A stretch of DNA of 64,000 nt from an uncultured Bacteroidales bacterium (GCA_949289565.1 CASEOO010000016.1:124001-188000), one strand, 5' to 3'. Counted from the first letter of the stretch, positions 1 through 64,000 are shown. Notes: generated from the sequence alone by a model not told the origin. Program-made: numbers and translations.

Positions 1-2278
1 TATCTGTAGTTCTGATAATCTTGTCTGCCGGCACTCCAGGTGTATACAGAAGCTCGACACCATATGTAGGATTTTCATCCTTATCAACGGCTATCATATA
101 GAAAACATAATCAACTCCGGCACTCAGATTCTGTATAACGAGTTTATTGTCCTGAGGCAAAGACTCGCCTTCAAGCATATATGTATTATAATTATCCACA
201 TACTCCAGCGATGCAAGATATGACTGCATCACAGTCACATCCTTCTCCCATCCTTGATATGCTCCATTATTGTCGAAATTCTCTTCAGACAGATTAAGAT
301 ATACCAGTTTGGATATTTCTCCTGAGACAGTATACGGAATAGCAACTGAATTCGCGCCTACCTCCGCATCACCAAGTGCAAGTGTCACAGTCGACCATGT
401 TCTTGCCTTTACATTAGCAGGAGTGGCAAGGAAAGCATATTCACCATTCTGCATCAAAGCCAATGACAGAATATATCCTTCAGTACCTGAAACGAGATTC
501 TCCGCCCTTAGCTGATATGTGCCAGGTTTTTCATAATTCTCATACAAAGCTGAAGACGTAAGAATATCCATTATAACAGCTTCTTCCGTTTCGAATTTAC
601 CATAGTCCTCTTTCGACATCCATACAGAATACAACTTATATGGTTTTATACTTGGCGTAATGTCTGCTGTTATCGAATTCACAGTGCACTCAGGCTCTGA
701 AACTGTGAGAGTAATGGAATTTCCAGAATGTATACTGAGTGTAGTTTTCTCAATATAATAGAAATCTTCGACAGTATAGTCTTTTATTTCCTTTCCATCA
801 ACAATAGGCAAAGCATAGATGACATACTCCGTATCCGGCAGCAATGATGTACCATATGACATACCAGAAAGCGTGCCTTCATACATGGCACTGGAATTAG
901 TGCCATCCCAATATCCATTTGCGGCAGCCGTAGAGATAAGTGTTTCGAAAAACGGCTCTATGCCCTCAGATACAGGGAAACATCCTCTGGCAAAATCATC
1001 CGCCCCAGTCACTTTGATGACAAGATCCATGTCATCGTAGGTGATATCTGTCGCTTCAAAAGATACATTCAGCATAGATATAGGATTAGATGACTCAATA
1101 TCAGAAACGGCAACTGAAATATCTCCATAATTTCTGGAATATTTCGCCGCCCATACTACATATGTATAGCCTGATTTCGGTTCTGACATAAGAATATCAG
1201 CAAGAGGCTTATCTGAAACATTGCCGTTTGCCTCAATATATGAAGGTGCTGAATAATTTGCAAATCCGTCAGATATAGTCTGGGCATTGAATTCATCTAT
1301 CAGCATGGCGCCATATATGAATGAACCTGAACCTGATGTGATATTGACAGTCATGTCCGATTTGTTCACGGTAAAGGTGAAATTTGAAGTTCCTATTTTG
1401 ACGAACACTTCGGATATGAAAGATTTGCCTTCAGCGGTCACACCTAATATCTTGATCGTTCCACTCTGGTCCGCATCGGCCGCATCAGCCTTAGGGGCGC
1501 GTATAGTAAGCTCTGATTTAGTAGTCTTTGCATACCATCCATATGGAACTTCTTGTACTGCAATATTAACTATGCCGTCAAGAGAAAACTCGACAGTCTT
1601 TTCTTCTCCGTCATCGAAATATTGGGTTCCAACGAGAGGATAGAAAGAGGCTGCATCTCCTCTGTACTTATTCACTTCGAGTTCGATTCCGTCAGCCAGA
1701 GTGAATATTACGGAATTCTCTTTGTTTTCTACTTTAGAGAAAATCGCGGCGTTTTCTGAATTTACGCCGAGGCCGGTCCAATTAGCGCCATCGGAAGAAA
1801 CCATCCACCCGCCATCTTCTCCCAATGCGATGGCAGGGATATCCGCTTCAAGTTTCAGTTTGTTTCCCTTGGCATCGGTGATTGGAGTCTTGACTCCACC
1901 TTCGCCTACTGTAGCCCAGTATTTGACACCGTCTTCCTCAATAAAAGAAATAACAGGAACGACTTCATTGCCTGCGGCAGGCAATTCAATAACTGTATTA
2001 TTCTCATCAGTAAGAGTAATCGTATACATGCCCGTCTCTTCATCAAGAAGGCATGAAAGGATAGTGGTCTTTCCGTCCACTATAGCCTTGAGAGCTGTGA
2101 GCTGAGCATCCATCTCTGTCTCCAAGGCTGTCAGGCGGTCATTGAGATCGGTAATCTGCTGTTTCAGTTCCGAATCATCAAACTGCTCGCAGGATGTCAT
2201 CGGCATAAGGCCGGCTCCGGCGACAAGCAAGGCGGCGGCCATATGCGCCGTCTTGCTCCAAATTTCGAGTTTTTTCAT
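1..2278 (-). CDS. DUF4988-type surface lipoprotein with Fn3-like modules (3' end outside window)
   Basis: The reading frame is open from the ATG at 2278 to the left edge, giving about 759 visible residues with no stop. The N-terminus MKKLEIWSK is followed by a hydrophobic signal segment and a lipobox ending MTSC, then the acidic EQFDDSE, which suits an outer-membrane and possibly surface lipoprotein. Next come a short heptad-like stretch (QQITDLNDRLTALETEM) and the pattern typical of DUF4988, a domain often found at the N-terminus of Bacteroidales surface proteins. The rest is repeated beta-rich modules with signatures such as PDTEYVIYA, read as Fn3-like. It is the last visible gene of the operon that starts at tlpA, 31 nt after the previous stop. 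The ligand is unknown and no catalytic motif was recognised. Confidence 0.75.
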   Translation of the reverse strand, partial: MKKLEIWSKTAHMAAALLVAGAGLMPMTSCEQFDDSELKQQITDLNDRLTALETEMDAQLTALKAIVDGKTTILSCLLDEETGMYTITLTDENNTVIELPAAGNEVVPVISFIEEDGVKYWATVGEGGVKTPITDAKGNKLKLEADIPAIALGEDGGWMVSSDGANWTGLGVNSENAAIFSKVENKENSVIFTLADGIELEVNKYRGDAASFYPLVGTQYFDDGEEKTVEFSLDGIVNIAVQEVPYGWYAKTTKSELTIRAPKADAADADQSGTIKILGVTAEGKSFISEVFVKIGTSNFTFTVNKSDMTVNITSGSGSFIYGAMLIDEFNAQTISDGFANYSAPSYIEANGNVSDKPLADILMSEPKSGYTYVVWAAKYSRNYGDISVAVSDIESSNPISMLNVSFEATDITYDDMDLVIKVTGADDFARGCFPVSEGIEPFFETLISTAAANGYWDGTNSSAMYEGTLSGMSYGTSLLPDTEYVIYALPIVDGKEIKDYTVEDFYYIEKTTLSIHSGNSITLTVSEPECTVNSITADITPSIKPYKLYSVWMSKEDYGKFETEEAVIMDILTSSALYENYEKPGTYQLRAENLVSGTEGYILSLALMQNGEYAFLATPANVKARTWSTVTLALGDAEVGANSVAIPYTVSGEISKLVYLNLSEENFDNNGAYQGWEKDVTVMQSYLASLEYVDNYNTYMLEGESLPQDNKLVIQNLSAGVDYVFYMIAVDKDENPTYGVELLYTPGVPADKIIRTTD

Positions 2279-2309
2279 AATATAAAGATCTAAAGTCCGT
2301 TATTTTCCA

Positions 2310-4634
2310 TTAAAGGAAGTCTGCAACATCATAATGAATTTCATGACCATCGTAGATGACATAAAGCAGTTCTCCGTAAACTGGGGTGCTGCCATCTGCT
2401 CCTACAGGGATGCACATCGTGATGCACGGCTCTGTGCCAGTATAAGGCATTTCTGTCATGGTATAATATGTCACCCCGCCTGTATTATTACTGTCTTCTT
2501 CAACATCACCCAATACGGCTGCACGGAGAGCCCCTATCACTTCTTCCTTGGAATATCCGTTTTCCTTGACAGTTCCATTGACCAGATCTGCAGGACTCCA
2601 TGTAACAGAAAGCTCGTTAGAGGTAGTGGCCTGCATGACAAGCATTCTGCCTACTTCCTTCACCGGATTGAATATGACTGTGAATCCGCTTCCGTCAGTA
2701 TATTTCTGCGCTGTCATCTGTACTTCCGGATTAGGGCCAGGATTCAATGCAGCTGTTGTCCCTTCATAGAGTTTAGTTTCTCCTACATTTCCGTCCCAGT
2801 CTTCAGGAGCAGCCACAAGGCTGTACAAGGTTCCAGGCACCATATCGGCATAAGTCCACTGGTCCGTAACGGTACCGTCATCGTTCAGCACTGTAGTTCC
2901 CGAAGAATTGCTTACTGGATTTCCGAGAGGGTCCGTGCCTGAAACGAGGTCATCCCAGTTGTAGAACCAGATATTGCAAAGAGGATTGCCGTATGAATCT
3001 TCCGCCTCGAAATAATACTTGATCCACTGCTCATGCGTAGTGTTTTCCCAATCAAGCTTGTCCCCTTCCAGAAGAGGATATCCCGGGACAAGGCCGCCCT
3101 GGCCACCAGCAATAGGTGCTACCACCTGCCAGTAATAGGCAGCTACATCCTCAGGATCGTACGTGAATTTCACCGTGATTCCTATCGGGCTTTCTCCATC
3201 CACGATTTCCACTTTGAAATTCCCGTTGAACTTAGACGGATCTGTAACATTCCTCGGTTTGGTTTTAAACGGCTCGGTAACATGGACATCATCCGCCTCA
3301 CCGAAGTAGTTCACGGCTATGTAGGCTATCACATATTCCGTATCAGGGAGGATATCCTTCATGTCTATCCTGTAAGCAGGGACCTCGGCACCTTCACCCT
3401 GGGCTTCCATGATGGAATCGTCATACTTGAAATTAGGATTCTGGATCACCCAGCCTTCATCCTTGAGTTCCGGGATGAGAGCTTTGCGCGCTTCCTTATC
3501 ATTTGCGAATTTGGAATCCCATTCAGCTTTGGTGTAGTGTCGGATATCCACTTCACTGGTGTACTCGTCCATATCTGCCGAGAGCCAGAATACGAGAGAA
3601 CCTATATGGTTCTGGTCCACAGTGACAGTAGCTTCGGCAATCTGGGCATTTTCAGGTATTTCCTTCACGGACACATCGGCTGTCCTGAGTTCTCCAGGTG
3701 TGCCGTTCACATCGACTGCCACTGCAGCGGCCATGGCATCGGCCGCCTGCTCTGCTGTGAGTTCTATCGGCATAGGGAAAGGATTCTCTATCCCGTCGAA
3801 CGGATAGGCATCCTGAAGCATCATGTTGCGGAGATAATCAGTGAAGGTTTTCTCTCCGAAAGCATCGATATATGCCTCTATCTCTGACTTCACGCCTGTG
3901 AATTCATAGAAAGCGGCGGCATCGGCAGACATAGGTGCATAATCCAGTATGAAACCGCCATATGCAGGCTGTATATCTATCTCAATGTCAGGATTGCCGA
4001 CCAGAGGCCTGTGAGGAGTCCTCACATAGCAGATGGACAATCCGGCCTGGGTCTGGGCATCTTTCTCGTAATATGCCAGAGCCAGAATCAGGTATTCGGC
4101 ATCCGGAACGATAGGAGGCACGAAAGTATAGCCTGCTTCAGACCATACTATCTCAATCTCGTTGTCATCCTCACCTTCGATATTATATGTAAGGTCTGCA
4201 CCGCCGACATACCCAAGTTCAGCTCCTGAGCTGCCCTCATGAAGATATGAGCGGAGGATTTCTTCGACTGCTTCTGCAGTGATTCCGGCATCCCAGTTGA
4301 GGTTGATAAGATGGTTGTAGAGACCTGAGAGAGGGAAGGCGCAAACCTTGAATGACTTCACTGCCGAACCTGGACGGCACACGAAAGTGAAATCCTTTTC
4401 TGAAAGGGAAGTCACTTCTATGGATACGCCGTCAGCGCCCTGCTCGACTACATACGGAGTCCATGCGATAGGGTATGCGACGGATGAATGATCCAGCGGA
4501 TCCGGGAATGTAGACGGGTCTGTCTGTGTTCCCCCGGGATTGTCCGGGTCGAGAGTCTCATCCTTGCATGAAGAAAGAGACAAAGCCGCGGCAGACATCG
4601 CCACCGCTAAAAGAATGTTGAAAATCTTTTTCAT
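2310..4634 (-). CDS. Large Fn3-like repeat lipoprotein
   Basis: This 774-residue protein has a clear lipoprotein signal (MKKIFNILLAVAMSAAALS, lipobox SLSSC) followed by KDETLDPD. Lys plus acidic residues directly after the Cys resembles the Bacteroidetes lipoprotein export signal, so surface display is likely. The body contains at least three beta-rich modules, each with a phrase such as PDAEYLILA, PDTEYVIAY or PGTLYSLVA, the usual strand motif of Fn3-like domains in Bacteroidales surface proteins. No enzymatic motif is visible. It lies 33 nt after the third Omp28-type gene and 31 nt before the DUF4988 gene. It resembles in style the partial lipoprotein at the right edge of the window. Confidence 0.72.
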   Translation of the reverse strand: MKKIFNILLAVAMSAAALSLSSCKDETLDPDNPGGTQTDPSTFPDPLDHSSVAYPIAWTPYVVEQGADGVSIEVTSLSEKDFTFVCRPGSAVKSFKVCAFPLSGLYNHLINLNWDAGITAEAVEEILRSYLHEGSSGAELGYVGGADLTYNIEGEDDNEIEIVWSEAGYTFVPPIVPDAEYLILALAYYEKDAQTQAGLSICYVRTPHRPLVGNPDIEIDIQPAYGGFILDYAPMSADAAAFYEFTGVKSEIEAYIDAFGEKTFTDYLRNMMLQDAYPFDGIENPFPMPIELTAEQAADAMAAAVAVDVNGTPGELRTADVSVKEIPENAQIAEATVTVDQNHIGSLVFWLSADMDEYTSEVDIRHYTKAEWDSKFANDKEARKALIPELKDEGWVIQNPNFKYDDSIMEAQGEGAEVPAYRIDMKDILPDTEYVIAYIAVNYFGEADDVHVTEPFKTKPRNVTDPSKFNGNFKVEIVDGESPIGITVKFTYDPEDVAAYYWQVVAPIAGGQGGLVPGYPLLEGDKLDWENTTHEQWIKYYFEAEDSYGNPLCNIWFYNWDDLVSGTDPLGNPVSNSSGTTVLNDDGTVTDQWTYADMVPGTLYSLVAAPEDWDGNVGETKLYEGTTAALNPGPNPEVQMTAQKYTDGSGFTVIFNPVKEVGRMLVMQATTSNELSVTWSPADLVNGTVKENGYSKEEVIGALRAAVLGDVEEDSNNTGGVTYYTMTEMPYTGTEPCITMCIPVGADGSTPVYGELLYVIYDGHEIHYDVADFL

Positions 4635-4667
4635 TGCATTGATTTATATTTATTGTTTCTTTTCGAT

Positions 4668-5708
4668 TCAATCATTGTACTGATAATCTTCTTTGCCGCC
4701 GCCCATGTCGCAGCCGAGGCAATTGTTCGCATATCCGTTTTCGTCATATGCGACTGCGCATACAGTGACATTTTCAATATTCCATGAAGGGTCGACCTGC
4801 ACGGTATACTCTTTCGTGACTTCCTGACCTGAGGCCAGCTCTCCGAAATTGTCGCCCTGCCAGCTTCCCGTGATTACAGAACGGACTACATCCCTGTGGA
4901 CATAATCATCCTCATGGCCCAAAGGAGTATCCTGACCAGCCTGTATTCTGTCTTCGACTACGAAAAGCGCCACCCTGTATGAAGAATTGACAGACGAGGT
5001 GAGCCCAACTGCCACTTCCGCTGTCTTTCCGTCTGACGAAAGTTCAGAAGAGAGCGACAGGGCGCAATGAGCCGGATATTCAGTCTTTGATGCCTGGAAC
5101 GCCGAACTCAATATCCCCCTTGAGCCTGCTTCGCGCATGTCGAAGACAAAGGACGGCAGATCCTGGCTGCCGAAATGCGAACGCATTTCTTCCGTGCCAT
5201 CGATATAGAATATGTCTTCCCCCATGCTGTTGCTGTGGAAGGCAAGGACCACTGCAGTTTCTCCCGCCATGCGTTCCGGAAGGAAATATCCGAACAGGAA
5301 ATCAGATCCGTCAGGACAGAATGTGCACTGCTGGGCCGTAAACTCCACTATGCAGTAGTTTCTTTTAAATGCAGCCACTTCACCGGAAGCAGTTATGGTG
5401 ACTGTCTCCGAAACTTCGCCCTGATATTCGGCATAAAAGCCGTAATTTCCGGGTGTCCCGGTGCTGAATGCGGCTCCGTCCAGAACAGAACCGTCAGCGA
5501 CAGATATTATGTCGGCATCGGCAGTCACGTCAGCCCCGGACATTGTGACGGCAAACGTCACAGTCTCTTTTCCGTCTGCGCTTATTTCAGTCTTGTCAGC
5601 CACGAGAACCAGGCCTTCACCGCTGTCGTCGACATTGCCCGAGCATGAAGCGAGGGCAAACAAGACAGATAGAGCAGATAGAAACTTTTGTTTATAAATC
5701 ATTCTCAT
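4668..5708 (-). CDS. Omp28-type lipoprotein with CxxCP motif (paralogue 3)
   Basis: This lipoprotein has an N-terminal Ig-like domain (phrase ADKTEISADGKETVTF) and then a thioredoxin-like domain carrying CTFCPDG, the layout of the Omp28-related outer-membrane family. The C-terminal part has VEDRIQ and YVHRDVVRSV, shared with the two neighbouring paralogues. The frame is open back to an ATG at 5759 that overlaps the upstream stop. I prefer the ATG at 5708 because AAAGGA lies 7 nt before it and it directly precedes a normal signal peptide with lipobox LFALASC. The CxxC pair suggests disulfide chemistry or a structural disulfide; the substrate is unknown. Confidence 0.75.
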   Translation of the reverse strand: MRMIYKQKFLSALSVLFALASCSGNVDDSGEGLVLVADKTEISADGKETVTFAVTMSGADVTADADIISVADGSVLDGAAFSTGTPGNYGFYAEYQGEVSETVTITASGEVAAFKRNYCIVEFTAQQCTFCPDGSDFLFGYFLPERMAGETAVVLAFHSNSMGEDIFYIDGTEEMRSHFGSQDLPSFVFDMREAGSRGILSSAFQASKTEYPAHCALSLSSELSSDGKTAEVAVGLTSSVNSSYRVALFVVEDRIQAGQDTPLGHEDDYVHRDVVRSVITGSWQGDNFGELASGQEVTKEYTVQVDPSWNIENVTVCAVAYDENGYANNCLGCDMGGGKEDYQYND

Positions 5709-5755
5709 ATCAATTCCTTTCTTACGGCCCGGCGCAATAAATCGCTGGGAACGCG

Positions 5756-6874
5756 TCATTTAACAATCTGGTAGTCTGATGAACCTGCGGCGAGCGGACA
5801 GCTGTTCACATTGTCGGCATAATACGACGAGCCGTCCTCTGTCGGGACAAGCACGGCAGCCACGACTCTCATATTCCCTGCATTCCATGCTTCAGGCAGG
5901 TCCGCGCTGTAGGTTTCTTCATATTCAGTTCCCGGATAGAGTGCTATCCTGCCGTTCAGATAGTCTCCGTATATGCCTTCTGAGAGAACGGTCCTCACTA
6001 CATTGTCATGTACATAGTCCGGGTCGTCTATCTGCGTAGCCACTATGCCATCCTCAACCAGAAATACTGCCACACGGCATCTCTGCTGGAGATTTGACTT
6101 GACTTTGACAGATACGGAGACCGAGCCCCCTGTTTCCGCCAATTCAGATGACACGGCGACTCCGCAGGACGGTTCATAAGTGTCCAGTTCCCTGTCCAGC
6201 TCTTCATCAATGACAGCCTTGACATTTGACATGGACACAACAGGCTGGTGCATGTTGAAATACAGCGCCGGCAGTGCAATGGAAGAACCGATGAATTCCG
6301 CCGCGAACTGTCTGGACTGCTGGATCGTCATAGGATCGGATCCCTGATAGTCGAGATGGAATGCGACAGGGCACAGCACCCCGGGCTTCTCAGACTCTAT
6401 GCTTTTCAGCGCGGATGTAAGATCCGGACATCCTATGCATGTAGTCGAGGTGAACTGGAATGCAAGGACTTTCTGATACCACTGTGATGTCTGGATTTCA
6501 CCTGCCGGAGAGGCTGTGACAGACACTTCATTGTCTGTGTACACAGCGCCGTCATCATAGTATCTCGCAGTGAAGGTATATGTACCCGGTGTAGTGGTCG
6601 AAAAGACATTGACACCTGCCGGAAGACGGCTCTCGTCACCATCGAAATTGTGTATGATGTTCATTTCGGGAGATGAGCTGACATCCGTCGATCCATACAT
6701 CACGCGGAAAACGACTTCCGTCCTGCCATCGGCAGGGATCGTGGTCTCACCATCCACGAATATCCGAAGCACACCTTCAGGAACCGTTTCGTCCTCGACA
6801 TGGCCGGAACAAGACATGACACCTGCGGCGAGCAAAGACAACTGTGCTATTTTTCTTATAACATTCTTCAGCAT
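5756..6874 (-). CDS. Omp28-type lipoprotein with CxxCP motif (paralogue 2)
   Basis: A 372-residue lipoprotein with signal and lipobox AAGVMSC followed by SGHVEDE. An N-terminal Ig-like domain contains IPADGRTEVVFRV. The central thioredoxin-like domain carries CIGCPDL after the strand VLAFQFTSTT. The C-terminal third contains VEDGIVA and DYVHDNVVRTVL, the motif block shared by all three paralogues here and typical of the Omp28-related family. It starts 12 nt after paralogue 1 ends, and its stop overlaps the upstream alternative ATG of paralogue 3, so the three are translated from one transcript. Function is unknown; an envelope redox or adhesion role is inference from the motif and neighbours. 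Confidence 0.75.
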   Translation of the reverse strand: MLKNVIRKIAQLSLLAAGVMSCSGHVEDETVPEGVLRIFVDGETTIPADGRTEVVFRVMYGSTDVSSSPEMNIIHNFDGDESRLPAGVNVFSTTTPGTYTFTARYYDDGAVYTDNEVSVTASPAGEIQTSQWYQKVLAFQFTSTTCIGCPDLTSALKSIESEKPGVLCPVAFHLDYQGSDPMTIQQSRQFAAEFIGSSIALPALYFNMHQPVVSMSNVKAVIDEELDRELDTYEPSCGVAVSSELAETGGSVSVSVKVKSNLQQRCRVAVFLVEDGIVATQIDDPDYVHDNVVRTVLSEGIYGDYLNGRIALYPGTEYEETYSADLPEAWNAGNMRVVAAVLVPTEDGSSYYADNVNSCPLAAGSSDYQIVK

Positions 6875-6886
6875 CAGCGGAAAAGA

Positions 6887-8017
6887 TTATTCATTGTAAA
6901 CGTATCCGACATTCCCGTTCACAGGGCATGACACTATATTGTCCACCATGGTGGTGCCGTCCTCAAGCCTCTTCAGCGCATAAATGACTATGCTGCAGTT
7001 CTCCGGCTGCTCCGACAGTTCTTTGCTGGACAGGGTGAAAGTCTTTTCGTGTTCTTCGCCGGCAGCCACCTGCACTGCATTTCCGGAAGCATAAGAACAG
7101 AAGTCGCCTGAATAGCTCCTGACTATGTGATTGTAAATCCCGTCAGGCTCTGCTCCGTCAGCGACATACTGGTCGTCTAAAAGCAATGCACATTCGATAT
7201 CGTAAGTCCCGCCTTTGTCCGACATCAGCGTGGCCTTTGCTGAAAGTTTTCCGTCTTCGCACACTGACTCCACCTTGATTCCGCATGTGGCCGGATAGTT
7301 TCTGCGCTGCTCATTGACAGCCTTTTCGATAGCCGAGCTGGCTCTCTCCGTAAAAGGTGTATTGAGGTTGATGACCAGCGAAGGGAATCCCATTAGCTCG
7401 AATGTAGAAAGCATCAGATTTCCCAGGTCGACATCCGCCCCTGAGTCCACTACAATGTGGAAAGGGTCATTGCCCGAGCCATTGCCGTGGCATGCAAGAA
7501 TGACCGTATGCTCTTTGATGGCATCCTCCATTCCGTTGAGACCGGCAGTCATGGACGGACAATTCGTACACCATGTCCCTGTCATTTTGTAGATAGCCAC
7601 ATTCCTGTGGAATTTCTCATACTTGCTGCGGTTCACGGCAGTGACTGTGACGGTGTTCTCGCTCGGCGTTCCCTTGTAGACTCCCCTGAAAACATATGTG
7701 CCGTTGTCGAAAGCGGAATAAGTTTTCTGCAGACGGTCAAGATATTCATATTCACCGTTTTCATATTCTATCCTGAAATACACTCCGGAAGGATCGGACA
7801 GCGTAAGATCTATTCCGTTCTCGTCCTTGAGAGTGAAGGTCACTACCGAAGTCGCATCCGCCTCCAGCTCCGTCTTGTCCACGGAGACAGTATAGATGCC
7901 GTCGGCCGTATCGGTTCCGCTTCCATTGCCGTTCCCTTCTGGATCGACATTGCCTGTACATGAAAGCGCCGCTGCAGCGGAAAGCACCGCTGCCGATATC
8001 ATATAAATCTTTTTCAT
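6887..8017 (-). CDS. Omp28-type lipoprotein with CxxCP motif (paralogue 1)
   Basis: A 376-residue lipoprotein with signal MKKIYMISAAVLSAAAALSC followed by TGNVDPEG. The N-terminal Ig-like domain has VDKTELEADATSVVTF. The thioredoxin-like domain has CTNCPSM after VAIYKMTGTW. The C-terminal block YNHIVRSYSGDF corresponds to YVHDNVVRTVL in the paralogues but is more diverged, so this is the most distinct of the three copies. It lies 29 nt after the DUF6029 gene. Family membership (Omp28-related) rests on the shared architecture; biochemical function is not established. Confidence 0.75.
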   Translation of the reverse strand: MKKIYMISAAVLSAAAALSCTGNVDPEGNGNGSGTDTADGIYTVSVDKTELEADATSVVTFTLKDENGIDLTLSDPSGVYFRIEYENGEYEYLDRLQKTYSAFDNGTYVFRGVYKGTPSENTVTVTAVNRSKYEKFHRNVAIYKMTGTWCTNCPSMTAGLNGMEDAIKEHTVILACHGNGSGNDPFHIVVDSGADVDLGNLMLSTFELMGFPSLVINLNTPFTERASSAIEKAVNEQRRNYPATCGIKVESVCEDGKLSAKATLMSDKGGTYDIECALLLDDQYVADGAEPDGIYNHIVRSYSGDFCSYASGNAVQVAAGEEHEKTFTLSSKELSEQPENCSIVIYALKRLEDGTTMVDNIVSCPVNGNVGYVYNE

Positions 8018-8046
8018 GTATTGAAATACGTTTTACTGTTAAACAA

Positions 8047-9690
8047 TCAGAACGAAGTCGTTATCGTGAAGTTGGCTCCCGTATACGCCGGTATGGCGCG
8101 GCAGACACCTCCGGAGCAGATATATCCGGCCTTGTAGCGTCCGTATGCCAGTGAAAATCTGGTTCTGGACTTGGCATAGCTGACCCCTACATTGTAGTAA
8201 TGTGTCCCTGTGTCGCCGTGATTTACCATGTCGCTGCCGTAGATGCTCCAGCGCGGAGCGAAGTTGATCTCCAGCAAGGCTGCCATCCAGTCTTTGTGAT
8301 CCTCACGGGTAGTAAGGTACTGGAGTTCGAGTCTGGTAGAGAATTTGGACGTGAACTTGTAAAGCAGGTCTGCCACGACGATGTTTGAAAGCCAGGTGGT
8401 CTTGTTCGCTCCGTAGCTCGGGTTGTATTCCTGCATGGACCACAGGAGAGTCATCTTGAATTTCCTGGTCCACTGCTTCTCCACATCGACACTCAAGTCC
8501 CTGTAGAGCAGATTCCCGGCTTTGGCTGTTCCTTCTTCAGCAAGAGTGTAATAAGTAGAGAAATTCGCATGAAGCTTTGTGCCCCTCTTGCCTCCCAGAG
8601 CTGTTCCCCTGCGGAAATTGTAGAACACGTCCACCTGCCCGCCGATTTCTCCGCTGTTCACGAATCTTCCGTTCAGATCGCCTGTACGAGATGTGTACGG
8701 ATGGAGAGTGGTGAGCAGATACGTGTATTGGGTGCACATGGCCGGGACATAATTAAGCATGTTCGAGGTAGATGTATTGCCGGTAAGTATTTTCGAATCC
8801 ATCCATTCGAGACGCCTTGCCGTCACATTCAAGCCGAGGCCATGGCCATTGTAGCCAATTTCCACAAGCTGTGCGTTTCCCTTTTTCCCGAGATATGCAG
8901 GGTCATCGGACGACTGGATATAAGGATTGTTGTAATACTTGTTTCCGGCATCGACATATTCGCCTTTGAAGAAAAAGCCTGAGGTCTCGAAATTAAGCCT
9001 TCCGGACCAGCCGAAATTATTGGCGGCGGCGCCGGACTCCTCCAGATCTATCGACGGATGCTCATATCTGTCAAGGACTGAACCCTCCAGGGCAAGATAT
9101 ACTCCATCCCAGCCTATGAGGTTTGAAACCGCAAAGCTCAGATCCGCTCCTTTCACCTGGGTATCAGTATACTCCATTCCGAATCTCGGCATTCCCCAGA
9201 GTGCCTTGAAAGAAACGATATCCCTGTAACTGTAAGTAAATCTTGCTCCGAAGAGGGCATTGTTCAGTCCCAAAGCCCTGTCTTCCCAGCTTCTGAAGAG
9301 CAGGCCGCTGCCGAACTGGTCATAGAACGAACCTGCAGTGATGCCGAAGTTTTCATCCTGCCATCCGACATACAGATTCGTCAGGCCTATTTTTTCAAGC
9401 TCCACCGGATAACCCACCAGAGCCGGCTCGTAAGCCTCGACCTGCATTCCTGCAGAAAACTTTCCTCTGTAATAGTCGAGTTTCAGATAATTGTTCGAGC
9501 CCCAATGCTCCTCGGGCACGGTCGCATTGGTCCTGGCATCATTGCGATACCATGTAGTATTCGTCTCGAAACTGCCTTTCAGATACCCTTTGGGAGCATT
9601 TCCGTCCTTTTCAGGTGCTGCTGACGCAGCAATGCACGCCGACACCCCGGCAAGGAGTGTCAGGCAGATGACTTTCACCGCCTTTTCCAT
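8047..9690 (-). CDS. DUF6029-type outer-membrane protein
   Basis: A 547-residue exported protein. A signal peptide (MEKAVKVICLTLLAGVSA to about residue 24) precedes KGYLKGSFETNTTWYRND. The remainder is dense in alternating aromatic and polar strands such as YTYLLTTLHPY and HYYNVGVSYAKSRTRFSLAYGR, and it ends in F (TTSF), the usual end of an outer-membrane beta barrel. The overall pattern matches the Bacteroidales DUF6029 family. It follows tlpA by 14 nt and precedes three Omp28-type lipoproteins. I infer it is the membrane component of this cluster; there is no direct evidence for transport or anchoring. Confidence 0.7.
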   Translation of the reverse strand: MEKAVKVICLTLLAGVSACIAASAAPEKDGNAPKGYLKGSFETNTTWYRNDARTNATVPEEHWGSNNYLKLDYYRGKFSAGMQVEAYEPALVGYPVELEKIGLTNLYVGWQDENFGITAGSFYDQFGSGLLFRSWEDRALGLNNALFGARFTYSYRDIVSFKALWGMPRFGMEYTDTQVKGADLSFAVSNLIGWDGVYLALEGSVLDRYEHPSIDLEESGAAANNFGWSGRLNFETSGFFFKGEYVDAGNKYYNNPYIQSSDDPAYLGKKGNAQLVEIGYNGHGLGLNVTARRLEWMDSKILTGNTSTSNMLNYVPAMCTQYTYLLTTLHPYTSRTGDLNGRFVNSGEIGGQVDVFYNFRRGTALGGKRGTKLHANFSTYYTLAEEGTAKAGNLLYRDLSVDVEKQWTRKFKMTLLWSMQEYNPSYGANKTTWLSNIVVADLLYKFTSKFSTRLELQYLTTREDHKDWMAALLEINFAPRWSIYGSDMVNHGDTGTHYYNVGVSYAKSRTRFSLAYGRYKAGYICSGGVCRAIPAYTGANFTITTSF

Positions 9691-9704
9691 CTCGCAGGAT
9701 ACCT

Positions 9705-10190
9705 TTATTCCAGACCTTTGATGACTTCGATGAGCTCCTCTTCATTTCCGGGAACATATCCGGTATGGGAATAGACGATCTTCCCATCCCCGTCCAGGAC
9801 AAATACCTGCGGGGTGACAGAGACGCTCATGGCTCTCATGAACTCCTGGTTCGTATCGTAAAGGTTGATGAAATCGTACCATCCGTGGCCTTCAGCCAGC
9901 GAACGCGCCTTAGTGGTGAAACGGCTGTCATCGGTAGATACTGCCACTACCCTGAAATCAGCTTCATCCAGCCAGTCAGGAAGCACGTCGTTGATGGCGT
10001 CAAGTTCGCGGATGCACGGTTTGCAGATAGTCGACCAGAAAGAGATGATCATAGGTGTCTTCTCTTCCAGAAGCGACGATGTATTGAAGGCGTCGCCCTT
10101 GTGGTCTTCTATGGTGACAGACGGCATCTGCGCCATAGCCGACACGGACAGAAGGCCCAGTGCCAGTGAAAGAATCAGAAATTTTTTCAT
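9705..10190 (-). CDS. TlpA-like periplasmic thioredoxin
   Basis: A 161-residue protein with a cleavable signal (MKKFLILSLALGLLSVSAMA) and an AhpC/TSA-TlpA-type thioredoxin fold. It has the active-site phrase ISFWSTICKPC (CxxC) around residues 50-60 and the cis-Pro strand VTPQVFVLD. The strand pattern FRVVAVSTDD is typical of TlpA/ResA proteins, which reduce disulfides in envelope proteins. It is the first gene of the long operon that continues with DUF6029 and three Omp28-type CxxCP proteins. Those neighbours are plausible partners or substrates, but this is inferred from context only. No promoter motif lies between its ATG and the leader terminator 43 nt upstream. Confidence 0.85.
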   Translation of the reverse strand: MKKFLILSLALGLLSVSAMAQMPSVTIEDHKGDAFNTSSLLEEKTPMIISFWSTICKPCIRELDAINDVLPDWLDEADFRVVAVSTDDSRFTTKARSLAEGHGWYDFINLYDTNQEFMRAMSVSVTPQVFVLDGDGKIVYSHTGYVPGNEEELIEVIKGLE

Positions 10191-10231
10191 ACTTAATATA
10201 CGGGTTCTTAAAATTACGGGCTGCGGAAGAA

Positions 10232-10453
10232 TAAAAAAAGGACCTGGTATGTATAACGATACCAGGTCCTGTATTAGATGGATACAATGCTGCGTCAGTA
10301 TTCCATACTACGGAATTCCATACAGCTGCTGAAGATACGGTATACCCCCCCCCAATGATATTTGAGGTGCAAAGACCAGGGTATGATGATATCTTCAGTT
10401 CCATATTTCTATTTTCTGTCCAGACTTCCGGACAATGATTTCCAATTCGTATT
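10232..10453 (-). ncRNA. Candidate structured leader or small RNA upstream of tlpA
   Basis: This stretch lies between a canonical promoter (10459-10489) and the terminator at 10233-10270, so a transcript of about 220 nt is expected. It has strong helix potential: a 9-bp perfect helix between 10390-10398 and 10329-10337, an inner 5-bp helix (10380-10384 with 10342-10346), a 6-bp closing helix (10451-10456 with 10311-10316) and a small hairpin with a 5-bp stem near 10417-10435. It contains a run of nine G residues (C on the plus strand, 10345-10353). It could be a stand-alone small RNA (6S-like shape is one possibility) or an attenuator leader. I did not recognise a known riboswitch core. Confidence 0.5.
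10233..10270 (-). terminator. Strong intrinsic terminator in front of tlpA
   Basis: On the minus strand a perfect 12-bp stem (10259-10270 with 10239-10250) closes an 8-nt loop and is followed by seven T residues (10239-10233). It ends the leader that starts near 10452. It lies only 43 nt before the tlpA start codon, so the operon promoter must read through it, or tlpA needs a start site I cannot see. Confidence 0.85.
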
Positions 10454-10458
10454 CCGGG

Positions 10459-10489
10459 CAAAAGTACTAATTAAATTTTTGTCTGCAAA
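10459..10489 (-). promoter_or_regulatory. Bacteroidales-type promoter for the leader and tlpA operon
   Basis: On the minus strand TTTG (10489-10486) and TACTTTTG (10466-10459) are separated by 19 nt, matching the TTTG / TAnnTTTG consensus. The start point should be near 10452. A 9-bp inverted repeat (10471-10479 with 10487-10495) overlaps the upstream element. Confidence 0.75.
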
Positions 10490-10524
10490 ATTTAAAAGAA
10501 TTAATTCAACCTAATTTCAATTCA

Positions 10525-11325
10525 TCAGCCGCGCCTGCGGTACTGAAGAGGCGTGATGCCGGTATGGCGGCGAAAAAACTGCACAAAGACTGAGGGACTG
10601 GAAAAATTCAGGTCTTCAGATATTTCCAGCACTGTCATGCCGGTGGTCTTGAGCATGGACTTGGATTCGCGGAGCAGATTCATGGCGATCCATTCAGGAA
10701 CTGAACGGCCGCTAAGTTTCCGTATGGCTCCGGACAAGTATTTCGGAGTGCGGTTCAGCTTGTCAGCATAAAAGCCCACAGTATGCTCCTGACGGCAATG
10801 CTTGGCAAGCAACTTGAAAAAGTCGTCTGTAAGAGTCTCCTGCTTAGGCTTGGGCATATCCGTGCTTTCTTCGGACATTGACCTGAAATGGTCACATACT
10901 TCCAGAATCATCGCATAAAGTATGGAGCGGGATATTTCGAGGCGGTACGCATTTGTCCCGCATGGCTTCTGCATGTCCAGAAGAGCATAGAATGCCTGCA
11001 TTCGCGCCGACCTGGAAGAATCCAGCACAGATACAGGATATCTGAGAGACAGATTTATAACATCTATATCCACCGGGCTGGGAAAATCCAGTATGTCGTC
11101 CAGCGATATAGACACCGACCTTTCAAGATAGTCATCCGATCTGGACACCGCCTCTGCAGGGCTGGTCAGAAAATGAACCATGAGGGAGCCTGCCTCGACC
11201 TGACAGTCTGTATCTCCTGTTCTGAGGACTGCTGTTCCTCTGCAGCAAAGAGTCAATGAGAGGCCTTGAAATTTCTCATTTTCTCTATTTTTCTTCATAA
11301 ATGCGACCTTTTCTACATTTTTCAT
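10525..11325 (-). CDS. AraC-family transcriptional regulator
   Basis: A 266-residue protein with a C-terminal AraC-type double helix-turn-helix (about residues 165-262). The first helix region is YADKLNRTPKYLSGAIRKLSG and the second includes VLEISEDLNFSSPSVFVQFFRRHTGITPLQYR, the classic family signature. The N-terminal half is a beta-rich segment like a cupin-type sensor, with no recognised ligand motif. A TAAGTTTG element at 11330-11337 lies very close to the ATG at 11325, so the ATG at 11298 (MKKNREN) may be the real start. It sits directly upstream of the tlpA operon in the same direction, so control of that operon is plausible but unproven. Confidence 0.85.
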   Translation of the reverse strand: MKNVEKVAFMKKNRENEKFQGLSLTLCCRGTAVLRTGDTDCQVEAGSLMVHFLTSPAEAVSRSDDYLERSVSISLDDILDFPSPVDIDVINLSLRYPVSVLDSSRSARMQAFYALLDMQKPCGTNAYRLEISRSILYAMILEVCDHFRSMSEESTDMPKPKQETLTDDFFKLLAKHCRQEHTVGFYADKLNRTPKYLSGAIRKLSGRSVPEWIAMNLLRESKSMLKTTGMTVLEISEDLNFSSPSVFVQFFRRHTGITPLQYRRRG

Positions 11326-11329
11326 GCTG

Positions 11330-11337
11330 CAAACTTA
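11330..11337 (-). promoter_or_regulatory. TAnnTTTG element for the AraC-family gene
   Basis: TAAGTTTG on the minus strand matches the Bacteroidales -7 consensus. It ends only 4 nt before the first possible ATG, favouring the second ATG at 11298. No clear TTTG -33 partner is seen. Confidence 0.4.
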
Positions 11338-11360
11338 ACAATAAATCTGTTAACTCCCGC

Positions 11361-11368
11361 TATTTTTG
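11361..11368 (+). promoter_or_regulatory. TAnnTTTG element for the cation ATPase
   Basis: TATTTTTG on the plus strand lies about 80 nt before the ATPase start. The expected -33 TTTG is absent at the normal spacing, so this is a partial match. Confidence 0.4.
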
Positions 11369-11449
11369 CAACCTGACTTTTCCAGAAGGCTTGCTTGAAA
11401 AAACAGAAAGGACTTTAATCAGTTTCCTGGAAAGATGATATAACGTTAA

Positions 11450-14092
11450 ATGAAAATGGAAAAATTTTACAGCAAATCCATCGAGGATGTTTCCCGGGAA
11501 ATGGGGACAGACACGGCCAAAGGCCTGAAAAATGATGAAATTGCAACACGAATTGCTAAGTTCGGGAAAAACACGCTGGTGCAGAAAAAAAACAAATCTT
11601 TCTTCACCATGTTCATTTCCCAGTTCAAAAGCTTCATGATTCTGCTGCTGATCATCGCCGCAGTGATTTCAGGTGTCATGGGCATAAAAACAGGCGAAGG
11701 GCTGCTCGACACCTATATAATAATGGGGATTCTGCTTCTGAATGCATTCATCGGAGCATATCAGGAGTTCAAGGCGCAGAAATCGCTGGAATCTCTGAAG
11801 AAAATGGCCGCCCCAATGGCCAAGGTGGTCAGGGACGGGGAGTCCATGGTGGTGAATGTGGAAGATGTCGTGCCTGGCGATCTGGTGGAGCTGGAAGTGG
11901 GAGACATAGTCCCTGCAGACATCAGAATCACCGAGTCTGTGAACATGAGCATCCAGGAGTCTTCCATGACCGGGGAATCAGTGCCTGTGGAAAAGAGCCC
12001 TGAAACCTTGGCGGATGAAGACATTCCGCTGGGAGACAGGAAAAACATGGCTTACTCGAGCGGTGTCGTGACATTCGGGCATGGCAAGGGAATCGTGGTC
12101 GGCACCGGCATGAACACCGAGATAGGGAAAATAGCAGATATGCTTGGAGGTGAATCCGACACTCAAACACCGATGCAGGCGCGTCTGGAGAATCTGGGGA
12201 AAGTCATCGGAACTGCATCCGTTGCGATATGCGCCATTATTTTTGTCATCGGCGTGCTGTATGGAAGGCCTGTCATCAATATGCTGATGGTAGCTGTATC
12301 CCTGGCTGTGGCTGCCATTCCTGAGGGCCTGCCTGCCATTTCCACTATCATTCTGTCGATGGGAGTGAGGCGTATGGTGAAACACAATGCCATCATCCGC
12401 AAGCTTCCTTCCGTGGAGACGCTGGGCTGCACTACTGTCATCTGCTCTGACAAGACAGGGACTCTGACAAAGAACCAGATGACTGTGGTAGAAGAATATA
12501 CTGCCAGCGGCGGGCTTGACAGGCTGATAGAAATATCCGTGCTCTGCTGCGATGCTAAAGTCGTGAAAAACAATGAGGGAGGCACCACCAGCGTGGGAGA
12601 CCCGACTGAAATAGCTCTCCTGGACCTGGGAGAAAAGCACGGAGTGCGGAAAGCTGAGCTGGAAAGCGCCTGCCCGCGCGAAGGCGAGGTGGCATTCGAC
12701 TCCACCAGGAAAAGGATGTCCACTATAAACAGAATGAAAGACGGCTCGCTGCAGGCCAATGTGAAAGGCGGCCTGGACGAAGTGCTTTCTGTCTGCACCA
12801 GGATAGAAGATGCAGAAGGGGTGAGGAAAATCACTGCTGACGACATAGCTGATCTGCAGAAGAGGAACCAGAAGATGGCAGACTCGGCGCTGAGAGTCCT
12901 GGCCATGGCATACAAGCCGGTGGAAAAGGTGTCTTCCGATGTAGACGAGGTGGAGAAAGACCTGATTTTCGTGGGCATAACAGGCATGATAGACCCTGAG
13001 CGAGAGGAAGTGATCGGCGCTATACAGGAGTGCCATGATGCTGGAATCAGGACCATCATGATCACCGGAGACCACAAAGCCACTGCATTGGCGATAGCCG
13101 CAAAGATAGGAGTACACAAAGACGGCGACCTGTCCATTACCGGAACGGAACTGGAAAAACTGGACGAAGAGACATTCGACAGAGATGTGGACAAATATAC
13201 CGTGTATGCGCGTATTGCGCCTGAGCAGAAGGTGAAGATAGTGACGGCATGGCAGAAGAAGGGAGAAATAGTGGCTATGACGGGCGACGGTGTGAACGAC
13301 GCCCCTGCGCTGAAACAGGCCGACATAGGCGTGTCTATGGGAATCACTGGCACAGAAGTGGCCAAGGATGCATCAGACATGATTCTGTCCGATGACAATT
13401 TCGTGACCATCGTGTCGGCAGTGTCCGAAGGCCGCAGGATATATGACAACATTCAGAAGACCGTGCTCTTCCTGCTGTCGACAAATCTGGGTGAAGTGCT
13501 GCTGCTTTTCGTAGCGTCGATACTTAATATGGGCATTCCTCTGCTTCCTATACATATTCTGTGGATAAACCTGGTGAGCGAGACCTTCCCTGCCCTGGCG
13601 CTGAGTCTGGATCCTGCCGCGAAGGACATCATGAAAAAGAGTCCGAGAGGGAAAGGCAAGCAGTTCATGGACAAGAGCATGGTATGGAGAATAGGATACC
13701 AGGGCGTGATGATGGGCGCCATCACATTAGCGGCCTATATCATCGGAAAGGACATGGGGATGGAGCTTCATGGAAACAGCGCCGCGGCCGAGACTCTCGG
13801 GCAGACCATGGCATTTGCGTCATTGATAGCGGCGAAACTGGTGCATGCAGGAAACCTTCATTCGAATACGGAGTCAAGGTTCAAGTTCAACCCTCTGGAG
13901 AACAAGGCGCTGATTTTCGCTATTTTCGCTTCGCTTCTGTTCTCTCTGGCCGTGCTTCTGGTGCCAGCTTTTGCAAAGGCATTCAGCTTCGCGTCGATGG
14001 GATGTGAACAGTGGCTGACTGTCGCAGGACTGGCTCTCGTGCCTTTAGTGGTGGTGGAGATTTTCAAAGCCCTGAAGTGGAACGGGAAATGA
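11450..14092 (+). CDS. P2-type cation-transporting (Ca2+-like) ATPase
   Basis: An 880-residue inner-membrane P-type ATPase. Visible parts in order: the N-terminal cation-ATPase domain, M1-M2 (about 57-105), the actuator loop with TGES (174-177), PEGLPA in M4 (291-296), the phosphorylation site DKTGT (Asp334), the hinge TGDGVNDAP near 610, and six C-terminal membrane segments. Relative to SERCA site II, M4 Glu (PEGLPA), M5 Asn679 and Glu682, and M6 Asn707 are kept, while the M6 Asp is replaced by Glu711 (NLVSE). This supports Ca2+ or a related cation, exported at the cost of ATP. It is a single-gene unit with its own terminator. Confidence 0.88.
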   Translation: MKMEKFYSKSIEDVSREMGTDTAKGLKNDEIATRIAKFGKNTLVQKKNKSFFTMFISQFKSFMILLLIIAAVISGVMGIKTGEGLLDTYIIMGILLLNAFIGAYQEFKAQKSLESLKKMAAPMAKVVRDGESMVVNVEDVVPGDLVELEVGDIVPADIRITESVNMSIQESSMTGESVPVEKSPETLADEDIPLGDRKNMAYSSGVVTFGHGKGIVVGTGMNTEIGKIADMLGGESDTQTPMQARLENLGKVIGTASVAICAIIFVIGVLYGRPVINMLMVAVSLAVAAIPEGLPAISTIILSMGVRRMVKHNAIIRKLPSVETLGCTTVICSDKTGTLTKNQMTVVEEYTASGGLDRLIEISVLCCDAKVVKNNEGGTTSVGDPTEIALLDLGEKHGVRKAELESACPREGEVAFDSTRKRMSTINRMKDGSLQANVKGGLDEVLSVCTRIEDAEGVRKITADDIADLQKRNQKMADSALRVLAMAYKPVEKVSSDVDEVEKDLIFVGITGMIDPEREEVIGAIQECHDAGIRTIMITGDHKATALAIAAKIGVHKDGDLSITGTELEKLDEETFDRDVDKYTVYARIAPEQKVKIVTAWQKKGEIVAMTGDGVNDAPALKQADIGVSMGITGTEVAKDASDMILSDDNFVTIVSAVSEGRRIYDNIQKTVLFLLSTNLGEVLLLFVASILNMGIPLLPIHILWINLVSETFPALALSLDPAAKDIMKKSPRGKGKQFMDKSMVWRIGYQGVMMGAITLAAYIIGKDMGMELHGNSAAAETLGQTMAFASLIAAKLVHAGNLHSNTESRFKFNPLENKALIFAIFASLLFSLAVLLVPAFAKAFSFASMGCEQWLTVAGLALVPLVVVEIFKALKWNGK

Positions 14093-14094
14093 TG

Positions 14095-14131
14095 AATGGT
14101 CCAGTCTTTCGCGAAAGACTGGACCATTTTT
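14095..14131 (+). terminator. Intrinsic terminator of the cation ATPase
   Basis: A perfect 17-bp inverted repeat (14095-14111 with 14112-14128) ends in a T run, starting 2 nt after the stop codon. The rest of the gap to 14204 holds a C-rich stretch and a short hairpin (14177-14189), with no gene. Confidence 0.85.
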
Positions 14132-14204
14132 AACCCCTGCCCCCCCTATTAGGGGATCTTGCTCATTCCAGTCGCGGTCACTTCGTGACTTTTGACCCAC
14201 GCAC

Positions 14205-14750
14205 TCAAACGTCTTTTTTCGAAAGACGCCGGTGCGCAGCCCAGAGGACTATGCCGATGGAGACTGAAACATTCAGAGAATGCTTGGTGCCGTACTGAGG
14301 TATCTCAAGCGCAAAATCAGATGCATCGACTACCTCCTGGTCCACTCCTGACACCTCGTTTCCGAAAATAAAGGCATATTTCAGGCTTTCATCTGCAACG
14401 AAATCATCCAAGGATAGGGAATGCACAGTCTGTTCGACACTTACGATGACATACCCTTCTTCCCGGAGCTTCTGCACAGCATCCATAGTGCAGTCGAAAT
14501 GTTCCCATGCCACACTGAATTCCGCCCCGATGGCAGACTTGTGAATCTCGGCAGACGGAGGCACAGCGCATATGCCGCAGAGATAAACCTTGTCTATCTT
14601 GAATGAGTCGGAGCTTCTGAAAGCCGCACCCACATTATGAGCGCTCCTGACATTGTCCAGGACCACAGCTATGCCTGATTTGCGAGACTGCCGGTATTCG
14701 TCCACAGACATCCGGCCCAGCTCAATATTCAATAATTTTCTATCTTTCAT
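14205..14750 (-). CDS. TrmH/SpoU-family RNA 2'-O-methyltransferase
   Basis: A protein of about 181 residues from the ATG at 14750. The frame extends to an ATG at 14765, but MKDRKLLNIELGR fits the usual family N-terminus better. SpoU motifs are visible: motif 1 VVLDNVRSAHNVGAAFRSSD, motif 2 AFIFGNEVSGVD and motif 3 IPQYGTKHSLNVSVSIGIVLW. Together these form the trefoil-knot AdoMet site and are diagnostic of the SPOUT superfamily. The likely substrate is a ribose 2'-OH in tRNA or rRNA; the exact position cannot be told. No N-terminal substrate-binding domain is present. It is divergent from glyA, with a minus-strand TACCTTTG element at 14811-14818. Confidence 0.87.
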   Translation of the reverse strand: MKDRKLLNIELGRMSVDEYRQSRKSGIAVVLDNVRSAHNVGAAFRSSDSFKIDKVYLCGICAVPPSAEIHKSAIGAEFSVAWEHFDCTMDAVQKLREEGYVIVSVEQTVHSLSLDDFVADESLKYAFIFGNEVSGVDQEVVDASDFALEIPQYGTKHSLNVSVSIGIVLWAAHRRLSKKDV

Positions 14751-14810
14751 TTCTATGAAATTCAATTAATTCCAGGCATATAGCCCTGAAGGTGGAAAAA
14801 CTTCTGCCTG

Positions 14811-14818
14811 CAAAGGTA
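14811..14818 (-). promoter_or_regulatory. TAnnTTTG element for the TrmH-family gene
   Basis: TACCTTTG on the minus strand lies about 60 nt before the chosen start codon. No good TTTG is seen at -33. Confidence 0.4.
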
Positions 14819-14838
14819 GGGAAAAATCAAAAAATGAG

Positions 14839-14846
14839 TAAATTTG
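14839..14846 (+). promoter_or_regulatory. TAnnTTTG element for glyA
   Basis: TAAATTTG on the plus strand lies 24 nt before the glyA ATG. The -33 element is weak. It is divergent from the TrmH-family promoter 20 nt away. Confidence 0.45.
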
Positions 14847-14870
14847 CCTTTCGATAAAACAACTTAATAT

Positions 14871-16199
14871 ATGAAACAGGATCTTCAGATCTTCAATCTG
14901 ATTAAAAAAGAAGAAGAAAGACAGACGACCGGCATAGAACTTATCGCCTCGGAAAATTATGTGAGCAAGCAAGTTCTCGCCGCTCTGGGGTCAGTCTGCA
15001 CAAACAAATATGCAGAAGGATATCCAGGAGCCAGATATTATGGGGGATGCGAAATCGTAGACCAGATAGAGCAGCTCGCCATCGACAGGCTCTGCCAGCT
15101 TTTCGGGGCTGAATATGCCAATGTGCAGCCTCATTCAGGGGCTCAGGCAAACATGGCTGTGATGATGGCCTGCCTGAAGCCTGGCGATACGTTCATGGGG
15201 CTGGATCTGGCGCATGGAGGACACCTGACTCACGGCTCCCCTGTGAACATGTCAGGCATTCTGTACCATGCAGTTTCTTATGGACTGGATGAAGTGACAG
15301 GACTCATTGACTACAGCGAGATGGAGAAAAAGGCTCTGGAATTCAAGCCGAAGCTGATTATCGGAGGTGCATCGGCATACTCCAGGGAATGGGACTGGGA
15401 GAGAATGAGACGCATAGCTGACAGCGTGGGAGCCATATTGATGGTAGATATGGCACATACAGCCGGGCTCATAGCCGCCGGACTGCTCAGCAACCCTGTA
15501 AAGTATGCCCATATAGTCACTTCCACCACCCACAAAACCCTCAGAGGGCCACGAGGCGGCATCATTCTGATGGGCAAGGATTTCGACAATCCGTGGGGGC
15601 TGACTACTCCTAAAGGGGTGATTAAAAAGATGTCTCAGATACTGAATTCGAGTGTTTTCCCTGGAGTTCAGGGAGGTCCGCTTGAACACTGCATTGCGGC
15701 CAAGGCTGTATCGTTCTACGAGGCGCTCCAGCCGGAATTCGTAGAATACCAGAAGCAGGTGGTGGCCAATGCCTTCACTATGGCTGAAGTATTCAAAGCG
15801 AAAGGATACAAGGTAGTGTCAGGAGGCACTGACAACCATCTGATGCTTATCGACCTGAGGACCAAGTTCCCTGACCTGACAGGCAAAATAGCCGAGAGAG
15901 AGCTGGTAAAGGCTGACATCACAGTGAACAAGAACATGGTGCCTTTCGACTCCAGATCTCCATTCCAGACTTCAGGAATCAGAGTCGGGACGCCTGCCAT
16001 CACTTCCCGCGGCCTCGTCGAGAAAGACATGGAATTCATCGTGGCTCTTATAGACACTGTGCTGACCAGCGCCGCGGAACATATTGACTATGTGACCGGG
16101 AAGTCAGAGGATGGCAAGGACGAACATGAAGCAGTTCTTGCAAATGTCCGCAAACAGGTGCGAATGAAGATGAACGGAATGCCGCTCAACAAGTACTGA
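14871..16199 (+). CDS. glyA: Serine hydroxymethyltransferase
   Basis: A 442-residue cytosolic PLP enzyme that interconverts serine and glycine with transfer of a one-carbon unit to tetrahydrofolate. Key motifs: [11 protein letters not shown] near the N-terminus, YPGARYYGG, the stretch [14 protein letters not shown], and the PLP-lysine motif [15 protein letters not shown] (the Lys after the Thr-rich run). The C-terminal [17 protein letters not shown] is also typical. Full length against the family. It is a single gene with its own promoter element and a strong terminator directly after it. Confidence 0.97.
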
Positions 16200-16220
16200 C
16201 ACCCAATATACATTATAAAA

Positions 16221-16260
16221 AATATTCCAGCGGATTTGCAATTCGCTGGAATATTTTTTT
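16221..16260 (+). terminator. Intrinsic terminator of glyA
   Basis: A 12-bp stem (16221-16232 with 16244-16255) is followed by a T run, 21 nt after the glyA stop. Confidence 0.85.
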
Positions 16261-16296
16261 ATGACGGCTTGTCAGGGACACCGTCTGCCGGAAAAG

Positions 16297-16326
16297 AAAA
16301 AAGCGGCCGAATCAGCCGCTTTTTTC
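16297..16326 (-). terminator. Terminator after tRNA-Leu
   Basis: An AAAAAAGCGGC / GCCGCTTTTTT inverted repeat lies directly beyond the tRNA 3' end. With A and T runs on both sides it could work in both directions. Confidence 0.75.
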
Positions 16327-16327
16327 G

Positions 16328-16411
16328 TGCGCAGGAGCAGAGTCGAACTGCCACACCATTTCTGGCACTACCTCCTGAGAGTAGCGCGTCTACCAATTTC
16401 GCCACCTGCGC
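16328..16411 (-). tRNA. tRNA-Leu (anticodon CAG)
   Basis: The minus strand folds as a class II tRNA of 84 nt. The acceptor GCGCAGG pairs with CCTGCGC. The D-stem is GCG/CGC, with GG in the loop. The anticodon stem CTACT/GGTAG holds loop CTCAGGA, giving CAG. A long variable arm follows, then a T-arm with loop TTCGACT and discriminator A. The CCA end is not encoded (A is followed by CG). A 7-bp acceptor and the long variable arm agree with leucine identity. Confidence 0.93.
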
Positions 16412-16426
16412 CTCAGTAAAGTGGTG

Positions 16427-16457
16427 CAAAGGTAATACAATTTTTTATAATTGCAAC
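16427..16457 (-). promoter_or_regulatory. Promoter of tRNA-Leu
   Basis: On the minus strand GTTG (16457-16454) and TACCTTTG (16434-16427) are separated by 19 nt, 16 nt before the tRNA 5' end. It matches the Bacteroidales consensus except for the first base of the -33 box. Confidence 0.6.
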
Positions 16458-16496
16458 AATATTTTTACAATTTCACCTGTATTGCCGCATGGCATC

Positions 16497-17321
16497 TCAA
16501 ATGACGACTTCATATTCGAATGAGCCTGCCCAGCTCTCGACATCGATAGTTATATACGAATGTGCATAATCTACAGTGACTTCTATGTCTTCCAAGTCAT
16601 CATCTGTCCATTTATAGCCGGTCTCTGCAATATACTCGCCCAAGGCGAACTCCCGAAGTGTCCTGCCGTCCTCAACTATCTGCAGAATCAGCCCGCTGTC
16701 AGTCTGGCGAGGCACGCGCACATCACCATAACCACGTCTGTCTGGGACAAAAGAGCAGGAAAATTCTCCATTGGATACAGACCTGTCCGGATTGATCCTG
16801 TTTACATGCCCCTTGACAGTAAGTTCAAACGGATACTCCCCGTCTTCAGACAGCATATTGATTCCGATATTGCAAAAATCTTTATGCAAACGCACAATTT
16901 CAGAACATCGCTCCGAATAAGCCTCCACATGAGAATAATGCATATATACTGGAGGACACTCTTCGCCAAGAGGAATGCTTATGCCGGAATCAGGTGAAAA
17001 GAGCCGCTCTGCACCGCTGACTGCGGACACAGACAGCAGACTTTTCGGCACAGTCACAGCATATACCATGGACGAAACTCCGTCCTTGGACTTCTCCACG
17101 AGCCCTTCCCCTGCGTCAGGATCATAATGAAGAAATCCATCAGCCGCTTTTATGGAGACTTCCACGCCATGAGCAAGCGAGGTTTCCACCTGGCTGAAAT
17201 CCAGTTCAAAAGAACAAGGACACAGGCTTCTGTCCTCCTTTACCGAACACCCCTGGCACGCAACAATAATTGCCGCGGACAGAACAGCGGACACAGGCAA
17301 CTGTTTCCATTTATCTTCCAT
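16497..17321 (-). CDS. Mfa2/FimB-type fimbrial anchor lipoprotein
   Basis: A 274-residue lipoprotein. The signal segment ends in VACQGC, and the following SVKEDRSLCPC matches the Cys-acidic-CP pattern at the start of FimB/Mfa2 fimbrial anchors. Family members are beta-sandwich proteins that anchor the fimbrial shaft in the outer membrane and limit its length. The C-terminus ends in alternating beta strands (SYITIDVESWAGSFEYEVVI). It is the last gene of the fimbrial operon, 11 nt after the shaft-subunit gene, as in Mfa-type loci. The exact subfamily cannot be decided here. Confidence 0.78.
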   Translation of the reverse strand: MEDKWKQLPVSAVLSAAIIVACQGCSVKEDRSLCPCSFELDFSQVETSLAHGVEVSIKAADGFLHYDPDAGEGLVEKSKDGVSSMVYAVTVPKSLLSVSAVSGAERLFSPDSGISIPLGEECPPVYMHYSHVEAYSERCSEIVRLHKDFCNIGINMLSEDGEYPFELTVKGHVNRINPDRSVSNGEFSCSFVPDRRGYGDVRVPRQTDSGLILQIVEDGRTLREFALGEYIAETGYKWTDDDLEDIEVTVDYAHSYITIDVESWAGSFEYEVVI

Positions 17322-17332
17322 CTTGATTTAAT

Positions 17333-18328
17333 TTAGATAGTTATCTCTGTAGAGGCGCCGGTTTCCCAATCCATGACCTTTATGCTCACACTTACCGCCC
17401 CTGTTTCCACAGCCTCGTCAGGATCATCTGAGCCCAGCCTGGTAATTTTCACCTCATTAATATCATATGTATGGTTGGCCTCTATCTGAGGCAGGGTTAC
17501 TGGATAATAACACGTTGTATTGCCGATGACAGTCTCCAATACCAGCCTGGTGCGCCGCGGCGACCATACATCATCTGAACTGTCCGTTTCTGTCGGGTTC
17601 GCATAACAGTAGAAATAATGAGGAGTGCCGTAAGATGAGCCTTTTGCGATATCAATGTCCAGGCCGTCATCACAGAGAAGGCTCCTGCAATCATTTTTCG
17701 AACCGGATTTGTTGTGCCATGACGAAGGCTGGCCGGCATTCAGATAATACGCATCTGCAGCCACATTCGACAGATATATTGATTTCAGCGTGACAGGAAT
17801 TCCGGCATATCCTGGAGAAGTGAATGCATTTGTCACTTTTTTGACCGAGACTCTTGCCACCAGCCTTGAAACCGGCACCTCGACATTGTCATCAGCTGAA
17901 CCTATGGTCTTCACTGCAGAGCCAGACATTACAAGGCCTTGCTCGGAATTGTGGTTCAAGTCCGATTTCAGAGAATTCAATTGAGTGAGGCTCTGAATGG
18001 AGGCCAGATACGGAGCATTGACCAAAGCCACAAATTCCCTCTCGCCTGAAGTGCATTCCAGGACCAGTTCTCTACCCGCGCCAGCAGAATAGGCATCAAG
18101 CGTCCCGTCAGGCCGGAACACAAAAATCTGCAAATCATTCACCTTGTCTTCTTCACTGAGATTTGTCACCTTGGAATGAACAGCCGGGACAGACACCTCC
18201 ACAGGAACCTTTTCTAAATCCTGGATCACTGACGCTTCCTGCAATTCATTTTCACAAGACAACAGCAAAGCAGATGCAAACACTGCCGCAACTATACTTG
18301 CGGGCTTCCCTACATTCGAATTTTTCAT
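17333..18328 (-). CDS. Mfa1/FimA-type fimbrial subunit (lipoprotein precursor)
   Basis: A 331-residue exported protein with lipobox ALLLSC and then a beta-rich body. Features seen in type V fimbrillins of Bacteroidales: an N-terminal strand QDLEKVPVEVSVPA followed by VNDLQIFVFRPDGTL, the block FVALVNAP, VPVSRLVARVSVKKV, and a C-terminal strand GAVSVSIKVMDWETGASTEITI-like tail that supplies or accepts strands during polymerisation. Known shaft proteins are lipidated, moved to the surface and cleaved before assembly; the same is inferred here. It lies 12 nt after the OmpA-like gene and just before the anchor gene. Confidence 0.8.
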   Translation of the reverse strand: MKNSNVGKPASIVAAVFASALLLSCENELQEASVIQDLEKVPVEVSVPAVHSKVTNLSEEDKVNDLQIFVFRPDGTLDAYSAGAGRELVLECTSGEREFVALVNAPYLASIQSLTQLNSLKSDLNHNSEQGLVMSGSAVKTIGSADDNVEVPVSRLVARVSVKKVTNAFTSPGYAGIPVTLKSIYLSNVAADAYYLNAGQPSSWHNKSGSKNDCRSLLCDDGLDIDIAKGSSYGTPHYFYCYANPTETDSSDDVWSPRRTRLVLETVIGNTTCYYPVTLPQIEANHTYDINEVKITRLGSDDPDEAVETGAVSVSIKVMDWETGASTEITI

Positions 18329-18340
18329 GATATGGATATT

Positions 18341-20215
18341 TTAGTTAATTTCTTCTTTTTTCACTATGTCAGAGAGTTCCGGGTCCAGATTTGCCCGGTG
18401 AACCATGGCCGGGTCCTTCCGGACACTGCGCCTGAAGCTCTCCGCAGCCAGGCCATATTCCCCTGCCCTAGCCAGAAGTATCGCACACAAATAGTCAACT
18501 TTAGCGCCGCTTTCTTTCAAGCCGGACAAAATGGAAAGCGCTGTGTCATCATAGCCTGACGAAGCCATAGCCAGGGCTGCATTGTAATCCCTGTATGGGC
18601 TCAGAATGGATGCCGCCGTTTTATAGTCCAAGTTTTTCAAGGCATCAAGCCCCTTCATGTAAACCGTATCCAGCACCTTTGTATGCACTGTATCTTTTTT
18701 AACGTCAGGACGATGCATATGAAAACTGAAATTCACAGTCCTGAGCCTCGGGTAAACCTTTTCTCTCAAATAGCGGTATTCCGGCATGGATGCCATCCTG
18801 GATTCAGCATAGTCCTTGTCTTTTTCAGCCGCCAGGCGCAGTATGGCCTCCTTGCTTGACGGCTTGAGCACAGTGTCATTTGCCACCAGAGTTCTGAAAT
18901 ATTCCCAATTCTCAGGCCTGGACTCGGATTTGACAAGGTCAACATCCAGCTCAGCCACCCGGTCCAGAACATACTTTTTCACTGAAAGCGCCCTTCCTTC
19001 CGCCAGCCGGGCATTGAACTCCACACTGCCTTCCGGGGAACACGAGGCTGTGACGATAATGGAATCCAGAACCATGTCGCGTCTGGAATATATGTCTGCG
19101 AAACATTTTCTGATTCTGGCCAGCTCTGAAGCGTTCCCAGGTCTCAGCGTATCGAGAACGGTGCTGCCATGGTCGAAATCCAGAAAAGCGGCAGTATTGT
19201 CAGTGACTACCCTGTCCACTATTTTAAACAAATAGCGAGGGGTGTCGTCAGCCAGTGACGACAATGAACTTACATAAAATGTCAACTTCTCCGGAGATGG
19301 CATCTCCAGCACCTGTTCCCCGTCCTTATGAACCGTCCCGCGAAGGCTGACGGCCAGTTTTCTCAACCCCGGAGAAGAAGACATGGTATGTGAATATCTG
19401 TACACCAGGCTGCCGTCTCCTGGCGACATGACAGTGTCCAGCCTGACATTGTTTTCAATAGGCGATTTCACGAACTTGTTGAAATACTGCTCTTTGTTCT
19501 CGATCTTCATGGCATTTCTGCGCTTGCGCTCATGCATGGTGTAATGCTCCAAAGCTAATTTCTGATTCACTCCGAAAAAATTTTCGGCCAGAGGTTCAGG
19601 AACTATGGACGAATCATTCCGCATGGCAAACGTTTCCGGAAAATACCGTTCAAGAAATGTCTCCAGCTGTTCAATACGAATAAATTCCGTGCTGTCGGTA
19701 ACGATGGATTCCAGGAAAGCCCTGTAGCGTTCATATCCTCTCAGCTGACGTTTTCTGTAGCCAGCCCCGGTGATGAATACTGGCTCCAGCGCCAATGTAT
19801 CATCCAGCGCCTCCAGTTCAGGCGAAAATCTCAGCTGGAATCCTGACGAGATCAACGCTTCCGGCACAGTCACATCGAAACTGAATGAAACACTGCCAAG
19901 CCTCTCAGCGATATTCCGGAACCGCGCCACCACCTTGGATGCTGATATGACATCAGTAGCGGTCATTTCACCTGTTTCGCTGTCTCTGATAGCATTGAGA
20001 ATAAGAGGCCCGTCAGCCGAAGCCCGGCTGGAATCTACTACCGACATCGAAATCTCGTCTTCAGGCATATCCAGTTCCTCATCCTCAGGCAGAGATATGG
20101 ACAGCTGTCCAGGCATGGAAGCTATCTCGGAATATTGCCTGAGTGAAGAACAGGAAATCAGCGCCGCTGAAACGGCCAGCATCGGCAATACAAGGATGTA
20201 TTTCTCAGAAAACAT
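18341..20215 (-). CDS. OmpA-like lipoprotein with TPR-like tail in the fimbrial operon
   Basis: About 624 residues from the ATG at 20215 (MFSEKYILVLPML, lipobox AALISC); the frame extends to 20239. An N-terminal beta-rich region is followed by an OmpA-family C-terminal domain with FDHGSTVLDTL and ASCSPEGSVEFNARLAEGRALSVKKYV, which binds peptidoglycan in this family. A helical TPR-like tail follows (GLDALKNLDYKTAASIL, LLARAGEYGLAAESFRRSV). Such proteins often accompany DUF3575 proteins in Bacteroidales fimbrial loci. Its start overlaps the DUF3575 stop, indicating translational coupling. The role is probably assembly or envelope anchoring of the fimbria, by inference. Confidence 0.75.
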   Translation of the reverse strand: MFSEKYILVLPMLAVSAALISCSSLRQYSEIASMPGQLSISLPEDEELDMPEDEISMSVVDSSRASADGPLILNAIRDSETGEMTATDVISASKVVARFRNIAERLGSVSFSFDVTVPEALISSGFQLRFSPELEALDDTLALEPVFITGAGYRKRQLRGYERYRAFLESIVTDSTEFIRIEQLETFLERYFPETFAMRNDSSIVPEPLAENFFGVNQKLALEHYTMHERKRRNAMKIENKEQYFNKFVKSPIENNVRLDTVMSPGDGSLVYRYSHTMSSSPGLRKLAVSLRGTVHKDGEQVLEMPSPEKLTFYVSSLSSLADDTPRYLFKIVDRVVTDNTAAFLDFDHGSTVLDTLRPGNASELARIRKCFADIYSRRDMVLDSIIVTASCSPEGSVEFNARLAEGRALSVKKYVLDRVAELDVDLVKSESRPENWEYFRTLVANDTVLKPSSKEAILRLAAEKDKDYAESRMASMPEYRYLREKVYPRLRTVNFSFHMHRPDVKKDTVHTKVLDTVYMKGLDALKNLDYKTAASILSPYRDYNAALAMASSGYDDTALSILSGLKESGAKVDYLCAILLARAGEYGLAAESFRRSVRKDPAMVHRANLDPELSDIVKKEEIN

Positions 20216-20768
20216 ACACAAGTGACAATAAAAGTTCATTTGGAAGAATAAAGGCTTTTGTGCCGGATTCAGTTACCTGCCCGCATGCCGGGCAGTCATA
20301 TATGGTATACTTCTTCATGCCGGTCCAGAAGCCAAGCCCGAATTCCATATTCAGAGAGGGAAGAAGCATGAGAGAATAACCGGCGGAAAAACCTACGCCA
20401 TATCCGTCCCCTTCTTCAGTTTCCGGAGAAAAAATGCCTCCTGCATTGTACTCCTGATATTTGGCCTTGGCCGCCACCCACCAGCCTGAGAACACATGCC
20501 ATGGCCACATACGCACTCCGATTTCATATGACTGCTTGCGGTTCTGCATCTGCGAACCTTTTTCGGGAAGATTGTATGTAAACGGATTATAACGCACTCC
20601 GGCATTCAGGCTCCAATGCCGAGACAATCCATAAGAAGCCTCCAGGTTCAATGTCCCCAAGTTCAGATAATCCACTATATTCGTAGACAGGGAAAACCTT
20701 CTCGCCTGGGAAGGCTGCGGCAGCATAAACACTGCCGCGGCCACCATCAAAACAATCTTTTTTATCAT
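20205..20768 (-). CDS. DUF3575-type outer-membrane barrel protein
   Basis: A 187-residue exported protein with a signal peptide (MIKKIVLMVAAAVFMLPQPSQA). The strand pattern FSLSTNIVDYLNLGTLNLEASYGLSRHWSLNAGVRY (positions about 24-60) is typical of DUF3575. It ends in LLLSLVYVF with a terminal Phe, as outer-membrane barrels do. It is full length for this family (about 180-200 residues). It sits 6 nt after the zincin-like lipoprotein gene and overlaps the OmpA-like gene. DUF3575 genes are common in Mfa-type fimbrial operons; molecular function is unknown. Confidence 0.78.
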   Translation of the reverse strand: MIKKIVLMVAAAVFMLPQPSQARRFSLSTNIVDYLNLGTLNLEASYGLSRHWSLNAGVRYNPFTYNLPEKGSQMQNRKQSYEIGVRMWPWHVFSGWWVAAKAKYQEYNAGGIFSPETEEGDGYGVGFSAGYSLMLLPSLNMEFGLGFWTGMKKYTIYDCPACGQVTESGTKAFILPNELLLSLVYVF

Positions 20769-20774
20769 ATGCTG

Positions 20775-22340
20775 TCATTTATATCTGAAAAAGACCTGCT
20801 CTATCGTCATAGCCTTTGATGGATAAAGAGAAATCATCTCGCTCTGCAATGCAGGCAGGCTGGTGACATCGGGCTGCATGGCATCCAGAAAATCCGATCT
20901 GTCCAAGCCTCTTTCATCCAGGTAGCGGAAAATCTGCGGGCTGAACCACCAGCTGGTGCCGAACTGAGGCATAGACCCGCCGTACCTGTCCTGATACATG
21001 GCGCTTTCGAGGTAGTATGCCCACATTTCCCCTACTTCACAATATCCGGCATAGCTGCCTGAGCCGTCTCCATATGTCATGCCTCCTGTCTGGACATATG
21101 ACCGCAGTATATATTCCACATACCTGTTCCAGTAGTCCAGCCCTACCTGGGAGAAATGGCTGCAATGCGCCAGTTCATGGCATGTCGCCCTGTAAACGTC
21201 ACTGTAGCTGTCCATATTCTTCGTTCCGATAGTCACATCCGGGGCAAAGAAAGATATCAACGAGGCAAAATAGCCCAGGAAATCCTTCACCAGTTCATGG
21301 GAAACGCCTACCTTGTGATGGAGCAGCACTGCGCTGCTTGCATCCAGTTTCGAAAGCAGCCAGATTCTCAAATCTCCCGGAGGAAGCGTCAGGTCCATAT
21401 CTTCTGCCCCGCACCTGGTGATGTATTCATATGCGGCATTGTTCACTGCAGAACGCAGGAAGAGCATCCTGTCAGAATCTTTAGTGATGGTCGCATTCAA
21501 GCCGGAAGCCGGGCCTTTTCCCAATGAAGATGCAGACGCCGGCTGCAATATGAGGTTGAAACCTATGGCAAATCCCTTTTCATTCTTGAATACCAGCCTG
21601 TATTTCAGATTCGCAGAGAATTTGCGAGGTATAGTATAATATCCATCTCTGTCTGTAAAAGTATTGGAAAATTTCACGAAGGTGTTGCATCTCACCCTCA
21701 CGCCTGACAATCCTACAGGCTTCCCGCCATTCGCGTCTTCATCCACAATGGTGATACGGCCGGAAGGATACACTTTCGCCGCCTTCGTTCCAGGATCCAG
21801 CATATCCCCGTTTCCGGACATGCGGTAAGCTTCTTCTTCCACAGCGGACCAGTCTATGCCTCCTGAAGCCCTGGTGTCGAAGTCTGTCTCTGTTATGAAA
21901 CATTCTTCCAGAATTTCATGACGTATTCCGTCAGGAAAGTCGTAATCCGCAGGCACTACAGTGTATTGCCATGTAATGTTTTCCCCCACAGAAGGATCCT
22001 GGTAATAATCTCCGTCCGACAAAATCTCATAGTCCAGCGGATAATCCACCAGATCCAGGCCCGAATTTGTCAAATACTCAAGCTCATACTCGTCTGCAGG
22101 AAGAAAACGCACATACAGATGCGATGTCTTAATATCATTTCCCGACCTGGTAGGATAAAGAGAAACAAAGGCATCTCTCATATTCTCTGTAGAGTAAGGA
22201 TTGTCCAGTTTTTTCCCCAGGACAATCATTGCAGGCTCGGCGTCCGCTGTCTCCGCCTGGGAGACTTCAAGACCTGCCCCGACTTTGGTGCATGCCGCCA
22301 GCAATGCACACAACAATGAAATTGAACTCAATCTGCTCAT
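20775..22340 (-). CDS. Zincin-like lipoprotein heading the fimbrial operon
   Basis: About 521 residues from the ATG at 22340 (MSRLSSISLLCALLAAC lipobox); the frame extends to 22382. The middle part has a carboxypeptidase-regulatory-like beta domain (GRITIVDEDANGGKPVG, TDRDGYYTIPRKF). Near residue 388 is CHELAHCSHF, an HExxH zinc motif, with Glu in GYCEVGEMWAYYLE about 50 residues later as a possible third ligand, as in gluzincins. It is 6 nt upstream of the DUF3575 gene. It may be a fimbria-associated peptidase or a tip or adhesin protein that kept the fold. Activity is not shown by sequence alone. Confidence 0.65.
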   Translation of the reverse strand: MSRLSSISLLCALLAACTKVGAGLEVSQAETADAEPAMIVLGKKLDNPYSTENMRDAFVSLYPTRSGNDIKTSHLYVRFLPADEYELEYLTNSGLDLVDYPLDYEILSDGDYYQDPSVGENITWQYTVVPADYDFPDGIRHEILEECFITETDFDTRASGGIDWSAVEEEAYRMSGNGDMLDPGTKAAKVYPSGRITIVDEDANGGKPVGLSGVRVRCNTFVKFSNTFTDRDGYYTIPRKFSANLKYRLVFKNEKGFAIGFNLILQPASASSLGKGPASGLNATITKDSDRMLFLRSAVNNAAYEYITRCGAEDMDLTLPPGDLRIWLLSKLDASSAVLLHHKVGVSHELVKDFLGYFASLISFFAPDVTIGTKNMDSYSDVYRATCHELAHCSHFSQVGLDYWNRYVEYILRSYVQTGGMTYGDGSGSYAGYCEVGEMWAYYLESAMYQDRYGGSMPQFGTSWWFSPQIFRYLDERGLDRSDFLDAMQPDVTSLPALQSEMISLYPSKAMTIEQVFFRYK

Positions 22341-22386
22341 AGCTCTCTCGTTTTTGCCCGGCCGCATGCCGGGACTGTTCACGCTG

Positions 22387-22394
22387 CAAATGTA
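22387..22394 (-). promoter_or_regulatory. TAnnTTTG element for the fimbrial operon
   Basis: TACATTTG on the minus strand lies 46 nt before the chosen start codon. There is no clear TTTG at -33. A perfect 14-bp palindrome lies 25 nt further upstream, in the place of that box. Confidence 0.5.
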
Positions 22395-22419
22395 AATGGA
22401 GCTATCCGTGTTATGAAGG

Positions 22420-22433
22420 ATTAAACGTTTAAT
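22420..22433. promoter_or_regulatory. 14-bp palindrome upstream of the fimbrial promoter
   Basis: ATTAAACGTTTAAT is a perfect palindrome between the divergent fimbrial and nuo operons. It is placed where a regulator could act on the fimbrial promoter. A related half site (CGTTTAA) recurs at 22494-22500. Confidence 0.4.
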
Positions 22434-22525
22434 TCAAAAAAAACGGCTGTACGCACTTCTACGGGGGATTTTTCAGTCTGAGAAAAGATTATCCGTTTAA
22501 CCGGTGCATTTTGATTTTTTTTATG

Positions 22526-22533
22526 TAACTTTG
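22526..22533 (+). promoter_or_regulatory. TAnnTTTG element for the nuo operon
   Basis: TAACTTTG on the plus strand lies 44 nt before the nuoA ATG. A TTTG at 22510-22513 is too close (12 nt) for the normal spacing, so the -33 element is uncertain. Confidence 0.5.
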
Positions 22534-22577
22534 CGCCCGATTTCTGAAAATATGTCGTATTAAAATCATTCAACGCT

Positions 22578-22928
22578 ATGAATTTCATACTGTTGGTAGT
22601 CGTAATACTTATTGCCGTCATCATGGTGGCGGCTGCAGTAGGGATAGCAAGACTCATTGCTCCCAGATCATATAATCCTCAGAAAAGCGAACCATACGAA
22701 TGCGGCATCCCGACCAGAGGAAAATCCTGGATGCAGTTCAAAGTCGGGTATTATCTTTACGCCATACTCTTCCTCATGTTCGATGTAGAGACAGTGTTTC
22801 TCTTCGCATGGGCGGTGGTGGTGCAGGACCTGGGCATCTACGGACTGGCCAGCGTGCTGTTTTTCTTGCTGATTCTGGTCCTCGGGCTTGCATACGCATG
22901 GAAGAAAGGCGCTCTTGAATGGAAATAA
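22578..22928 (+). CDS. nuoA: NADH-quinone oxidoreductase subunit A
   Basis: A 116-residue inner-membrane subunit of complex I with three membrane helices. Family marks are the loop [15 protein letters not shown] after helix 1 and [15 protein letters not shown] in helix 2. It forms part of the hinge between the membrane arm and the peripheral arm near the quinone site. It is the first gene of the nuo operon, and its stop overlaps the possible upstream start of nuoB. Confidence 0.95.
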
Positions 22929-22942
22929 AAGATGGACTATAT

Positions 22943-23593
22943 ATGAAAAGAAACGTCAACATCAAGTCGATGAAATATGAAGATTTCAACGACAACGAGT
23001 ATATCGAAGAGATGCTGAAAGAGCTCCGTGAAAACGGCACAAACGTGATAGTCGGCTGTCTCGATGACGTGATTGAATGGGGACGCAGCAACAGTCTCTG
23101 GCCGTTGACTTTTGCCACCAGCTGCTGCGGCATTGAGTTCATGGCCATCGGGGCCGCAAGGTATGATTTCGCACGCTTCGGTTTCGAGGTGGCGCGTTCT
23201 TCTCCACGCCAGGCGGACTTCATCATGGTTGCCGGCACTATCACCCACAAAATGGCCCCTGTGCTGAAACGTCTTTATGACCAGATGGCAGACCCGAAAT
23301 ATGTCGTGGCGACAGGCGGATGCGCCATAAGCGGAGGCCCTTTCAAGAAATCGTACCATGTGGTGGACGGAGTGGACAAAATCATCCCGGTGGATGTATA
23401 CATCCCAGGCTGCCCTCCAAGGCCTGAAGCCATGCTGTATGGGCTGATGCAGCTCCAGCGCAAAGTGAAAGCCGAGAAATTCCTCGGAGGCCTGAACAAA
23501 GGCATCAGCGAGAAAGAGTACGAAAAAAGGATGCGCGAGGACACAAACACCCGTGAGGATTTCAAAGAATACGATGAGTCCGGATTGGCATAG
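22943..23593 (+). CDS. nuoB: NADH-quinone oxidoreductase subunit B
   Basis: About 216 residues from the ATG at 22943; an ATG at 22919 in the same frame overlaps nuoA, but [15 protein letters not shown] fits the usual Bacteroidales N-terminus. This peripheral-arm subunit carries the terminal cluster N2, which passes electrons to quinone. The four Cys ligands are visible in ATSCCGIEF (two adjacent), ATGGCAIS and IPGCPPRPE. Full length for the family, with a charged C-terminal tail. Confidence 0.96.
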
Positions 23594-23655
23594 TTCAGAA
23601 CAGGCATAGAGAATTTTATCATTGCGGTTTCCAGGAAACCGCCAATAAGAAAAAT

Positions 23656-25278
23656 ATGGACAGAAACATTGACATAAAATCAAGGCTTTCCGCTCTGGAT
23701 GCCGTATGGTCTGAAGAGGGCGACGGACTTTTCAAGATTCCTGCGCCGTCGTTCAGGAAGGCCTCGGAATTTCTGAGAAACGAGGGAGGATTCGACTTCC
23801 TGCGCAGCCTGACCGGGATGGACTGGGGCGAGGACGGACTCGGATGCGTATACCATCTGGAGAATACGTCGACAGGCGAAAATATCGTCATTGCCGTATC
23901 TGACACCAACAGAGATAACGCAAGCCTGCCTTCAGTCCACGATCTGTGGAAAGGCGCCAACCTGAATGAAAGGGAAGCATATGACTTTTTCGGCATTAAA
24001 TTCATCGGGCATCCAGACCTGAGAAGGCTTTTCCTGAGAGATGACTGGAAAGGACACCCTCTGCGCAAGGACTACGACCCTTCTCTCAATCCTTTGAACA
24101 TGGAGAACGAGGTGGCAGACGATGATGCTCCGAGCTACGAAATGACATCCGACGGAAGTTACATTCTGAAAAGGCATCCCCTGTTCAACGAAGAGGAATA
24201 CGTGATAAACATAGGGCCGCAACATCCTGCGACACATGGTGTGCTGCGTTTCTGCGTATCGCTCGAAGGCGAGACTATCAAAAAGATAGACCCTCACTGC
24301 GGCTACATCCACAGAGGCATAGAAAAGCTCTGCGAGACAAGCACCTACCCCCAGACACTCGGGTTTACTGACAGGCTGGATTATCTGGGAGCGATGCAGA
24401 ACCGGCATGCACTCTGCATGTGCATCGAAAAAGCCATGGGGCTGCAGGTGTCAGACCGCATACAGTATATCAGGACCATCATGGACGAGCTCCAGAGAAT
24501 AGACTCTCACCTGCTGTTCATTTCATGTCTGGCACAGGACATGGGAGCCCTGGAAGTATTCTTCCTCGGCTTCAGAGACAGGGAAAAAGTGCTGGAAATC
24601 CTGGAGCAGACCACAGGAGGCCGTCTCATCCAGACCTACAACACTATCGGAGGAGTCCAGGCAGACATTCATCCGGACTTTGTAAAGAAAGTGAAGGAGT
24701 TCATTCCTTACATGAGGTCCAAGATGCCTGAATACCATGACATATTCACAGGAAACATCATCGCCAGGAAGAGGCTTATAGGCACTGGCGTGCTTTCCCG
24801 CGAAGATGCAATCTCTTTCGGCGCCACAGGAGGTACAGGCAGGGCTTCAGGCTGGGCCTGCGATGTCAGGAAACGGCATCCGTACGGTGTCTACGGAAAA
24901 GTGGATTTCCAGGAAATCATTTTCCACGACGGAGACTGCTTCTCCCGCTACATGGTGAGGGTAAAGGAAATAGAGGAAAGCCTCAAGATCATTGAGCAGC
25001 TCATCGACAATATTCCTGAAGGAGAATACCAGATGAAAGTGAAGCCGGTCATCAAACTGCCTGCAGGAAGCTGGTATTCAGCAGTGGAAGGCAGCCGCGG
25101 TGAATTCGGAGTTTTCATCGAAAGCCATGGCGACAAATTCCCGTACAGGGTCAAATTCCGGTCGACGGGGCTTCCGCTCGTTTCATGCGTCGACACTATC
25201 GCCAGAAACGCGAAAATAGCTGACCTGATCGCCATCGGCGGAACTCTCGACTATGTAATCCCAGACATTGACAGATAA
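23656..25278 (+). CDS. nuoCD: NADH-quinone oxidoreductase subunit C/D fusion
   Basis: A 540-residue fusion of the 30-kDa (NuoC, about residues 1-150) and 49-kDa (NuoD, about 175-540) subunits. NuoC is marked by DLWKGANLNEREAYDFFGIKF and HPLRKDYD. NuoD is marked by INIGPQHPATHGVLR, the conserved HRGIEK and the C-terminal SVEGSRGEFG...DTI. NuoD forms the quinone pocket with NuoB. Fused C/D genes occur in several lineages including Bacteroidetes. It is 62 nt after nuoB. Confidence 0.95.
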   Translation: MDRNIDIKSRLSALDAVWSEEGDGLFKIPAPSFRKASEFLRNEGGFDFLRSLTGMDWGEDGLGCVYHLENTSTGENIVIAVSDTNRDNASLPSVHDLWKGANLNEREAYDFFGIKFIGHPDLRRLFLRDDWKGHPLRKDYDPSLNPLNMENEVADDDAPSYEMTSDGSYILKRHPLFNEEEYVINIGPQHPATHGVLRFCVSLEGETIKKIDPHCGYIHRGIEKLCETSTYPQTLGFTDRLDYLGAMQNRHALCMCIEKAMGLQVSDRIQYIRTIMDELQRIDSHLLFISCLAQDMGALEVFFLGFRDREKVLEILEQTTGGRLIQTYNTIGGVQADIHPDFVKKVKEFIPYMRSKMPEYHDIFTGNIIARKRLIGTGVLSREDAISFGATGGTGRASGWACDVRKRHPYGVYGKVDFQEIIFHDGDCFSRYMVRVKEIEESLKIIEQLIDNIPEGEYQMKVKPVIKLPAGSWYSAVEGSRGEFGVFIESHGDKFPYRVKFRSTGLPLVSCVDTIARNAKIADLIAIGGTLDYVIPDIDR

Positions 25279-25290
25279 AAAAGACAGAAT

Positions 25291-26367
25291 ATGTTTGATT
25301 TCGGTACAATAACTAACTGGATCCATACTCAGCTGACCTCGCTGATGCCAGAAGCTCTGGCAATATTCATCGAATGCGTCATCATAGGAATCTGTCTCCT
25401 GCTGCTGTATGTGATCATAGCTATCATCATGATATACATGGAGCGCAAAGTCTGCGCGGCTTTCCAGTGCCGCCTCGGCCCGAACAGGGTGGGGCCATGG
25501 GGAAGCATCCAGGTCATCTGCGATGTATTCAAGATGCTGACCAAGGAAATCATCACCATCAGGCATTCGGACAAGATGCTTTACAATCTCGCCCCGTATC
25601 TGGTGATTATAGCATCCGTGACAGCATTCGCCTGCATACCGATAAGCCGGGGGCTGGAAATCCTGGACTTCAATGTAGGAGTGCTCTTCTTCATGGCTGC
25701 ATCATCCATCGGCATCATCGGCATTCTGCTGGCAGGATGGAGCTCAAACAGCAAATTCTCCCTCATCGGAGCGATGCGGAGCGGAGCCCAGATGATCAGC
25801 TACGAACTGTCAGTAGGACTTTCGATCCTGACAATCGTGGTGCTGACCGACACTATGCAGTTCTCCGAGATAGTGATGAGGCAGGCTGACGGATGGTTCA
25901 TCTTCAAAGGACACATTCCAGCCGTGATAGCGTTCATCATCTACCTGATAGCCGGGAATGCAGAAGTGAACAGAGGGCCTTTCGACCTGCCTGAGGCGGA
26001 GTCGGAACTGACAGCAGGATACCACACCGAGTATTCCGGCATGCACTTCGGGCTGTTCTATGTGGCAGAGTTTGTGAACCTTTTCATCATCTCCAGCATA
26101 GCGGCCACTATCTTCCTGGGAGGATGGATGCCCCTGCATATACCTGGACTGGACGGATTCAATGCAGTGATGGACGCCATACCGGGCTTCATCTGGTTCT
26201 TCGCAAAAGCATTCTTCATCGTATGGCTGCTGATGTGGATCAAATGGACGTTCCCGAGGCTCAGGATTGACCAGATCCTCACTCTCGAATGGAAATACCT
26301 GGTGCCGATAGGGCTTCTCAACCTGCTTCTTATGGTCGTTGTTGTCGTATTCAAATTGCATTTTTAG
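25291..26367 (+). CDS. nuoH: NADH-quinone oxidoreductase subunit H
   Basis: A 358-residue membrane subunit with about eight helices that joins the membrane arm to the peripheral arm and lines the quinone channel. Conserved blocks are YMERKVCAAFQCRLGPNRVGPWG, then AGWSSNSKFSLIGAMRSGAQMISYE, and ELTAGYHTEYSGMHFGLFY. The charged residues of these loops link quinone chemistry to proton movement in known complexes. Full length. Confidence 0.96.
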   Translation: MFDFGTITNWIHTQLTSLMPEALAIFIECVIIGICLLLLYVIIAIIMIYMERKVCAAFQCRLGPNRVGPWGSIQVICDVFKMLTKEIITIRHSDKMLYNLAPYLVIIASVTAFACIPISRGLEILDFNVGVLFFMAASSIGIIGILLAGWSSNSKFSLIGAMRSGAQMISYELSVGLSILTIVVLTDTMQFSEIVMRQADGWFIFKGHIPAVIAFIIYLIAGNAEVNRGPFDLPEAESELTAGYHTEYSGMHFGLFYVAEFVNLFIISSIAATIFLGGWMPLHIPGLDGFNAVMDAIPGFIWFFAKAFFIVWLLMWIKWTFPRLRIDQILTLEWKYLVPIGLLNLLLMVVVVVFKLHF

Positions 26368-26369
26368 TC

Positions 26370-26810
26370 ATGATCAACTATATAAAAGGTATCTTCAGCG
26401 GGCTGTGGTCTCTTCTGACAGGCATGAAGGTGACATTCCGTGAATTCTTCACAAAAAAAATCACCGAATGCTATCCTGAGAACAGAGCCACATTGAAAAT
26501 GAACGACAGATTCTGCGGCGAGCTGACCATGCCGTCCGATGAGAACGGAAACAATAAATGCATAGCCTGCGGCCTCTGCCAGATGGCCTGCCCTAACGGA
26601 AGCATCAAAATCACATCGGAAATGGTGACAGACCCTGAAACAGGGAAATCTAAAAAACACCTGGTGAAATACGAATATGACCTGGGGTCATGCATGTTCT
26701 GCCACCTTTGTGTGAACGCTTGCCCGCACAACGCTATAGAATTCTCGACAAAGTTCGAGCATGCCGTGTTCACCAGAAGCAAGCTCATCAAAACTCTGAA
26801 CAAGAAATAG
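26370..26810 (+). CDS. nuoI: NADH-quinone oxidoreductase subunit I
   Basis: A 146-residue peripheral-arm subunit with two 4Fe-4S ferredoxin motifs, CIACGLCQMACPNGS and CMFCHLCVNACPHNA (clusters N6a and N6b). The ATG at 26370 follows the nuoH stop by 2 nt; the longer frame back to 26289 lies inside nuoH and is not used. In enzymes lacking NuoEFG, this subunit is the expected entry point for electrons from an external donor such as ferredoxin or another protein. Confidence 0.94.
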   Translation: MINYIKGIFSGLWSLLTGMKVTFREFFTKKITECYPENRATLKMNDRFCGELTMPSDENGNNKCIACGLCQMACPNGSIKITSEMVTDPETGKSKKHLVKYEYDLGSCMFCHLCVNACPHNAIEFSTKFEHAVFTRSKLIKTLNKK

Positions 26811-26812
26811 CC

Positions 26813-27322
26813 ATGAATATTACATTAGATCTGATCGTATTTGCAGTGCTCGCCGTGTTCATAGTGGTGAGCTCCATCCTGGCTGTCTCCACAAAGAGAA
26901 TCCTGAGGGCGGCCACGTACCTGCTGTTCGTGCTGATAGGCACAGCCGGCATCTATTTCCAGCTGAACTACTCGTTTCTCGGGGCTGTACAGCTGCTGGT
27001 CTACGCAGGAGGCATCACTGTGCTTTATGTATTCTCCATACTGCTGACTTCCAGCGAAGGAGACCAGGCTGAGAAACTGAAGAAAAGCAAATTCTTCGCA
27101 GGCCTCGCGGCTACATTGGCGGCCATGGGCATATGCCTGTTCGTCATGCTCAAGCACAAATTCCTGAATCCTGTATTCGAGCACGGGGAACTTCCGGTGA
27201 AAGAGATAGGCTTTGCTCTGATGAGCACAGAAAAATACGGATATGTACTTCCGTTCGAGGTGATAAGCGTGCTGCTGCTTGCCTGCATCATCGGAGGCAT
27301 ACTGATAGCCAGAAAAAGATAA
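26813..27322 (+). CDS. nuoJ: NADH-quinone oxidoreductase subunit J
   Basis: A 169-residue membrane subunit with five predicted helices. Family marks include ATYLLFVLIGTAGIYFQL and the TM3 stretch AVQLLVYAGGITVLYVFSI, whose glycine-rich kink is a known feature of this subunit. The ATG at 26813 is 2 nt after the nuoI stop; the longer upstream frame overlaps nuoI. Confidence 0.94.
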   Translation: MNITLDLIVFAVLAVFIVVSSILAVSTKRILRAATYLLFVLIGTAGIYFQLNYSFLGAVQLLVYAGGITVLYVFSILLTSSEGDQAEKLKKSKFFAGLAATLAAMGICLFVMLKHKFLNPVFEHGELPVKEIGFALMSTEKYGYVLPFEVISVLLLACIIGGILIARKR

Positions 27323-27327
27323 GGAGG
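27321..27327 (+). promoter_or_regulatory. Strong Shine-Dalgarno site of nuoK
   Basis: AAGGAGG lies 7 nt before the ATG at 27335 and directly after the nuoJ stop. It supports the MVHM start over the next in-frame ATG. Such strong sites are uncommon in this window. Confidence 0.7.
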
Positions 27328-27334
27328 ATTTTCT

Positions 27335-27643
27335 ATGGTACATATGGAATATTATCTGATAGTCTCCACCATCATGATGTTCGTGGGCATTTACGGGTTC
27401 TTGACACGGAGAAACCTGCTTGCCATGCTGATAGCAGTGGAGCTGATACTGAACTCTGTTGACATCAACTTCGTAGTGTTCAACCGTTTCCTGTTTCCGG
27501 GGCAGCTTGAGGGCTTTTTCTTCTCTCTTTTCGCCATCGGCATCAGCGCTGCAGAGACAGCAGTGGCTATCGCCATCATCATAAACATATACCGCAACAT
27601 GAAAAACATCCAGGTCAAGAACCTGAACAAGCTGAAGTGGTAA
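27335..27643 (+). CDS. nuoK: NADH-quinone oxidoreductase subunit K
   Basis: A 102-residue, three-helix membrane subunit homologous to MrpC of cation antiporters. It carries the conserved glutamates in helix 2 (MLIAVELILNSVDINF) and helix 3 (GISAAETAVAIAII) that form part of the proton path. The start is fixed by a strong AAGGAGG 7 nt upstream. Confidence 0.95.
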   Translation: MVHMEYYLIVSTIMMFVGIYGFLTRRNLLAMLIAVELILNSVDINFVVFNRFLFPGQLEGFFFSLFAIGISAAETAVAIAIIINIYRNMKNIQVKNLNKLKW

Positions 27644-27659
27644 AAACATCGAGACTGAT

Positions 27660-29549
27660 ATGGAATACACAATTCTGATACTTTTGCTGCCTTTTCTGAG
27701 CTTCCTGCTCATAGGCCTGCTCGACACTAAACTGAAGCCGGCCGCCGCAGGCATATTCGGCACAGTGGTGACAGGCGCAGTGGCTGTGCTCAGCTACTGG
27801 ACAGCTTTCTCGTATTTCGGAGGAGGCAGGAATGCTGAAGGGGTCTTCCCTGCCATGATGCCATGGAATGCCGAATGGCTTCCGTTCGGAGGAAATCTCC
27901 ACATTGACCTCGGAATACTTCTGGACCCGATATCCGTAATGATGCTGGTGGTCATTTCCACCGTATCATTCATGGTCCACATATACTCTTTCGGGTACAT
28001 GAAAGGCGAAAGGGGTTTCCAGAGGTACTATGCGTTCCTTTCCCTGTTCACCATGAGCATGCTCGGACTGGTAGTTGCCACCAACATTTTCCAGATGTAC
28101 ATTTTCTGGGAACTTGTGGGTGTGAGCTCATACCTTCTGATCGGATTCTACTATACGAAGAAAGAAGCGATAGCGGCATCGAAGAAAGCATTCATAGTGA
28201 CCAGGTTCGCAGACCTCGGCTTCCTCATAGGAATATTGATCTACGGCTTCTACACAGGGTCGTTCTCTTTCACTCCTGACTCAGCCGTGATCGGTTCGGC
28301 AAAGGTTTTCCTGCCGCTGGCTCTCGGCCTGATGTTCATCGGCGGTGCCGGAAAGAGCGCCATGTTCCCTCTGCATATTTGGCTTCCTGATGCAATGGAA
28401 GGCCCTACCCCGGTTTCAGCCCTGATTCATGCGGCTACCATGGTAGTGGCTGGTGTCTACCTGGTGGCGAGGATGTTCCCGCTGTTCATCGGATATGCTC
28501 CGGAAGTGCTTCATATCACGGCGTATGTCGGCGCTTTCACAGCCCTCTACGCAGCAGTGGTGGCCTGTGTCCAGAGCGACATCAAAAGAGTGCTGGCTTT
28601 CAGCACCATCTCGCAGATAGGATTCATGATAGTGGCCCTGGGTGTCTGCACATCAGCAGACCCGCACGAGGGAGGACTCGGCTACATGGCTTCCATGTTC
28701 CACTTGTTCACGCATGCCATGTTCAAGGCACTCCTCTTCCTGGGAGCAGGCTGCATAATACATGCAGTGCATTCGAACGAAATGTCGGCTATGGGCGGAC
28801 TGAGAAAATACATGCCAGTAACCCATATCACATTCCTTGTGGCCTGTCTGGCCATAGCAGGAATATGGCCATTGAGCGGATTCTTCTCAAAGGATGAAAT
28901 CCTGGCCGCATGCTTCGATTTCAGCCCGGTGATGGGATGGGTGATGACATTCATAGCAGGCCTCACGGCATTCTACATGTTCAGGCTCTACTACTGCATA
29001 TTCTGGGGCAAGGAAAATAAGGAATTGCATGCAGAACATACTCCGCATGAAGCTCCGCTCACAATGACAGTTCCTCTGATCTTCCTGGCAGTCGTGACAC
29101 TGTTCGCCGGCTGGATTCCGTTCGGCGAATTCGTCAGCAGCAACGGCCAGGCATACCACATCCACATTGACTGGGCGGTAGCGGCGACCAGTCTCTGCGT
29201 GGCGGCCGCAGGCATTGCGATAGCAACATGGATGTATCTGAGAGAAGACAGGAAGGTGGCTGACGGTCTCGCGACGAGATTCAGCGGCCTTCACAAGGCG
29301 GCATACCACCGGTTCTATATCGACGAGATTTACCAGTTCATAACCCACAGGATCATCTTCGCCTGCATCTCCACTCCTATAGCATGGTTCGACCGGCACG
29401 TAGTGGACGGCTTCATGAATATGCTGGCCTGGATTTCAAACCAGTGCTCATGGCTCATCAAAGGAATGCAGAGCGGAAATGTGCAGAAGTATGGCATATG
29501 GTTCCTCGGCGGCGCGCTGGGACTTGCGGTGATACTCCTGCTGATCTGA
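27660..29549 (+). CDS. nuoL: NADH-quinone oxidoreductase subunit L
   Basis: A 629-residue antiporter-like subunit at the tip of the membrane arm. Conserved blocks: FWELVGVSSYLLIGFYY with the key Glu, GGAGKSAMFPLHIWLPDAMEGPTPVSALIHAATMV (about 235-270) with the Lys and His of the channel, and FSTISQIGFMIVALG. The C-terminal lateral helix is present (IYQFITHRIIFACISTPIAWF and the end region). Each antiporter-like subunit pumps protons. Confidence 0.96.
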   Translation: MEYTILILLLPFLSFLLIGLLDTKLKPAAAGIFGTVVTGAVAVLSYWTAFSYFGGGRNAEGVFPAMMPWNAEWLPFGGNLHIDLGILLDPISVMMLVVISTVSFMVHIYSFGYMKGERGFQRYYAFLSLFTMSMLGLVVATNIFQMYIFWELVGVSSYLLIGFYYTKKEAIAASKKAFIVTRFADLGFLIGILIYGFYTGSFSFTPDSAVIGSAKVFLPLALGLMFIGGAGKSAMFPLHIWLPDAMEGPTPVSALIHAATMVVAGVYLVARMFPLFIGYAPEVLHITAYVGAFTALYAAVVACVQSDIKRVLAFSTISQIGFMIVALGVCTSADPHEGGLGYMASMFHLFTHAMFKALLFLGAGCIIHAVHSNEMSAMGGLRKYMPVTHITFLVACLAIAGIWPLSGFFSKDEILAACFDFSPVMGWVMTFIAGLTAFYMFRLYYCIFWGKENKELHAEHTPHEAPLTMTVPLIFLAVVTLFAGWIPFGEFVSSNGQAYHIHIDWAVAATSLCVAAAGIAIATWMYLREDRKVADGLATRFSGLHKAAYHRFYIDEIYQFITHRIIFACISTPIAWFDRHVVDGFMNMLAWISNQCSWLIKGMQSGNVQKYGIWFLGGALGLAVILLLI

Positions 29550-29598
29550 GCTGCGTGATATACAATTCGCTAACAACAGAATAAACTGACATCAAGAT

Positions 29599-31083
29599 AT
29601 GAATATATTGTCACTTTTCCCTGCTGTCCCCCTGCTGATGATGCTCGGGCTGTGGGTATCCAGGAACACTAAGCAAATACATGCTGTCATGGTGGCGGGC
29701 TCATCCGTGCTGCTGGGGCTGGCTGTCGCACTGGTGTTCATATTCCTGGGAATGAGAGCTGACGGGCAGACTGCAGAAATGCTCCTGACTGACAGTTTTA
29801 TGTGGTACAAGCCGCTGAATATCGAATATGCAGTAGGCGTGGACGGGATTTCAGTCGCCATGATACTGCTTTCAGCCATAATCGTCTTCACCGGGACATT
29901 CGCTTCATGGAAGATGAAGGACGGGGTGAAAGAATTCTTCATGTGGTTCTGCCTCCTGAGCGTGGGAGTGTTCGGATTCTTCATTTCCGTAGACCTGTTC
30001 ACCATGTTCATGTTCTACGAAGTGGCGCTCATCCCGATGTATCTTCTCATCGGTGTATGGGGCACGGGAAAGAAAGAATACTCTGCCATGAAGCTTACCC
30101 TGATGCTCATGGGAGGCTCGGCGCTGATACTGATAGGCATTCTGGGCATCTACTTCGGTTCAGGAGCGACTACCATGAACCTGAACGAGATAGCCGCGCT
30201 GCACAATATTCCTGTGGAAATGCAGAGAATATGGTTTCCTATAATATTCATCGGATTCGGAGTTCTCGGGGCTCTGTTCCCGTTCCACACATGGAGCCCT
30301 GACGGCCACGCTTCGGCACCAACGGCAGTGTCCATGCTTCATGCAGGCGTGCTGATGAAGCTGGGAGGCTACGGATGCTTCCGCATAGCCATGTACCTTC
30401 TGCCTGAAGCCGCACAGGAGCTCAGCTGGATATTCATCATACTTACCACCATATCTGTGGTTTACGGAGCATTCTCCGCATGCGTGCAGACAGATTTGAA
30501 ATACATAAACGCTTATTCATCTGTTTCCCACTGCGGCCTGGTGCTTTTCGCAATACTTATGATGAACACGACCGCAGCCACAGGCGCTGTTCTCCAGATG
30601 CTGAGCCACGGCCTGATGACAGCCCTCTTCTTCGCCCTGATAGGAATGATTTACGGAAGGACTCACACCAGAGACATCAGGGAGCTGAGCGGCCTTATGA
30701 AAATCATGCCTTTCCTGTCTGTCTGCTATGTGATAGCAGGTCTGGCCAACCTCGGTCTTCCTGGACTGAGCGGTTTCGTAGCTGAAATGACCATCTTCAA
30801 TGGTGCGTTCATGATAAACGACACTTTCCACAGAGTCGTGACTATCATAGCCTGCACGTCCATTGTTATCACTGCAGTCTACATCCTGAGGCTTGTGGGC
30901 AAGATACTCTACGGGACATGCACAAATCCTGAGCATCTGAAGCTCACCGATGCTACATGGGACGAACGTCTGGCAGTCATCGTACTGATAGTGGCTATCG
31001 CAGGGCTCGGCCTCTTCCCTCTGTGGATGAGCGACCTGATCAGCGAAAGCGTTTTACCTGTAATTTCACATATTTTGAACTGA
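29599..31083 (+). CDS. nuoM: NADH-quinone oxidoreductase subunit M
   Basis: A 494-residue antiporter-like membrane subunit. Marks include [37 protein letters not shown] with the channel Glu, [33 protein letters not shown] and [12 protein letters not shown]. Full length. It lies 49 nt after nuoL and 1 nt before nuoN. Confidence 0.96.
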
Positions 31084-31084
31084 T

Positions 31085-32518
31085 ATGGACTTCTCTGCAA
31101 TATTGACCTATATGTACACTGAAATCGCCCTGGTCGGCGTGATAGTGGCAGCCCTGCTTTATGACCTGACAGCCGGTCCGAGGGGCCGCAAATATTTCCA
31201 TGGAGTGATGTGCGCCCTCATGCTTCTCTTTATAGCCGGGACAGTGTTCCCCTATCAGAAAGAGACAGCTGAGATATTCGGAGGCATGTTCGTTTATGCC
31301 CCGATCTACAGCATTGTGAAGAGCGTTCTCGCCATAGGCACGCTCTTGGTTTTCCTGCTGGCGGATTCATGGCTGAAAAAACCGGATACAGAATTCAAAA
31401 GAGGCGAATTCTACGTGCTGACGCTTTCAACCCTCCTTGGCATGGACTTCATGGTCAGCGCCGGGCATTTCATGATGTTCTTCATCGGTCTTGAACTGGC
31501 ATCAGTGCCTATGTCCTGCCTCGTGGCATTCGACAAATACAAGCACAACTCGGCCGAGGCCGGAGCCAAATATATCCTGAGCGCGCTTTTCGCAAGCGGT
31601 CTTATGCTCTACGGAATATCGTTCTTCTACGGCACCACGGGCACTCTCTATTTCGAAGACATGGTGCCTATGATCAATGGAAGCGCTCTGCAGATTTTGG
31701 CCATGGTATTCTTCTTCACCGGACTCGGATTCAAGATATCCCTGGTCCCGTTCCACCTGTGGACAGCAGACACATACGAAGGTGCTCCGACTGCAGTCAC
31801 TTCATACCTGTCAGTGGTTTCCAAGGCTGCGGCCGCCTTCGCCCTTATGGTCATCCTTATCAAGGTGTTCGCTCCTATGGTCGAATACTGGCAGATGCTC
31901 CTCTACGTAGTCATTGTGCTGAGCATAACCATAGCCAACCTCTTCGCCATCAGACAGAAAAATATGAAGAGGTTCCTGGCATTCTCGTCCATATCGCAGG
32001 CCGGCTACATCATGCTGGCTGTCATCAGCGGCACACCATACGGAATGACGACCCTCGTCTATTACGTGCTTGTGTACATGGTGGCGAACCTCGCGGCATT
32101 CGGTGTGATCGCCGCAGTGGAGCAGAACAGCGACGGCAAGGTGAGCATGGATGACTACAATGGTCTATACAAGACAAATCCCAAGCTGGCGATAGTGATG
32201 ATGCTGGCGATCTTCTCGCTGGCAGGAATTCCTCCATTCGCCGGATTTTTCTCGAAGTTTTTCATCTTTGCGGCCGCATTCGAGCAGGGATTCCACGTAC
32301 TGGTATTCATTGCATTGCTGAACACCATCATATCCCTCTACTACTACATGCTGGTGGTCAAGGCGATGTTCATCACGCCGAACGACTCCCCTATCCCCGC
32401 ATTCCGCAGCGACAACAGCACACGCCTCAGCCTGCTGCTCTGCCTCGCTGGAATTCTCGTGTTAGGACTCGCAAGCTCTGTCTTCGACGGAATAAATCTC
32501 TATGCCTTCGGGATGTAA
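31085..32518 (+). CDS. nuoN: NADH-quinone oxidoreductase subunit N
   Basis: A 477-residue antiporter-like membrane subunit and the last gene of the operon. Marks include [20 protein letters not shown] with the channel Glu, [31 protein letters not shown] and [15 protein letters not shown]. The operon ends here with a terminator at 32560-32605. No nuoE, nuoF or nuoG lies before or after the cluster in the window. Confidence 0.95.
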
Positions 32519-32559
32519 TTGACAGAATGACCGTTTCACGGCCAATGAGAATATAATTT

Positions 32560-32605
32560 AAGAGGAAAAGCAGGCTTCATAAGCCGCTTTTCCTCTTATT
32601 ATTTT
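32560..32605 (+). terminator. Terminator of the nuo operon
   Basis: A long hairpin (AAGAGGAAAAGC paired with GCTTTTCCTCTT, plus an inner GGCTT/AAGCC) is followed by ATTATTTTC. It lies 41 nt after the nuoN stop. Confidence 0.75.
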
Positions 32606-32626
32606 CAATAATACTGAACTATAGCC

Positions 32627-32655
32627 ATTGGTACAGGCGGCGCGCCTGTACCAAT
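32627..32655. repeat. 13-bp inverted repeat at the end of deoC
   Basis: ATTGGTACAGGCG and its complement CGCCTGTACCAAT flank a 3-nt loop and touch the deoC stop. It is a stable hairpin but lacks a T run on the minus strand, so it may protect the mRNA end or slow transcription instead of acting as a full terminator. Confidence 0.6.
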
Positions 32656-33548
32656 CAATAATAATTCACAGTCCCCTGCTCTATATCGGAAAGAAGAGTG
32701 TTGGCCAGACGGCTGACGCCGAAACGGAAGAGAGACTTGTCGAGCCACTCCTTGCCAAGGACACTGGAAACTATGGAATAGTAGCATACTGCATCAAGAG
32801 ACGTAGAAATGCCTCCTGCAGGCTTGAATCCGACTTTTCTGCCAGTCTTCTCATGATATTTCGCTATACACTGGCACATCACATATGCCGCGGCAGGGGT
32901 AGCGTTCACACTTACCTTCCCGGTAGAAGTCTTGATGAAATCCGCTCCATACTCCATGGCCAGGAAAGAAGCCTGCGCGATGAGTTCAGGGGAAATAAGC
33001 AGGCCTGTTTCCAGAATCACTTTCAGGGTGACACTGCGTTCCTGCGCGGCGGCCGCGGCATCTACTGTCTGGCGCACTGCCTTGATCTCATTCCCGGCAG
33101 TCTCATAATCGCCTGACAGGAAAGCACTGAGAGACAAGACAATATCGACCTCGTCAGCTCCGTTCAGAACTGCCAGTTCACATTCTTTCAGCTTCACCTC
33201 CAGAAAACTCTGAGACGAAGGAAAACAAGCAGAAACCACCGTCACGTGCACATCATCTGACTTTTTTGCAGATTTCACTGCGGCGGCGAAATTCGGATAT
33301 ACACAAATCGATGCAGGAAGAGCATATCCAGGGAAACTGTCATGGAAAGCATTTACCTTTTCCACAAGTTTCACAATGGATGCCGGCGTATCCTCTGTCC
33401 TGAGAGAAGTAAGGTCTATCATCGAAAGGCACTCCTTCAGCACATCCTGAGACATGACGCTCTCCACATTTTTTGCGATAATTTCCAGACTATGGTCTAT
33501 AGCCACCTTGTCAGGGGCGTAATCATATTTTTTCAAAAAATCAATCAT
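32655..33548 (-). CDS. deoC: Deoxyribose-phosphate aldolase
   Basis: A 297-residue class I aldolase that splits 2-deoxyribose 5-phosphate into acetaldehyde and glyceraldehyde 3-phosphate. The Schiff-base Lys is in FIKTSTGK (Lys206), the second Lys in VGFKPAGG (Lys242), and the Asp in DEVDIV (about Asp135). It is longer than the E. coli enzyme by an N-terminal extension of about 40 residues. It is the last gene of the pheT operon, 3 nt after dtd. Confidence 0.95.
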   Translation of the reverse strand: MIDFLKKYDYAPDKVAIDHSLEIIAKNVESVMSQDVLKECLSMIDLTSLRTEDTPASIVKLVEKVNAFHDSFPGYALPASICVYPNFAAAVKSAKKSDDVHVTVVSACFPSSQSFLEVKLKECELAVLNGADEVDIVLSLSAFLSGDYETAGNEIKAVRQTVDAAAAAQERSVTLKVILETGLLISPELIAQASFLAMEYGADFIKTSTGKVSVNATPAAAYVMCQCIAKYHEKTGRKVGFKPAGGISTSLDAVCYYSIVSSVLGKEWLDKSLFRFGVSRLANTLLSDIEQGTVNYY

Positions 33549-33551
33549 ATG

Positions 33552-34007
33552 TCATTCCTTGATTTTAGAATCAATTATTATAGTCACAGGTCCGTCATTC
33601 AGAAGCGACACCTTCATATCAGCTCCAAAAATACCTTTTCCTGCGGACTTTCCCAAATATCCTTCGAGGAGCAAGCAGAATTTCTCGTAAAGAGGCTTGG
33701 AAACATCAGGCTTCGCCGCCTTTATATAAGATGGCCTGTTCCCCCTGGCCGTCGATGCATACAGAGTGAACTGGCTGACGCACAATATCTCTCCGTCCAC
33801 ATCCCTGACCGAAAGATTCATCACCCCTGCGTCATCATCGAAAATTCTGAGAGCGCAGATCTTTTTGGCCATCCAATCCAGATCTTGCACCGTGTCATCC
33901 TCTTCAAAGGCCGCCAGCACCAGCAGTCCGGCGCCAATGGCGGCCTCATAATTTTCAGCCGGCACAGCGACAGATGCATGCGCCGCTCTTTGTATAACTG
34001 TCCTCAT
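33552..34007 (-). CDS. dtd: D-aminoacyl-tRNA deacylase
   Basis: A 151-residue homodimeric enzyme that removes D-amino acids (and Gly from tRNA-Ala) from mischarged tRNAs. The two signature motifs are visible: SQFTLYAS near residue 79 and the C-terminal NDGPVTI with the cross-subunit GP dipeptide. The start is supported by AGGAGG 7 nt upstream (34015-34020). It is in the middle of the pheT-to-deoC operon. Confidence 0.95.
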   Translation of the reverse strand: MRTVIQRAAHASVAVPAENYEAAIGAGLLVLAAFEEDDTVQDLDWMAKKICALRIFDDDAGVMNLSVRDVDGEILCVSQFTLYASTARGNRPSYIKAAKPDVSKPLYEKFCLLLEGYLGKSAGKGIFGADMKVSLLNDGPVTIIIDSKIKE

Positions 34008-34043
34008 TGCTGGTCCTCCTGAATATTCCTGTAAAACAGCCGG

Positions 34044-34802
34044 CTACCCCCTGACCTGCACGAAGAAGCCTTCATCAATCAAAGGCTGCACCATAGCTGT
34101 CATCTCTTCCACGGAGTATTTCTCCAGATCCTTCTCCGGCGTCTCGCGGTCGAGCGTATAAACCATGATTTCGCGAGGCTTCAGCCTGCGGACAATATCC
34201 ATCCATCCCGGCAGGTTCTTTTCAGACGCCGTATCAAAAAGGGGAAACTTCAGGAACATGGTCTGAAGCACAAAGTTTCCTCTGAACGCCTCCAGCCCCT
34301 CTATTATCTTCTCTATATCATAATGGCCGGCTGGACGGTTCACTAAAGCCACGCCAGAGGCAGTAGAGGCGTCGAGCTTCATTATGGGATTGTCCGTCTT
34401 CGAGAGAGCTTCGAAAATCTCAGGACGGTTCACTGTCGTCGCATTCGTAAGCACGGAAACCTTCGCCTGAGGATAATATCTGTCACGCAGACTCAGAGTC
34501 TGGGCAATAATTTCAGGGAAATGAGGATTCAAGGTAGGCTCTCCATGGCCTGAAAACGTAATGGAATCTATCACAGTCCCCTGCCGCGCACACTCCTTCA
34601 GCTTCTCTTCCATGGCATGTGAAACCTCTTCCGCCGATGGCATTGAGGTATCCCCGCGTCCGTCCTTGTTCCAGCCGCATTCGCAATAGACGCAGTCAAA
34701 ATTGCACAGCTTCCCATTCTCAGGGAGAAGATTGACTCCCAGAGATGAACCGAGCCTGCGGCTGTGTATCGGACCGAACACTATATTATGAAATCTGAGC
34801 AT
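34044..34802 (-). CDS. Radical SAM protein
   Basis: A 252-residue protein with the AdoMet-radical motif CNFDCVYC (Cys33, Cys37, Cys40) and GGE-like strand ITFSGHGEPTLNP. The N-terminal FGPIHSRRLGSSLGVNLLP is a recurring signature of a radical SAM subfamily found in many bacteria and archaea. No auxiliary Fe-S cluster motif is evident at the C-terminus. The substrate is unknown. It sits 9 nt after the amidohydrolase gene and 36 nt before dtd. Confidence 0.85.
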   Translation of the reverse strand: MLRFHNIVFGPIHSRRLGSSLGVNLLPENGKLCNFDCVYCECGWNKDGRGDTSMPSAEEVSHAMEEKLKECARQGTVIDSITFSGHGEPTLNPHFPEIIAQTLSLRDRYYPQAKVSVLTNATTVNRPEIFEALSKTDNPIMKLDASTASGVALVNRPAGHYDIEKIIEGLEAFRGNFVLQTMFLKFPLFDTASEKNLPGWMDIVRRLKPREIMVYTLDRETPEKDLEKYSVEEMTAMVQPLIDEGFFVQVRG

Positions 34803-34811
34803 AACAGTCTA

Positions 34812-35999
34812 TTATATTATTCTTTCCGATGCACTGGCGGCAGTCAGCCTCGCATCTTCATCCACATTCTTCACCCAGACGAGTCCAGGATACTTTCCTG
34901 GCTCTATCGAGCCGAGAATTTCAGTCTTGGACAGGAAGTCCGCACCATTGAACGACGCCCAGCGGACTATCTCTCCGAACGGCACATCCGGGAAGGCCTC
35001 CTGCAGGCAAAACATTTCCTTCACCATATCCAGCGTATCGTTGCTGGACAGAGAATCTGTTCCGAGAGCGATTCTGAGACCGTTTTTCCTCATCAGAGGA
35101 ATCGGAGGAAGAGCATTGTGAATGAAAATATTGGACAGAGGGCATACTGTCCACCAGACATTCCGCAAATATCTGGAGGCATAATCAAGTGCTTCCTGGG
35201 TCAGGCAGACATTGTGGACCAGCATAATATGCTCGTCAAATGGAGGCTCGTGCACTTTCAAAAGCCTGTCGACAAAATACATCAATGACGGATGCCCCGT
35301 GACAGGAGGCGTGCTCAGATGGCGGCCATGGTAATTGTCTGCCAGAGCGCCCGTGCCGGATATCATCAGATCCTCTTCTTCCTGGCTTTCCTCGGAATGA
35401 TAAGAGAGATAACCGGCGGCAAGACCTTCCGCAGAGGCTGCAGTCACGAGTTCCGGACTCATGGTATAGCAGGCGTGCGGCGCAGGTGCGGCATCGATAC
35501 CGAATGAAGCGGCTTCTTCTGCAAGTTTTCTCACACCGGAGATGACAGCGCCGCAGTCTTGCGGCTCAGTTCCGAAAACTTCAAGAAAAGTCCTGGTGTA
35601 AAGCGGACTGCGGGATTTCAAAGCAAAAGTGTCATCGCAGTTGCTGATATCCGACATGGCTGATACACCCTGCTTCCATAAGATATCCATCCACCGTTCC
35701 GCCTCGGCCTTCTTGTTTTCTACCGATGTGAAGTCCCTCAGTTCGTTTATCTGATTTATGAAACCCGACATGCCGCTGCCCTTCGTGAATTTTCCTCTCA
35801 GATGGGAAAGCTCCAGATGGCAATGCGAGTTCACAAGGCCGGGCATTATCGCTCCCTTGCGAAAATCAGGTTCGGAATTTATGTCCGGACTTTCGCCTGC
35901 GGCAATGACCTCGCCGTCATCCGTATATTCCACATAACCGTTACGGATCGGAGCATCGGAAAGTCCGTCATATACAAAATCAGCCGCCGTTCTCTTCAT
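34812..35999 (-). CDS. Amidohydrolase-family deaminase
   Basis: A 395-residue metal-dependent hydrolase of the amidohydrolase superfamily. Visible ligands: the HxH-type motif in GLVNSHCHLELSHL, the central YHSEESQ, VHNVCLTQ and the Asp in LGTDSLSSND. This arrangement matches the deaminase branch that includes cytosine, guanine and aminofutalosine deaminases. The substrate cannot be fixed. It lies 2 nt after the DUF4296 gene in the pheT operon. Confidence 0.85.
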   Translation of the reverse strand: MKRTAADFVYDGLSDAPIRNGYVEYTDDGEVIAAGESPDINSEPDFRKGAIMPGLVNSHCHLELSHLRGKFTKGSGMSGFINQINELRDFTSVENKKAEAERWMDILWKQGVSAMSDISNCDDTFALKSRSPLYTRTFLEVFGTEPQDCGAVISGVRKLAEEAASFGIDAAPAPHACYTMSPELVTAASAEGLAAGYLSYHSEESQEEEDLMISGTGALADNYHGRHLSTPPVTGHPSLMYFVDRLLKVHEPPFDEHIMLVHNVCLTQEALDYASRYLRNVWWTVCPLSNIFIHNALPPIPLMRKNGLRIALGTDSLSSNDTLDMVKEMFCLQEAFPDVPFGEIVRWASFNGADFLSKTEILGSIEPGKYPGLVWVKNVDEDARLTAASASERII

Positions 36000-36001
36000 T
36001 T

Positions 36002-36673
36002 TCAGATACCTTTTAGATTATTATTCACAGGACTTTCCGCCACAGCTGAATCTCCTGCATGCAGCGAGTCGCCTGATTCCAGAGAATCGCCGGTCATCAG
36101 AGAGTCAGCACATGGTGTAATCAGCGAATCCTGAGGGAAATAAATCTCGTATCCCGGCCTGCCTGGCTTGGCCAGCGGCTTGAGATCGAGTATGAAATAT
36201 TCCTGTTTTCCGGAAAAATACTCCAGACTGTCCCTGCTGACCAGCCGCGGGATACCGTTTTCGAATATCCAGACACTGTCAAAATCAAACTCGAACGTAA
36301 TATCGGGCTGCGCCGCTTCCAGAGACCTCAGCTTTCGGAGTTCGGCTTTCTGGTCAGCCATCCTGTCTTCAAGGACCAGCACCGTCTGCCTCAGAATCCT
36401 GGCAAAACGGTCCGGATCCTGGATATAATACTCGACACTCTTCCTGTAGTCGTCCGAATTATAGCCATATTTCTCGAAAATGGCCTCATAGACCATAGTC
36501 GTGTCAGCTACTCTGGATGCCTTGTAGTTCTGGCTTATCCACTGGTCCGCTGTAAACATGTCCGCATATATCTCGGTCATCTTTTTCTTAGGTATGACCC
36601 GGCCGTCTCCCCCGCATGAAATCATCAGCAGGAGAGCGGCCAGAAAAGCGGAATATTTCAGAATACGGTTCAT
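36002..36673 (-). CDS. DUF4296 lipoprotein
   Basis: A 223-residue lipoprotein (MNRILKYSAFLAALLLMISC, followed by GGDGRV without an acidic export signal, suggesting the periplasmic side). The conserved DUF4296 pattern is VIPKKKMTEIYADMFTADQ and YEAIFEKYGYNSDDYRKSVEYYI. The C-terminal 30 residues are rich in DSL repeats (SLMTGDSLESGDSLHAGD). Function is unknown. It lies 7 nt after pheT. Confidence 0.8.
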   Translation of the reverse strand: MNRILKYSAFLAALLLMISCGGDGRVIPKKKMTEIYADMFTADQWISQNYKASRVADTTMVYEAIFEKYGYNSDDYRKSVEYYIQDPDRFARILRQTVLVLEDRMADQKAELRKLRSLEAAQPDITFEFDFDSVWIFENGIPRLVSRDSLEYFSGKQEYFILDLKPLAKPGRPGYEIYFPQDSLITPCADSLMTGDSLESGDSLHAGDSAVAESPVNNNLKGI

Positions 36674-36680
36674 GCGGAAT

Positions 36681-39170
36681 CTACCTCAATGCAGCGCCGA
36701 ATTCCTTGGAGAATACATTGACGAACCGTGACATGATATTCTCCACATCCTTGTCCGTCAGCGTCTTTTCTGTATCCTGAAGGACGAAGCTCAGAGCATA
36801 CTGCTTCTTGTTCTCAGGGATTTTATCGCCTCTGTAGACATCGAAAAGCGAAACGCTCTTGAGAAGTTTTTTCCCTGTCTTGCATGCACATCTGTACAGA
36901 TCGGCATATGTGACAGACTCATCCAGAAGGAGAGCCAGGTCACGGCGCACCTCAGGATATTTAGGCATCTCCGTATACTTGATTTTGTCACGTTTCACGA
37001 GAGTGTACAGCTCAGGCCATGAGATCTCAGCCGCATATACAGGCTGCTTGATGCCGAACTGTTTCAGCCTGGCTGGGGCAATGGTGCCCATGACAGCAAG
37101 CGGCCTTGTGCTTCCAGGGAGTGTATACACCAGTCCTTCGGAAAAAATGTCTGCAGGTGCAGGCTTGTACTCCATATTGAATATATTTCCGCCGAAACGT
37201 CTGAAAAGCAGTTCCAGATAGCCTTTGAGTTCAAAATAGTCAGACTTCGCCTGTCCCGTTCTCCAGGATTTCTCTCCAGGCCCAGACAGGAACATGGAGA
37301 ATGCAGTGCTTTCATGATAACTGTCCAGAGTCTTGCCGTCAGTGCCAGGCTCGAATGAATATATAGACCCGTACTCAAACAGCTTCAGATTGTTCTCCTG
37401 ACGGTTTATATTGTATGCCACGACCTCCAGCCCGCTGAGAATCAAGGTCTGCCTGAGAACATTGAGATCCGAGCTCAGAGGATTCAATATTCTTACGCAC
37501 TTCTCTTCAGGGAAAGTCTTGAGCTTTGAATAATAGTCGGATTTCGTGAGAGAATTGTTCATGATCTCATTGAATCCGTTAGCGGCCAGGTAGTCAGACA
37601 CCGCATTGCGGACCTGCTCAGGCTCAGGCTTTGCCGAAGTGTTCACAGACATCCTGACGTTTGACGGAAGCTCGATATTGTTATATCCGTAGATTCGCAG
37701 AATCTCCTCCACCACATCGCATTCCCTGTAGACATCTATCATATAAGACGGAGCGGCGACCTTAGCCCCTTTCACAGCTCCAGCCTCGTCGTACTCGCGT
37801 GATATGAACTCATAATTCAGATTTTCCAGGATGGTTTCTATCACATCATGGCCGATCTTCTTGCCTGTGAATGCCTCTATTCTGTCATAGTCCAGATCTA
37901 TGACTTTCTTTTCGATTTTTTCAGGGCAGAACTCCTGCATCTTGCCCACGACATGACCGCCTGCAAGCTCGCAAATGAGCAACGCCGCACGCTTTGCAGC
38001 CCACTCGCAGACCAATGGATCTGCACCTCTTTCATACCTGAATGAAGCATCTGTGCTCAAGCCGTGCCTCTTCGAACTTTTCCTTATGGAAACCGGATTG
38101 AAGTATGCACCCTCGAGGAATACATCTTTCGTAGACTCTGTGACGCCGGACTTCTCGCCTCCGAACACTCCGGCAAGACACATCGGCTTCTCTATATCGG
38201 CTATCACGAGGTCATTGGCAGAAAGCGTCCTCTCCACTCCGTCTAGGGTGACGAATTTCTCTCCTTCCTCAGCCCTGCGGACCACAACCTTGTTCCCCTT
38301 GATCATGCCTGCATCGAAAGCATGGAGAGGCTGGCCTATCTCCATCAGGACGAAATTCGTGATGTCGACGACGTTGTTTATTGGCCGGAGGCCGATGGAA
38401 AGAAGCTTTTTCTGAAGCCATTCCGGAGACGGCCCTACTTTTACATCCTTGACAGTGGTGCCGGTATATCTCGGCGCCCCGTCCGGAGCCTGGACTTCCA
38501 TGGTGACGGCTCCGTTGATTTCGTCAGCTGAAGTGCAGACTCCTTCAGGACCTTCGCAGAATCCGGACACATCAGGAATCTCCAGCGAGCATGGAATATG
38601 ATTCAGTTTCAAATATGCATAAAGATCACGGGCAACGCCTATATGGGAAGCGGCATCTACCCTGTTTGCAGTCAGGCCGATCTCGATGACAGAGTCGCTT
38701 TCGAGCTTCAGGTATTCTTTAGCGGGGGTGCCTGGGACGGCAGACGGATCGAGAACCATGATTCCGTCATGAGACGTACCGATGCCGAGTTCGTCTTCTG
38801 CGCAGATCATGCCGAAAGATTCCACTCCACGGATCTTGGATTTCTTGATTTTGAAATCCTCCCCGAGCACAGTCCCTACCGTGGCCAGAAGCACTTTCTG
38901 CCCTGCAGCCACATTCGGAGCTCCGCAGACTACCTGCAGCGGCTCTCCTGAACCAGTGTTCAGCTTGGTTATATGCAGATGGTCTGAATCAGGATGGTCA
39001 TAGCATTCCAGCACTTCTGCGACAATCACTCCGGCCAGTCCGCCGGGAATCTGCTCAACTTCCTCTACCGCATCCACTTCCAGGCCTATCGAAGTCAATG
39101 CTTCTGCCACTTCTTGCGGATTAAGATCACATTTAAGATAATCCTTCAGCCAATTATAAGAAACCTTCAT
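36681..39170 (-). CDS. pheT: Phenylalanine--tRNA ligase beta subunit
   Basis: An 829-residue tRNA synthetase subunit. Domains in order: N-terminal MKVSYNWLKDYL, the EMAP-type tRNA-binding domain (about 40-155), B3/B4 editing domain (GQPLHAFDAGMI), B5 domain, the catalytic-like core and a C-terminal ferredoxin-like anticodon-binding domain (KYPEVRRDLALLLDE onward). It pairs with PheS, which is not in the window. It heads the operon continuing to deoC, 48 nt after ftsY. Confidence 0.97.
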   Translation of the reverse strand: MKVSYNWLKDYLKCDLNPQEVAEALTSIGLEVDAVEEVEQIPGGLAGVIVAEVLECYDHPDSDHLHITKLNTGSGEPLQVVCGAPNVAAGQKVLLATVGTVLGEDFKIKKSKIRGVESFGMICAEDELGIGTSHDGIMVLDPSAVPGTPAKEYLKLESDSVIEIGLTANRVDAASHIGVARDLYAYLKLNHIPCSLEIPDVSGFCEGPEGVCTSADEINGAVTMEVQAPDGAPRYTGTTVKDVKVGPSPEWLQKKLLSIGLRPINNVVDITNFVLMEIGQPLHAFDAGMIKGNKVVVRRAEEGEKFVTLDGVERTLSANDLVIADIEKPMCLAGVFGGEKSGVTESTKDVFLEGAYFNPVSIRKSSKRHGLSTDASFRYERGADPLVCEWAAKRAALLICELAGGHVVGKMQEFCPEKIEKKVIDLDYDRIEAFTGKKIGHDVIETILENLNYEFISREYDEAGAVKGAKVAAPSYMIDVYRECDVVEEILRIYGYNNIELPSNVRMSVNTSAKPEPEQVRNAVSDYLAANGFNEIMNNSLTKSDYYSKLKTFPEEKCVRILNPLSSDLNVLRQTLILSGLEVVAYNINRQENNLKLFEYGSIYSFEPGTDGKTLDSYHESTAFSMFLSGPGEKSWRTGQAKSDYFELKGYLELLFRRFGGNIFNMEYKPAPADIFSEGLVYTLPGSTRPLAVMGTIAPARLKQFGIKQPVYAAEISWPELYTLVKRDKIKYTEMPKYPEVRRDLALLLDESVTYADLYRCACKTGKKLLKSVSLFDVYRGDKIPENKKQYALSFVLQDTEKTLTDKDVENIMSRFVNVFSKEFGAALR

Positions 39171-39218
39171 GATATATTGTTTACTTTACGTCTTTAAAAA
39201 ACTTCACTGCAATTTCCT

Positions 39219-40157
39219 CTATTTCAAATCGTCTTTAGAAAAGAGCGAGTTCACAAATTCTCTCTTGTCAAAAACTTTCAGGTCGTCCACGCCCTCTCCT
39301 ATGCCAATGAACTTGACAGGAATTTTAAACTGGTCGACAATGCCTATGACGACGCCTCCTTTGGCCGTGCCGTCCAGTTTTGTGACAGCCAAAGCTGAAA
39401 CTTCCGTGGCTTTAGAGAACTCCTTGGCCTGCTGAAATGCATTCTGCCCTGTCGAACCGTCCAGAACGAGCAGCACCTCATGAGGCGCATCAGGGATGAC
39501 TTTACGCATGACATTACGTATCTTCGTCAGTTCATTCATCAGGTCCACCCTGTTGTGCAGCCGTCCTGCCGTGTCAATCAAGACCACGTCAGCATTCTTG
39601 GCCACTGCCGATTTCACCGTATCATATGCCACAGATGCAGGGTCAGAGCCCATATTCTGCTTGACTATATCCACGCCGGCACGCTCTGACCAGATGGTCA
39701 GCTGGTCGACAGCGGCCGCCCTGAAAGTATCGGCCGCGCCTAAAACTACCTTCTTCCCCTGGGCCTTGAGCTTCGCGGCAAGCTTGCCGATAGTCGTAGT
39801 CTTGCCCACTCCGTTCACTCCGACAACCATGATGACATACGGCTTCTTCGAAAAATCGAAAGGGACAGGGGCATCATCCGCTGTTTCCGCTCCGGAAACA
39901 TTCAGAAGATTTGCAATCTCGTCGTGAAGCAAGTCCACCAGCTCATCAAAAGAAACGAATTTATCTCTCTGCACCCTGTCCTCGAGATTGTCTATAATCT
40001 TCAATGTAGTGTCAACACCCATGTCAGTAGCGATCAAAGCTTCCTCTATCGCATCGAGCGTATCGTCATCGACTTTCGACTTGCCCATGACAGCCCTCGA
40101 GATTTTCTCGAAAAAATTCCGCTTGGTCTTCTGGACACCTTTGTCAAATATACCCAT
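39219..40157 (-). CDS. ftsY: Signal recognition particle receptor FtsY
   Basis: A 312-residue SRP-family GTPase that docks ribosome-nascent chain complexes at the inner membrane. The N domain comes first, then G motifs GVNGVGKTTTIGKLA, DTAGR, TKLDG and IGIGEGVDDL. There is almost no acidic A domain, so the protein is shorter than E. coli FtsY; membrane binding probably relies on the N-terminal helix. A TACCTTTG element lies at 40192-40199. Confidence 0.96.
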   Translation of the reverse strand: MGIFDKGVQKTKRNFFEKISRAVMGKSKVDDDTLDAIEEALIATDMGVDTTLKIIDNLEDRVQRDKFVSFDELVDLLHDEIANLLNVSGAETADDAPVPFDFSKKPYVIMVVGVNGVGKTTTIGKLAAKLKAQGKKVVLGAADTFRAAAVDQLTIWSERAGVDIVKQNMGSDPASVAYDTVKSAVAKNADVVLIDTAGRLHNRVDLMNELTKIRNVMRKVIPDAPHEVLLVLDGSTGQNAFQQAKEFSKATEVSALAVTKLDGTAKGGVVIGIVDQFKIPVKFIGIGEGVDDLKVFDKREFVNSLFSKDDLK

Positions 40158-40191
40158 AAGAAATACGTTTCAAAATCCAGCAATAAACTTT

Positions 40192-40199
40192 CAAAGGTA
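40192..40199 (-). promoter_or_regulatory. TAnnTTTG element for ftsY
   Basis: TACCTTTG on the minus strand lies 34 nt before the ftsY ATG and after the terminator of the upstream ribosomal protein genes. The -33 box is weak. Confidence 0.45.
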
Positions 40200-40219
40200 C
40201 TTAAATTTGGGGAAAAAGA

Positions 40220-40257
40220 GAAATAAAAATAAAAGAGCCGGCTGAATGCCGGCTCTT
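40220..40257 (-). terminator. Terminator of the rpmB-rpmG-DUF4295 operon
   Basis: On the minus strand AGAGCCGGC pairs with GCCGGCTCT around a 5-nt loop and is followed by TTTTATTTTTATTTC. It lies 21 nt after the DUF4295 stop. Confidence 0.8.
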
Positions 40258-40277
40258 CCCAGTATGATGAATCAAAG

Positions 40278-40436
40278 TTATTTCTTAACGAAGAAATCCT
40301 TGACCTTGTCAGCCTCTACGAGCTGCTCAGTAAACATGTACGCTCCGGTCTTGGAAGACTTGTCCATACGGATGCACTTAACCATAGTCTTAGCGCCTGA
40401 CTTGGCACTGAAGGTTGCGACTGCTTTCTTTGCCAT
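40278..40436 (-). CDS. DUF4295 small basic protein
   Basis: A 52-residue protein starting MAKKAVATFSAKSGAK and ending KVKDFFVKK, rich in Lys, matching the DUF4295 family. This family is found next to L28 and L33 genes in Bacteroidetes and is thought to be ribosome-associated. A GGAGG site lies 9 nt before the ATG. It is the last gene of the rpmB-rpmG operon. Function is not established. Confidence 0.85.
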   Translation of the reverse strand: MAKKAVATFSAKSGAKTMVKCIRMDKSSKTGAYMFTEQLVEADKVKDFFVKK

Positions 40437-40453
40437 AAATTAAATCCTCCAAA

Positions 40454-40642
40454 TTATTTAATCTCGCGATGAAGGGTCATCTTCTTGAGGTATGGATTGT
40501 ACTTCATACGCTCGAGACGCTGAGTAGTGTTCTTCTTGTTCTTGGTCGTGATGTATCTTGACATTCCAGGTACACCGCTTTCTTTCTGTTCAGTGCACTC
40601 CAATATTACCTGCACCCTGTTGCCTTTTGCTTTCTTTGCCAT
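40454..40642 (-). CDS. rpmG: 50S ribosomal protein L33
   Basis: A 62-residue ribosomal protein. The start [20 protein letters not shown] and the end [15 protein letters not shown] are typical of L33. It is of the form lacking zinc-binding Cys pairs (only one Cys). It lies between rpmB and the DUF4295 gene. Confidence 0.96.
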
Positions 40643-40653
40643 AACTCACGAAA

Positions 40654-40896
40654 TTAAACAATGCTGATATATCCTTTCTTCTGTGCATCCTTGACAGTTG
40701 CATCGAGGCCATTCTTCACAATGTTCTTCATGCCCTTGCATGAAACTTTCAGAGTGATGAACCTCTGCTCTTCTTCTGACCAGAACTTCTTGGTCTTCAG
40801 ATTGACATCGAAAACGCGCTTAGTGCGCTTCTTGGAATGGGAAACATTGTTTCCTACCATTCTTTTTCTTCCAGTAACTTGACAAACCTTTGCCAT
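40654..40896 (-). CDS. rpmB: 50S ribosomal protein L28
   Basis: An 80-residue ribosomal protein with the conserved start MAKVCQVTGRKRMVGNNVSHS and the central KTKRVFDVNLKTKKFW. First gene of the L28-L33-DUF4295 operon. Upstream on the minus strand is GATATTTG, a partial promoter match. Confidence 0.96.
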   Translation of the reverse strand: MAKVCQVTGRKRMVGNNVSHSKKRTKRVFDVNLKTKKFWSEEEQRFITLKVSCKGMKNIVKNGLDATVKDAQKKGYISIV

Positions 40897-40969
40897 TGTA
40901 TATAACTTTTATAATTTTCAAAATCAAGCGGCTGCAAATATCGTTAAAAAAAATCTAAATTACAAGCAT

Positions 40970-42316
40970 TCAGACGAATTTAAGAAATCTGCCCCACCTT
41001 ATGTTTTTAGGGAAGGACTTGTTCCTGTCGGTCGACAGCCATATTACAGCCGGCTTCCCGACTATATGGTCTTCCGGTACGAAACCCCAGTACCTTGAAT
41101 CCAGGGAATTGTGCCTGTTGTCTCCCATCATGAAGAAATAGTCCTGCTTGAAAGTATAGTTCCGGGCTTCTTCACCATTTATGAAGATATTTCCTGATGC
41201 ATCCACCTTGAGGTCATTTCCTTCATATGCAGTGATAATCCGCTCATACAGAGGAAGTGTGAGTGAATCCAGCTGAACAGTCACGCCCTTTTCAGGAATC
41301 CAGAGCGGACCGAAATTGTCTCTGGTCCACTTGTAATTCTCCGAGAAAGGAAAGATAGTCAGATAGGAATCCGGCTCATCAGGAGGATAAACATCTATAT
41401 TCGGCTCAACTGACACCACATTCGGATACTGCCTTACCCTTTCAAGCCGTTCAGCTGTCAGCGGCATATAAGGATATCCCGGCAGCTGGCTGTCAAACCT
41501 CAATTCCGCCTGATTCAGTCCGAGAGCATCCAGATTCACTGGATTTATCCTCTGGCCGTCTGTGACTACCTTGTATGAATTCTGGACACCGGGATATACT
41601 TCCAGAGGCTCTGAATTCACATAAACGAGGCCGTTTCTGATTTCAAGGGTGTCCCCATGCACGGCAACACACCTTTTCACATAGTGGTCTTTTTTATCCA
41701 TAGGCCTGGACTTCACCGGACCGTAATACTCAATCACGTTTTCACGTCCGATAGTCCTGCACATGGCATAGTAATCTTCAGCAGGATATTTGGTCAAGAC
41801 AGTGTCCCCGTTAGGGAAACCGAATACGACATAGTCACCTCTGCGCACTTCACGGAAACCTTTCAGCCTCCTGTAGTCATTCTGGATAAGCGTCGAATAC
41901 GACTCTTTCCCGAAAATGACGTTATGAGTGAACGGTATTGTCAACGGCGTCTGAGGGATTCTAGGTCCATATGTCAGTTTGCTGACGAACAGGTGGTCGC
42001 CTGTCATCAGGGAACTCTCCATCGATGACGAAGGAATCTTGAAGGCCTGAAAAAAGAAAATATTGATGAAGGTAACCACAATCACAGCGAATATAATGGC
42101 GTCAAGCCATTCATTCGCGACGCTGTGCTTCTCCCCCTCCTTGTATGTTTTTTTCCAGAACGCCCACTTCACTTTTTTAGTGACGCATGCATCGAAAACC
42201 ACAGCAAGGCCGAAGAGCCACCAATAATTTCCGAGCCAGATCACCCACAAAAGATAGAGCAAAGCCCAGAAACCGAACCTCACCCACCTGTTATGGCAAA
42301 ATTCCTTCCAGCCCAT
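40970..42316 (-). CDS. lepB: Signal peptidase I
   Basis: A 448-residue inner-membrane protease that removes signal peptides. There are hydrophobic segments at about 15-45 and 70-92, then the catalytic Ser98 in IPSSSME and Lys214 in YVKRCVAVHGD (Ser-Lys pair). The closing box MGDNRHNSLDSRYWG is near residue 400. It is longer than E. coli LepB (324), with extra sequence between the Ser and Lys and before the last box, as is common in Bacteroidales. It starts 8 nt after rplT, so it is probably cotranscribed with the ribosomal genes. Confidence 0.94.
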   Translation of the reverse strand: MGWKEFCHNRWVRFGFWALLYLLWVIWLGNYWWLFGLAVVFDACVTKKVKWAFWKKTYKEGEKHSVANEWLDAIIFAVIVVTFINIFFFQAFKIPSSSMESSLMTGDHLFVSKLTYGPRIPQTPLTIPFTHNVIFGKESYSTLIQNDYRRLKGFREVRRGDYVVFGFPNGDTVLTKYPAEDYYAMCRTIGRENVIEYYGPVKSRPMDKKDHYVKRCVAVHGDTLEIRNGLVYVNSEPLEVYPGVQNSYKVVTDGQRINPVNLDALGLNQAELRFDSQLPGYPYMPLTAERLERVRQYPNVVSVEPNIDVYPPDEPDSYLTIFPFSENYKWTRDNFGPLWIPEKGVTVQLDSLTLPLYERIITAYEGNDLKVDASGNIFINGEEARNYTFKQDYFFMMGDNRHNSLDSRYWGFVPEDHIVGKPAVIWLSTDRNKSFPKNIRWGRFLKFV

Positions 42317-42324
42317 TCAAAGAA

Positions 42325-42669
42325 CTATTTTACAGAGTTAACAATAGCCTCAAAAGCCTGAGGATTGTTCATAGCAAGGTCTGCAAGAACTTTGCGGTTC
42401 AGACCGATGTTCTGCTTTCCGATCTTTCCCATGAACTGAGAGTAAGTCATGCCATACTGACGTGCGGCGGCATTGATTCTCTGAATCCAGAGTGCACGGA
42501 AATTGCGTTTTTTGGTCTTGCGGTCACGGTAAGCATAAGTGAGACCTTTCTCATAAGTGTTCTTTGCTACCGTCCAGACATTCTTTCTGGAAAGAAAATA
42601 ACCGCGGGTCTTCTTAAGAATCTTCTTGCGGCGTGCCCTTGAGGCAACTGAATTTACCGATCTTGGCAT
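42325..42669 (-). CDS. rplT: 50S ribosomal protein L20
   Basis: A 114-residue ribosomal protein, [19 protein letters not shown] at the start and [17 protein letters not shown] in the core. It follows rpmI by 77 nt in the usual infC-rpmI-rplT order. In many bacteria L20 represses this operon; a leader site was not identified here. Confidence 0.97.
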
Positions 42670-42746
42670 AAATTTAACTGTTTTATGGAGGCAGTGTCCG
42701 TCAACGGAGCTTTTCTACTGCATTCCAAGTTTGACATAAAAAATAA

Positions 42747-42941
42747 TTACATTCCCAATAAAGCTTTGACTCTTTTCTCGTCAACACTGCTGACTACGCT
42801 GAAGTGAGTCAAATTTCTCTTCTGCTTTTTGGTCTTCTTGGTGAGAATGTGGCTCTTGTAAGCATGTTTTCTCTTCACTTTTCCCGTTCCGGTAAGCTTG
42901 AAACGCTTTTTTGCACCGGAGTTGGTCTTTGTCTTTGGCAT
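42747..42941 (-). CDS. rpmI: 50S ribosomal protein L35
   Basis: A 64-residue basic ribosomal protein: [27 protein letters not shown] is the family signature region. It lies 47 nt after infC. Confidence 0.96.
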
Positions 42942-42988
42942 AGTTAAACTTTTTACTGTTAATAATATATAGCGCCGGACTGCCCGGA

Positions 42989-43615
42989 CTATTTTTTCTT
43001 GATCGGGGCGATCATCATCATCATTCTCTTGCCTTCCAGCTTAGGCATCTGCTCGGCGCGCCCGTACTCTTCGAGTTCGACAGCGAATCTGAGCAGCAGT
43101 TTTTCGCCCTGGTCCACATAAAGTATGGCCCTTCCCTTGAAAAAGACAGAAGCTTTCACTTTTGATCCCTCCTGAAGGAAACCGATGGCATGCTTCAGCT
43201 TGAACTGGAAGTCATGCTCGTCAGTGTTCGGGCCGAATCTGATTTCCTTTATGACTACCTTGGTAGAATTGGCCTTCATTTCCTTGGCTTTCTTCTTCTG
43301 CTGATACAGATACTTCTGGTAGTCGATAATCTTGCATACAGGAGGATCGACTTTAGCAGTGATTTCAACCAGGTCAAGTCCAAGCTCTTCAGCCTTCTTC
43401 AAGGCTTCAGAAGTAGAAATTATCCCCTGCTCAGGCACGTTGTCGCCGACAAGACGCACTCTGGGAGCGGTGATTTCTTCATTAATTCTCAATCCGTCTT
43501 CATCCTTCTTCGGCCTCTGGCCATATCCTGAAGGACGCCCTGCACCCTGCGGACCGGCATTGTTCGGCCTCGGCCCTGAAAATTTCGGCGCAGAGGGTTT
43601 AAATGGTGCTGCGAT
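42989..43615 (-). CDS. infC: Translation initiation factor IF-3, with likely AUC start
   Basis: The common core [17 protein letters not shown] follows an N-terminal basic, Pro/Gly-rich extension of about 40 residues. The frame has no ATG, GTG or TTG near the extension start. A TTG at 43492 would remove the extension. An AUC codon at 43613-43615 lies exactly 7 nt after a perfect AGGAGG (43623-43628), so I place the start there (about 208 residues). E. coli infC uses AUU, which lets IF-3 repress its own mRNA, so the same control is plausible. The C-terminal domain ends [15 protein letters not shown]. It is 40 nt after thrS. Confidence 0.85.
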
Positions 43616-43622
43616 AGTTATT

Positions 43623-43628
43623 CCTCCT
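43623..43628 (-). promoter_or_regulatory. Shine-Dalgarno site deciding the infC start
   Basis: AGGAGG on the minus strand is spaced 7 nt from an AUC codon. No ATG, GTG or TTG lies at a suitable distance in that frame. Confidence 0.7.
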
Positions 43629-43655
43629 AAATTAAGTTAATAATATCATGTTGGC

Positions 43656-45614
43656 CTAAGACAGCATGTCTTCGACCTCTTTCTGCACAAGTGAAATGAA
43701 ATCCTCGACTTTCATCGCGCCTTCATCCTTTCCGCCCTGCCTCCTGACGGAAACAGTGCCGCTCTCCATCTCCTTTTCTCCTACGATGACCAGGAACGGA
43801 ATCCTCTGCAACTCGCTTTCCCTTATTCTCTTCCCTATGGTCTCATTCCTGTCGTCTATTGCGGCGCGAATATCGGAATTATTCATCAAATCACAAACTT
43901 TTTTTGCATAATCTGCAAATTTTTCACTGACAGGCAGAACGCTGACCTGGTCAGGAGTCAGCCAGAGAGGAAGTTTCCCGGCAGTATGCTCAAGCAGCAC
44001 AGCCACAAACCTCTCCAGAGATCCGAACGGAGCCCTGTGAATCATCACAGGCCTGTGCTTCTTTCCGTCGCTGCCTGTATATTCGAGGTCGAAACGCTCC
44101 GGAAGGTTATAGTCCACCTGGATAGTTCCGAGCTGCCACCTTCTCCCGAGAGCATCCTTCACCATGAAGTCGAGCTTAGGACCATAGAAAGCGGCCTCGC
44201 CCGGCACCACGATGGTCTTTAGGCCTTTCTCCGCGGCGGCATCTATGATGGCCTGCTCCGCCTTTTCCCAGTTCTCGTCTGTACCTATATATTTCTCCTT
44301 GTGGTTCAGGTCACGCAATGACACCTGCGCTATATACTCGTCGAAATGCAAGGTCTTGAACACATAGAGAATGATATCTATTACTTTGCAGAACTCCTCT
44401 TTCAGCTGGTCCGGACGGCAGAAGAGATGAGCGTCGTCCTGTGTGAAGCCGCGCACTCTCGTAAGTCCGTGAAGCTCCCCGCTCTGCTCATAACGGTACA
44501 CTGTTCCGAATTCGGCGAACCTCAGAGGCAGATCCTTGTATGATCTCGGCTTGAACCTGTAAATTTCACAGTGATGAGGGCAGTTCATCGGCTTGAGCAG
44601 GAACTCCTCGCCCTCCTGAGGAGTATGGATAGGCTGGAAAGAGTCTTTTCCATACTTCGCATAATGGCCTGAAGTCACGTACAGATCCTTGTTTCCTATA
44701 TGAGGCGTGATGACAGGCAGATAGCCATACGACTTCTGGACCTTCTTCAGGAAATTCTCGAGCCTTTCGCGGAGAGCCGCGCCTTTCGGAAGCCACATAG
44801 GGAGGCCCTGCCCCACCCTTGAAGAAAATGTAAAGAGCTCCATTTCCTTCCCGAGTTTCCTGTGGTCTCTTTTCTTGGCCTCCTCCAGCATGGCGAGATA
44901 CTCGTCAAGCATGGATTTCTTAGGGAAAGTGATGCCGTATATCCTGGTAAGCATCTTGCGGTTCTCGTCACCTCTCCAGTATGCACCTGCAATGGAGGTC
45001 AGCTTCACCGCCTTGATCACGGAAGTATCCCTCAAATGAGGCCCGCGGCAAAGATCGGTAAACGCGCCGTTCGTATAGAAGGATATCGTCCCGTCTTCAA
45101 GCTCGCCTATAAGCTCGCACTTGTACTCGTCGCCTTTCTCCTGGAAAGTCTTCAGGGCTTCAGCTTTCGGGACTTCCCTGCGCACAAACTGCTCTTTCGA
45201 CCTGGCAAGCTCTATCATCTTGTCCTCGACTGCCTTCAGATCCGCTTCAGTAATCTGCACATCGCCCAGATCCACATCATAGTAGAAGCCGTTCTCTATG
45301 GCAGGCCCTATGCCGAACTTCACCCCAGGGTATATGCTTTCCAGAGCCGCGGCCATCAAATGTGAAGACGAATGCCAGAAGACATGCTTCCCTTCATCAT
45401 CGTCCCATTTTAGAAGCCTCACCGAACAGTTTTTGTCCAGCGGACGGTCCAAATCATATATAATGGTGTTTCCTGCCGCATCTTCCTCGAATTTGACAGC
45501 CGCGGCCAATACTTCAGCCGCCAGCTTGGGACTGATGCCCTGTGCGATTTGATACGCAGTGACCCCTTCTTCGAAAGTCTTTACGCTTCCATCAGGAAAT
45601 GTAACATTTATCAT
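43656..45614 (-). CDS. thrS: Threonine--tRNA ligase
   Basis: A class II synthetase of 652 residues from the ATG at 45614 ([14 protein letters not shown]); the frame extends 10 residues more without need. Domains: TGS, the editing domain with [11 protein letters not shown] and YYDVDLG, the catalytic core with motif 2 [22 protein letters not shown]-like region (about 370-390), and the C-terminal anticodon-binding domain ending in QKEVEDMLS. First gene of thrS-infC-rpmI-rplT-lepB. Confidence 0.97.
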
Positions 45615-45641
45615 AATTCTGCCTTTAAATTTACAAGACTG

Positions 45642-45649
45642 CAAAGGTA
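45642..45649 (-). promoter_or_regulatory. TAnnTTTG element for thrS
   Basis: TACCTTTG on the minus strand lies 27 nt before the thrS ATG. It is divergent from the TATCTTTG at 45662-45669. Confidence 0.5.
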
Positions 45650-45661
45650 CAATATTTTTTC

Positions 45662-45669
45662 TATCTTTG
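45662..45669 (+). promoter_or_regulatory. TAnnTTTG element for the DUF4199 gene
   Basis: TATCTTTG on the plus strand lies 21 nt before the DUF4199 ATG. The -33 box is weak. Confidence 0.5.
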
Positions 45670-45690
45670 CGCTGTCAATGATGAATTATT

Positions 45691-46266
45691 ATGAACAACA
45701 CCGATTCAAAAAAGATATTATGGAACAAGGCGGCTAAAAACGGGCTCGCGCTCGGCCTGTTCACGGCCGCATGCAGGCTGCTGTCGCAGTTTCTGGCCGG
45801 CTCCGATATCCCGACGGCCGGGACCGCCGTATTGACCGGAGTCATATGGCTTCTCCAGTTCGGAGGATGCATATGGATCATGAAATTCCTGATGGAAAGG
45901 CTCGTTCACCAGTACGAAGGCGTCGACAACAGGGACACAGCCAGGTATGGAAGGCTGCTGGCGCTGACATCCAGCCTGGTTTTCGCGGCCGCGATGCTTT
46001 TCGACGTCATATTCATATCCCCGGAGATGGCTCAGCGGCAGATGGATCTGTACTATCAGCTATACGGTTCAAATATGAACGAGAATACAAGGTCAGCCTT
46101 GCAGACCATAGAAAACAATTATCCTCAGATTCTGTTTTTCTCCACATGGATTTACAGCTGGATATATGGGATAGTGCTTGCCTCCATACTTTCCGTCACC
46201 ATCCCCAAGAAAGACCCTTTCGCCAAATTCATGAAACAAAACAACCAAGACAGCGGCCATGAATAG
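45691..46266 (+). CDS. DUF4199 membrane protein
   Basis: A 191-residue protein with four predicted membrane helices (about 18-35, 45-65, 85-105 and 150-170). The loop between helices 3 and 4 (EMAQRQMDLYYQLYGSNMNENT) fits DUF4199. In Bacteroidales it typically sits just before a GT2 glycosyltransferase, as here, where the two genes overlap by 8 nt. This suggests a shared role in envelope glycolipid or glycan synthesis; function is unproven. Confidence 0.78.
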   Translation: MNNTDSKKILWNKAAKNGLALGLFTAACRLLSQFLAGSDIPTAGTAVLTGVIWLLQFGGCIWIMKFLMERLVHQYEGVDNRDTARYGRLLALTSSLVFAAAMLFDVIFISPEMAQRQMDLYYQLYGSNMNENTRSALQTIENNYPQILFFSTWIYSWIYGIVLASILSVTIPKKDPFAKFMKQNNQDSGHE

Positions 46267-47227
46267 CAATCCTCAGAAAGACCTGTCCATAGTAGTGTCT
46301 CTGTACAACGAGGCCGAATCCCTTCCAGAGCTCGTGTCATGGATAGAAAAAGTCATGGACAGGGAAAACTATGACTACGAATTGATTATGGTGGATGACG
46401 GCAGCAGGGACGGCTCCTGGGAAGTCATTCAGGCACTTGCAAAGAAAAACAGCAATATACGAGGCATATCATTCAGGAGGAACTACGGCAAGTCAGCCGC
46501 CCTGTACTGCGGCTTCGAGGCCGCGGCAGGCCGCGTAGTAGTGACTATGGACGCAGACCTGCAGGATTCACCTGAGGAAATCCCTGAAATGTATTCAATG
46601 ATCACAGGCCAGGGCTATGACATTGTATCCGGATGGAAACAGCACCGCCAGGACAACAAGCTGACGAAAAATCTTCCTTCCAAGCTGTACAATGCCACAG
46701 CCCGCATGATCACAGGGCTGAAGCTCCACGACATGAACTGCGGACTGAAAGCATACAGGAACGAGGTGGTGAAAAACATCGAAGTCTATGGCGAAATGCA
46801 CCGCTATATTCCATATTTGGCGAAAAACGCCGGCTTCGAAAAAATCACTGAAAAGCCCGTGCACCACCAGAAAAGAAAATACGGGAAAAGCAAATTCGGA
46901 ATAAACCGTTTCATCAACGGCTTCCTGGATCTGCTGTCGCTGTGGTTTCTCAGCACTTTCGGGAAAAAGCCTATGCATTTCTTCGGGCTGACAGGCACTC
47001 TGACTTTCGCGGCAGGCGGAGTCATAGCCGTATGGCTGATCATAGACAAGCTGACAGCCCAGGCTCACGGACTGCAGTTCCGCCCTGTCACAGACCAGCC
47101 GCTGTTCTATCTGGCCCTTGTCGCCCTCATAGCAGGCATCCAGCTCTTCCTTTCAGGCTTCATTGCCGAAATGATCTCGAGAAGCAGCGCGGACAGGAAT
47201 CATTACAACATCAAGGACCGGATATAA
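46259..47227 (+). CDS. GT2-family glycosyltransferase (DPM1/GtrB-like)
   Basis: A 322-residue membrane-bound glycosyltransferase. The N-terminal catalytic domain has LSIVVSLYNEAESLPEL, LIMVDDGSRDGSW and VTMDADLQDSPEE (the metal-binding Asp cluster), then DMNCGLKAYR. Two C-terminal helices follow (about 235-258 and 275-297). The layout matches polyprenyl-phosphate sugar transferases such as GtrB or DPM1. Donor and acceptor are unknown. Translationally coupled to the DUF4199 gene. Confidence 0.88.
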   Translation: MNSNPQKDLSIVVSLYNEAESLPELVSWIEKVMDRENYDYELIMVDDGSRDGSWEVIQALAKKNSNIRGISFRRNYGKSAALYCGFEAAAGRVVVTMDADLQDSPEEIPEMYSMITGQGYDIVSGWKQHRQDNKLTKNLPSKLYNATARMITGLKLHDMNCGLKAYRNEVVKNIEVYGEMHRYIPYLAKNAGFEKITEKPVHHQKRKYGKSKFGINRFINGFLDLLSLWFLSTFGKKPMHFFGLTGTLTFAAGGVIAVWLIIDKLTAQAHGLQFRPVTDQPLFYLALVALIAGIQLFLSGFIAEMISRSSADRNHYNIKDRI

Positions 47228-47256
47228 TCCAGTCCTTTTTCGTTCAACATGCATTG

Positions 47257-49245
47257 CTATCTGCACCGCATCCTCGACAGGAACTCGTCGCCGAGGGCTG
47301 ACTTGACACGGATATGCTGCAGGACAGCCTTCACGAATGTATTTGAATCAAACAGGCCGCCACGCACTTCCTCGAAATCACGTGTACGCTGGTCACTGTC
47401 CCCGTCTGCACCGAAACCTGTCATCGACGAAAGCGAAAACTCCTTTCTGGCATCCTCATACACCATCTTGTCCAGAGTCACTACCGACTCCTTCCATTTC
47501 TCCGCGATACGGATGACATCATCGACAGAAATATTCTCAGGATCGAGACCGTAATATTCGATCATCCTGTCATAGGCCCATGTCCATTCGTATGTATAAT
47601 AATGTGAATGTATATCGGCAAACCTCGCATTGAGATCCCGCACATCCTTCACGAGGCCATTTTCTATGTCGTCTATCAGCTTGTCAATCTCTGATTTCGG
47701 CGCTATAAGCCCCGAAATGTCCACCCATTGCCCCCGGCCGACGGGGGTATCCGGACGGAGTCTGGCACGAATGGCTTCTATATTGCCGTCAGGCACCGTC
47801 TCCAGCCTTTTTATAAGCGAATTGCCCAGAAACTTGTTGATAGCCAAATCATAAAAATGCAAGCCATTGTGCAGGGACGAATTCTTGATCTTCGCGCTCT
47901 GGTAAGAATATGTGTCGGATGTCTCGCCTGAAACTCTCACCAGATCTTTCAGAATAGCCACGGCATTCAGCATTTTCTGGATAGTATACGGGCTCAGAAG
48001 GTTGTAGTTTATGCATTCCAGCTTCTCAGGGTCTTTCCTGCCGTCGCGCTTTGGCCACTTCTGGGCGTCGCGGATAGTGCCCACGCTGCGTAGATTCACT
48101 CCAGGGAAAATATAAGAAGTGTTCTGCTGCTCAATCAGATAAGAGAACGGCAGGTCAGAAGTGTCCTGGTGAGAGACATGCCGGCCCATCACCAGCGAGA
48201 ATGCCCCTACCTTGGCCGGCCACAGCAGATATGAATCAGAAGCGGTTTTAGCCCCTCTCTCCATGATGCCCTGATGGATAGGCCCGAGCTTGTACATATG
48301 GTTGCTCTGGTTCGAGCCTGAGCCGGCATTCATGAAAGAGAACATCCCGGCTATGAGCAGAGTGGACTTGTGATGAGTCACGGTGAAAGGGCCGGCGAAA
48401 ATGGAGCATGCCTCCCCGTTCTCTCCATGGCAGTTGCAGAAGAAAAGCGAGTCTGAAGCTGAATAAGTATGCCCGATATGGCAGGACTGGCCGATAAAAC
48501 ATCTCGATACAGTGGCACGGTCCTCCACAGACGCGCCGCTGCAGATGATGAAATCATCGCCTATGACGCCCACGCCGATATGTACGGGAGCATGCCTGTT
48601 GCTGTTTATGCTGCCATTCTTCAAACGTCCTGCGCCTTCGATTTTACAGTGCTCCCCTATCTTCACATTCTTGATATACCCGGCATCCACTATGGTCACA
48701 TTAGGGGCTATCGTCCCCATGTCGGAAGACACAGACTCGACATACCTGTCCACGATGCTCTTCAGCCCGGCTATCAAGTCAGGCCTGTGCCTGTAAAGCG
48801 CCATGAAATATGCCTGGTGCGCCGACAGATAGTCATGAATCACGACCTCCCTGCCCCCTGTTTCATTCAGCACAGACACTTCCACTCCGTTTCCGAAGCT
48901 GGTGCGCCCGTCCACAAGGATGATATCCACATTCTCTATGAAGCAGTCATGGCCTATCTCATAGTTGGCGATATAGTTCTTCACATTTTCTATGCAGCAG
49001 TTGTCGCCCACTGTCACATTGTGCAGAGTAGTGTGATACAGCCCGGTGTGCTTCTTGATTCCTCCTGGCATCTCGAACACCTTTTCGAATCTTCCGAGCC
49101 GCACTTTTCCAGAAAAGCGGGAAGCATATACATATTCCGGGATGAAGCCATCCGCCACTTCCACGTCATTCCAATCGGCCGCCGTGCAGTTCTGCATCTT
49201 CAGCTGGCTGATTTCCTTTTCGGTAAGTTTCCGATATTGAGTCAT
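47257..49245 (-). CDS. DUF4954 left-handed beta-helix protein
   Basis: A 662-residue cytosolic protein. The first 350 residues contain many hexapeptide repeats of the left-handed beta-helix type (for example VTVGDNCCIENV, VKIGEHCKIEGA, CFIGQSCHIGH). The segment VTHHKSTLLIAGMFSFMNAGSGSNQSNHMYK (about 305-335) is characteristic of DUF4954. The C-terminal half is helical. The fold suggests an acyl- or nucleotidyl-transferase-like enzyme, but the substrate is unknown. It follows recX by 26 nt. Confidence 0.83.
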   Translation of the reverse strand: MTQYRKLTEKEISQLKMQNCTAADWNDVEVADGFIPEYVYASRFSGKVRLGRFEKVFEMPGGIKKHTGLYHTTLHNVTVGDNCCIENVKNYIANYEIGHDCFIENVDIILVDGRTSFGNGVEVSVLNETGGREVVIHDYLSAHQAYFMALYRHRPDLIAGLKSIVDRYVESVSSDMGTIAPNVTIVDAGYIKNVKIGEHCKIEGAGRLKNGSINSNRHAPVHIGVGVIGDDFIICSGASVEDRATVSRCFIGQSCHIGHTYSASDSLFFCNCHGENGEACSIFAGPFTVTHHKSTLLIAGMFSFMNAGSGSNQSNHMYKLGPIHQGIMERGAKTASDSYLLWPAKVGAFSLVMGRHVSHQDTSDLPFSYLIEQQNTSYIFPGVNLRSVGTIRDAQKWPKRDGRKDPEKLECINYNLLSPYTIQKMLNAVAILKDLVRVSGETSDTYSYQSAKIKNSSLHNGLHFYDLAINKFLGNSLIKRLETVPDGNIEAIRARLRPDTPVGRGQWVDISGLIAPKSEIDKLIDDIENGLVKDVRDLNARFADIHSHYYTYEWTWAYDRMIEYYGLDPENISVDDVIRIAEKWKESVVTLDKMVYEDARKEFSLSSMTGFGADGDSDQRTRDFEEVRGGLFDSNTFVKAVLQHIRVKSALGDEFLSRMRCR

Positions 49246-49271
49246 ATAGCGTATTTTGATATTGTGTCATG

Positions 49272-49772
49272 TCATTCTGATGAGTTTTTAAGCACGTCTT
49301 CGACCAATGCCCTCACCTCACCATACTCGTAGCCTCTTCCCAAAGCGAAGCGCAGGAGCTTGTACCTGCAATGCGGATCGTCCTTCAGAGCCGAGGCCTT
49401 CACTTTCAATGCCTTCTCCAGTTTCTCAAGTCCAGGATTCCCATCGATCTCCGCCATCGCCTCAGCCACAGCCTCCCTCGCCACCCCCTTTGCCGCGAGA
49501 GCATGCCTGATTTTGACCCTTCCCCACCCGGAAATCGCAGACTTGTCCCTCGCATAAGCCTTCGCATAGCGCGAATCGTCTATGAACTTCTCCGCCTTCA
49601 AACGGGATACTATCTCTTCGATGGCCTCCGGCCAATACAGGATGCCTCCGGCAATGTCACCGTCTTCCGCGGCGGCCTTCGACAGCTTTTTCCTGATGTC
49701 CGCTTCGCAATATTCCCTCTTTGAGCACAAGGCCATCATCCTGCTCAGCAATCTATCCTTCTTTTCATCCAT
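49272..49772 (-). CDS. recX: Regulatory protein RecX
   Basis: A protein of about 166 residues built of RecX three-helix repeats; marks are REYCEADIRKKL, IVSRLKAEKFIDDSRYAKAYARDK and GWGRVKIRHALAAKG. RecX binds RecA filaments and limits their activity. I start at the ATG at 49772; the frame continues to a TTG at 49787 that overlaps the patatin stop. recA lies 3.8 kb away on the other strand. Confidence 0.88.
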   Translation of the reverse strand: MDEKKDRLLSRMMALCSKREYCEADIRKKLSKAAAEDGDIAGGILYWPEAIEEIVSRLKAEKFIDDSRYAKAYARDKSAISGWGRVKIRHALAAKGVAREAVAEAMAEIDGNPGLEKLEKALKVKASALKDDPHCRYKLLRFALGRGYEYGEVRALVEDVLKNSSE

Positions 49773-49777
49773 AACCT

Positions 49778-52243
49778 TCAGAACCAATAGCCTATGTTAA
49801 TATAGAATCCGACATTTCTCGTCAGGTTCGACCAATGTATATCGGCCGACACCGGGCCGAAAATGGCATCGAAAGAATATTCCAGGCCTGCGCCGAAATA
49901 TCCCGGGCCCTTGGCGTAGGTGCTGAAGTCATCACAGTCCCTGGCATAGTTCAATATGGCTGTGACATAATGGTTTTTCACCACCCTGAACCGGTAATCG
50001 GTCCTGAATATAGTCAGAATATTCCTCATGGCGGACACGCTGTTCACTCCTATGAACGGCATCTGCTGGTCGACATACCTGCCGGGGATGCATCCACCCA
50101 TGGCGTTTATATAAGCCAGTGGCACGTCTTTCCCGAAAAGAAGCCTGAAATCCACAGATGGGATGAAAGCAAACAGCTTCCCTCCCGGAACTACAACCTT
50201 GGCATCCAGCTGGACAGCATGGAAATTGCGGAAATTCGACGGAAAGCCGGCGAATGTCCATCCGTAAGACAGTCCCGCAGAATAGCCGCGGCTCGGGAAA
50301 TAGCCGTCATCAAAATTCTCGCTACGGGCATCCAGGAAAAGGGAAACGTAGTCATTTCTGAGCTGGGTGAGGTCATAGTCTCCCATAATAGCCTCGGAAG
50401 ACATGGCTGAACCCACCCTGAAAAAATCATTTCTGATGCCCACTTTCATGTCGAACAGCGTCCATTTGATATTTGACAGATAGAACTCCTCCCTCACATT
50501 CAGATAACTCAGATTCATCCGTGACTGGGTCAGGTCCAGAAAGCTCATGAAATTCAGGTCCGTCCAGCGGACAGAAGCAGAGGCATTCAAGGTCGGGGTC
50601 TTGGGTGCGTCATATGAATAATGGAAGCGGAAATATGGATTCACGCTTATCCTGCCTGTGAAATCATATTTCGAGCCATGCAGCCTGTGCGCATTCAGCC
50701 CGACATTCAGCAATACAGAAACCAGCTCTTCCGAATCCAGCCTCATGCCTATGCCCAGCTGATGCACCGGGCCTGGCTTGCAATTGAAAACCAGTCTGAA
50801 AGGCTCTGACTTGCCCTCCATTTCATATGTCACATAGTCATAGCACTGCGTCCCGAATATTCCTGCGACAATGTGCTCCACATCCTGCCTGCTGACTGTG
50901 TCACCTGGTTCAATGTCTATTCTCCGCATCAGGATGGCTTTCTCGCGGTCGCTGACTCCTCTGATATCGATTTCAGACACCACCACTGGCCTCATGTTCA
51001 AATCGACGGCCTTGGTGTTATGAAGCCTGGATGAACCCTCTCCCAGCCGGTCCTTGATAGATTTAAGCTTCATTTCGTTCCGGTAAGCGGCGGCATATCC
51101 CTCATGAATGATCTTGTCTATGCTTTTCGAATCAAAACTCATCATGTCATATCCCGGGAGATGAGGATGGATATTGATGTCAGCCAGGGTCATATTGTGC
51201 TCATAAACCGAACGTCCCAGCATATCTATGCCCTGGCTGATGATGTCCCCGATATTGTTTATCTCGTTATACTGTTTTCTGTCCGTGGAGACCTCCACGC
51301 CTATCACTATGTCTGCTCCCAGAAAACGGGCCATGGCAGTGGGATAGTTGTCCCTCATCCCGCCGTCCACCAGCACCATTCCGTCCACCTTCACCGGAGC
51401 GAATACTCCAGGGATAGACATAGTGGAGCGCATGGCAGTAGAAAAATTTCCGCTGAGCCAATATTTGGCAGTGCCGCTGACCAGCTCCGTAGCCACGCAT
51501 ACAAATGGTATAGGCAATGCCGAGAAGCTGATGCTGTCCTGATACCCAACTGACAGGGCGTTGATAAGATTGTATACATTCTGCCCGAAAATGTATCCGG
51601 ACGGAAGGCTGCCCAGAAGATTGTCCTTGACCAGGTCCTGCGGCTTTCCTGCATCGGCGCCAAGCTTGATGAATTCATCATGCCTTTTCGTGTCGACATA
51701 CTTCATCTCGTCTTCGAGAAGGACCTTGTAATAGCCGGTATCATAGTAGAACGGTATGGACAGCACATATTTTTCCCTGTACTTGGACTCGGTGTATGAC
51801 ACATATTCCCTCGGCACCATGTCGCTCATAGCCATAGTCCAGTCCACCTGCCTGATGATGGAATCTATCTGGTCCGCTGAATATCCCAGGGCATAGATGC
51901 CCCCGATAAGGCCGCCCATGCTCGTGCCGAGAACCATGTCCACAGGCATGTCTATGGATTCCAGATATTTCAGCACCCCTATCTGCGCGGCGCCCTTCGC
52001 CCCGCCGCCGCTGAGCACGAGGGCGACAGCAGGCCTGGACTGGCGTATGCTGTCCATTCTGGCCCTGATATGGCTGATGGAAAGAGAATCCGCCCTGGTA
52101 AAAGGATACGGCTTGGCTGTCAGAGCCTTGTCAATGTCAGGGCGATCCGCGGCCATTTCCGCCTGCACAGGCGGGGCGGACAGAAAGTAAAAAAGCAATA
52201 TTGCCGCAGGCAAAAATATGGTGGTCAGAATCTTGCTTCGCAT
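49778..52243 (-). CDS. Patatin-Omp85 fusion (type Vd secretion-like phospholipase)
   Basis: An 821-residue exported protein. Signal peptide (to about 29), then a patatin domain with the oxyanion motif SGGGAKG (about 78-84), nucleophile GTSMGG (Ser near 107) and the dyad Asp in VDGGMRDNYP. A POTRA-like segment (VVSEIDIRGVSDREKAILMRR) follows at about 420-500, then an Omp85-type barrel ending in NIGYWF with terminal Phe. This matches PlpD-type autotransporters, where the barrel exports the lipase domain. It lies 3 nt after rlmN. Confidence 0.88.
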   Translation of the reverse strand: MRSKILTTIFLPAAILLFYFLSAPPVQAEMAADRPDIDKALTAKPYPFTRADSLSISHIRARMDSIRQSRPAVALVLSGGGAKGAAQIGVLKYLESIDMPVDMVLGTSMGGLIGGIYALGYSADQIDSIIRQVDWTMAMSDMVPREYVSYTESKYREKYVLSIPFYYDTGYYKVLLEDEMKYVDTKRHDEFIKLGADAGKPQDLVKDNLLGSLPSGYIFGQNVYNLINALSVGYQDSISFSALPIPFVCVATELVSGTAKYWLSGNFSTAMRSTMSIPGVFAPVKVDGMVLVDGGMRDNYPTAMARFLGADIVIGVEVSTDRKQYNEINNIGDIISQGIDMLGRSVYEHNMTLADINIHPHLPGYDMMSFDSKSIDKIIHEGYAAAYRNEMKLKSIKDRLGEGSSRLHNTKAVDLNMRPVVVSEIDIRGVSDREKAILMRRIDIEPGDTVSRQDVEHIVAGIFGTQCYDYVTYEMEGKSEPFRLVFNCKPGPVHQLGIGMRLDSEELVSVLLNVGLNAHRLHGSKYDFTGRISVNPYFRFHYSYDAPKTPTLNASASVRWTDLNFMSFLDLTQSRMNLSYLNVREEFYLSNIKWTLFDMKVGIRNDFFRVGSAMSSEAIMGDYDLTQLRNDYVSLFLDARSENFDDGYFPSRGYSAGLSYGWTFAGFPSNFRNFHAVQLDAKVVVPGGKLFAFIPSVDFRLLFGKDVPLAYINAMGGCIPGRYVDQQMPFIGVNSVSAMRNILTIFRTDYRFRVVKNHYVTAILNYARDCDDFSTYAKGPGYFGAGLEYSFDAIFGPVSADIHWSNLTRNVGFYINIGYWF

Positions 52244-52246
52244 AAT

Positions 52247-53344
52247 TCACTCCTTGTGTTTGCCTGCAAGCATGCCGCAGGCCGCCAGTATGTCCTCTCC
52301 TCTGGATGCCCTGACTGTGGCCAGCACGCCATTGGCATTGAGCCTTTCCTGAAATCTTTTGATGACGGCGTCAGGCGGACAGTCATAAGGGAAATCCGGG
52401 ATTTTATGAAACCTGATGAGATTCACACGGCACTCAAGCCCTTTGAGCATACGGCTCAGGGCATCTGCATGACGGATAGAATCATTGAAACCGGCAAACA
52501 TCGTATATTCAAAGCTGACACGCCGCTGCCCGGTGAAGTCGTATTGCCTGACCAGGGCAAGTATATCCCTGATATCGAAAGCTTTTTCAGCAGGCATGAT
52601 GGTGAACCGCTCCTCAGGGAAAGGGTCGTGGAGACTTATGGCCAGATGGCAGCGGCTCTCGTCCAGGAATTTTTTCAATGCCGGCATCACGCCTATGGTG
52701 GACAGCGTGATACGCTTGGGGCTCCACCCGAATCCCCAGTCAGCGGTCAGCACCTCGATGGCGCGCATGACGTTTTCATAGTTGTCAAGCGGCTCTCCCA
52801 TGCCCATGAATACTGCATTCGTAAGGTTCGCAGACTCGTCCACTGCGATGAACTGGGACAAAATATCCGCCACGGAAAGGTGTCCGTGGAATCCTTGGCG
52901 TCCTGTCATGCAGAACTTGCATCCCATCCTGCATCCTGACTGTGAAGATACGCAGAGAGTGGCACGGCCGCCGTCAGGTATCATCACGGCTTCCACAGCT
53001 CCGGATTCGAGAGTGCTTTCCTCAGCCAGGCAGTCGTCTGTGACGCCAAGACCGGACTTCAGTGTGCATCTGACAGGGAATAGATACTTTTTCGTGCCGT
53101 CACGTGAAACCTGCAGGCCAGTGTACGGAATCACCCCTGTTTCATATTTTTCAGACAATTTCTGCCTGCCGGACTTGGAGATGTTCGTCATTTCATCTAT
53201 CGACCGGGCGCGCTTCTGATAAATCCACTGAGCTATCTGCCCTGCCGTGAAGCCGGGCAGACCTTCCTCAAGGACTATCTTTCTCAGTTCTTCCGGAGTC
53301 TTTCCTAGCAATTTTTTCTTCATATCCAATTCTGCTATGGTCAT
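52247..53344 (-). CDS. rlmN: 23S rRNA/tRNA adenine C2-methyltransferase RlmN
   Basis: A 365-residue radical SAM methyltransferase acting on A2503 of 23S rRNA and A37 of some tRNAs. The cluster motif CRMGCKFC (Cys138, Cys142, Cys145), the substrate-binding GMGEPLDN and ITLSTIGV, and the C-terminal catalytic Cys in AACGML (about 356) are visible. The second ATG (53323, MKKKLLGKTPEEL) also fits the family start. A minus-strand TAATTTTG element lies at 53367-53374. Confidence 0.94.
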   Translation of the reverse strand: MTIAELDMKKKLLGKTPEELRKIVLEEGLPGFTAGQIAQWIYQKRARSIDEMTNISKSGRQKLSEKYETGVIPYTGLQVSRDGTKKYLFPVRCTLKSGLGVTDDCLAEESTLESGAVEAVMIPDGGRATLCVSSQSGCRMGCKFCMTGRQGFHGHLSVADILSQFIAVDESANLTNAVFMGMGEPLDNYENVMRAIEVLTADWGFGWSPKRITLSTIGVMPALKKFLDESRCHLAISLHDPFPEERFTIMPAEKAFDIRDILALVRQYDFTGQRRVSFEYTMFAGFNDSIRHADALSRMLKGLECRVNLIRFHKIPDFPYDCPPDAVIKRFQERLNANGVLATVRASRGEDILAACGMLAGKHKE

Positions 53345-53366
53345 GTCATGGCGTCCGCCAATCTTG

Positions 53367-53374
53367 CAAAATTA
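53367..53374 (-). promoter_or_regulatory. TAnnTTTG element for the rlmN operon
   Basis: TAATTTTG on the minus strand lies 22 nt before the first possible rlmN ATG. The -33 box is not clear. Confidence 0.4.
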
Positions 53375-53454
53375 ACAAATTTCGAAACCATATGAACTGC
53401 CGGATTCTATTTTTTCAGATTTATTTCCACAAATCATAAATGACCGGAAAAACA

Positions 53455-53486
53455 TTTGCTCAGCTCTCGACTTTTATATACATTTG
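53455..53486 (+). promoter_or_regulatory. Promoter of recA
   Basis: TTTG (53455-53458) and TACATTTG (53479-53486) are separated by exactly 20 nt, a full match to the Bacteroidales consensus, 57 nt before the recA ATG. I saw no obvious LexA-type palindrome over it. Confidence 0.8.
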
Positions 53487-53543
53487 CAGGATAGGGCTGA
53501 CGGAAAGACCGGAGCCTGGAAATGAAAAATAAAACAGACATTT

Positions 53544-54575
53544 ATGGCTAAAGAAGCAGAAAAGGAAGCTGTCGATGTGAGCGCCGCGAAACTGAAAGCG
53601 CTGCAGGCAACTATCGACAAGATTGAGAAGGATTACGGGAAAGGCGCCATCATGAAGATGGGTGAAGACCAGCCAAAATGGGAAGTGTCAGTGATTCCGA
53701 GCGGATCAATAGCCCTCGACCATGCACTGGGCATAGGCGGATACCCTCGGGGCCGTGTCATAGAAATCTTCGGGCCTGAATCAAGCGGAAAGACCACGCT
53801 GGCCATCCACGCGATAGCACAGGCACAGAAACAGGGAGGCATAGCGGCCATCATCGATGCAGAGCACGCCTTCGACAGAACATATGCGAAGAATCTCGGA
53901 GTGAACCTGGAGACCCTGCTCATATCGCAGCCGGACAACGGGGAGCAAGCCCTGGAGATAGCTGACAATCTGATACGCTCAGGGGCCATCGACATCATCG
54001 TCATCGACTCCGTGGCGGCCCTGACGCCCAAAGCCGAGATCGAAGGGGAAATGGGAGATTCGAAGATGGGGCTGCAGGCCAGGCTGATGAGCCAGGCGCT
54101 CAGAAAGCTTACCGCCAATATCAGCAAGACGAACACCTGCTGCATTTTCATAAACCAGCTGCGCGACAAGATAGGCGTGATGTTCGGAAATCCTGAAACC
54201 ACTACAGGGGGAAATGCGCTGAAATTTTATGCCTCTGTACGGGTGGACGTGCGCAGGACCACTCAAATAAAGGATGGCGAGGAAGCTCTCGGAAACAGGA
54301 CCAGGGTGAAGATTGTGAAGAACAAGCTTGCCCCTCCTTTCAAAAAGGCGGAATTCGACATTGTCTTCGGAGAAGGTATCTCGCATATAGGGGAAATCAT
54401 CGACCTGGGAGTGGAATTCGACATCATAAAGAAGAGCGGCTCATGGTTCAGCTACGGCGACACCAGGCTGGCACAGGGGCGCGAGGCTGTAAAGCAGCTC
54501 CTCACAGACAACGTGGAGCTGAGCGAGGAGATTGAAGGCAAGATCCGCGAGGCAATGGCGGAAATGAAAGACTGA
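53544..54575 (+). CDS. recA: Recombinase RecA
   Basis: A 343-residue ATP-dependent DNA strand-exchange protein. Walker A is GPESSGKT (77-84), Walker B region [12 protein letters not shown], then the DNA-binding loop [26 protein letters not shown]. Full length, with a short acidic C-terminus. It has its own strong promoter and is followed 24 nt later by trpS. Confidence 0.98.
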
Positions 54576-54599
54576 GGACCTGACGAAAAAATATAAATT

Positions 54600-55589
54600 A
54601 TGGATACAGTATTAAGCGGAATCCGCTCCACGGGACATCTCCATCTGGGGAACTATTTCGGAGCGCTGAGAAATTTCGTCAGAATTCAGGACGAATACAA
54701 ATGTTTCTTTTTCATAGCCGACCTGCATTCGCTGACGACGCATCCGCACCCGGACGACTTTCATGCGAGCGTAAAGACCATACTGGCAGAATATCTGGCC
54801 GCAGGGCTCGACCCTGAAAAATCTGCCATATACATTCAAAGCGATGTGCCTGAGATAAGCGAACTGTATGTTCTTCTCAACATGATAGCATACGTGGGAG
54901 AACTGGAAAGGACGGTGACATTCAAGGAAAAGGTCCGCCAGAATCCGAACAACGTGAATGCCGGCCTGCTCACCTACCCTGTTCTGATGGCCTCCGACAT
55001 ACTCGCCCACAGGGCTCAGCGGGTGCCTGTAGGAAAGGACCAGGAACAGCATCTGGAACTGGCCAGGGTTTTCGCCCGCAGGTTCAACAACATGTACGGC
55101 GAAGAAATTTTCCCTGAGCCGAGGAATCTCGTATTCCAGGGTGGCGCAGTCAAAGTTCCAGGGCTGGACGGAAGCGGGAAAATGGGAAAGAGCAATGGAA
55201 ACGGCGTCTATCTCTATGATGACGAGAAGACCATCACCAAAAAAGTGATGAAAGCCGTGACAGATTCCGGCCCGACAGAGCCGAATTCCCCTATGCCTGA
55301 AGTGATTCAGAATCTTTTCACCCTGATGAAACTCGTGTCTGACCAGTCCACCGTGGACTATTTCACAGAGAAATGGAACGACTGCAGCATCAGATACGGA
55401 GATTTGAAAAAGCAGCTGGCCGCAGACATCTGCAAGGTGACGCTGCCTATCAAAGAGAAGATAGACGCCATATACAACGATGACGCATACCTTTCTAAGG
55501 TCGTGGCTTCAGGACGTGAAAGGGCGAGGGAAAGTGCAGGGGCGACGCTTTCTCTGGTACGGAAGGCAGTAGGTTTCAAATCATTCTGA
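54600..55589 (+). CDS. trpS: Tryptophan--tRNA ligase
   Basis: A 329-residue class I synthetase. The HIGH-type motif is GHLHLGN (13-19) and the KMSKS-type motif is KMGKSNG (about 197). The core has FFIADLHSLTTHP and PVGKDQEQHLELAR. Full length. It lies between recA and an aldehyde dehydrogenase gene, with a 5-nt gap to the latter. Confidence 0.97.
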   Translation: MDTVLSGIRSTGHLHLGNYFGALRNFVRIQDEYKCFFFIADLHSLTTHPHPDDFHASVKTILAEYLAAGLDPEKSAIYIQSDVPEISELYVLLNMIAYVGELERTVTFKEKVRQNPNNVNAGLLTYPVLMASDILAHRAQRVPVGKDQEQHLELARVFARRFNNMYGEEIFPEPRNLVFQGGAVKVPGLDGSGKMGKSNGNGVYLYDDEKTITKKVMKAVTDSGPTEPNSPMPEVIQNLFTLMKLVSDQSTVDYFTEKWNDCSIRYGDLKKQLAADICKVTLPIKEKIDAIYNDDAYLSKVVASGRERARESAGATLSLVRKAVGFKSF

Positions 55590-55594
55590 CGGAT

Positions 55595-56980
55595 ATGGAA
55601 ATACTGAAAAAGCAGAGAGAGTTCTTCCGTAGCGGAGGAACTCTTTCTGTAAAATGGAGACTTGAACTTCTGAAACGGCTGAGAGAGGAAATCTGCGGCA
55701 GGCAGGATGAAATTTCCGCCGCGCTGGCCGAAGACCTGGGCAAAAGCAAGACTGAGGCATACATGACAGAAATCGGGATGGCCCTCTCCGGACTGTCTTG
55801 CACTATCCGGAATCTGAAAAAATGGGCCAAGCCCCGGCGCGTAAGGACTCCCCTCGCCCAATTTCCTGCCAGCAGCAAAATAATTCCGGAGCCATACGGC
55901 AATGTTCTGGTGATGAGCCCGTGGAACTATCCTTTTCTGCTCTGCATGGCTCCGCTGGCCAGTGCCGTGGCGGCAGGAAACACTGTCATCCTGAAACCCA
56001 GCGCCTACTCTCCCGCCACGTCGGCGGCAGTAAGGAAAATAGTGGAAAACGTCTTTTCTGAAGAACATGCGGCAGTGGTGGAAGGCGGACGCGATGTGAA
56101 TTCCGGTCTGCTGGAGCAGAAATTCGACTATATATTCTTCACCGGGAGCAAGACCGTCGGCCGGCTGGTCATGGAGAAAGCATCCAGGCATCTCACCCCT
56201 GTGACACTGGAACTGGGAGGGAAAAGCCCGGTGATAGTCACACCTTCTGCTGACATGAAAGTCACAGCCGCCAGGACGGTATTCGGGAAATATCTGAACT
56301 GTGGACAGACATGCGTTGCGCCGGACTATGTCATAGTCCATGAAAGTGTGGCAGACAGCTTTATAGAAAACTGCAAACGTGAAATTCTGGGCATGTACGG
56401 ATTGGACCAGATGTCAAATGCAGACTATGGAAAGATAATAAACAGAAAGCATTTCGGACGCCTGTGCGAAATGATGGACGAAGTCAGAGACAAATGCGTA
56501 TTCGGAGGATTCACGGATGAAGAAAAACTGAAAATCTCTCCGTCCATTTTCCGGCTGGGAAGCATCACAAATCCTGAACACGGAAGCCTGCGTATCATGC
56601 AGGACGAAATCTTCGGCCCTCTGATGCCTGTGCTTACATACAGGGAGACGGAGGAAGTTCTGGACTATGTGGACAGCCATCCCCGTCCGCTGGCCGCCTA
56701 TATTTTCACCAAGGACAAAAGAATGAAAGAATTTTTCCTGTCCAGGATGCATTTCGGAGGCGGATGCGTGAACGACACCATCATACACCTGGCATCAGAA
56801 GAGCTGCCGTTCGGCGGCGTGGGCGAAAGCGGCATGGGCCGATACCATGGGAAATTCGGATTCGATACTTTCACGCACCTGAAGAGCATAGTCGACAAGC
56901 CATTCTGGCTGGATCTCCCAATGCGGTACCAGCCTTATTCAGCCTTGAAAGAAAAACTTGTCCGGAAATTCCTGAAATAG
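55595..56980 (+). CDS. Aldehyde dehydrogenase (class 3-like)
   Basis: A 461-residue NAD(P)-dependent aldehyde dehydrogenase. Seen: substrate and cofactor region VLVMSPWNYPFLLC, the glycine motif FFTGSKTVG, the general base Glu in LELGGKSPV and the catalytic Cys in NCGQTCVAPDY. The C-terminus (SGMGRYHGKFGFDTFTHLKS) is of the ALDH3 type, which oxidises medium-chain and aromatic aldehydes. Converges on the HhH gene with only 19 nt between and no visible terminator. Confidence 0.92.
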   Translation: MEILKKQREFFRSGGTLSVKWRLELLKRLREEICGRQDEISAALAEDLGKSKTEAYMTEIGMALSGLSCTIRNLKKWAKPRRVRTPLAQFPASSKIIPEPYGNVLVMSPWNYPFLLCMAPLASAVAAGNTVILKPSAYSPATSAAVRKIVENVFSEEHAAVVEGGRDVNSGLLEQKFDYIFFTGSKTVGRLVMEKASRHLTPVTLELGGKSPVIVTPSADMKVTAARTVFGKYLNCGQTCVAPDYVIVHESVADSFIENCKREILGMYGLDQMSNADYGKIINRKHFGRLCEMMDEVRDKCVFGGFTDEEKLKISPSIFRLGSITNPEHGSLRIMQDEIFGPLMPVLTYRETEEVLDYVDSHPRPLAAYIFTKDKRMKEFFLSRMHFGGGCVNDTIIHLASEELPFGGVGESGMGRYHGKFGFDTFTHLKSIVDKPFWLDLPMRYQPYSALKEKLVRKFLK

Positions 56981-56999
56981 AAGGCGGTCAGAATGGCGG

Positions 57000-57944
57000 C
57001 TAAGGTGCTGCAATACGGCAGCGGGAGAGCTTTGAGGCCATTTCCGGCTTGAGGACTCCGGCTTTGGCAAGAGCCTCCACAGTCCACTCAGACCGGGGAT
57101 TGTTTTCCCGGAAAAGTACGATTCCGCGTGCGGCATAAGCGCCGATGTAAGGATGCAGCTTCAGTGAATCTGCCGGCAATGTCCACAGAGGATAAGCCCT
57201 GGCATTGCCGTCGGCGACGGCAACCAGATCAGAAAGGGCATTGAATTTTTCTTCGTCAAAACGCCATATGTCCATCAGCTGCTCTTTGTAAGAATATGAG
57301 CCTCCGAGCCGTCTGCGGAACTCCACCATCTTCGAGGCGAAATAGCCTCCTATCCCTGGCAGCCTGTCAAAAGCGGCGGAATCAGCGAGATTCAGATCAA
57401 GCAGAGGGATGTCAATGAATGGTTCGAGACGGGCATAGACAGAGTCGGCCACTACGAACGACTTCGCAAAATCCTCTTTTCTGCGGAAGATCCCGCCTTT
57501 TTTTCTGTAATTGTCTATGGAAATGGCCTGGCGCTCGGTGAAGCCGAGCCTCACCAGGTCCGGAACCGCCACAGTATTCGGATTGAACCGGAAATTTTCC
57601 ACGCTTTTAGGCGCGACTTTCTCCCTCACGGCTTTCACTATGGGGCTGTGCTCCGATTCCTTCTTCACCGCATAAACATCTTTTCCTCTGATGGTTTTGC
57701 GCATGGTTTCAAGGCTTTCCTGCGGAACCGGCGCAAGAATGCTTTCAGCCAGAGCCCTGTCTATCACGAAAACAGTGTCCGGAGCATCTTTGTTCTCCAA
57801 TATCTTCAGCACCGAAGCTTTGTGAATGAACAATGCGGTCTGATATCCGATGACCAGAAACACCAGCGCCGCGACTCCTGCCGCAAATGACGATTTCAGT
57901 CCGTGGCGTCCATCGCCTCCGGACTCTTTTCTTCTTTCTTCCAT
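57000..57944 (-). CDS. ComEA-like helix-hairpin-helix membrane protein
   Basis: A 314-residue protein with one N-terminal membrane helix (about 18-40) and a periplasmic region with several helix-hairpin-helix units, for example LVRLGFTERQAISIDNYRKKGG, LPGIGGYFASKMVEFRRRLGG and the C-terminal HPYIGAYAARGIVLFRENN. Such motifs bind DNA non-specifically or act in protein contacts; Bacteroidales members have no proven role. It overlaps the end of rsmI by 49 nt. Confidence 0.75.
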   Translation of the reverse strand: MEERRKESGGDGRHGLKSSFAAGVAALVFLVIGYQTALFIHKASVLKILENKDAPDTVFVIDRALAESILAPVPQESLETMRKTIRGKDVYAVKKESEHSPIVKAVREKVAPKSVENFRFNPNTVAVPDLVRLGFTERQAISIDNYRKKGGIFRRKEDFAKSFVVADSVYARLEPFIDIPLLDLNLADSAAFDRLPGIGGYFASKMVEFRRRLGGSYSYKEQLMDIWRFDEEKFNALSDLVAVADGNARAYPLWTLPADSLKLHPYIGAYAARGIVLFRENNPRSEWTVEALAKAGVLKPEMASKLSRCRIAAP

Positions 57945-58642
57945 TTGTCCTTCTCCTTCGCTTTCTCCCTTTCAGGAGTCCCCTCCACTATAATGACTAT
58001 CTCGCCTTTAGGCTCATGAGCGGCATACCATTGAGCCACATCTCTCAATGTCCCGCGCCTGTGTTCTTCAAATTTCTTCGATATCTCTCTGGCCACCGAG
58101 CACCCTCTCTCCGGCCCGAAATGCTCTGCGAACTGCTCAAGCGTCTTGACCAGCCGATATGGTGATTCGTAAAATATCATGGTCCTGGTTTCGCTCTCCA
58201 GTTCGGACAGCCTGGTCTGCCGGCCTTTCTTCACTGGCAGGAAACCTTCGAAACAGAATCGGTCGCAGGGATAGCCGGAACTGACCAGGGCAGGGACAAA
58301 AGCGGTGGCTCCGGGCAGGGTCTCGACTTCTATCCCTTCTTCTACGCAAGTCCGCACAAGCAGAAAGCCCGGATCTGATATCCCGGGAGTGCCTGCATCG
58401 CTGATCAAGGCCACATCCATACCTGCCAGAATCCTCTCCTTGATGACAGAAACGGTTTTATGCTCATTGAACTTGTGATGCGACTCCAGCCTGCCATGAA
58501 TATCATAATGCTTCAGAAGGACAGAGCTGGTTCTGGTGTCTTCAGCCAGAATCAGGTCCACTGATTTAAGGACATTGACCGCCCTGAATGTCATATCTTC
58601 CAGATTGCCGACCGGTGTCGGCACTATATAAAGTTTACCCAT
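57896..58642 (-). CDS. rsmI: 16S rRNA (cytidine-1402-2'-O)-methyltransferase
   Basis: A 248-residue tetrapyrrole-methylase-fold enzyme that methylates the ribose of C1402 in the decoding centre. Marks: [19 protein letters not shown] at the start, [24 protein letters not shown] and the later EGFLPVKKG. The C-terminal tail is unusually rich in Lys and Glu. It overlaps the HhH gene, so the two are one unit. Confidence 0.95.
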
Positions 58643-58776
58643 CTCGAAAAGCTCCCGGCATTGGCCTCAGCCAAATAAATGGCGATTTCATGCAGTACAA
58701 TTTTCAAAGTTACATTTTCTTTTTGAATAAGGGCGGATTTCAGCCGCAAAAAATTCAAAGGTTGACCGAGATTCAC

Positions 58777-58784
58777 TATCTTTG
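58777..58784 (+). promoter_or_regulatory. TAnnTTTG element for tdk
   Basis: TATCTTTG on the plus strand lies 25 nt before the tdk ATG. No good -33 box is seen. Confidence 0.45.
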
Positions 58785-58809
58785 GTCTCCAAACTACAAA
58801 ATCAGCGAA

Positions 58810-59385
58810 ATGTTTTCAGAATGCGTAAAAAGAGCAGGCTCGATAGAAGTGATCTGCGGATCAATGTTTTCAGGAAAGACGGAAGAACTTATACGGAGGC
58901 TCAAAAGAGCACAGTTCGCAAATCAGAAGGTGGAAATCTACAAGCCGGCCATAGATGTCAGGTATTCTGACGACCAGGTGGTGTCGCATGATTTCCACAG
59001 CATTCCGTCGACTCCTATCGACACGCCTGCCAGCATGCTCCTGCTTTCAAGCGATGTAGATGTAGTCGGGATAGATGAAGCCCAGTTCTTCGACGACACT
59101 ATAGTGGAAGTGGCGCAGTCCCTGGCAAACAGAGGCATCAGAGTCATCATAGCCGGACTGGACACGGATTTCGCAGGAAAACCTTTCGGGCCTATGCCTG
59201 CATTGATGGCAGTAGCTGAAGATGTGCAGAAAGTGCATGCCATCTGCGTGAAATGCGGCAGCCCCGCGAACAATTCGCACCGTCTGTCGAAAAACGGGGA
59301 TTTAGTAGTCCTTGGTGAAAAAGATGTATACGAACCTCTGTGCCGCCACTGCTACAACGAAGCTGTAAAAGAGGAATCAATATAG
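58810..59385 (+). CDS. tdk: Thymidine kinase
   Basis: A type II thymidine kinase of 191 residues from the ATG at 58810; the longer frame back to 58588 overlaps rsmI and crosses the promoter. It phosphorylates thymidine with ATP. Seen: P-loop [21 protein letters not shown], and the zinc ligands in CVKCGS and CRHC. Full length for the family. Single gene, convergent with xerD 23 nt downstream. Confidence 0.95.
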
Positions 59386-59408
59386 AGTTTCTGGCCAGCA
59401 AGGCAGTT

Positions 59409-60290
59409 TCACCTTCTGGAGCGGGGATGAGATTTGAGAATGACGGCCTGCCAGGTGGCGCTGTCGATATGGGTGTAAATCTCCGTGGTGAGGATGCTTT
59501 CGTGTCCAAGCATCTCCTGCACAGCCCTCAGGTCAGCCCCGTTGGCTATCAGATGAGTGGCGAATGAATGGCGGAGAGAATGCGGCGAGATTTCTTTTGT
59601 GATTCCTGCTGAAAGCGCGCTGGCCTTCACTAAATTGAAAGCCGACACACGGGACAGCTTCCCGCCTCTGGCATTCAGGAACACATAGTCTGAATTTTTC
59701 GGATCATCTGGCTCGGGCCTGGAGTGCAGGTACTTCTCCAATGCATCTGCCGCGACATCCCCGAGCGGGACCAGACGCTGCTTGTCACCCTTCCCAGTGA
59801 TGCGCACAAAGCCTTCCTTAAAATAAATTTCCGAAATCCTGAGCCCCACAGCCTCGGACACCCTGAGCCCGCATCCGTACATGACCTCCAGCAGCGCACG
59901 GTCTCTCAGTCCAGTCCACGATGCAGTGTCCACCGATGAAATCATGGCGTCCACTTCCTCCACAGACAATACTTCCGGCAGCCTGCGCCCTATTTTCGGG
60001 GCATCTACCCTGTCACATGGATTGTCTGCGACATAGCCTTCCAGTATCAGATAATTGAAAAACGAACGCAAGGCGCTCAATATGCGCGCCTGCGTCCGTT
60101 TGGATATTGACCTGCGGTCACTGAAATATGACACAATGTCGTCTGCAGAAATTTCTTCCGGAGCTTTGGACACATGATGGAAAAAACCGGACAAGTCTGA
60201 CGTATAAGCGGCGGCCGTATTCTCAGACATGGCCCTTTCTATCCTCAGATAGGAGCCGTACTCCGAAATTATCTGCTTCGGGACCAGCAT
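59409..60290 (-). CDS. xerD: Site-specific tyrosine recombinase XerD
   Basis: A 293-residue tyrosine recombinase that resolves chromosome dimers at dif. The N-terminal SAM-like core-binding domain is at about 1-90. Catalytic residues: Arg143 (GCGLRVSE), Lys167 (GKGDKQR), His237 and Arg240 (HSLRHSFATHL), His263 (LGHESI) and Tyr272 (TEIYTHI). It is followed by no partner Xer gene here. Its ATG overlaps the stop of the dipeptidyl-peptidase gene by 1 nt (TGATG). Confidence 0.93.
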   Translation of the reverse strand: MLVPKQIISEYGSYLRIERAMSENTAAAYTSDLSGFFHHVSKAPEEISADDIVSYFSDRRSISKRTQARILSALRSFFNYLILEGYVADNPCDRVDAPKIGRRLPEVLSVEEVDAMISSVDTASWTGLRDRALLEVMYGCGLRVSEAVGLRISEIYFKEGFVRITGKGDKQRLVPLGDVAADALEKYLHSRPEPDDPKNSDYVFLNARGGKLSRVSAFNLVKASALSAGITKEISPHSLRHSFATHLIANGADLRAVQEMLGHESILTTEIYTHIDSATWQAVILKSHPRSRR

Positions 60291-62293
60291 CAGAGCGTAG
60301 AATATTTTCTTCCGTACTCCATCATCTGGCCGAGATAGTCGTCCGGATATTCGACCTTGTAGTCCACGACTTTGCCATGCTTCTCGACAGGGATGATCTC
60401 AGGATTCACGAAACCGCCATACGGCTTGAGATTCAGAGCCTTGTATCTTTCGAGCACCTCCCTATGCAGATCAGGGTCGATGTTGACAGCATATTTCTCC
60501 ACGAGGGCCTTGCCTGCCGCATAGTCGCCCTCGGACTTGATGCGCTGCACCTCGGCGAGCAGCTTCCCGAACAGACCTCGGAGAGCATCATAGTCATTGA
60601 CCACGAAATATGTCTTTCCGTCACGGACCTTCTTCTCTATCACATTGTCTGCAAGACCAGCCTCGTAGCACCACTCGGCTATCAGCTTGCGGTTCTGCAT
60701 ATGGGCTTCGGTGTTTTTCTTGCCGAGCTCCACACGGGTGAACTGCACCATCAGGCCGTTCCTGATATAGTTCGAATACTGAGGTTTCCAAGCTTCGCTG
60801 TCAGGGAGGATTCCCAGCTCAACAAGCTTAGGATCAGCGATGTAATACAGTCCGAAAAGGTCAGCACGCGTCTCCTCAAGGGTGGAGCTGTACTCTCCCA
60901 GAGCATTTGCCGGCGTACCAGGGAGAAGCTGTCCTGAACCATGGCCCAGGCATTCGTGCAGATCCGTATGAATCTCGTCGGTCAGAGTCAGATATTTTTT
61001 GGCGTCAGCCACTTCCTCCTCAGACCATGCGAATTCTTTCAGGGTGCTGTTCGGCGACTCCTGGGCGGCCAGATCATAAGCATGGGTGATATTCGCTATA
61101 GTCACAGACTTGGAGCCATAGTCACGCCTGATCCAGTCGGCATTCGGAAGATTGATTCCTATCGGAGTGGATGGATAGCAGTCCCCTGCCAGTGTCGTGG
61201 CATCTATGACCTTGGCCGAAACGCCCTTGACCACAGGCTTTTTGAATCTGTCGTCTACTGGAGAATGATCCTCGAACCACTGGGCGTTTTCACTGATGAT
61301 TTCTGTCCTGGCCGAAGCCGCGTGGTCCTTGATATTCACCAGGCCCTCCCATGTAGCCTTTCTGCCGAGAGGGTCATTGTAGTCCTCTACAAATCCGTTC
61401 ACGAAATCCACAGTGCCCAGAGTGTCGTTCACCCACTCGATATTGTATTCGTCCCAGAGCTTCAAGTCACCGGTGCGGTAATATTCCATAAGGAGGTCAA
61501 TGTATTTTTTCTGTGTCTCGTTCTCGGCGAAAGCCCTGGCTTTGCCGAGTTCCTCGACAATTTTTTCGAGTGCCGGACCATAGAGGCCGCCTATCTTGTA
61601 CACTTCCTCGCGGATGACTCCGTCCTTGCCCTTCACCAGCTTGCTGTTCAGTCCATATGATATAGGCTGAGGGTCGTCAGGATCGGCCATGTCTGCATAA
61701 AATCTCTCGACTTCCGCACGAGTGACACCATCGTAGAAATTCACAGCCGACTCTGCCACTATGTCTCCGGATTTGTCTGTGGATTTGCGCTGAGGGAAGA
61801 TGTCCGGATTGTATATCCAGTCCAGAAGCTGGTCTGCCGAGGCATCCTGCCCTGCAGCGGCGAGAAGGGATCTGAAATAATCCATTGAGCAGTCAGGAAA
61901 GAACTTGTCCTCTGCGTAGTGGTGATGGATGCCGTTGCTGAAGAAAAGCCGCTTGGCATACACCATGAAATCCTGGAATTCCTCGCAGTCCCTGTCTCCG
62001 TCATATTTTTCTATAATAGTCTCTACAGCCTTCCTGACAGGAAGATTCACCTCGCAGTTCTGCATCCAGATGATGTCCCTGCCGTATTTTGCGGCTTCTC
62101 CGAGATGATAGACGTATGCTTTCTGCTGAAGCGAGAGCTGGTCCCATCCTGGAATCTGATAACGCATGATTTTCAGGTCGGCGAATTCATCTATCAGATA
62201 TTTGAACCCGTCGCCGGCTTTCTGTCCGCCGGTGCATGACACCATCAAAGCGGAGGCCCCTATTGCTGCCATCATTTTATTTATTTTTATCAT
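60290..62293 (-). CDS. Dipeptidyl-peptidase III-like (M49) lipoprotein
   Basis: A 667-residue zinc peptidase with lipoprotein signal (ASALMVSC). The zinc site HECLGH (near 446) and EETRADLFGLYY about 25 residues later match family M49; Bacteroidetes members use the shorter HECLGH form instead of HELLGH. M49 enzymes release dipeptides from the N-terminus of oligopeptides. The lipobox places it in the envelope, useful for peptide feeding. The promoter at 62332-62362 overlaps the terminator of the next gene. Confidence 0.9.
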   Translation of the reverse strand: MIKINKMMAAIGASALMVSCTGGQKAGDGFKYLIDEFADLKIMRYQIPGWDQLSLQQKAYVYHLGEAAKYGRDIIWMQNCEVNLPVRKAVETIIEKYDGDRDCEEFQDFMVYAKRLFFSNGIHHHYAEDKFFPDCSMDYFRSLLAAAGQDASADQLLDWIYNPDIFPQRKSTDKSGDIVAESAVNFYDGVTRAEVERFYADMADPDDPQPISYGLNSKLVKGKDGVIREEVYKIGGLYGPALEKIVEELGKARAFAENETQKKYIDLLMEYYRTGDLKLWDEYNIEWVNDTLGTVDFVNGFVEDYNDPLGRKATWEGLVNIKDHAASARTEIISENAQWFEDHSPVDDRFKKPVVKGVSAKVIDATTLAGDCYPSTPIGINLPNADWIRRDYGSKSVTIANITHAYDLAAQESPNSTLKEFAWSEEEVADAKKYLTLTDEIHTDLHECLGHGSGQLLPGTPANALGEYSSTLEETRADLFGLYYIADPKLVELGILPDSEAWKPQYSNYIRNGLMVQFTRVELGKKNTEAHMQNRKLIAEWCYEAGLADNVIEKKVRDGKTYFVVNDYDALRGLFGKLLAEVQRIKSEGDYAAGKALVEKYAVNIDPDLHREVLERYKALNLKPYGGFVNPEIIPVEKHGKVVDYKVEYPDDYLGQMMEYGRKYSTL

Positions 62294-62331
62294 AATATTA
62301 GAGATAATTGATTCCGATTAATATTGCCCGG

Positions 62332-62362
62332 CAAAAATAAGAAAAAACCGGCAGACATCAAA
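62332..62362 (-). promoter_or_regulatory. Promoter of the M49-xerD unit
   Basis: On the minus strand TTTG (62362-62359) and TATTTTTG (62339-62332) are separated by 19 nt, a full consensus match, 38 nt before the start codon. The -33 box lies in the loop of the upstream gene's terminator. Confidence 0.75.
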
Positions 62363-62375
62363 TCAGCCGGTTTCT
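62340..62375 (-). terminator. Terminator of the right-edge lipoprotein gene
   Basis: On the minus strand AAACCGGC pairs with GCCGGTTT around a 13-nt loop and is followed by TTTCTTATTTTT. It lies 31 nt after the lipoprotein stop. Confidence 0.75.
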
Positions 62376-62406
62376 TAAAACTCAGAGACAGCATCAAATC
62401 ATGGAT

Positions 62407-64000
62407 CTACTGCCACTGAATCTCATCCTTGATATCGAAATCCTCGTTTGAAGCTCCGCCAGGAAGTCCAGTGCCCTGCGGCACCTCAAACTCCAGTGTC
62501 ATATTGAAATCCATGCACCACCAAAGTTCTCCTGTCTCTGTCTGATAATTGAGACCGACATAAGTATCAATCCTGACAGCATATTCGGATATTTCAGTAT
62601 ATCCCGATGAAGTCATGAACAAAGGATAGCCGGACTGGGACTCTCCTTCTGAATATTCCAGCCCCACCATATTTTCAAAAGCAGGCATTTTGAAATCATA
62701 GTCGTCCACAAGATCGAGATAGATATAATGACTGCCATTGTCTGCGGCAGTGATTCCATATTCTCCTGCTCTTGAGAGAAAATCCTGGTCAGTGTTCAAC
62801 GGGCTGACAAATCTGTATACAGGCGTTCCTGTCATTCTTTCTATGGCTACATCATATTCTTTCTCCACGAAAGAGAAATATAATTTTCCTGTGCCGACAG
62901 GGGCCCAGGTCCCATCCGGATCTATATGCACTGCGGTCTTTCCTCTCTCTGTATCAGTGGACACCATGCCGCCCTCTGACTGAGCCGACACTATCAGCAC
63001 ATACTCTGTATCCGGATACAATTCCGACATCAGGCCGTTTTGACCATATTCATCGAGAGATATCGTGCATCCGGCACCGGAAGCCTCCGCCAGCTCCTCG
63101 TCATCCAGTATATATCCATATGCGGCGATGATTTCCTCGTCGGTTATTCCTCCGGCCTTCTCATAGTCATACCGCACAGCTGAGAAAACTGCATATGCCA
63201 CGCTGGCGACCCCTTCAGCCCTGATATTCACATCCAGCTCGTCATAAGCATTGCGCTCGCTCAGAGATATGTCCAGCTGCGGAGCTTCGCCGGAAGCAGG
63301 GTCAGTCTTGGCCGTCGCCATGGCTGCAGGCGTGATGACATAATCCATGTCAGCATATGCCACGACTACAGCATATTCTGTATCGGCAGAAATATTTACA
63401 GGATTTGCAGTTTCTTTATAAGCCTTGTCCAGGGTGATGCCGCATACACCTGACTCTCCCACCTGGCACATGGCGACACCTTCCTTTGAAAGATTTTCAA
63501 TCGCCCCCCAATTGATACCTTCCTGAGCATTCTCATAGCCGGAAGAATATTCATCCCATGTAGATTTCTCCACAGCCGCGGCACGTATATATGCTCCACG
63601 CTGTCCAGCCACCTCTATCGAGACTGTCGTAGCAGTCTGGCCTGTCACCGTTACTTGCGGGGCTTCCACATCCTTGAAGCCGAACGGAGTCTTGGGAGTT
63701 ATGGTGGAGCGGAAGAAATCCTCGCTCCGGTATGTGCTCTGCATGGCATACTTGTACGCACCAGATGTTTTATCGTAAGCACGAAGGACTACTGTAAAAC
63801 CTTCCGGATAAGTGTCAGGCGCCACTACGAAATTGAAATACAAAGGCTCCTGGCCGAGTTCAAGCGGGTCTCCAGTCTCACCGTTCCAGAATCCTTCCAT
63901 ACGGATATATTTATACTGATCTTCAGGGACGAAGTCAGAATAGGCATCCGAATAAGAGGATTCTTTTATATGAGTTTCCGGCACAAGCATCGTTCCTGCA
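62407..64000 (-). CDS. Fn3-like surface protein (5' end outside window)
   Basis: The frame is open from the stop at 62407 to the right edge (about 530 visible residues); the ATG at 63990 is internal, as residues before it continue the frame. It has beta-rich modules with SADTEYAVVVAYADMDY and YPDTEYVLIVSAQSEGG, the same Fn3-like phrase as in the lipoprotein at 2310-4634. No signal peptide is visible because the N-terminus is outside. The C-terminal region (TGELWWCMDFNMTLEFEVPQ) may be a separate domain. No catalytic motif was found. Confidence 0.7.
   Translation of the reverse strand, partial: AGTMLVPETHIKESSYSDAYSDFVPEDQYKYIRMEGFWNGETGDPLELGQEPLYFNFVVAPDTYPEGFTVVLRAYDKTSGAYKYAMQSTYRSEDFFRSTITPKTPFGFKDVEAPQVTVTGQTATTVSIEVAGQRGAYIRAAAVEKSTWDEYSSGYENAQEGINWGAIENLSKEGVAMCQVGESGVCGITLDKAYKETANPVNISADTEYAVVVAYADMDYVITPAAMATAKTDPASGEAPQLDISLSERNAYDELDVNIRAEGVASVAYAVFSAVRYDYEKAGGITDEEIIAAYGYILDDEELAEASGAGCTISLDEYGQNGLMSELYPDTEYVLIVSAQSEGGMVSTDTERGKTAVHIDPDGTWAPVGTGKLYFSFVEKEYDVAIERMTGTPVYRFVSPLNTDQDFLSRAGEYGITAADNGSHYIYLDLVDDYDFKMPAFENMVGLEYSEGESQSGYPLFMTSSGYTEISEYAVRIDTYVGLNYQTETGELWWCMDFNMTLEFEVPQGTGLPGGASNEDFDIKDEIQWQ

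Follow-up and report, generated by a model that had tools for sequence, protein, structure and literature searches.

A conserved TlpA-DUF6029-Omp28 operon of Bacteroidota and a proposed thiol-disulfide relay across the outer membrane

Known reductive pathways of the DsbD-TlpA/ResA/CcmG type end in the periplasm, in cytochrome c maturation or at DsbC. The Gram-negative thiol-disulfide pathways known to us all stop in that compartment, and we know of no described bacterial system in which thiols transfer reducing power through the outer membrane. Nor do we know of a described answer to how surface thioredoxins such as HBP35 of P. gingivalis are recharged, or of an electron source or DUF6029 partner described for HBP35. 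HBP35 is located at the cell surface, and as a recombinant protein it reduces insulin via C48/C51; it also binds hemin, and its deletion slows growth in hemin-depleted medium (PMC2907840). According to work cited in that paper (PMC2907840), HBP35 complements an E. coli dsbA mutant. In MtrCAB, electrons cross the outer membrane by way of a barrel, an inner carrier and a surface lipoprotein carrier, and MtrA is reported to lie mostly within the MtrB porin (PMC12076491).

The locus described here lies at the beginning of a 64,000-nucleotide stretch (the window) from an uncultured Bacteroidales bacterium (GCA_949289565.1, CASEOO010000016.1:124001-188000). The gene order on the minus strand is TlpA, DUF6029, three Omp28 lipoproteins with CxxCP motifs and two large lipoproteins. 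With all genes on one strand, intergenic gaps of 14, 29, 12, -4, 33 and 31 bp in operon order and Pfam matches for its members, the tightly spaced TlpA-DUF6029-Omp28-lipoprotein operon recognised in the initial annotation is real. Its extent had been drawn to the window edge and had to be corrected: the last gene, encoding a DUF4988 lipoprotein of 894 aa in full (1..2278, minus strand), runs past the window start to contig position 123594. Four consecutive genes with thiol motifs had also been counted; the motifs are present, but the four genes are not consecutive, being interrupted by DUF6029. Since DUF6029 has its own invariant pair, C525-x4-C530, there are five consecutive genes with conserved cysteine pairs. 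The grouping is not due to chance: DUF6029 occurs once in the source genome, both Omp28 domains that a genome-wide Pfam search detected fall in this operon, and the neighbourhood recurs throughout the phylum. The likeness to MtrCAB would be one of working only, with thiols in place of hemes, and no sequence relationship was found or is claimed; the partners of the barrel in the window are CxxC thioredoxin-fold proteins and not multi-heme cytochromes, and the set does not belong to the porin-cytochrome conduits.

The TlpA-family thioredoxin (9705..10190, minus strand; 161 aa) was matched by Pfam Redoxin with E=2e-17 and 63.9 bits against a cut-off of 26.6. Its active site, CKPC at residues 56-59, stands in the context FWSTICKPC and has the CxPC form of TlpA/ResA thioredoxins; in the first locus set, the 87 adjacent TlpAs have a CxxC without exception. 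The protein has a signal peptide without a lipobox and is probably soluble in the periplasm. A ResA/TlpA-type protein with CxxC, together with a DsbD in some of the clusters, recalls the DsbD-TlpA/ResA/CcmG pathways; the difference is that the proposed barrel and surface thioredoxins would extend the chain outward.

DUF6029 (8047..9690, minus strand; 547 aa) is an outer-membrane beta-barrel by its Pfam match and its model, with 24 predicted strands. The match to PF19494 is full-length (E=4e-182, 606.9 bits, positions 15-538 of 538). An alignment across many families showed that C525 and C530, close to the C-terminal end, are invariant; they stand in the motif CxGGVCRxxP, and the codons of the pair (CSGGVC) are located at 8101..8118. 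The Cx4C pair was found in 104 of 105 homologues, a set that a few genomes enter twice, and the sole exception ends at a contig end. It was found again in 40/40 DUF6029 proteins of a second sample, consisting of 40 loci drawn evenly over the phylum with very distant members included. The consensus C-x-[GSN]-G-[VI]-C holds in nearly all homologues, and 63 of the 105 proteins have no further cysteine beyond residue 25. An invariant Cx4C of equal spacing, C136/C141, is also present in the N-terminal part of the Bacteroidota DsbD. Cross-strand disulfides of the type predicted for DUF6029 are often redox-active; the pair could also be a plain structural disulfide.

The AlphaFold2 model of DUF6029 (mean pLDDT 94; 24 barrel strands by count) is barrel throughout after the signal peptide, with no plug domain. 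A sequence search of solved structures gave weak OmpA-type matches, which were uninformative. By structure, the top solved matches by Z and rmsd were the 24-stranded usher pores FimD and PapC (FimD Z 18.7, rmsd 4.5, 378 residues); 18-stranded porins scored about 1-2 Z units lower, and AlgE was also among the matches. DUF6029 thus resembles FimD and PapC in its predicted 24-stranded barrel, but at about 10% identity it lacks the usher plug and the N- and C-terminal domains, and no pilus genes were recognised nearby. With no usher domains and DUF6029 as the only Pfam finding, the protein does not belong to the fimbrial ushers.

Loops leading from odd to even strands have a mean length of 14.8 residues, and those from even to odd strands 4.1. 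The cysteines lie on a hairpin of two strands, 522-526 and 529-533, in the loop preceding the last strand, which is predicted to be the last extracellular loop. Given the long odd-even and short even-odd loops, together with standard outer-membrane topology, the Cx4C hairpin is predicted to be extracellular, a placement that depends on strand parity and loop lengths; from the strand limits, C525 and C530 would oppose each other across a two-residue turn. Of the 22 invariant residues of DUF6029, 20 map to extracellular loops or to the outward halves of strands, and the loops 123-145 (conservation 0.83) and 520-535 (0.74) are far more conserved than the other extracellular loops (0.15-0.51).

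Downstream of DUF6029, the minus strand encodes the Omp28-family lipoproteins a (6887..8017; 376 aa, CTNCP), b (5756..6874; 372 aa, CIGCP) and c (4668..5759; 363 aa from the listed start, with a lipobox behind an internal ATG, CTFCP). All three were matched by Pfam Omp28 (PF11551), with E=1e-24, 2e-24 and 9e-17 and domain scores of 87.7, 86.8 and 61.8 bits, above the cut-off of 34.9. Scores against NCBIfam lipoprot_Omp28 (NF033782) were 80.6, 61.2 and 29.0 bits, below the curated cut-off of 150 bits, and by this comparison the three proteins are relatives, not members, of that subfamily. The CxxCP cysteines singled out in the initial annotation are conserved within the family: in an alignment of 59 Omp28 proteins, no column is invariant apart from the CxxC pair and the cysteine of the lipobox. 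The model of lipoprotein b (pLDDT 92) shows an Ig-like domain followed by a thioredoxin-fold unit of the HBP35/Omp28 kind, whose closest solved structure is P. gingivalis HBP35 (PDB 5Y1A; Z 24.9, 225 residues; profile E=4.5e-20). C146 and C149 stand at the start of helix 149-162, as the CxxC does in the thioredoxin fold, and thioredoxin chains were also matched by the profile. HBP35 thus resembles Omp28 in its thioredoxin-fold domain with a CxxC, on a surface-located protein; unlike the Omp28 lipoproteins, it is T9SS cargo and binds hemin. Of these proteins, HBP35 is the one with demonstrated disulfide reductase activity (PMC2907840). In some lineages, a T9SS sorting domain replaces the lipobox in the Omp28 adjacent to DUF6029. 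P. gingivalis Omp28 (PF11551, PDB 2R2C), which gave the family its name, matches through its C-terminal domain (Z 9.4, E=2.7e-18); since the fragment aligns from profile position 173 on, the CxxC half is missing from the solved structure. To our knowledge, no function has been assigned to this protein. Three loci (L041, L050 and L061) carry three Omp28 units fused in one protein of 848-852 aa with three CxxCP motifs.

Of the genes that the initial annotation had read as one functional set, TlpA, DUF6029 and Omp28 keep together in related genomes. Of 144 loci, 110 have a co-directional TlpA as the gene immediately before DUF6029, with a median gap of 12 bp, and 4 have a divergent one. Among the 30 remaining loci, TlpA had been missed or clipped by the gene caller in at least 5, and in 5 others the DUF6029 is a second copy located behind a TlpA-DUF6029 pair. 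A single gene intervenes in two, the two proteins are fused in one, and contig ends account for some. A neighbouring TlpA is truly lacking in about 15 DUF6029 loci. In 117/144 loci, DUF6029 has an Omp28 protein encoded no more than 1.5 kb away, most often directly downstream (64) or divergent beyond TlpA (35). Records with the trio of TlpA, DUF6029 and Omp28, in several gene orders, carry the labels Bacteroidales, Flavobacteriaceae, Sphingobacteriales and others; in Flavobacterium species, the Omp28 that accompanies TlpA-DUF6029 is divergent in sequence. Among 296 Bacteroidota genomes, DUF6029 and Omp28 occur together in 58, DUF6029 alone in 22, Omp28 alone in 4 and neither of them in 212; DUF6029 is therefore present in 58/62 Omp28-positive against 22/234 Omp28-negative genomes (Fisher p = 4e-38 with kinship ignored, the relatedness of the genomes inflating the co-occurrence statistics). 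Where both could be paired on one contig, they were at most 3 kb apart in 47 of 48 genomes.

Gene fusion also links TlpA to the barrel. Locus L133 encodes, in a single ORF of 667 aa (L133:8939-10942), a TlpA domain (21-152, CVPC) that is preceded by a signal peptide and followed by a complete DUF6029 barrel (158-667, CVGGVC), with a linker of about 10 residues between the two and both cysteine motifs retained, and the same fusion, 671 aa in length, was found in a second species of that genus. The TlpA domain there must act at the periplasmic end of the barrel or within it. In one clade, whose DUF6029 is distant and in which Pfam detects no Omp28, a CxxC thioredoxin-fold protein stands beside TlpA-DUF6029 in 20/20 loci, while the TlpA CKPC and the barrel CTSGIC are each present in all but one. 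The replacing proteins are thioredoxins of the ResA/AhpC type, mostly with CPHC; by simple patterns, some begin with a lipobox-like sequence, some end in a T9SS-like tail and some show neither feature; a T9SS sorting domain was confirmed by database scan in the partners of L168 and L048 (2/2 scanned; one of them among the 20 clade loci). That a different surface-type thioredoxin takes over from Omp28 indicates that it is the role of a surface-type thioredoxin-fold protein that is conserved, and not the family.

DsbD was found inside the cluster, in varied gene orders, in L036, L039, L070, L071 (partial), L074 and L129, and as a convergent neighbour in L044. Seven DsbD-linked loci are an excess over a rough chance expectation of 0.5-1.5; L070, L071 and L074 may share ancestry, and such loci are a minority. 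With a strict cut-off, 36 of 54 DUF6029 genomes have one DsbD, 17 none of this type and one (G270) two, with one of the two copies directly behind DUF6029. In the genome of the window, DsbD is encoded elsewhere (C8). This linkage points to a reductive pathway.

The genes and motifs, their conservation and linkage, the fusion, the replacement and the predicted folds are observations, and a thiol relay spanning the outer membrane accounts for all of them most simply. We consider the best explanation, with somewhat better than even confidence, to be that the operon core forms a trans-outer-membrane thiol-disulfide relay running from DsbD through TlpA and DUF6029 to a surface thioredoxin. DsbD in the inner membrane would keep periplasmic TlpA reduced, and TlpA would dock at or in the periplasmic side of the wide 24-stranded barrel. 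The extracellular Cx4C hairpin of DUF6029 would then hand the dithiol to surface-anchored thioredoxin-fold proteins of the Omp28/HBP35 family, which in turn would act as reductants of extracellular disulfides or of another oxidised target there. The window operon would encode this surface reductase in three copies, with the two large surface lipoproteins as lineage-specific accessories. The envelope or surface redox relay suggested in the initial annotation gains support from the Cx4C of DUF6029, the fusion, the Omp28 replacement, the clustered DsbD and the HBP35 match; we infer the physical contacts, the flow of electrons through the barrel, its direction and its target. As HBP35 complements a dsbA mutant, an exported oxidoreductase can work as an oxidant too, and the direction in particular is to be read in this light.

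A more general form of the relay seems to us evenly balanced between right and wrong: a thiol electron conduit in which the barrel holds a periplasmic thioredoxin inside and feeds interchangeable surface thioredoxins via its extracellular Cx4C, as a dithiol counterpart of MtrCAB that is widespread, and perhaps ancestral, in Bacteroidota. No description of such a module was found in the open-access literature on DUF6029, on TlpA with Omp28 or on thiol transfer across the outer membrane, the last being mostly mitochondrial. If the relay is real, Bacteroidota use protein thiols to bring reducing power to the cell surface and control disulfides outside the cell, and DUF6029 and Omp28, two widespread families without a function, would gain one. 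As a speculation, gut and oral Bacteroidota could thereby reduce disulfide-rich extracellular proteins.

The main rival to the relay is a structural Cx4C with TlpA maturing the barrel. TlpA would be a dedicated isomerase or reductase for barrel and lipoproteins, and no electrons would cross the membrane. A pair in a tight hairpin may form a stable disulfide, and the adjacency and fusion of TlpA suit a dedicated folding helper, but a helper covalently tied to a single completed barrel would have no turnover. The surface-sorted CxxC thioredoxin-fold partner, and its replacement where Omp28 is absent, are also left unexplained, and we regard this explanation as unlikely. Rather improbable in our judgement is that DUF6029 is an usher-like or Slam-like translocator of the Omp28-type lipoproteins, with TlpA keeping the cargo reduced in passage. 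Such a role would agree with FimD and PapC as closest solved structures and with the Omp28 lipoproteins that adjoin DUF6029 in most loci; however, the partner in several lineages is T9SS cargo with its own export route, gene orders vary, and the conserved residues are extracellular and surround a cysteine pair, for which a translocation pore has no need.

Hemin binding by HBP35 and the slowed growth of its deletion mutant in hemin-depleted medium (PMC2907840) raise the further idea of heme or metal acquisition, in which Omp28/HBP35 would bind hemin, DUF6029 would be the channel and the thiols would reduce metal or heme. We hold this to be very improbable: no recurring heme-uptake gene was recognised among the neighbours, most of which are unannotated, and DUF6029, having no plug domain in the model and no Pfam match other than its own, is not a TonB-dependent receptor. 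Export of a polymer through DUF6029 as a polysaccharide secretion porin is scarcely credible, since the constant neighbours are thioredoxins and not polymer-synthesis genes and the invariant cysteine pair would be left without a role; the idea comes from a remote likeness to Wzi barrels, homologues of which show HHpred similarity to DUF6029 (PMC9603273), and is in keeping with AlgE among the structural matches.

The large Fn3-like lipoproteins were also considered as members of the thiol relay by way of conserved cysteines. This reading was rejected: the 774-aa protein (2310..4634, minus strand), an operon partner without a conserved CxxC, and the 894-aa protein, matched by Pfam DUF4988 with E=8e-13, were seen only in this and near lineages, and their only invariant cysteine is that of the lipobox. 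Being lineage-specific and without a conserved CxxC, they fall outside the core of the module as accessories, and may be targets, adhesins or unrelated passengers.

Behind the DUF4988 lipoprotein, a 128-bp gap with a terminator-like hairpin precedes the next cluster, a SusC/SusD pair, a subtilase and a lipocalin-like protein of peptide-uptake-like composition (L002:4051-11466 = contig C16:116051-123466). This cluster is probably a separate unit. SusCD and subtilase were considered as part of the same function but were not counted in the core, because the hairpin separates them from the operon and other DUF6029 operons, those of the genus among them, have no SusCD directly behind (in the genus, behind the large lipoproteins).

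Upstream of TlpA, a putative Bacteroidetes-type operon promoter (TTTG, 19 bases, TACTTTTG; 10459..10490, minus strand) was assigned by its match to the Bacteroidetes-type consensus. The leader (10191-10524, minus strand) contains a terminator-like hairpin with T7 (10233..10269), some 43 bp upstream of the start codon of TlpA, and a G9 run at about 10343-10355; hairpin and run are candidates for an attenuator or a phase-variable element. An Rfam gathering search of the window gave no match, so the hairpin belongs to no known RNA family. Directly upstream, on the same strand, an AraC-family regulator gene (10525-11325) is a candidate local regulator.

Within the genus of the window, DUF6029 was found in only about 10 of 37 genomes, many of them incomplete; it is accessory here and widespread in the phylum. 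In L041, L050, L059, L061 and L063, DUF6029 is duplicated, with two large lipoproteins between the copies. In most loci of some distant lineages, TlpA is preceded by a protein of about 240 aa with a T9SS-like C-terminal sequence (L148:8135-8848, L152:8046-8774), a possible further member of the module. A version of the operon with a DUF6029 67% identical to that of the window was found in a cultured and named strain, Phocaeicola coprocola DSM 17136 (L049), which may point to horizontal transfer.
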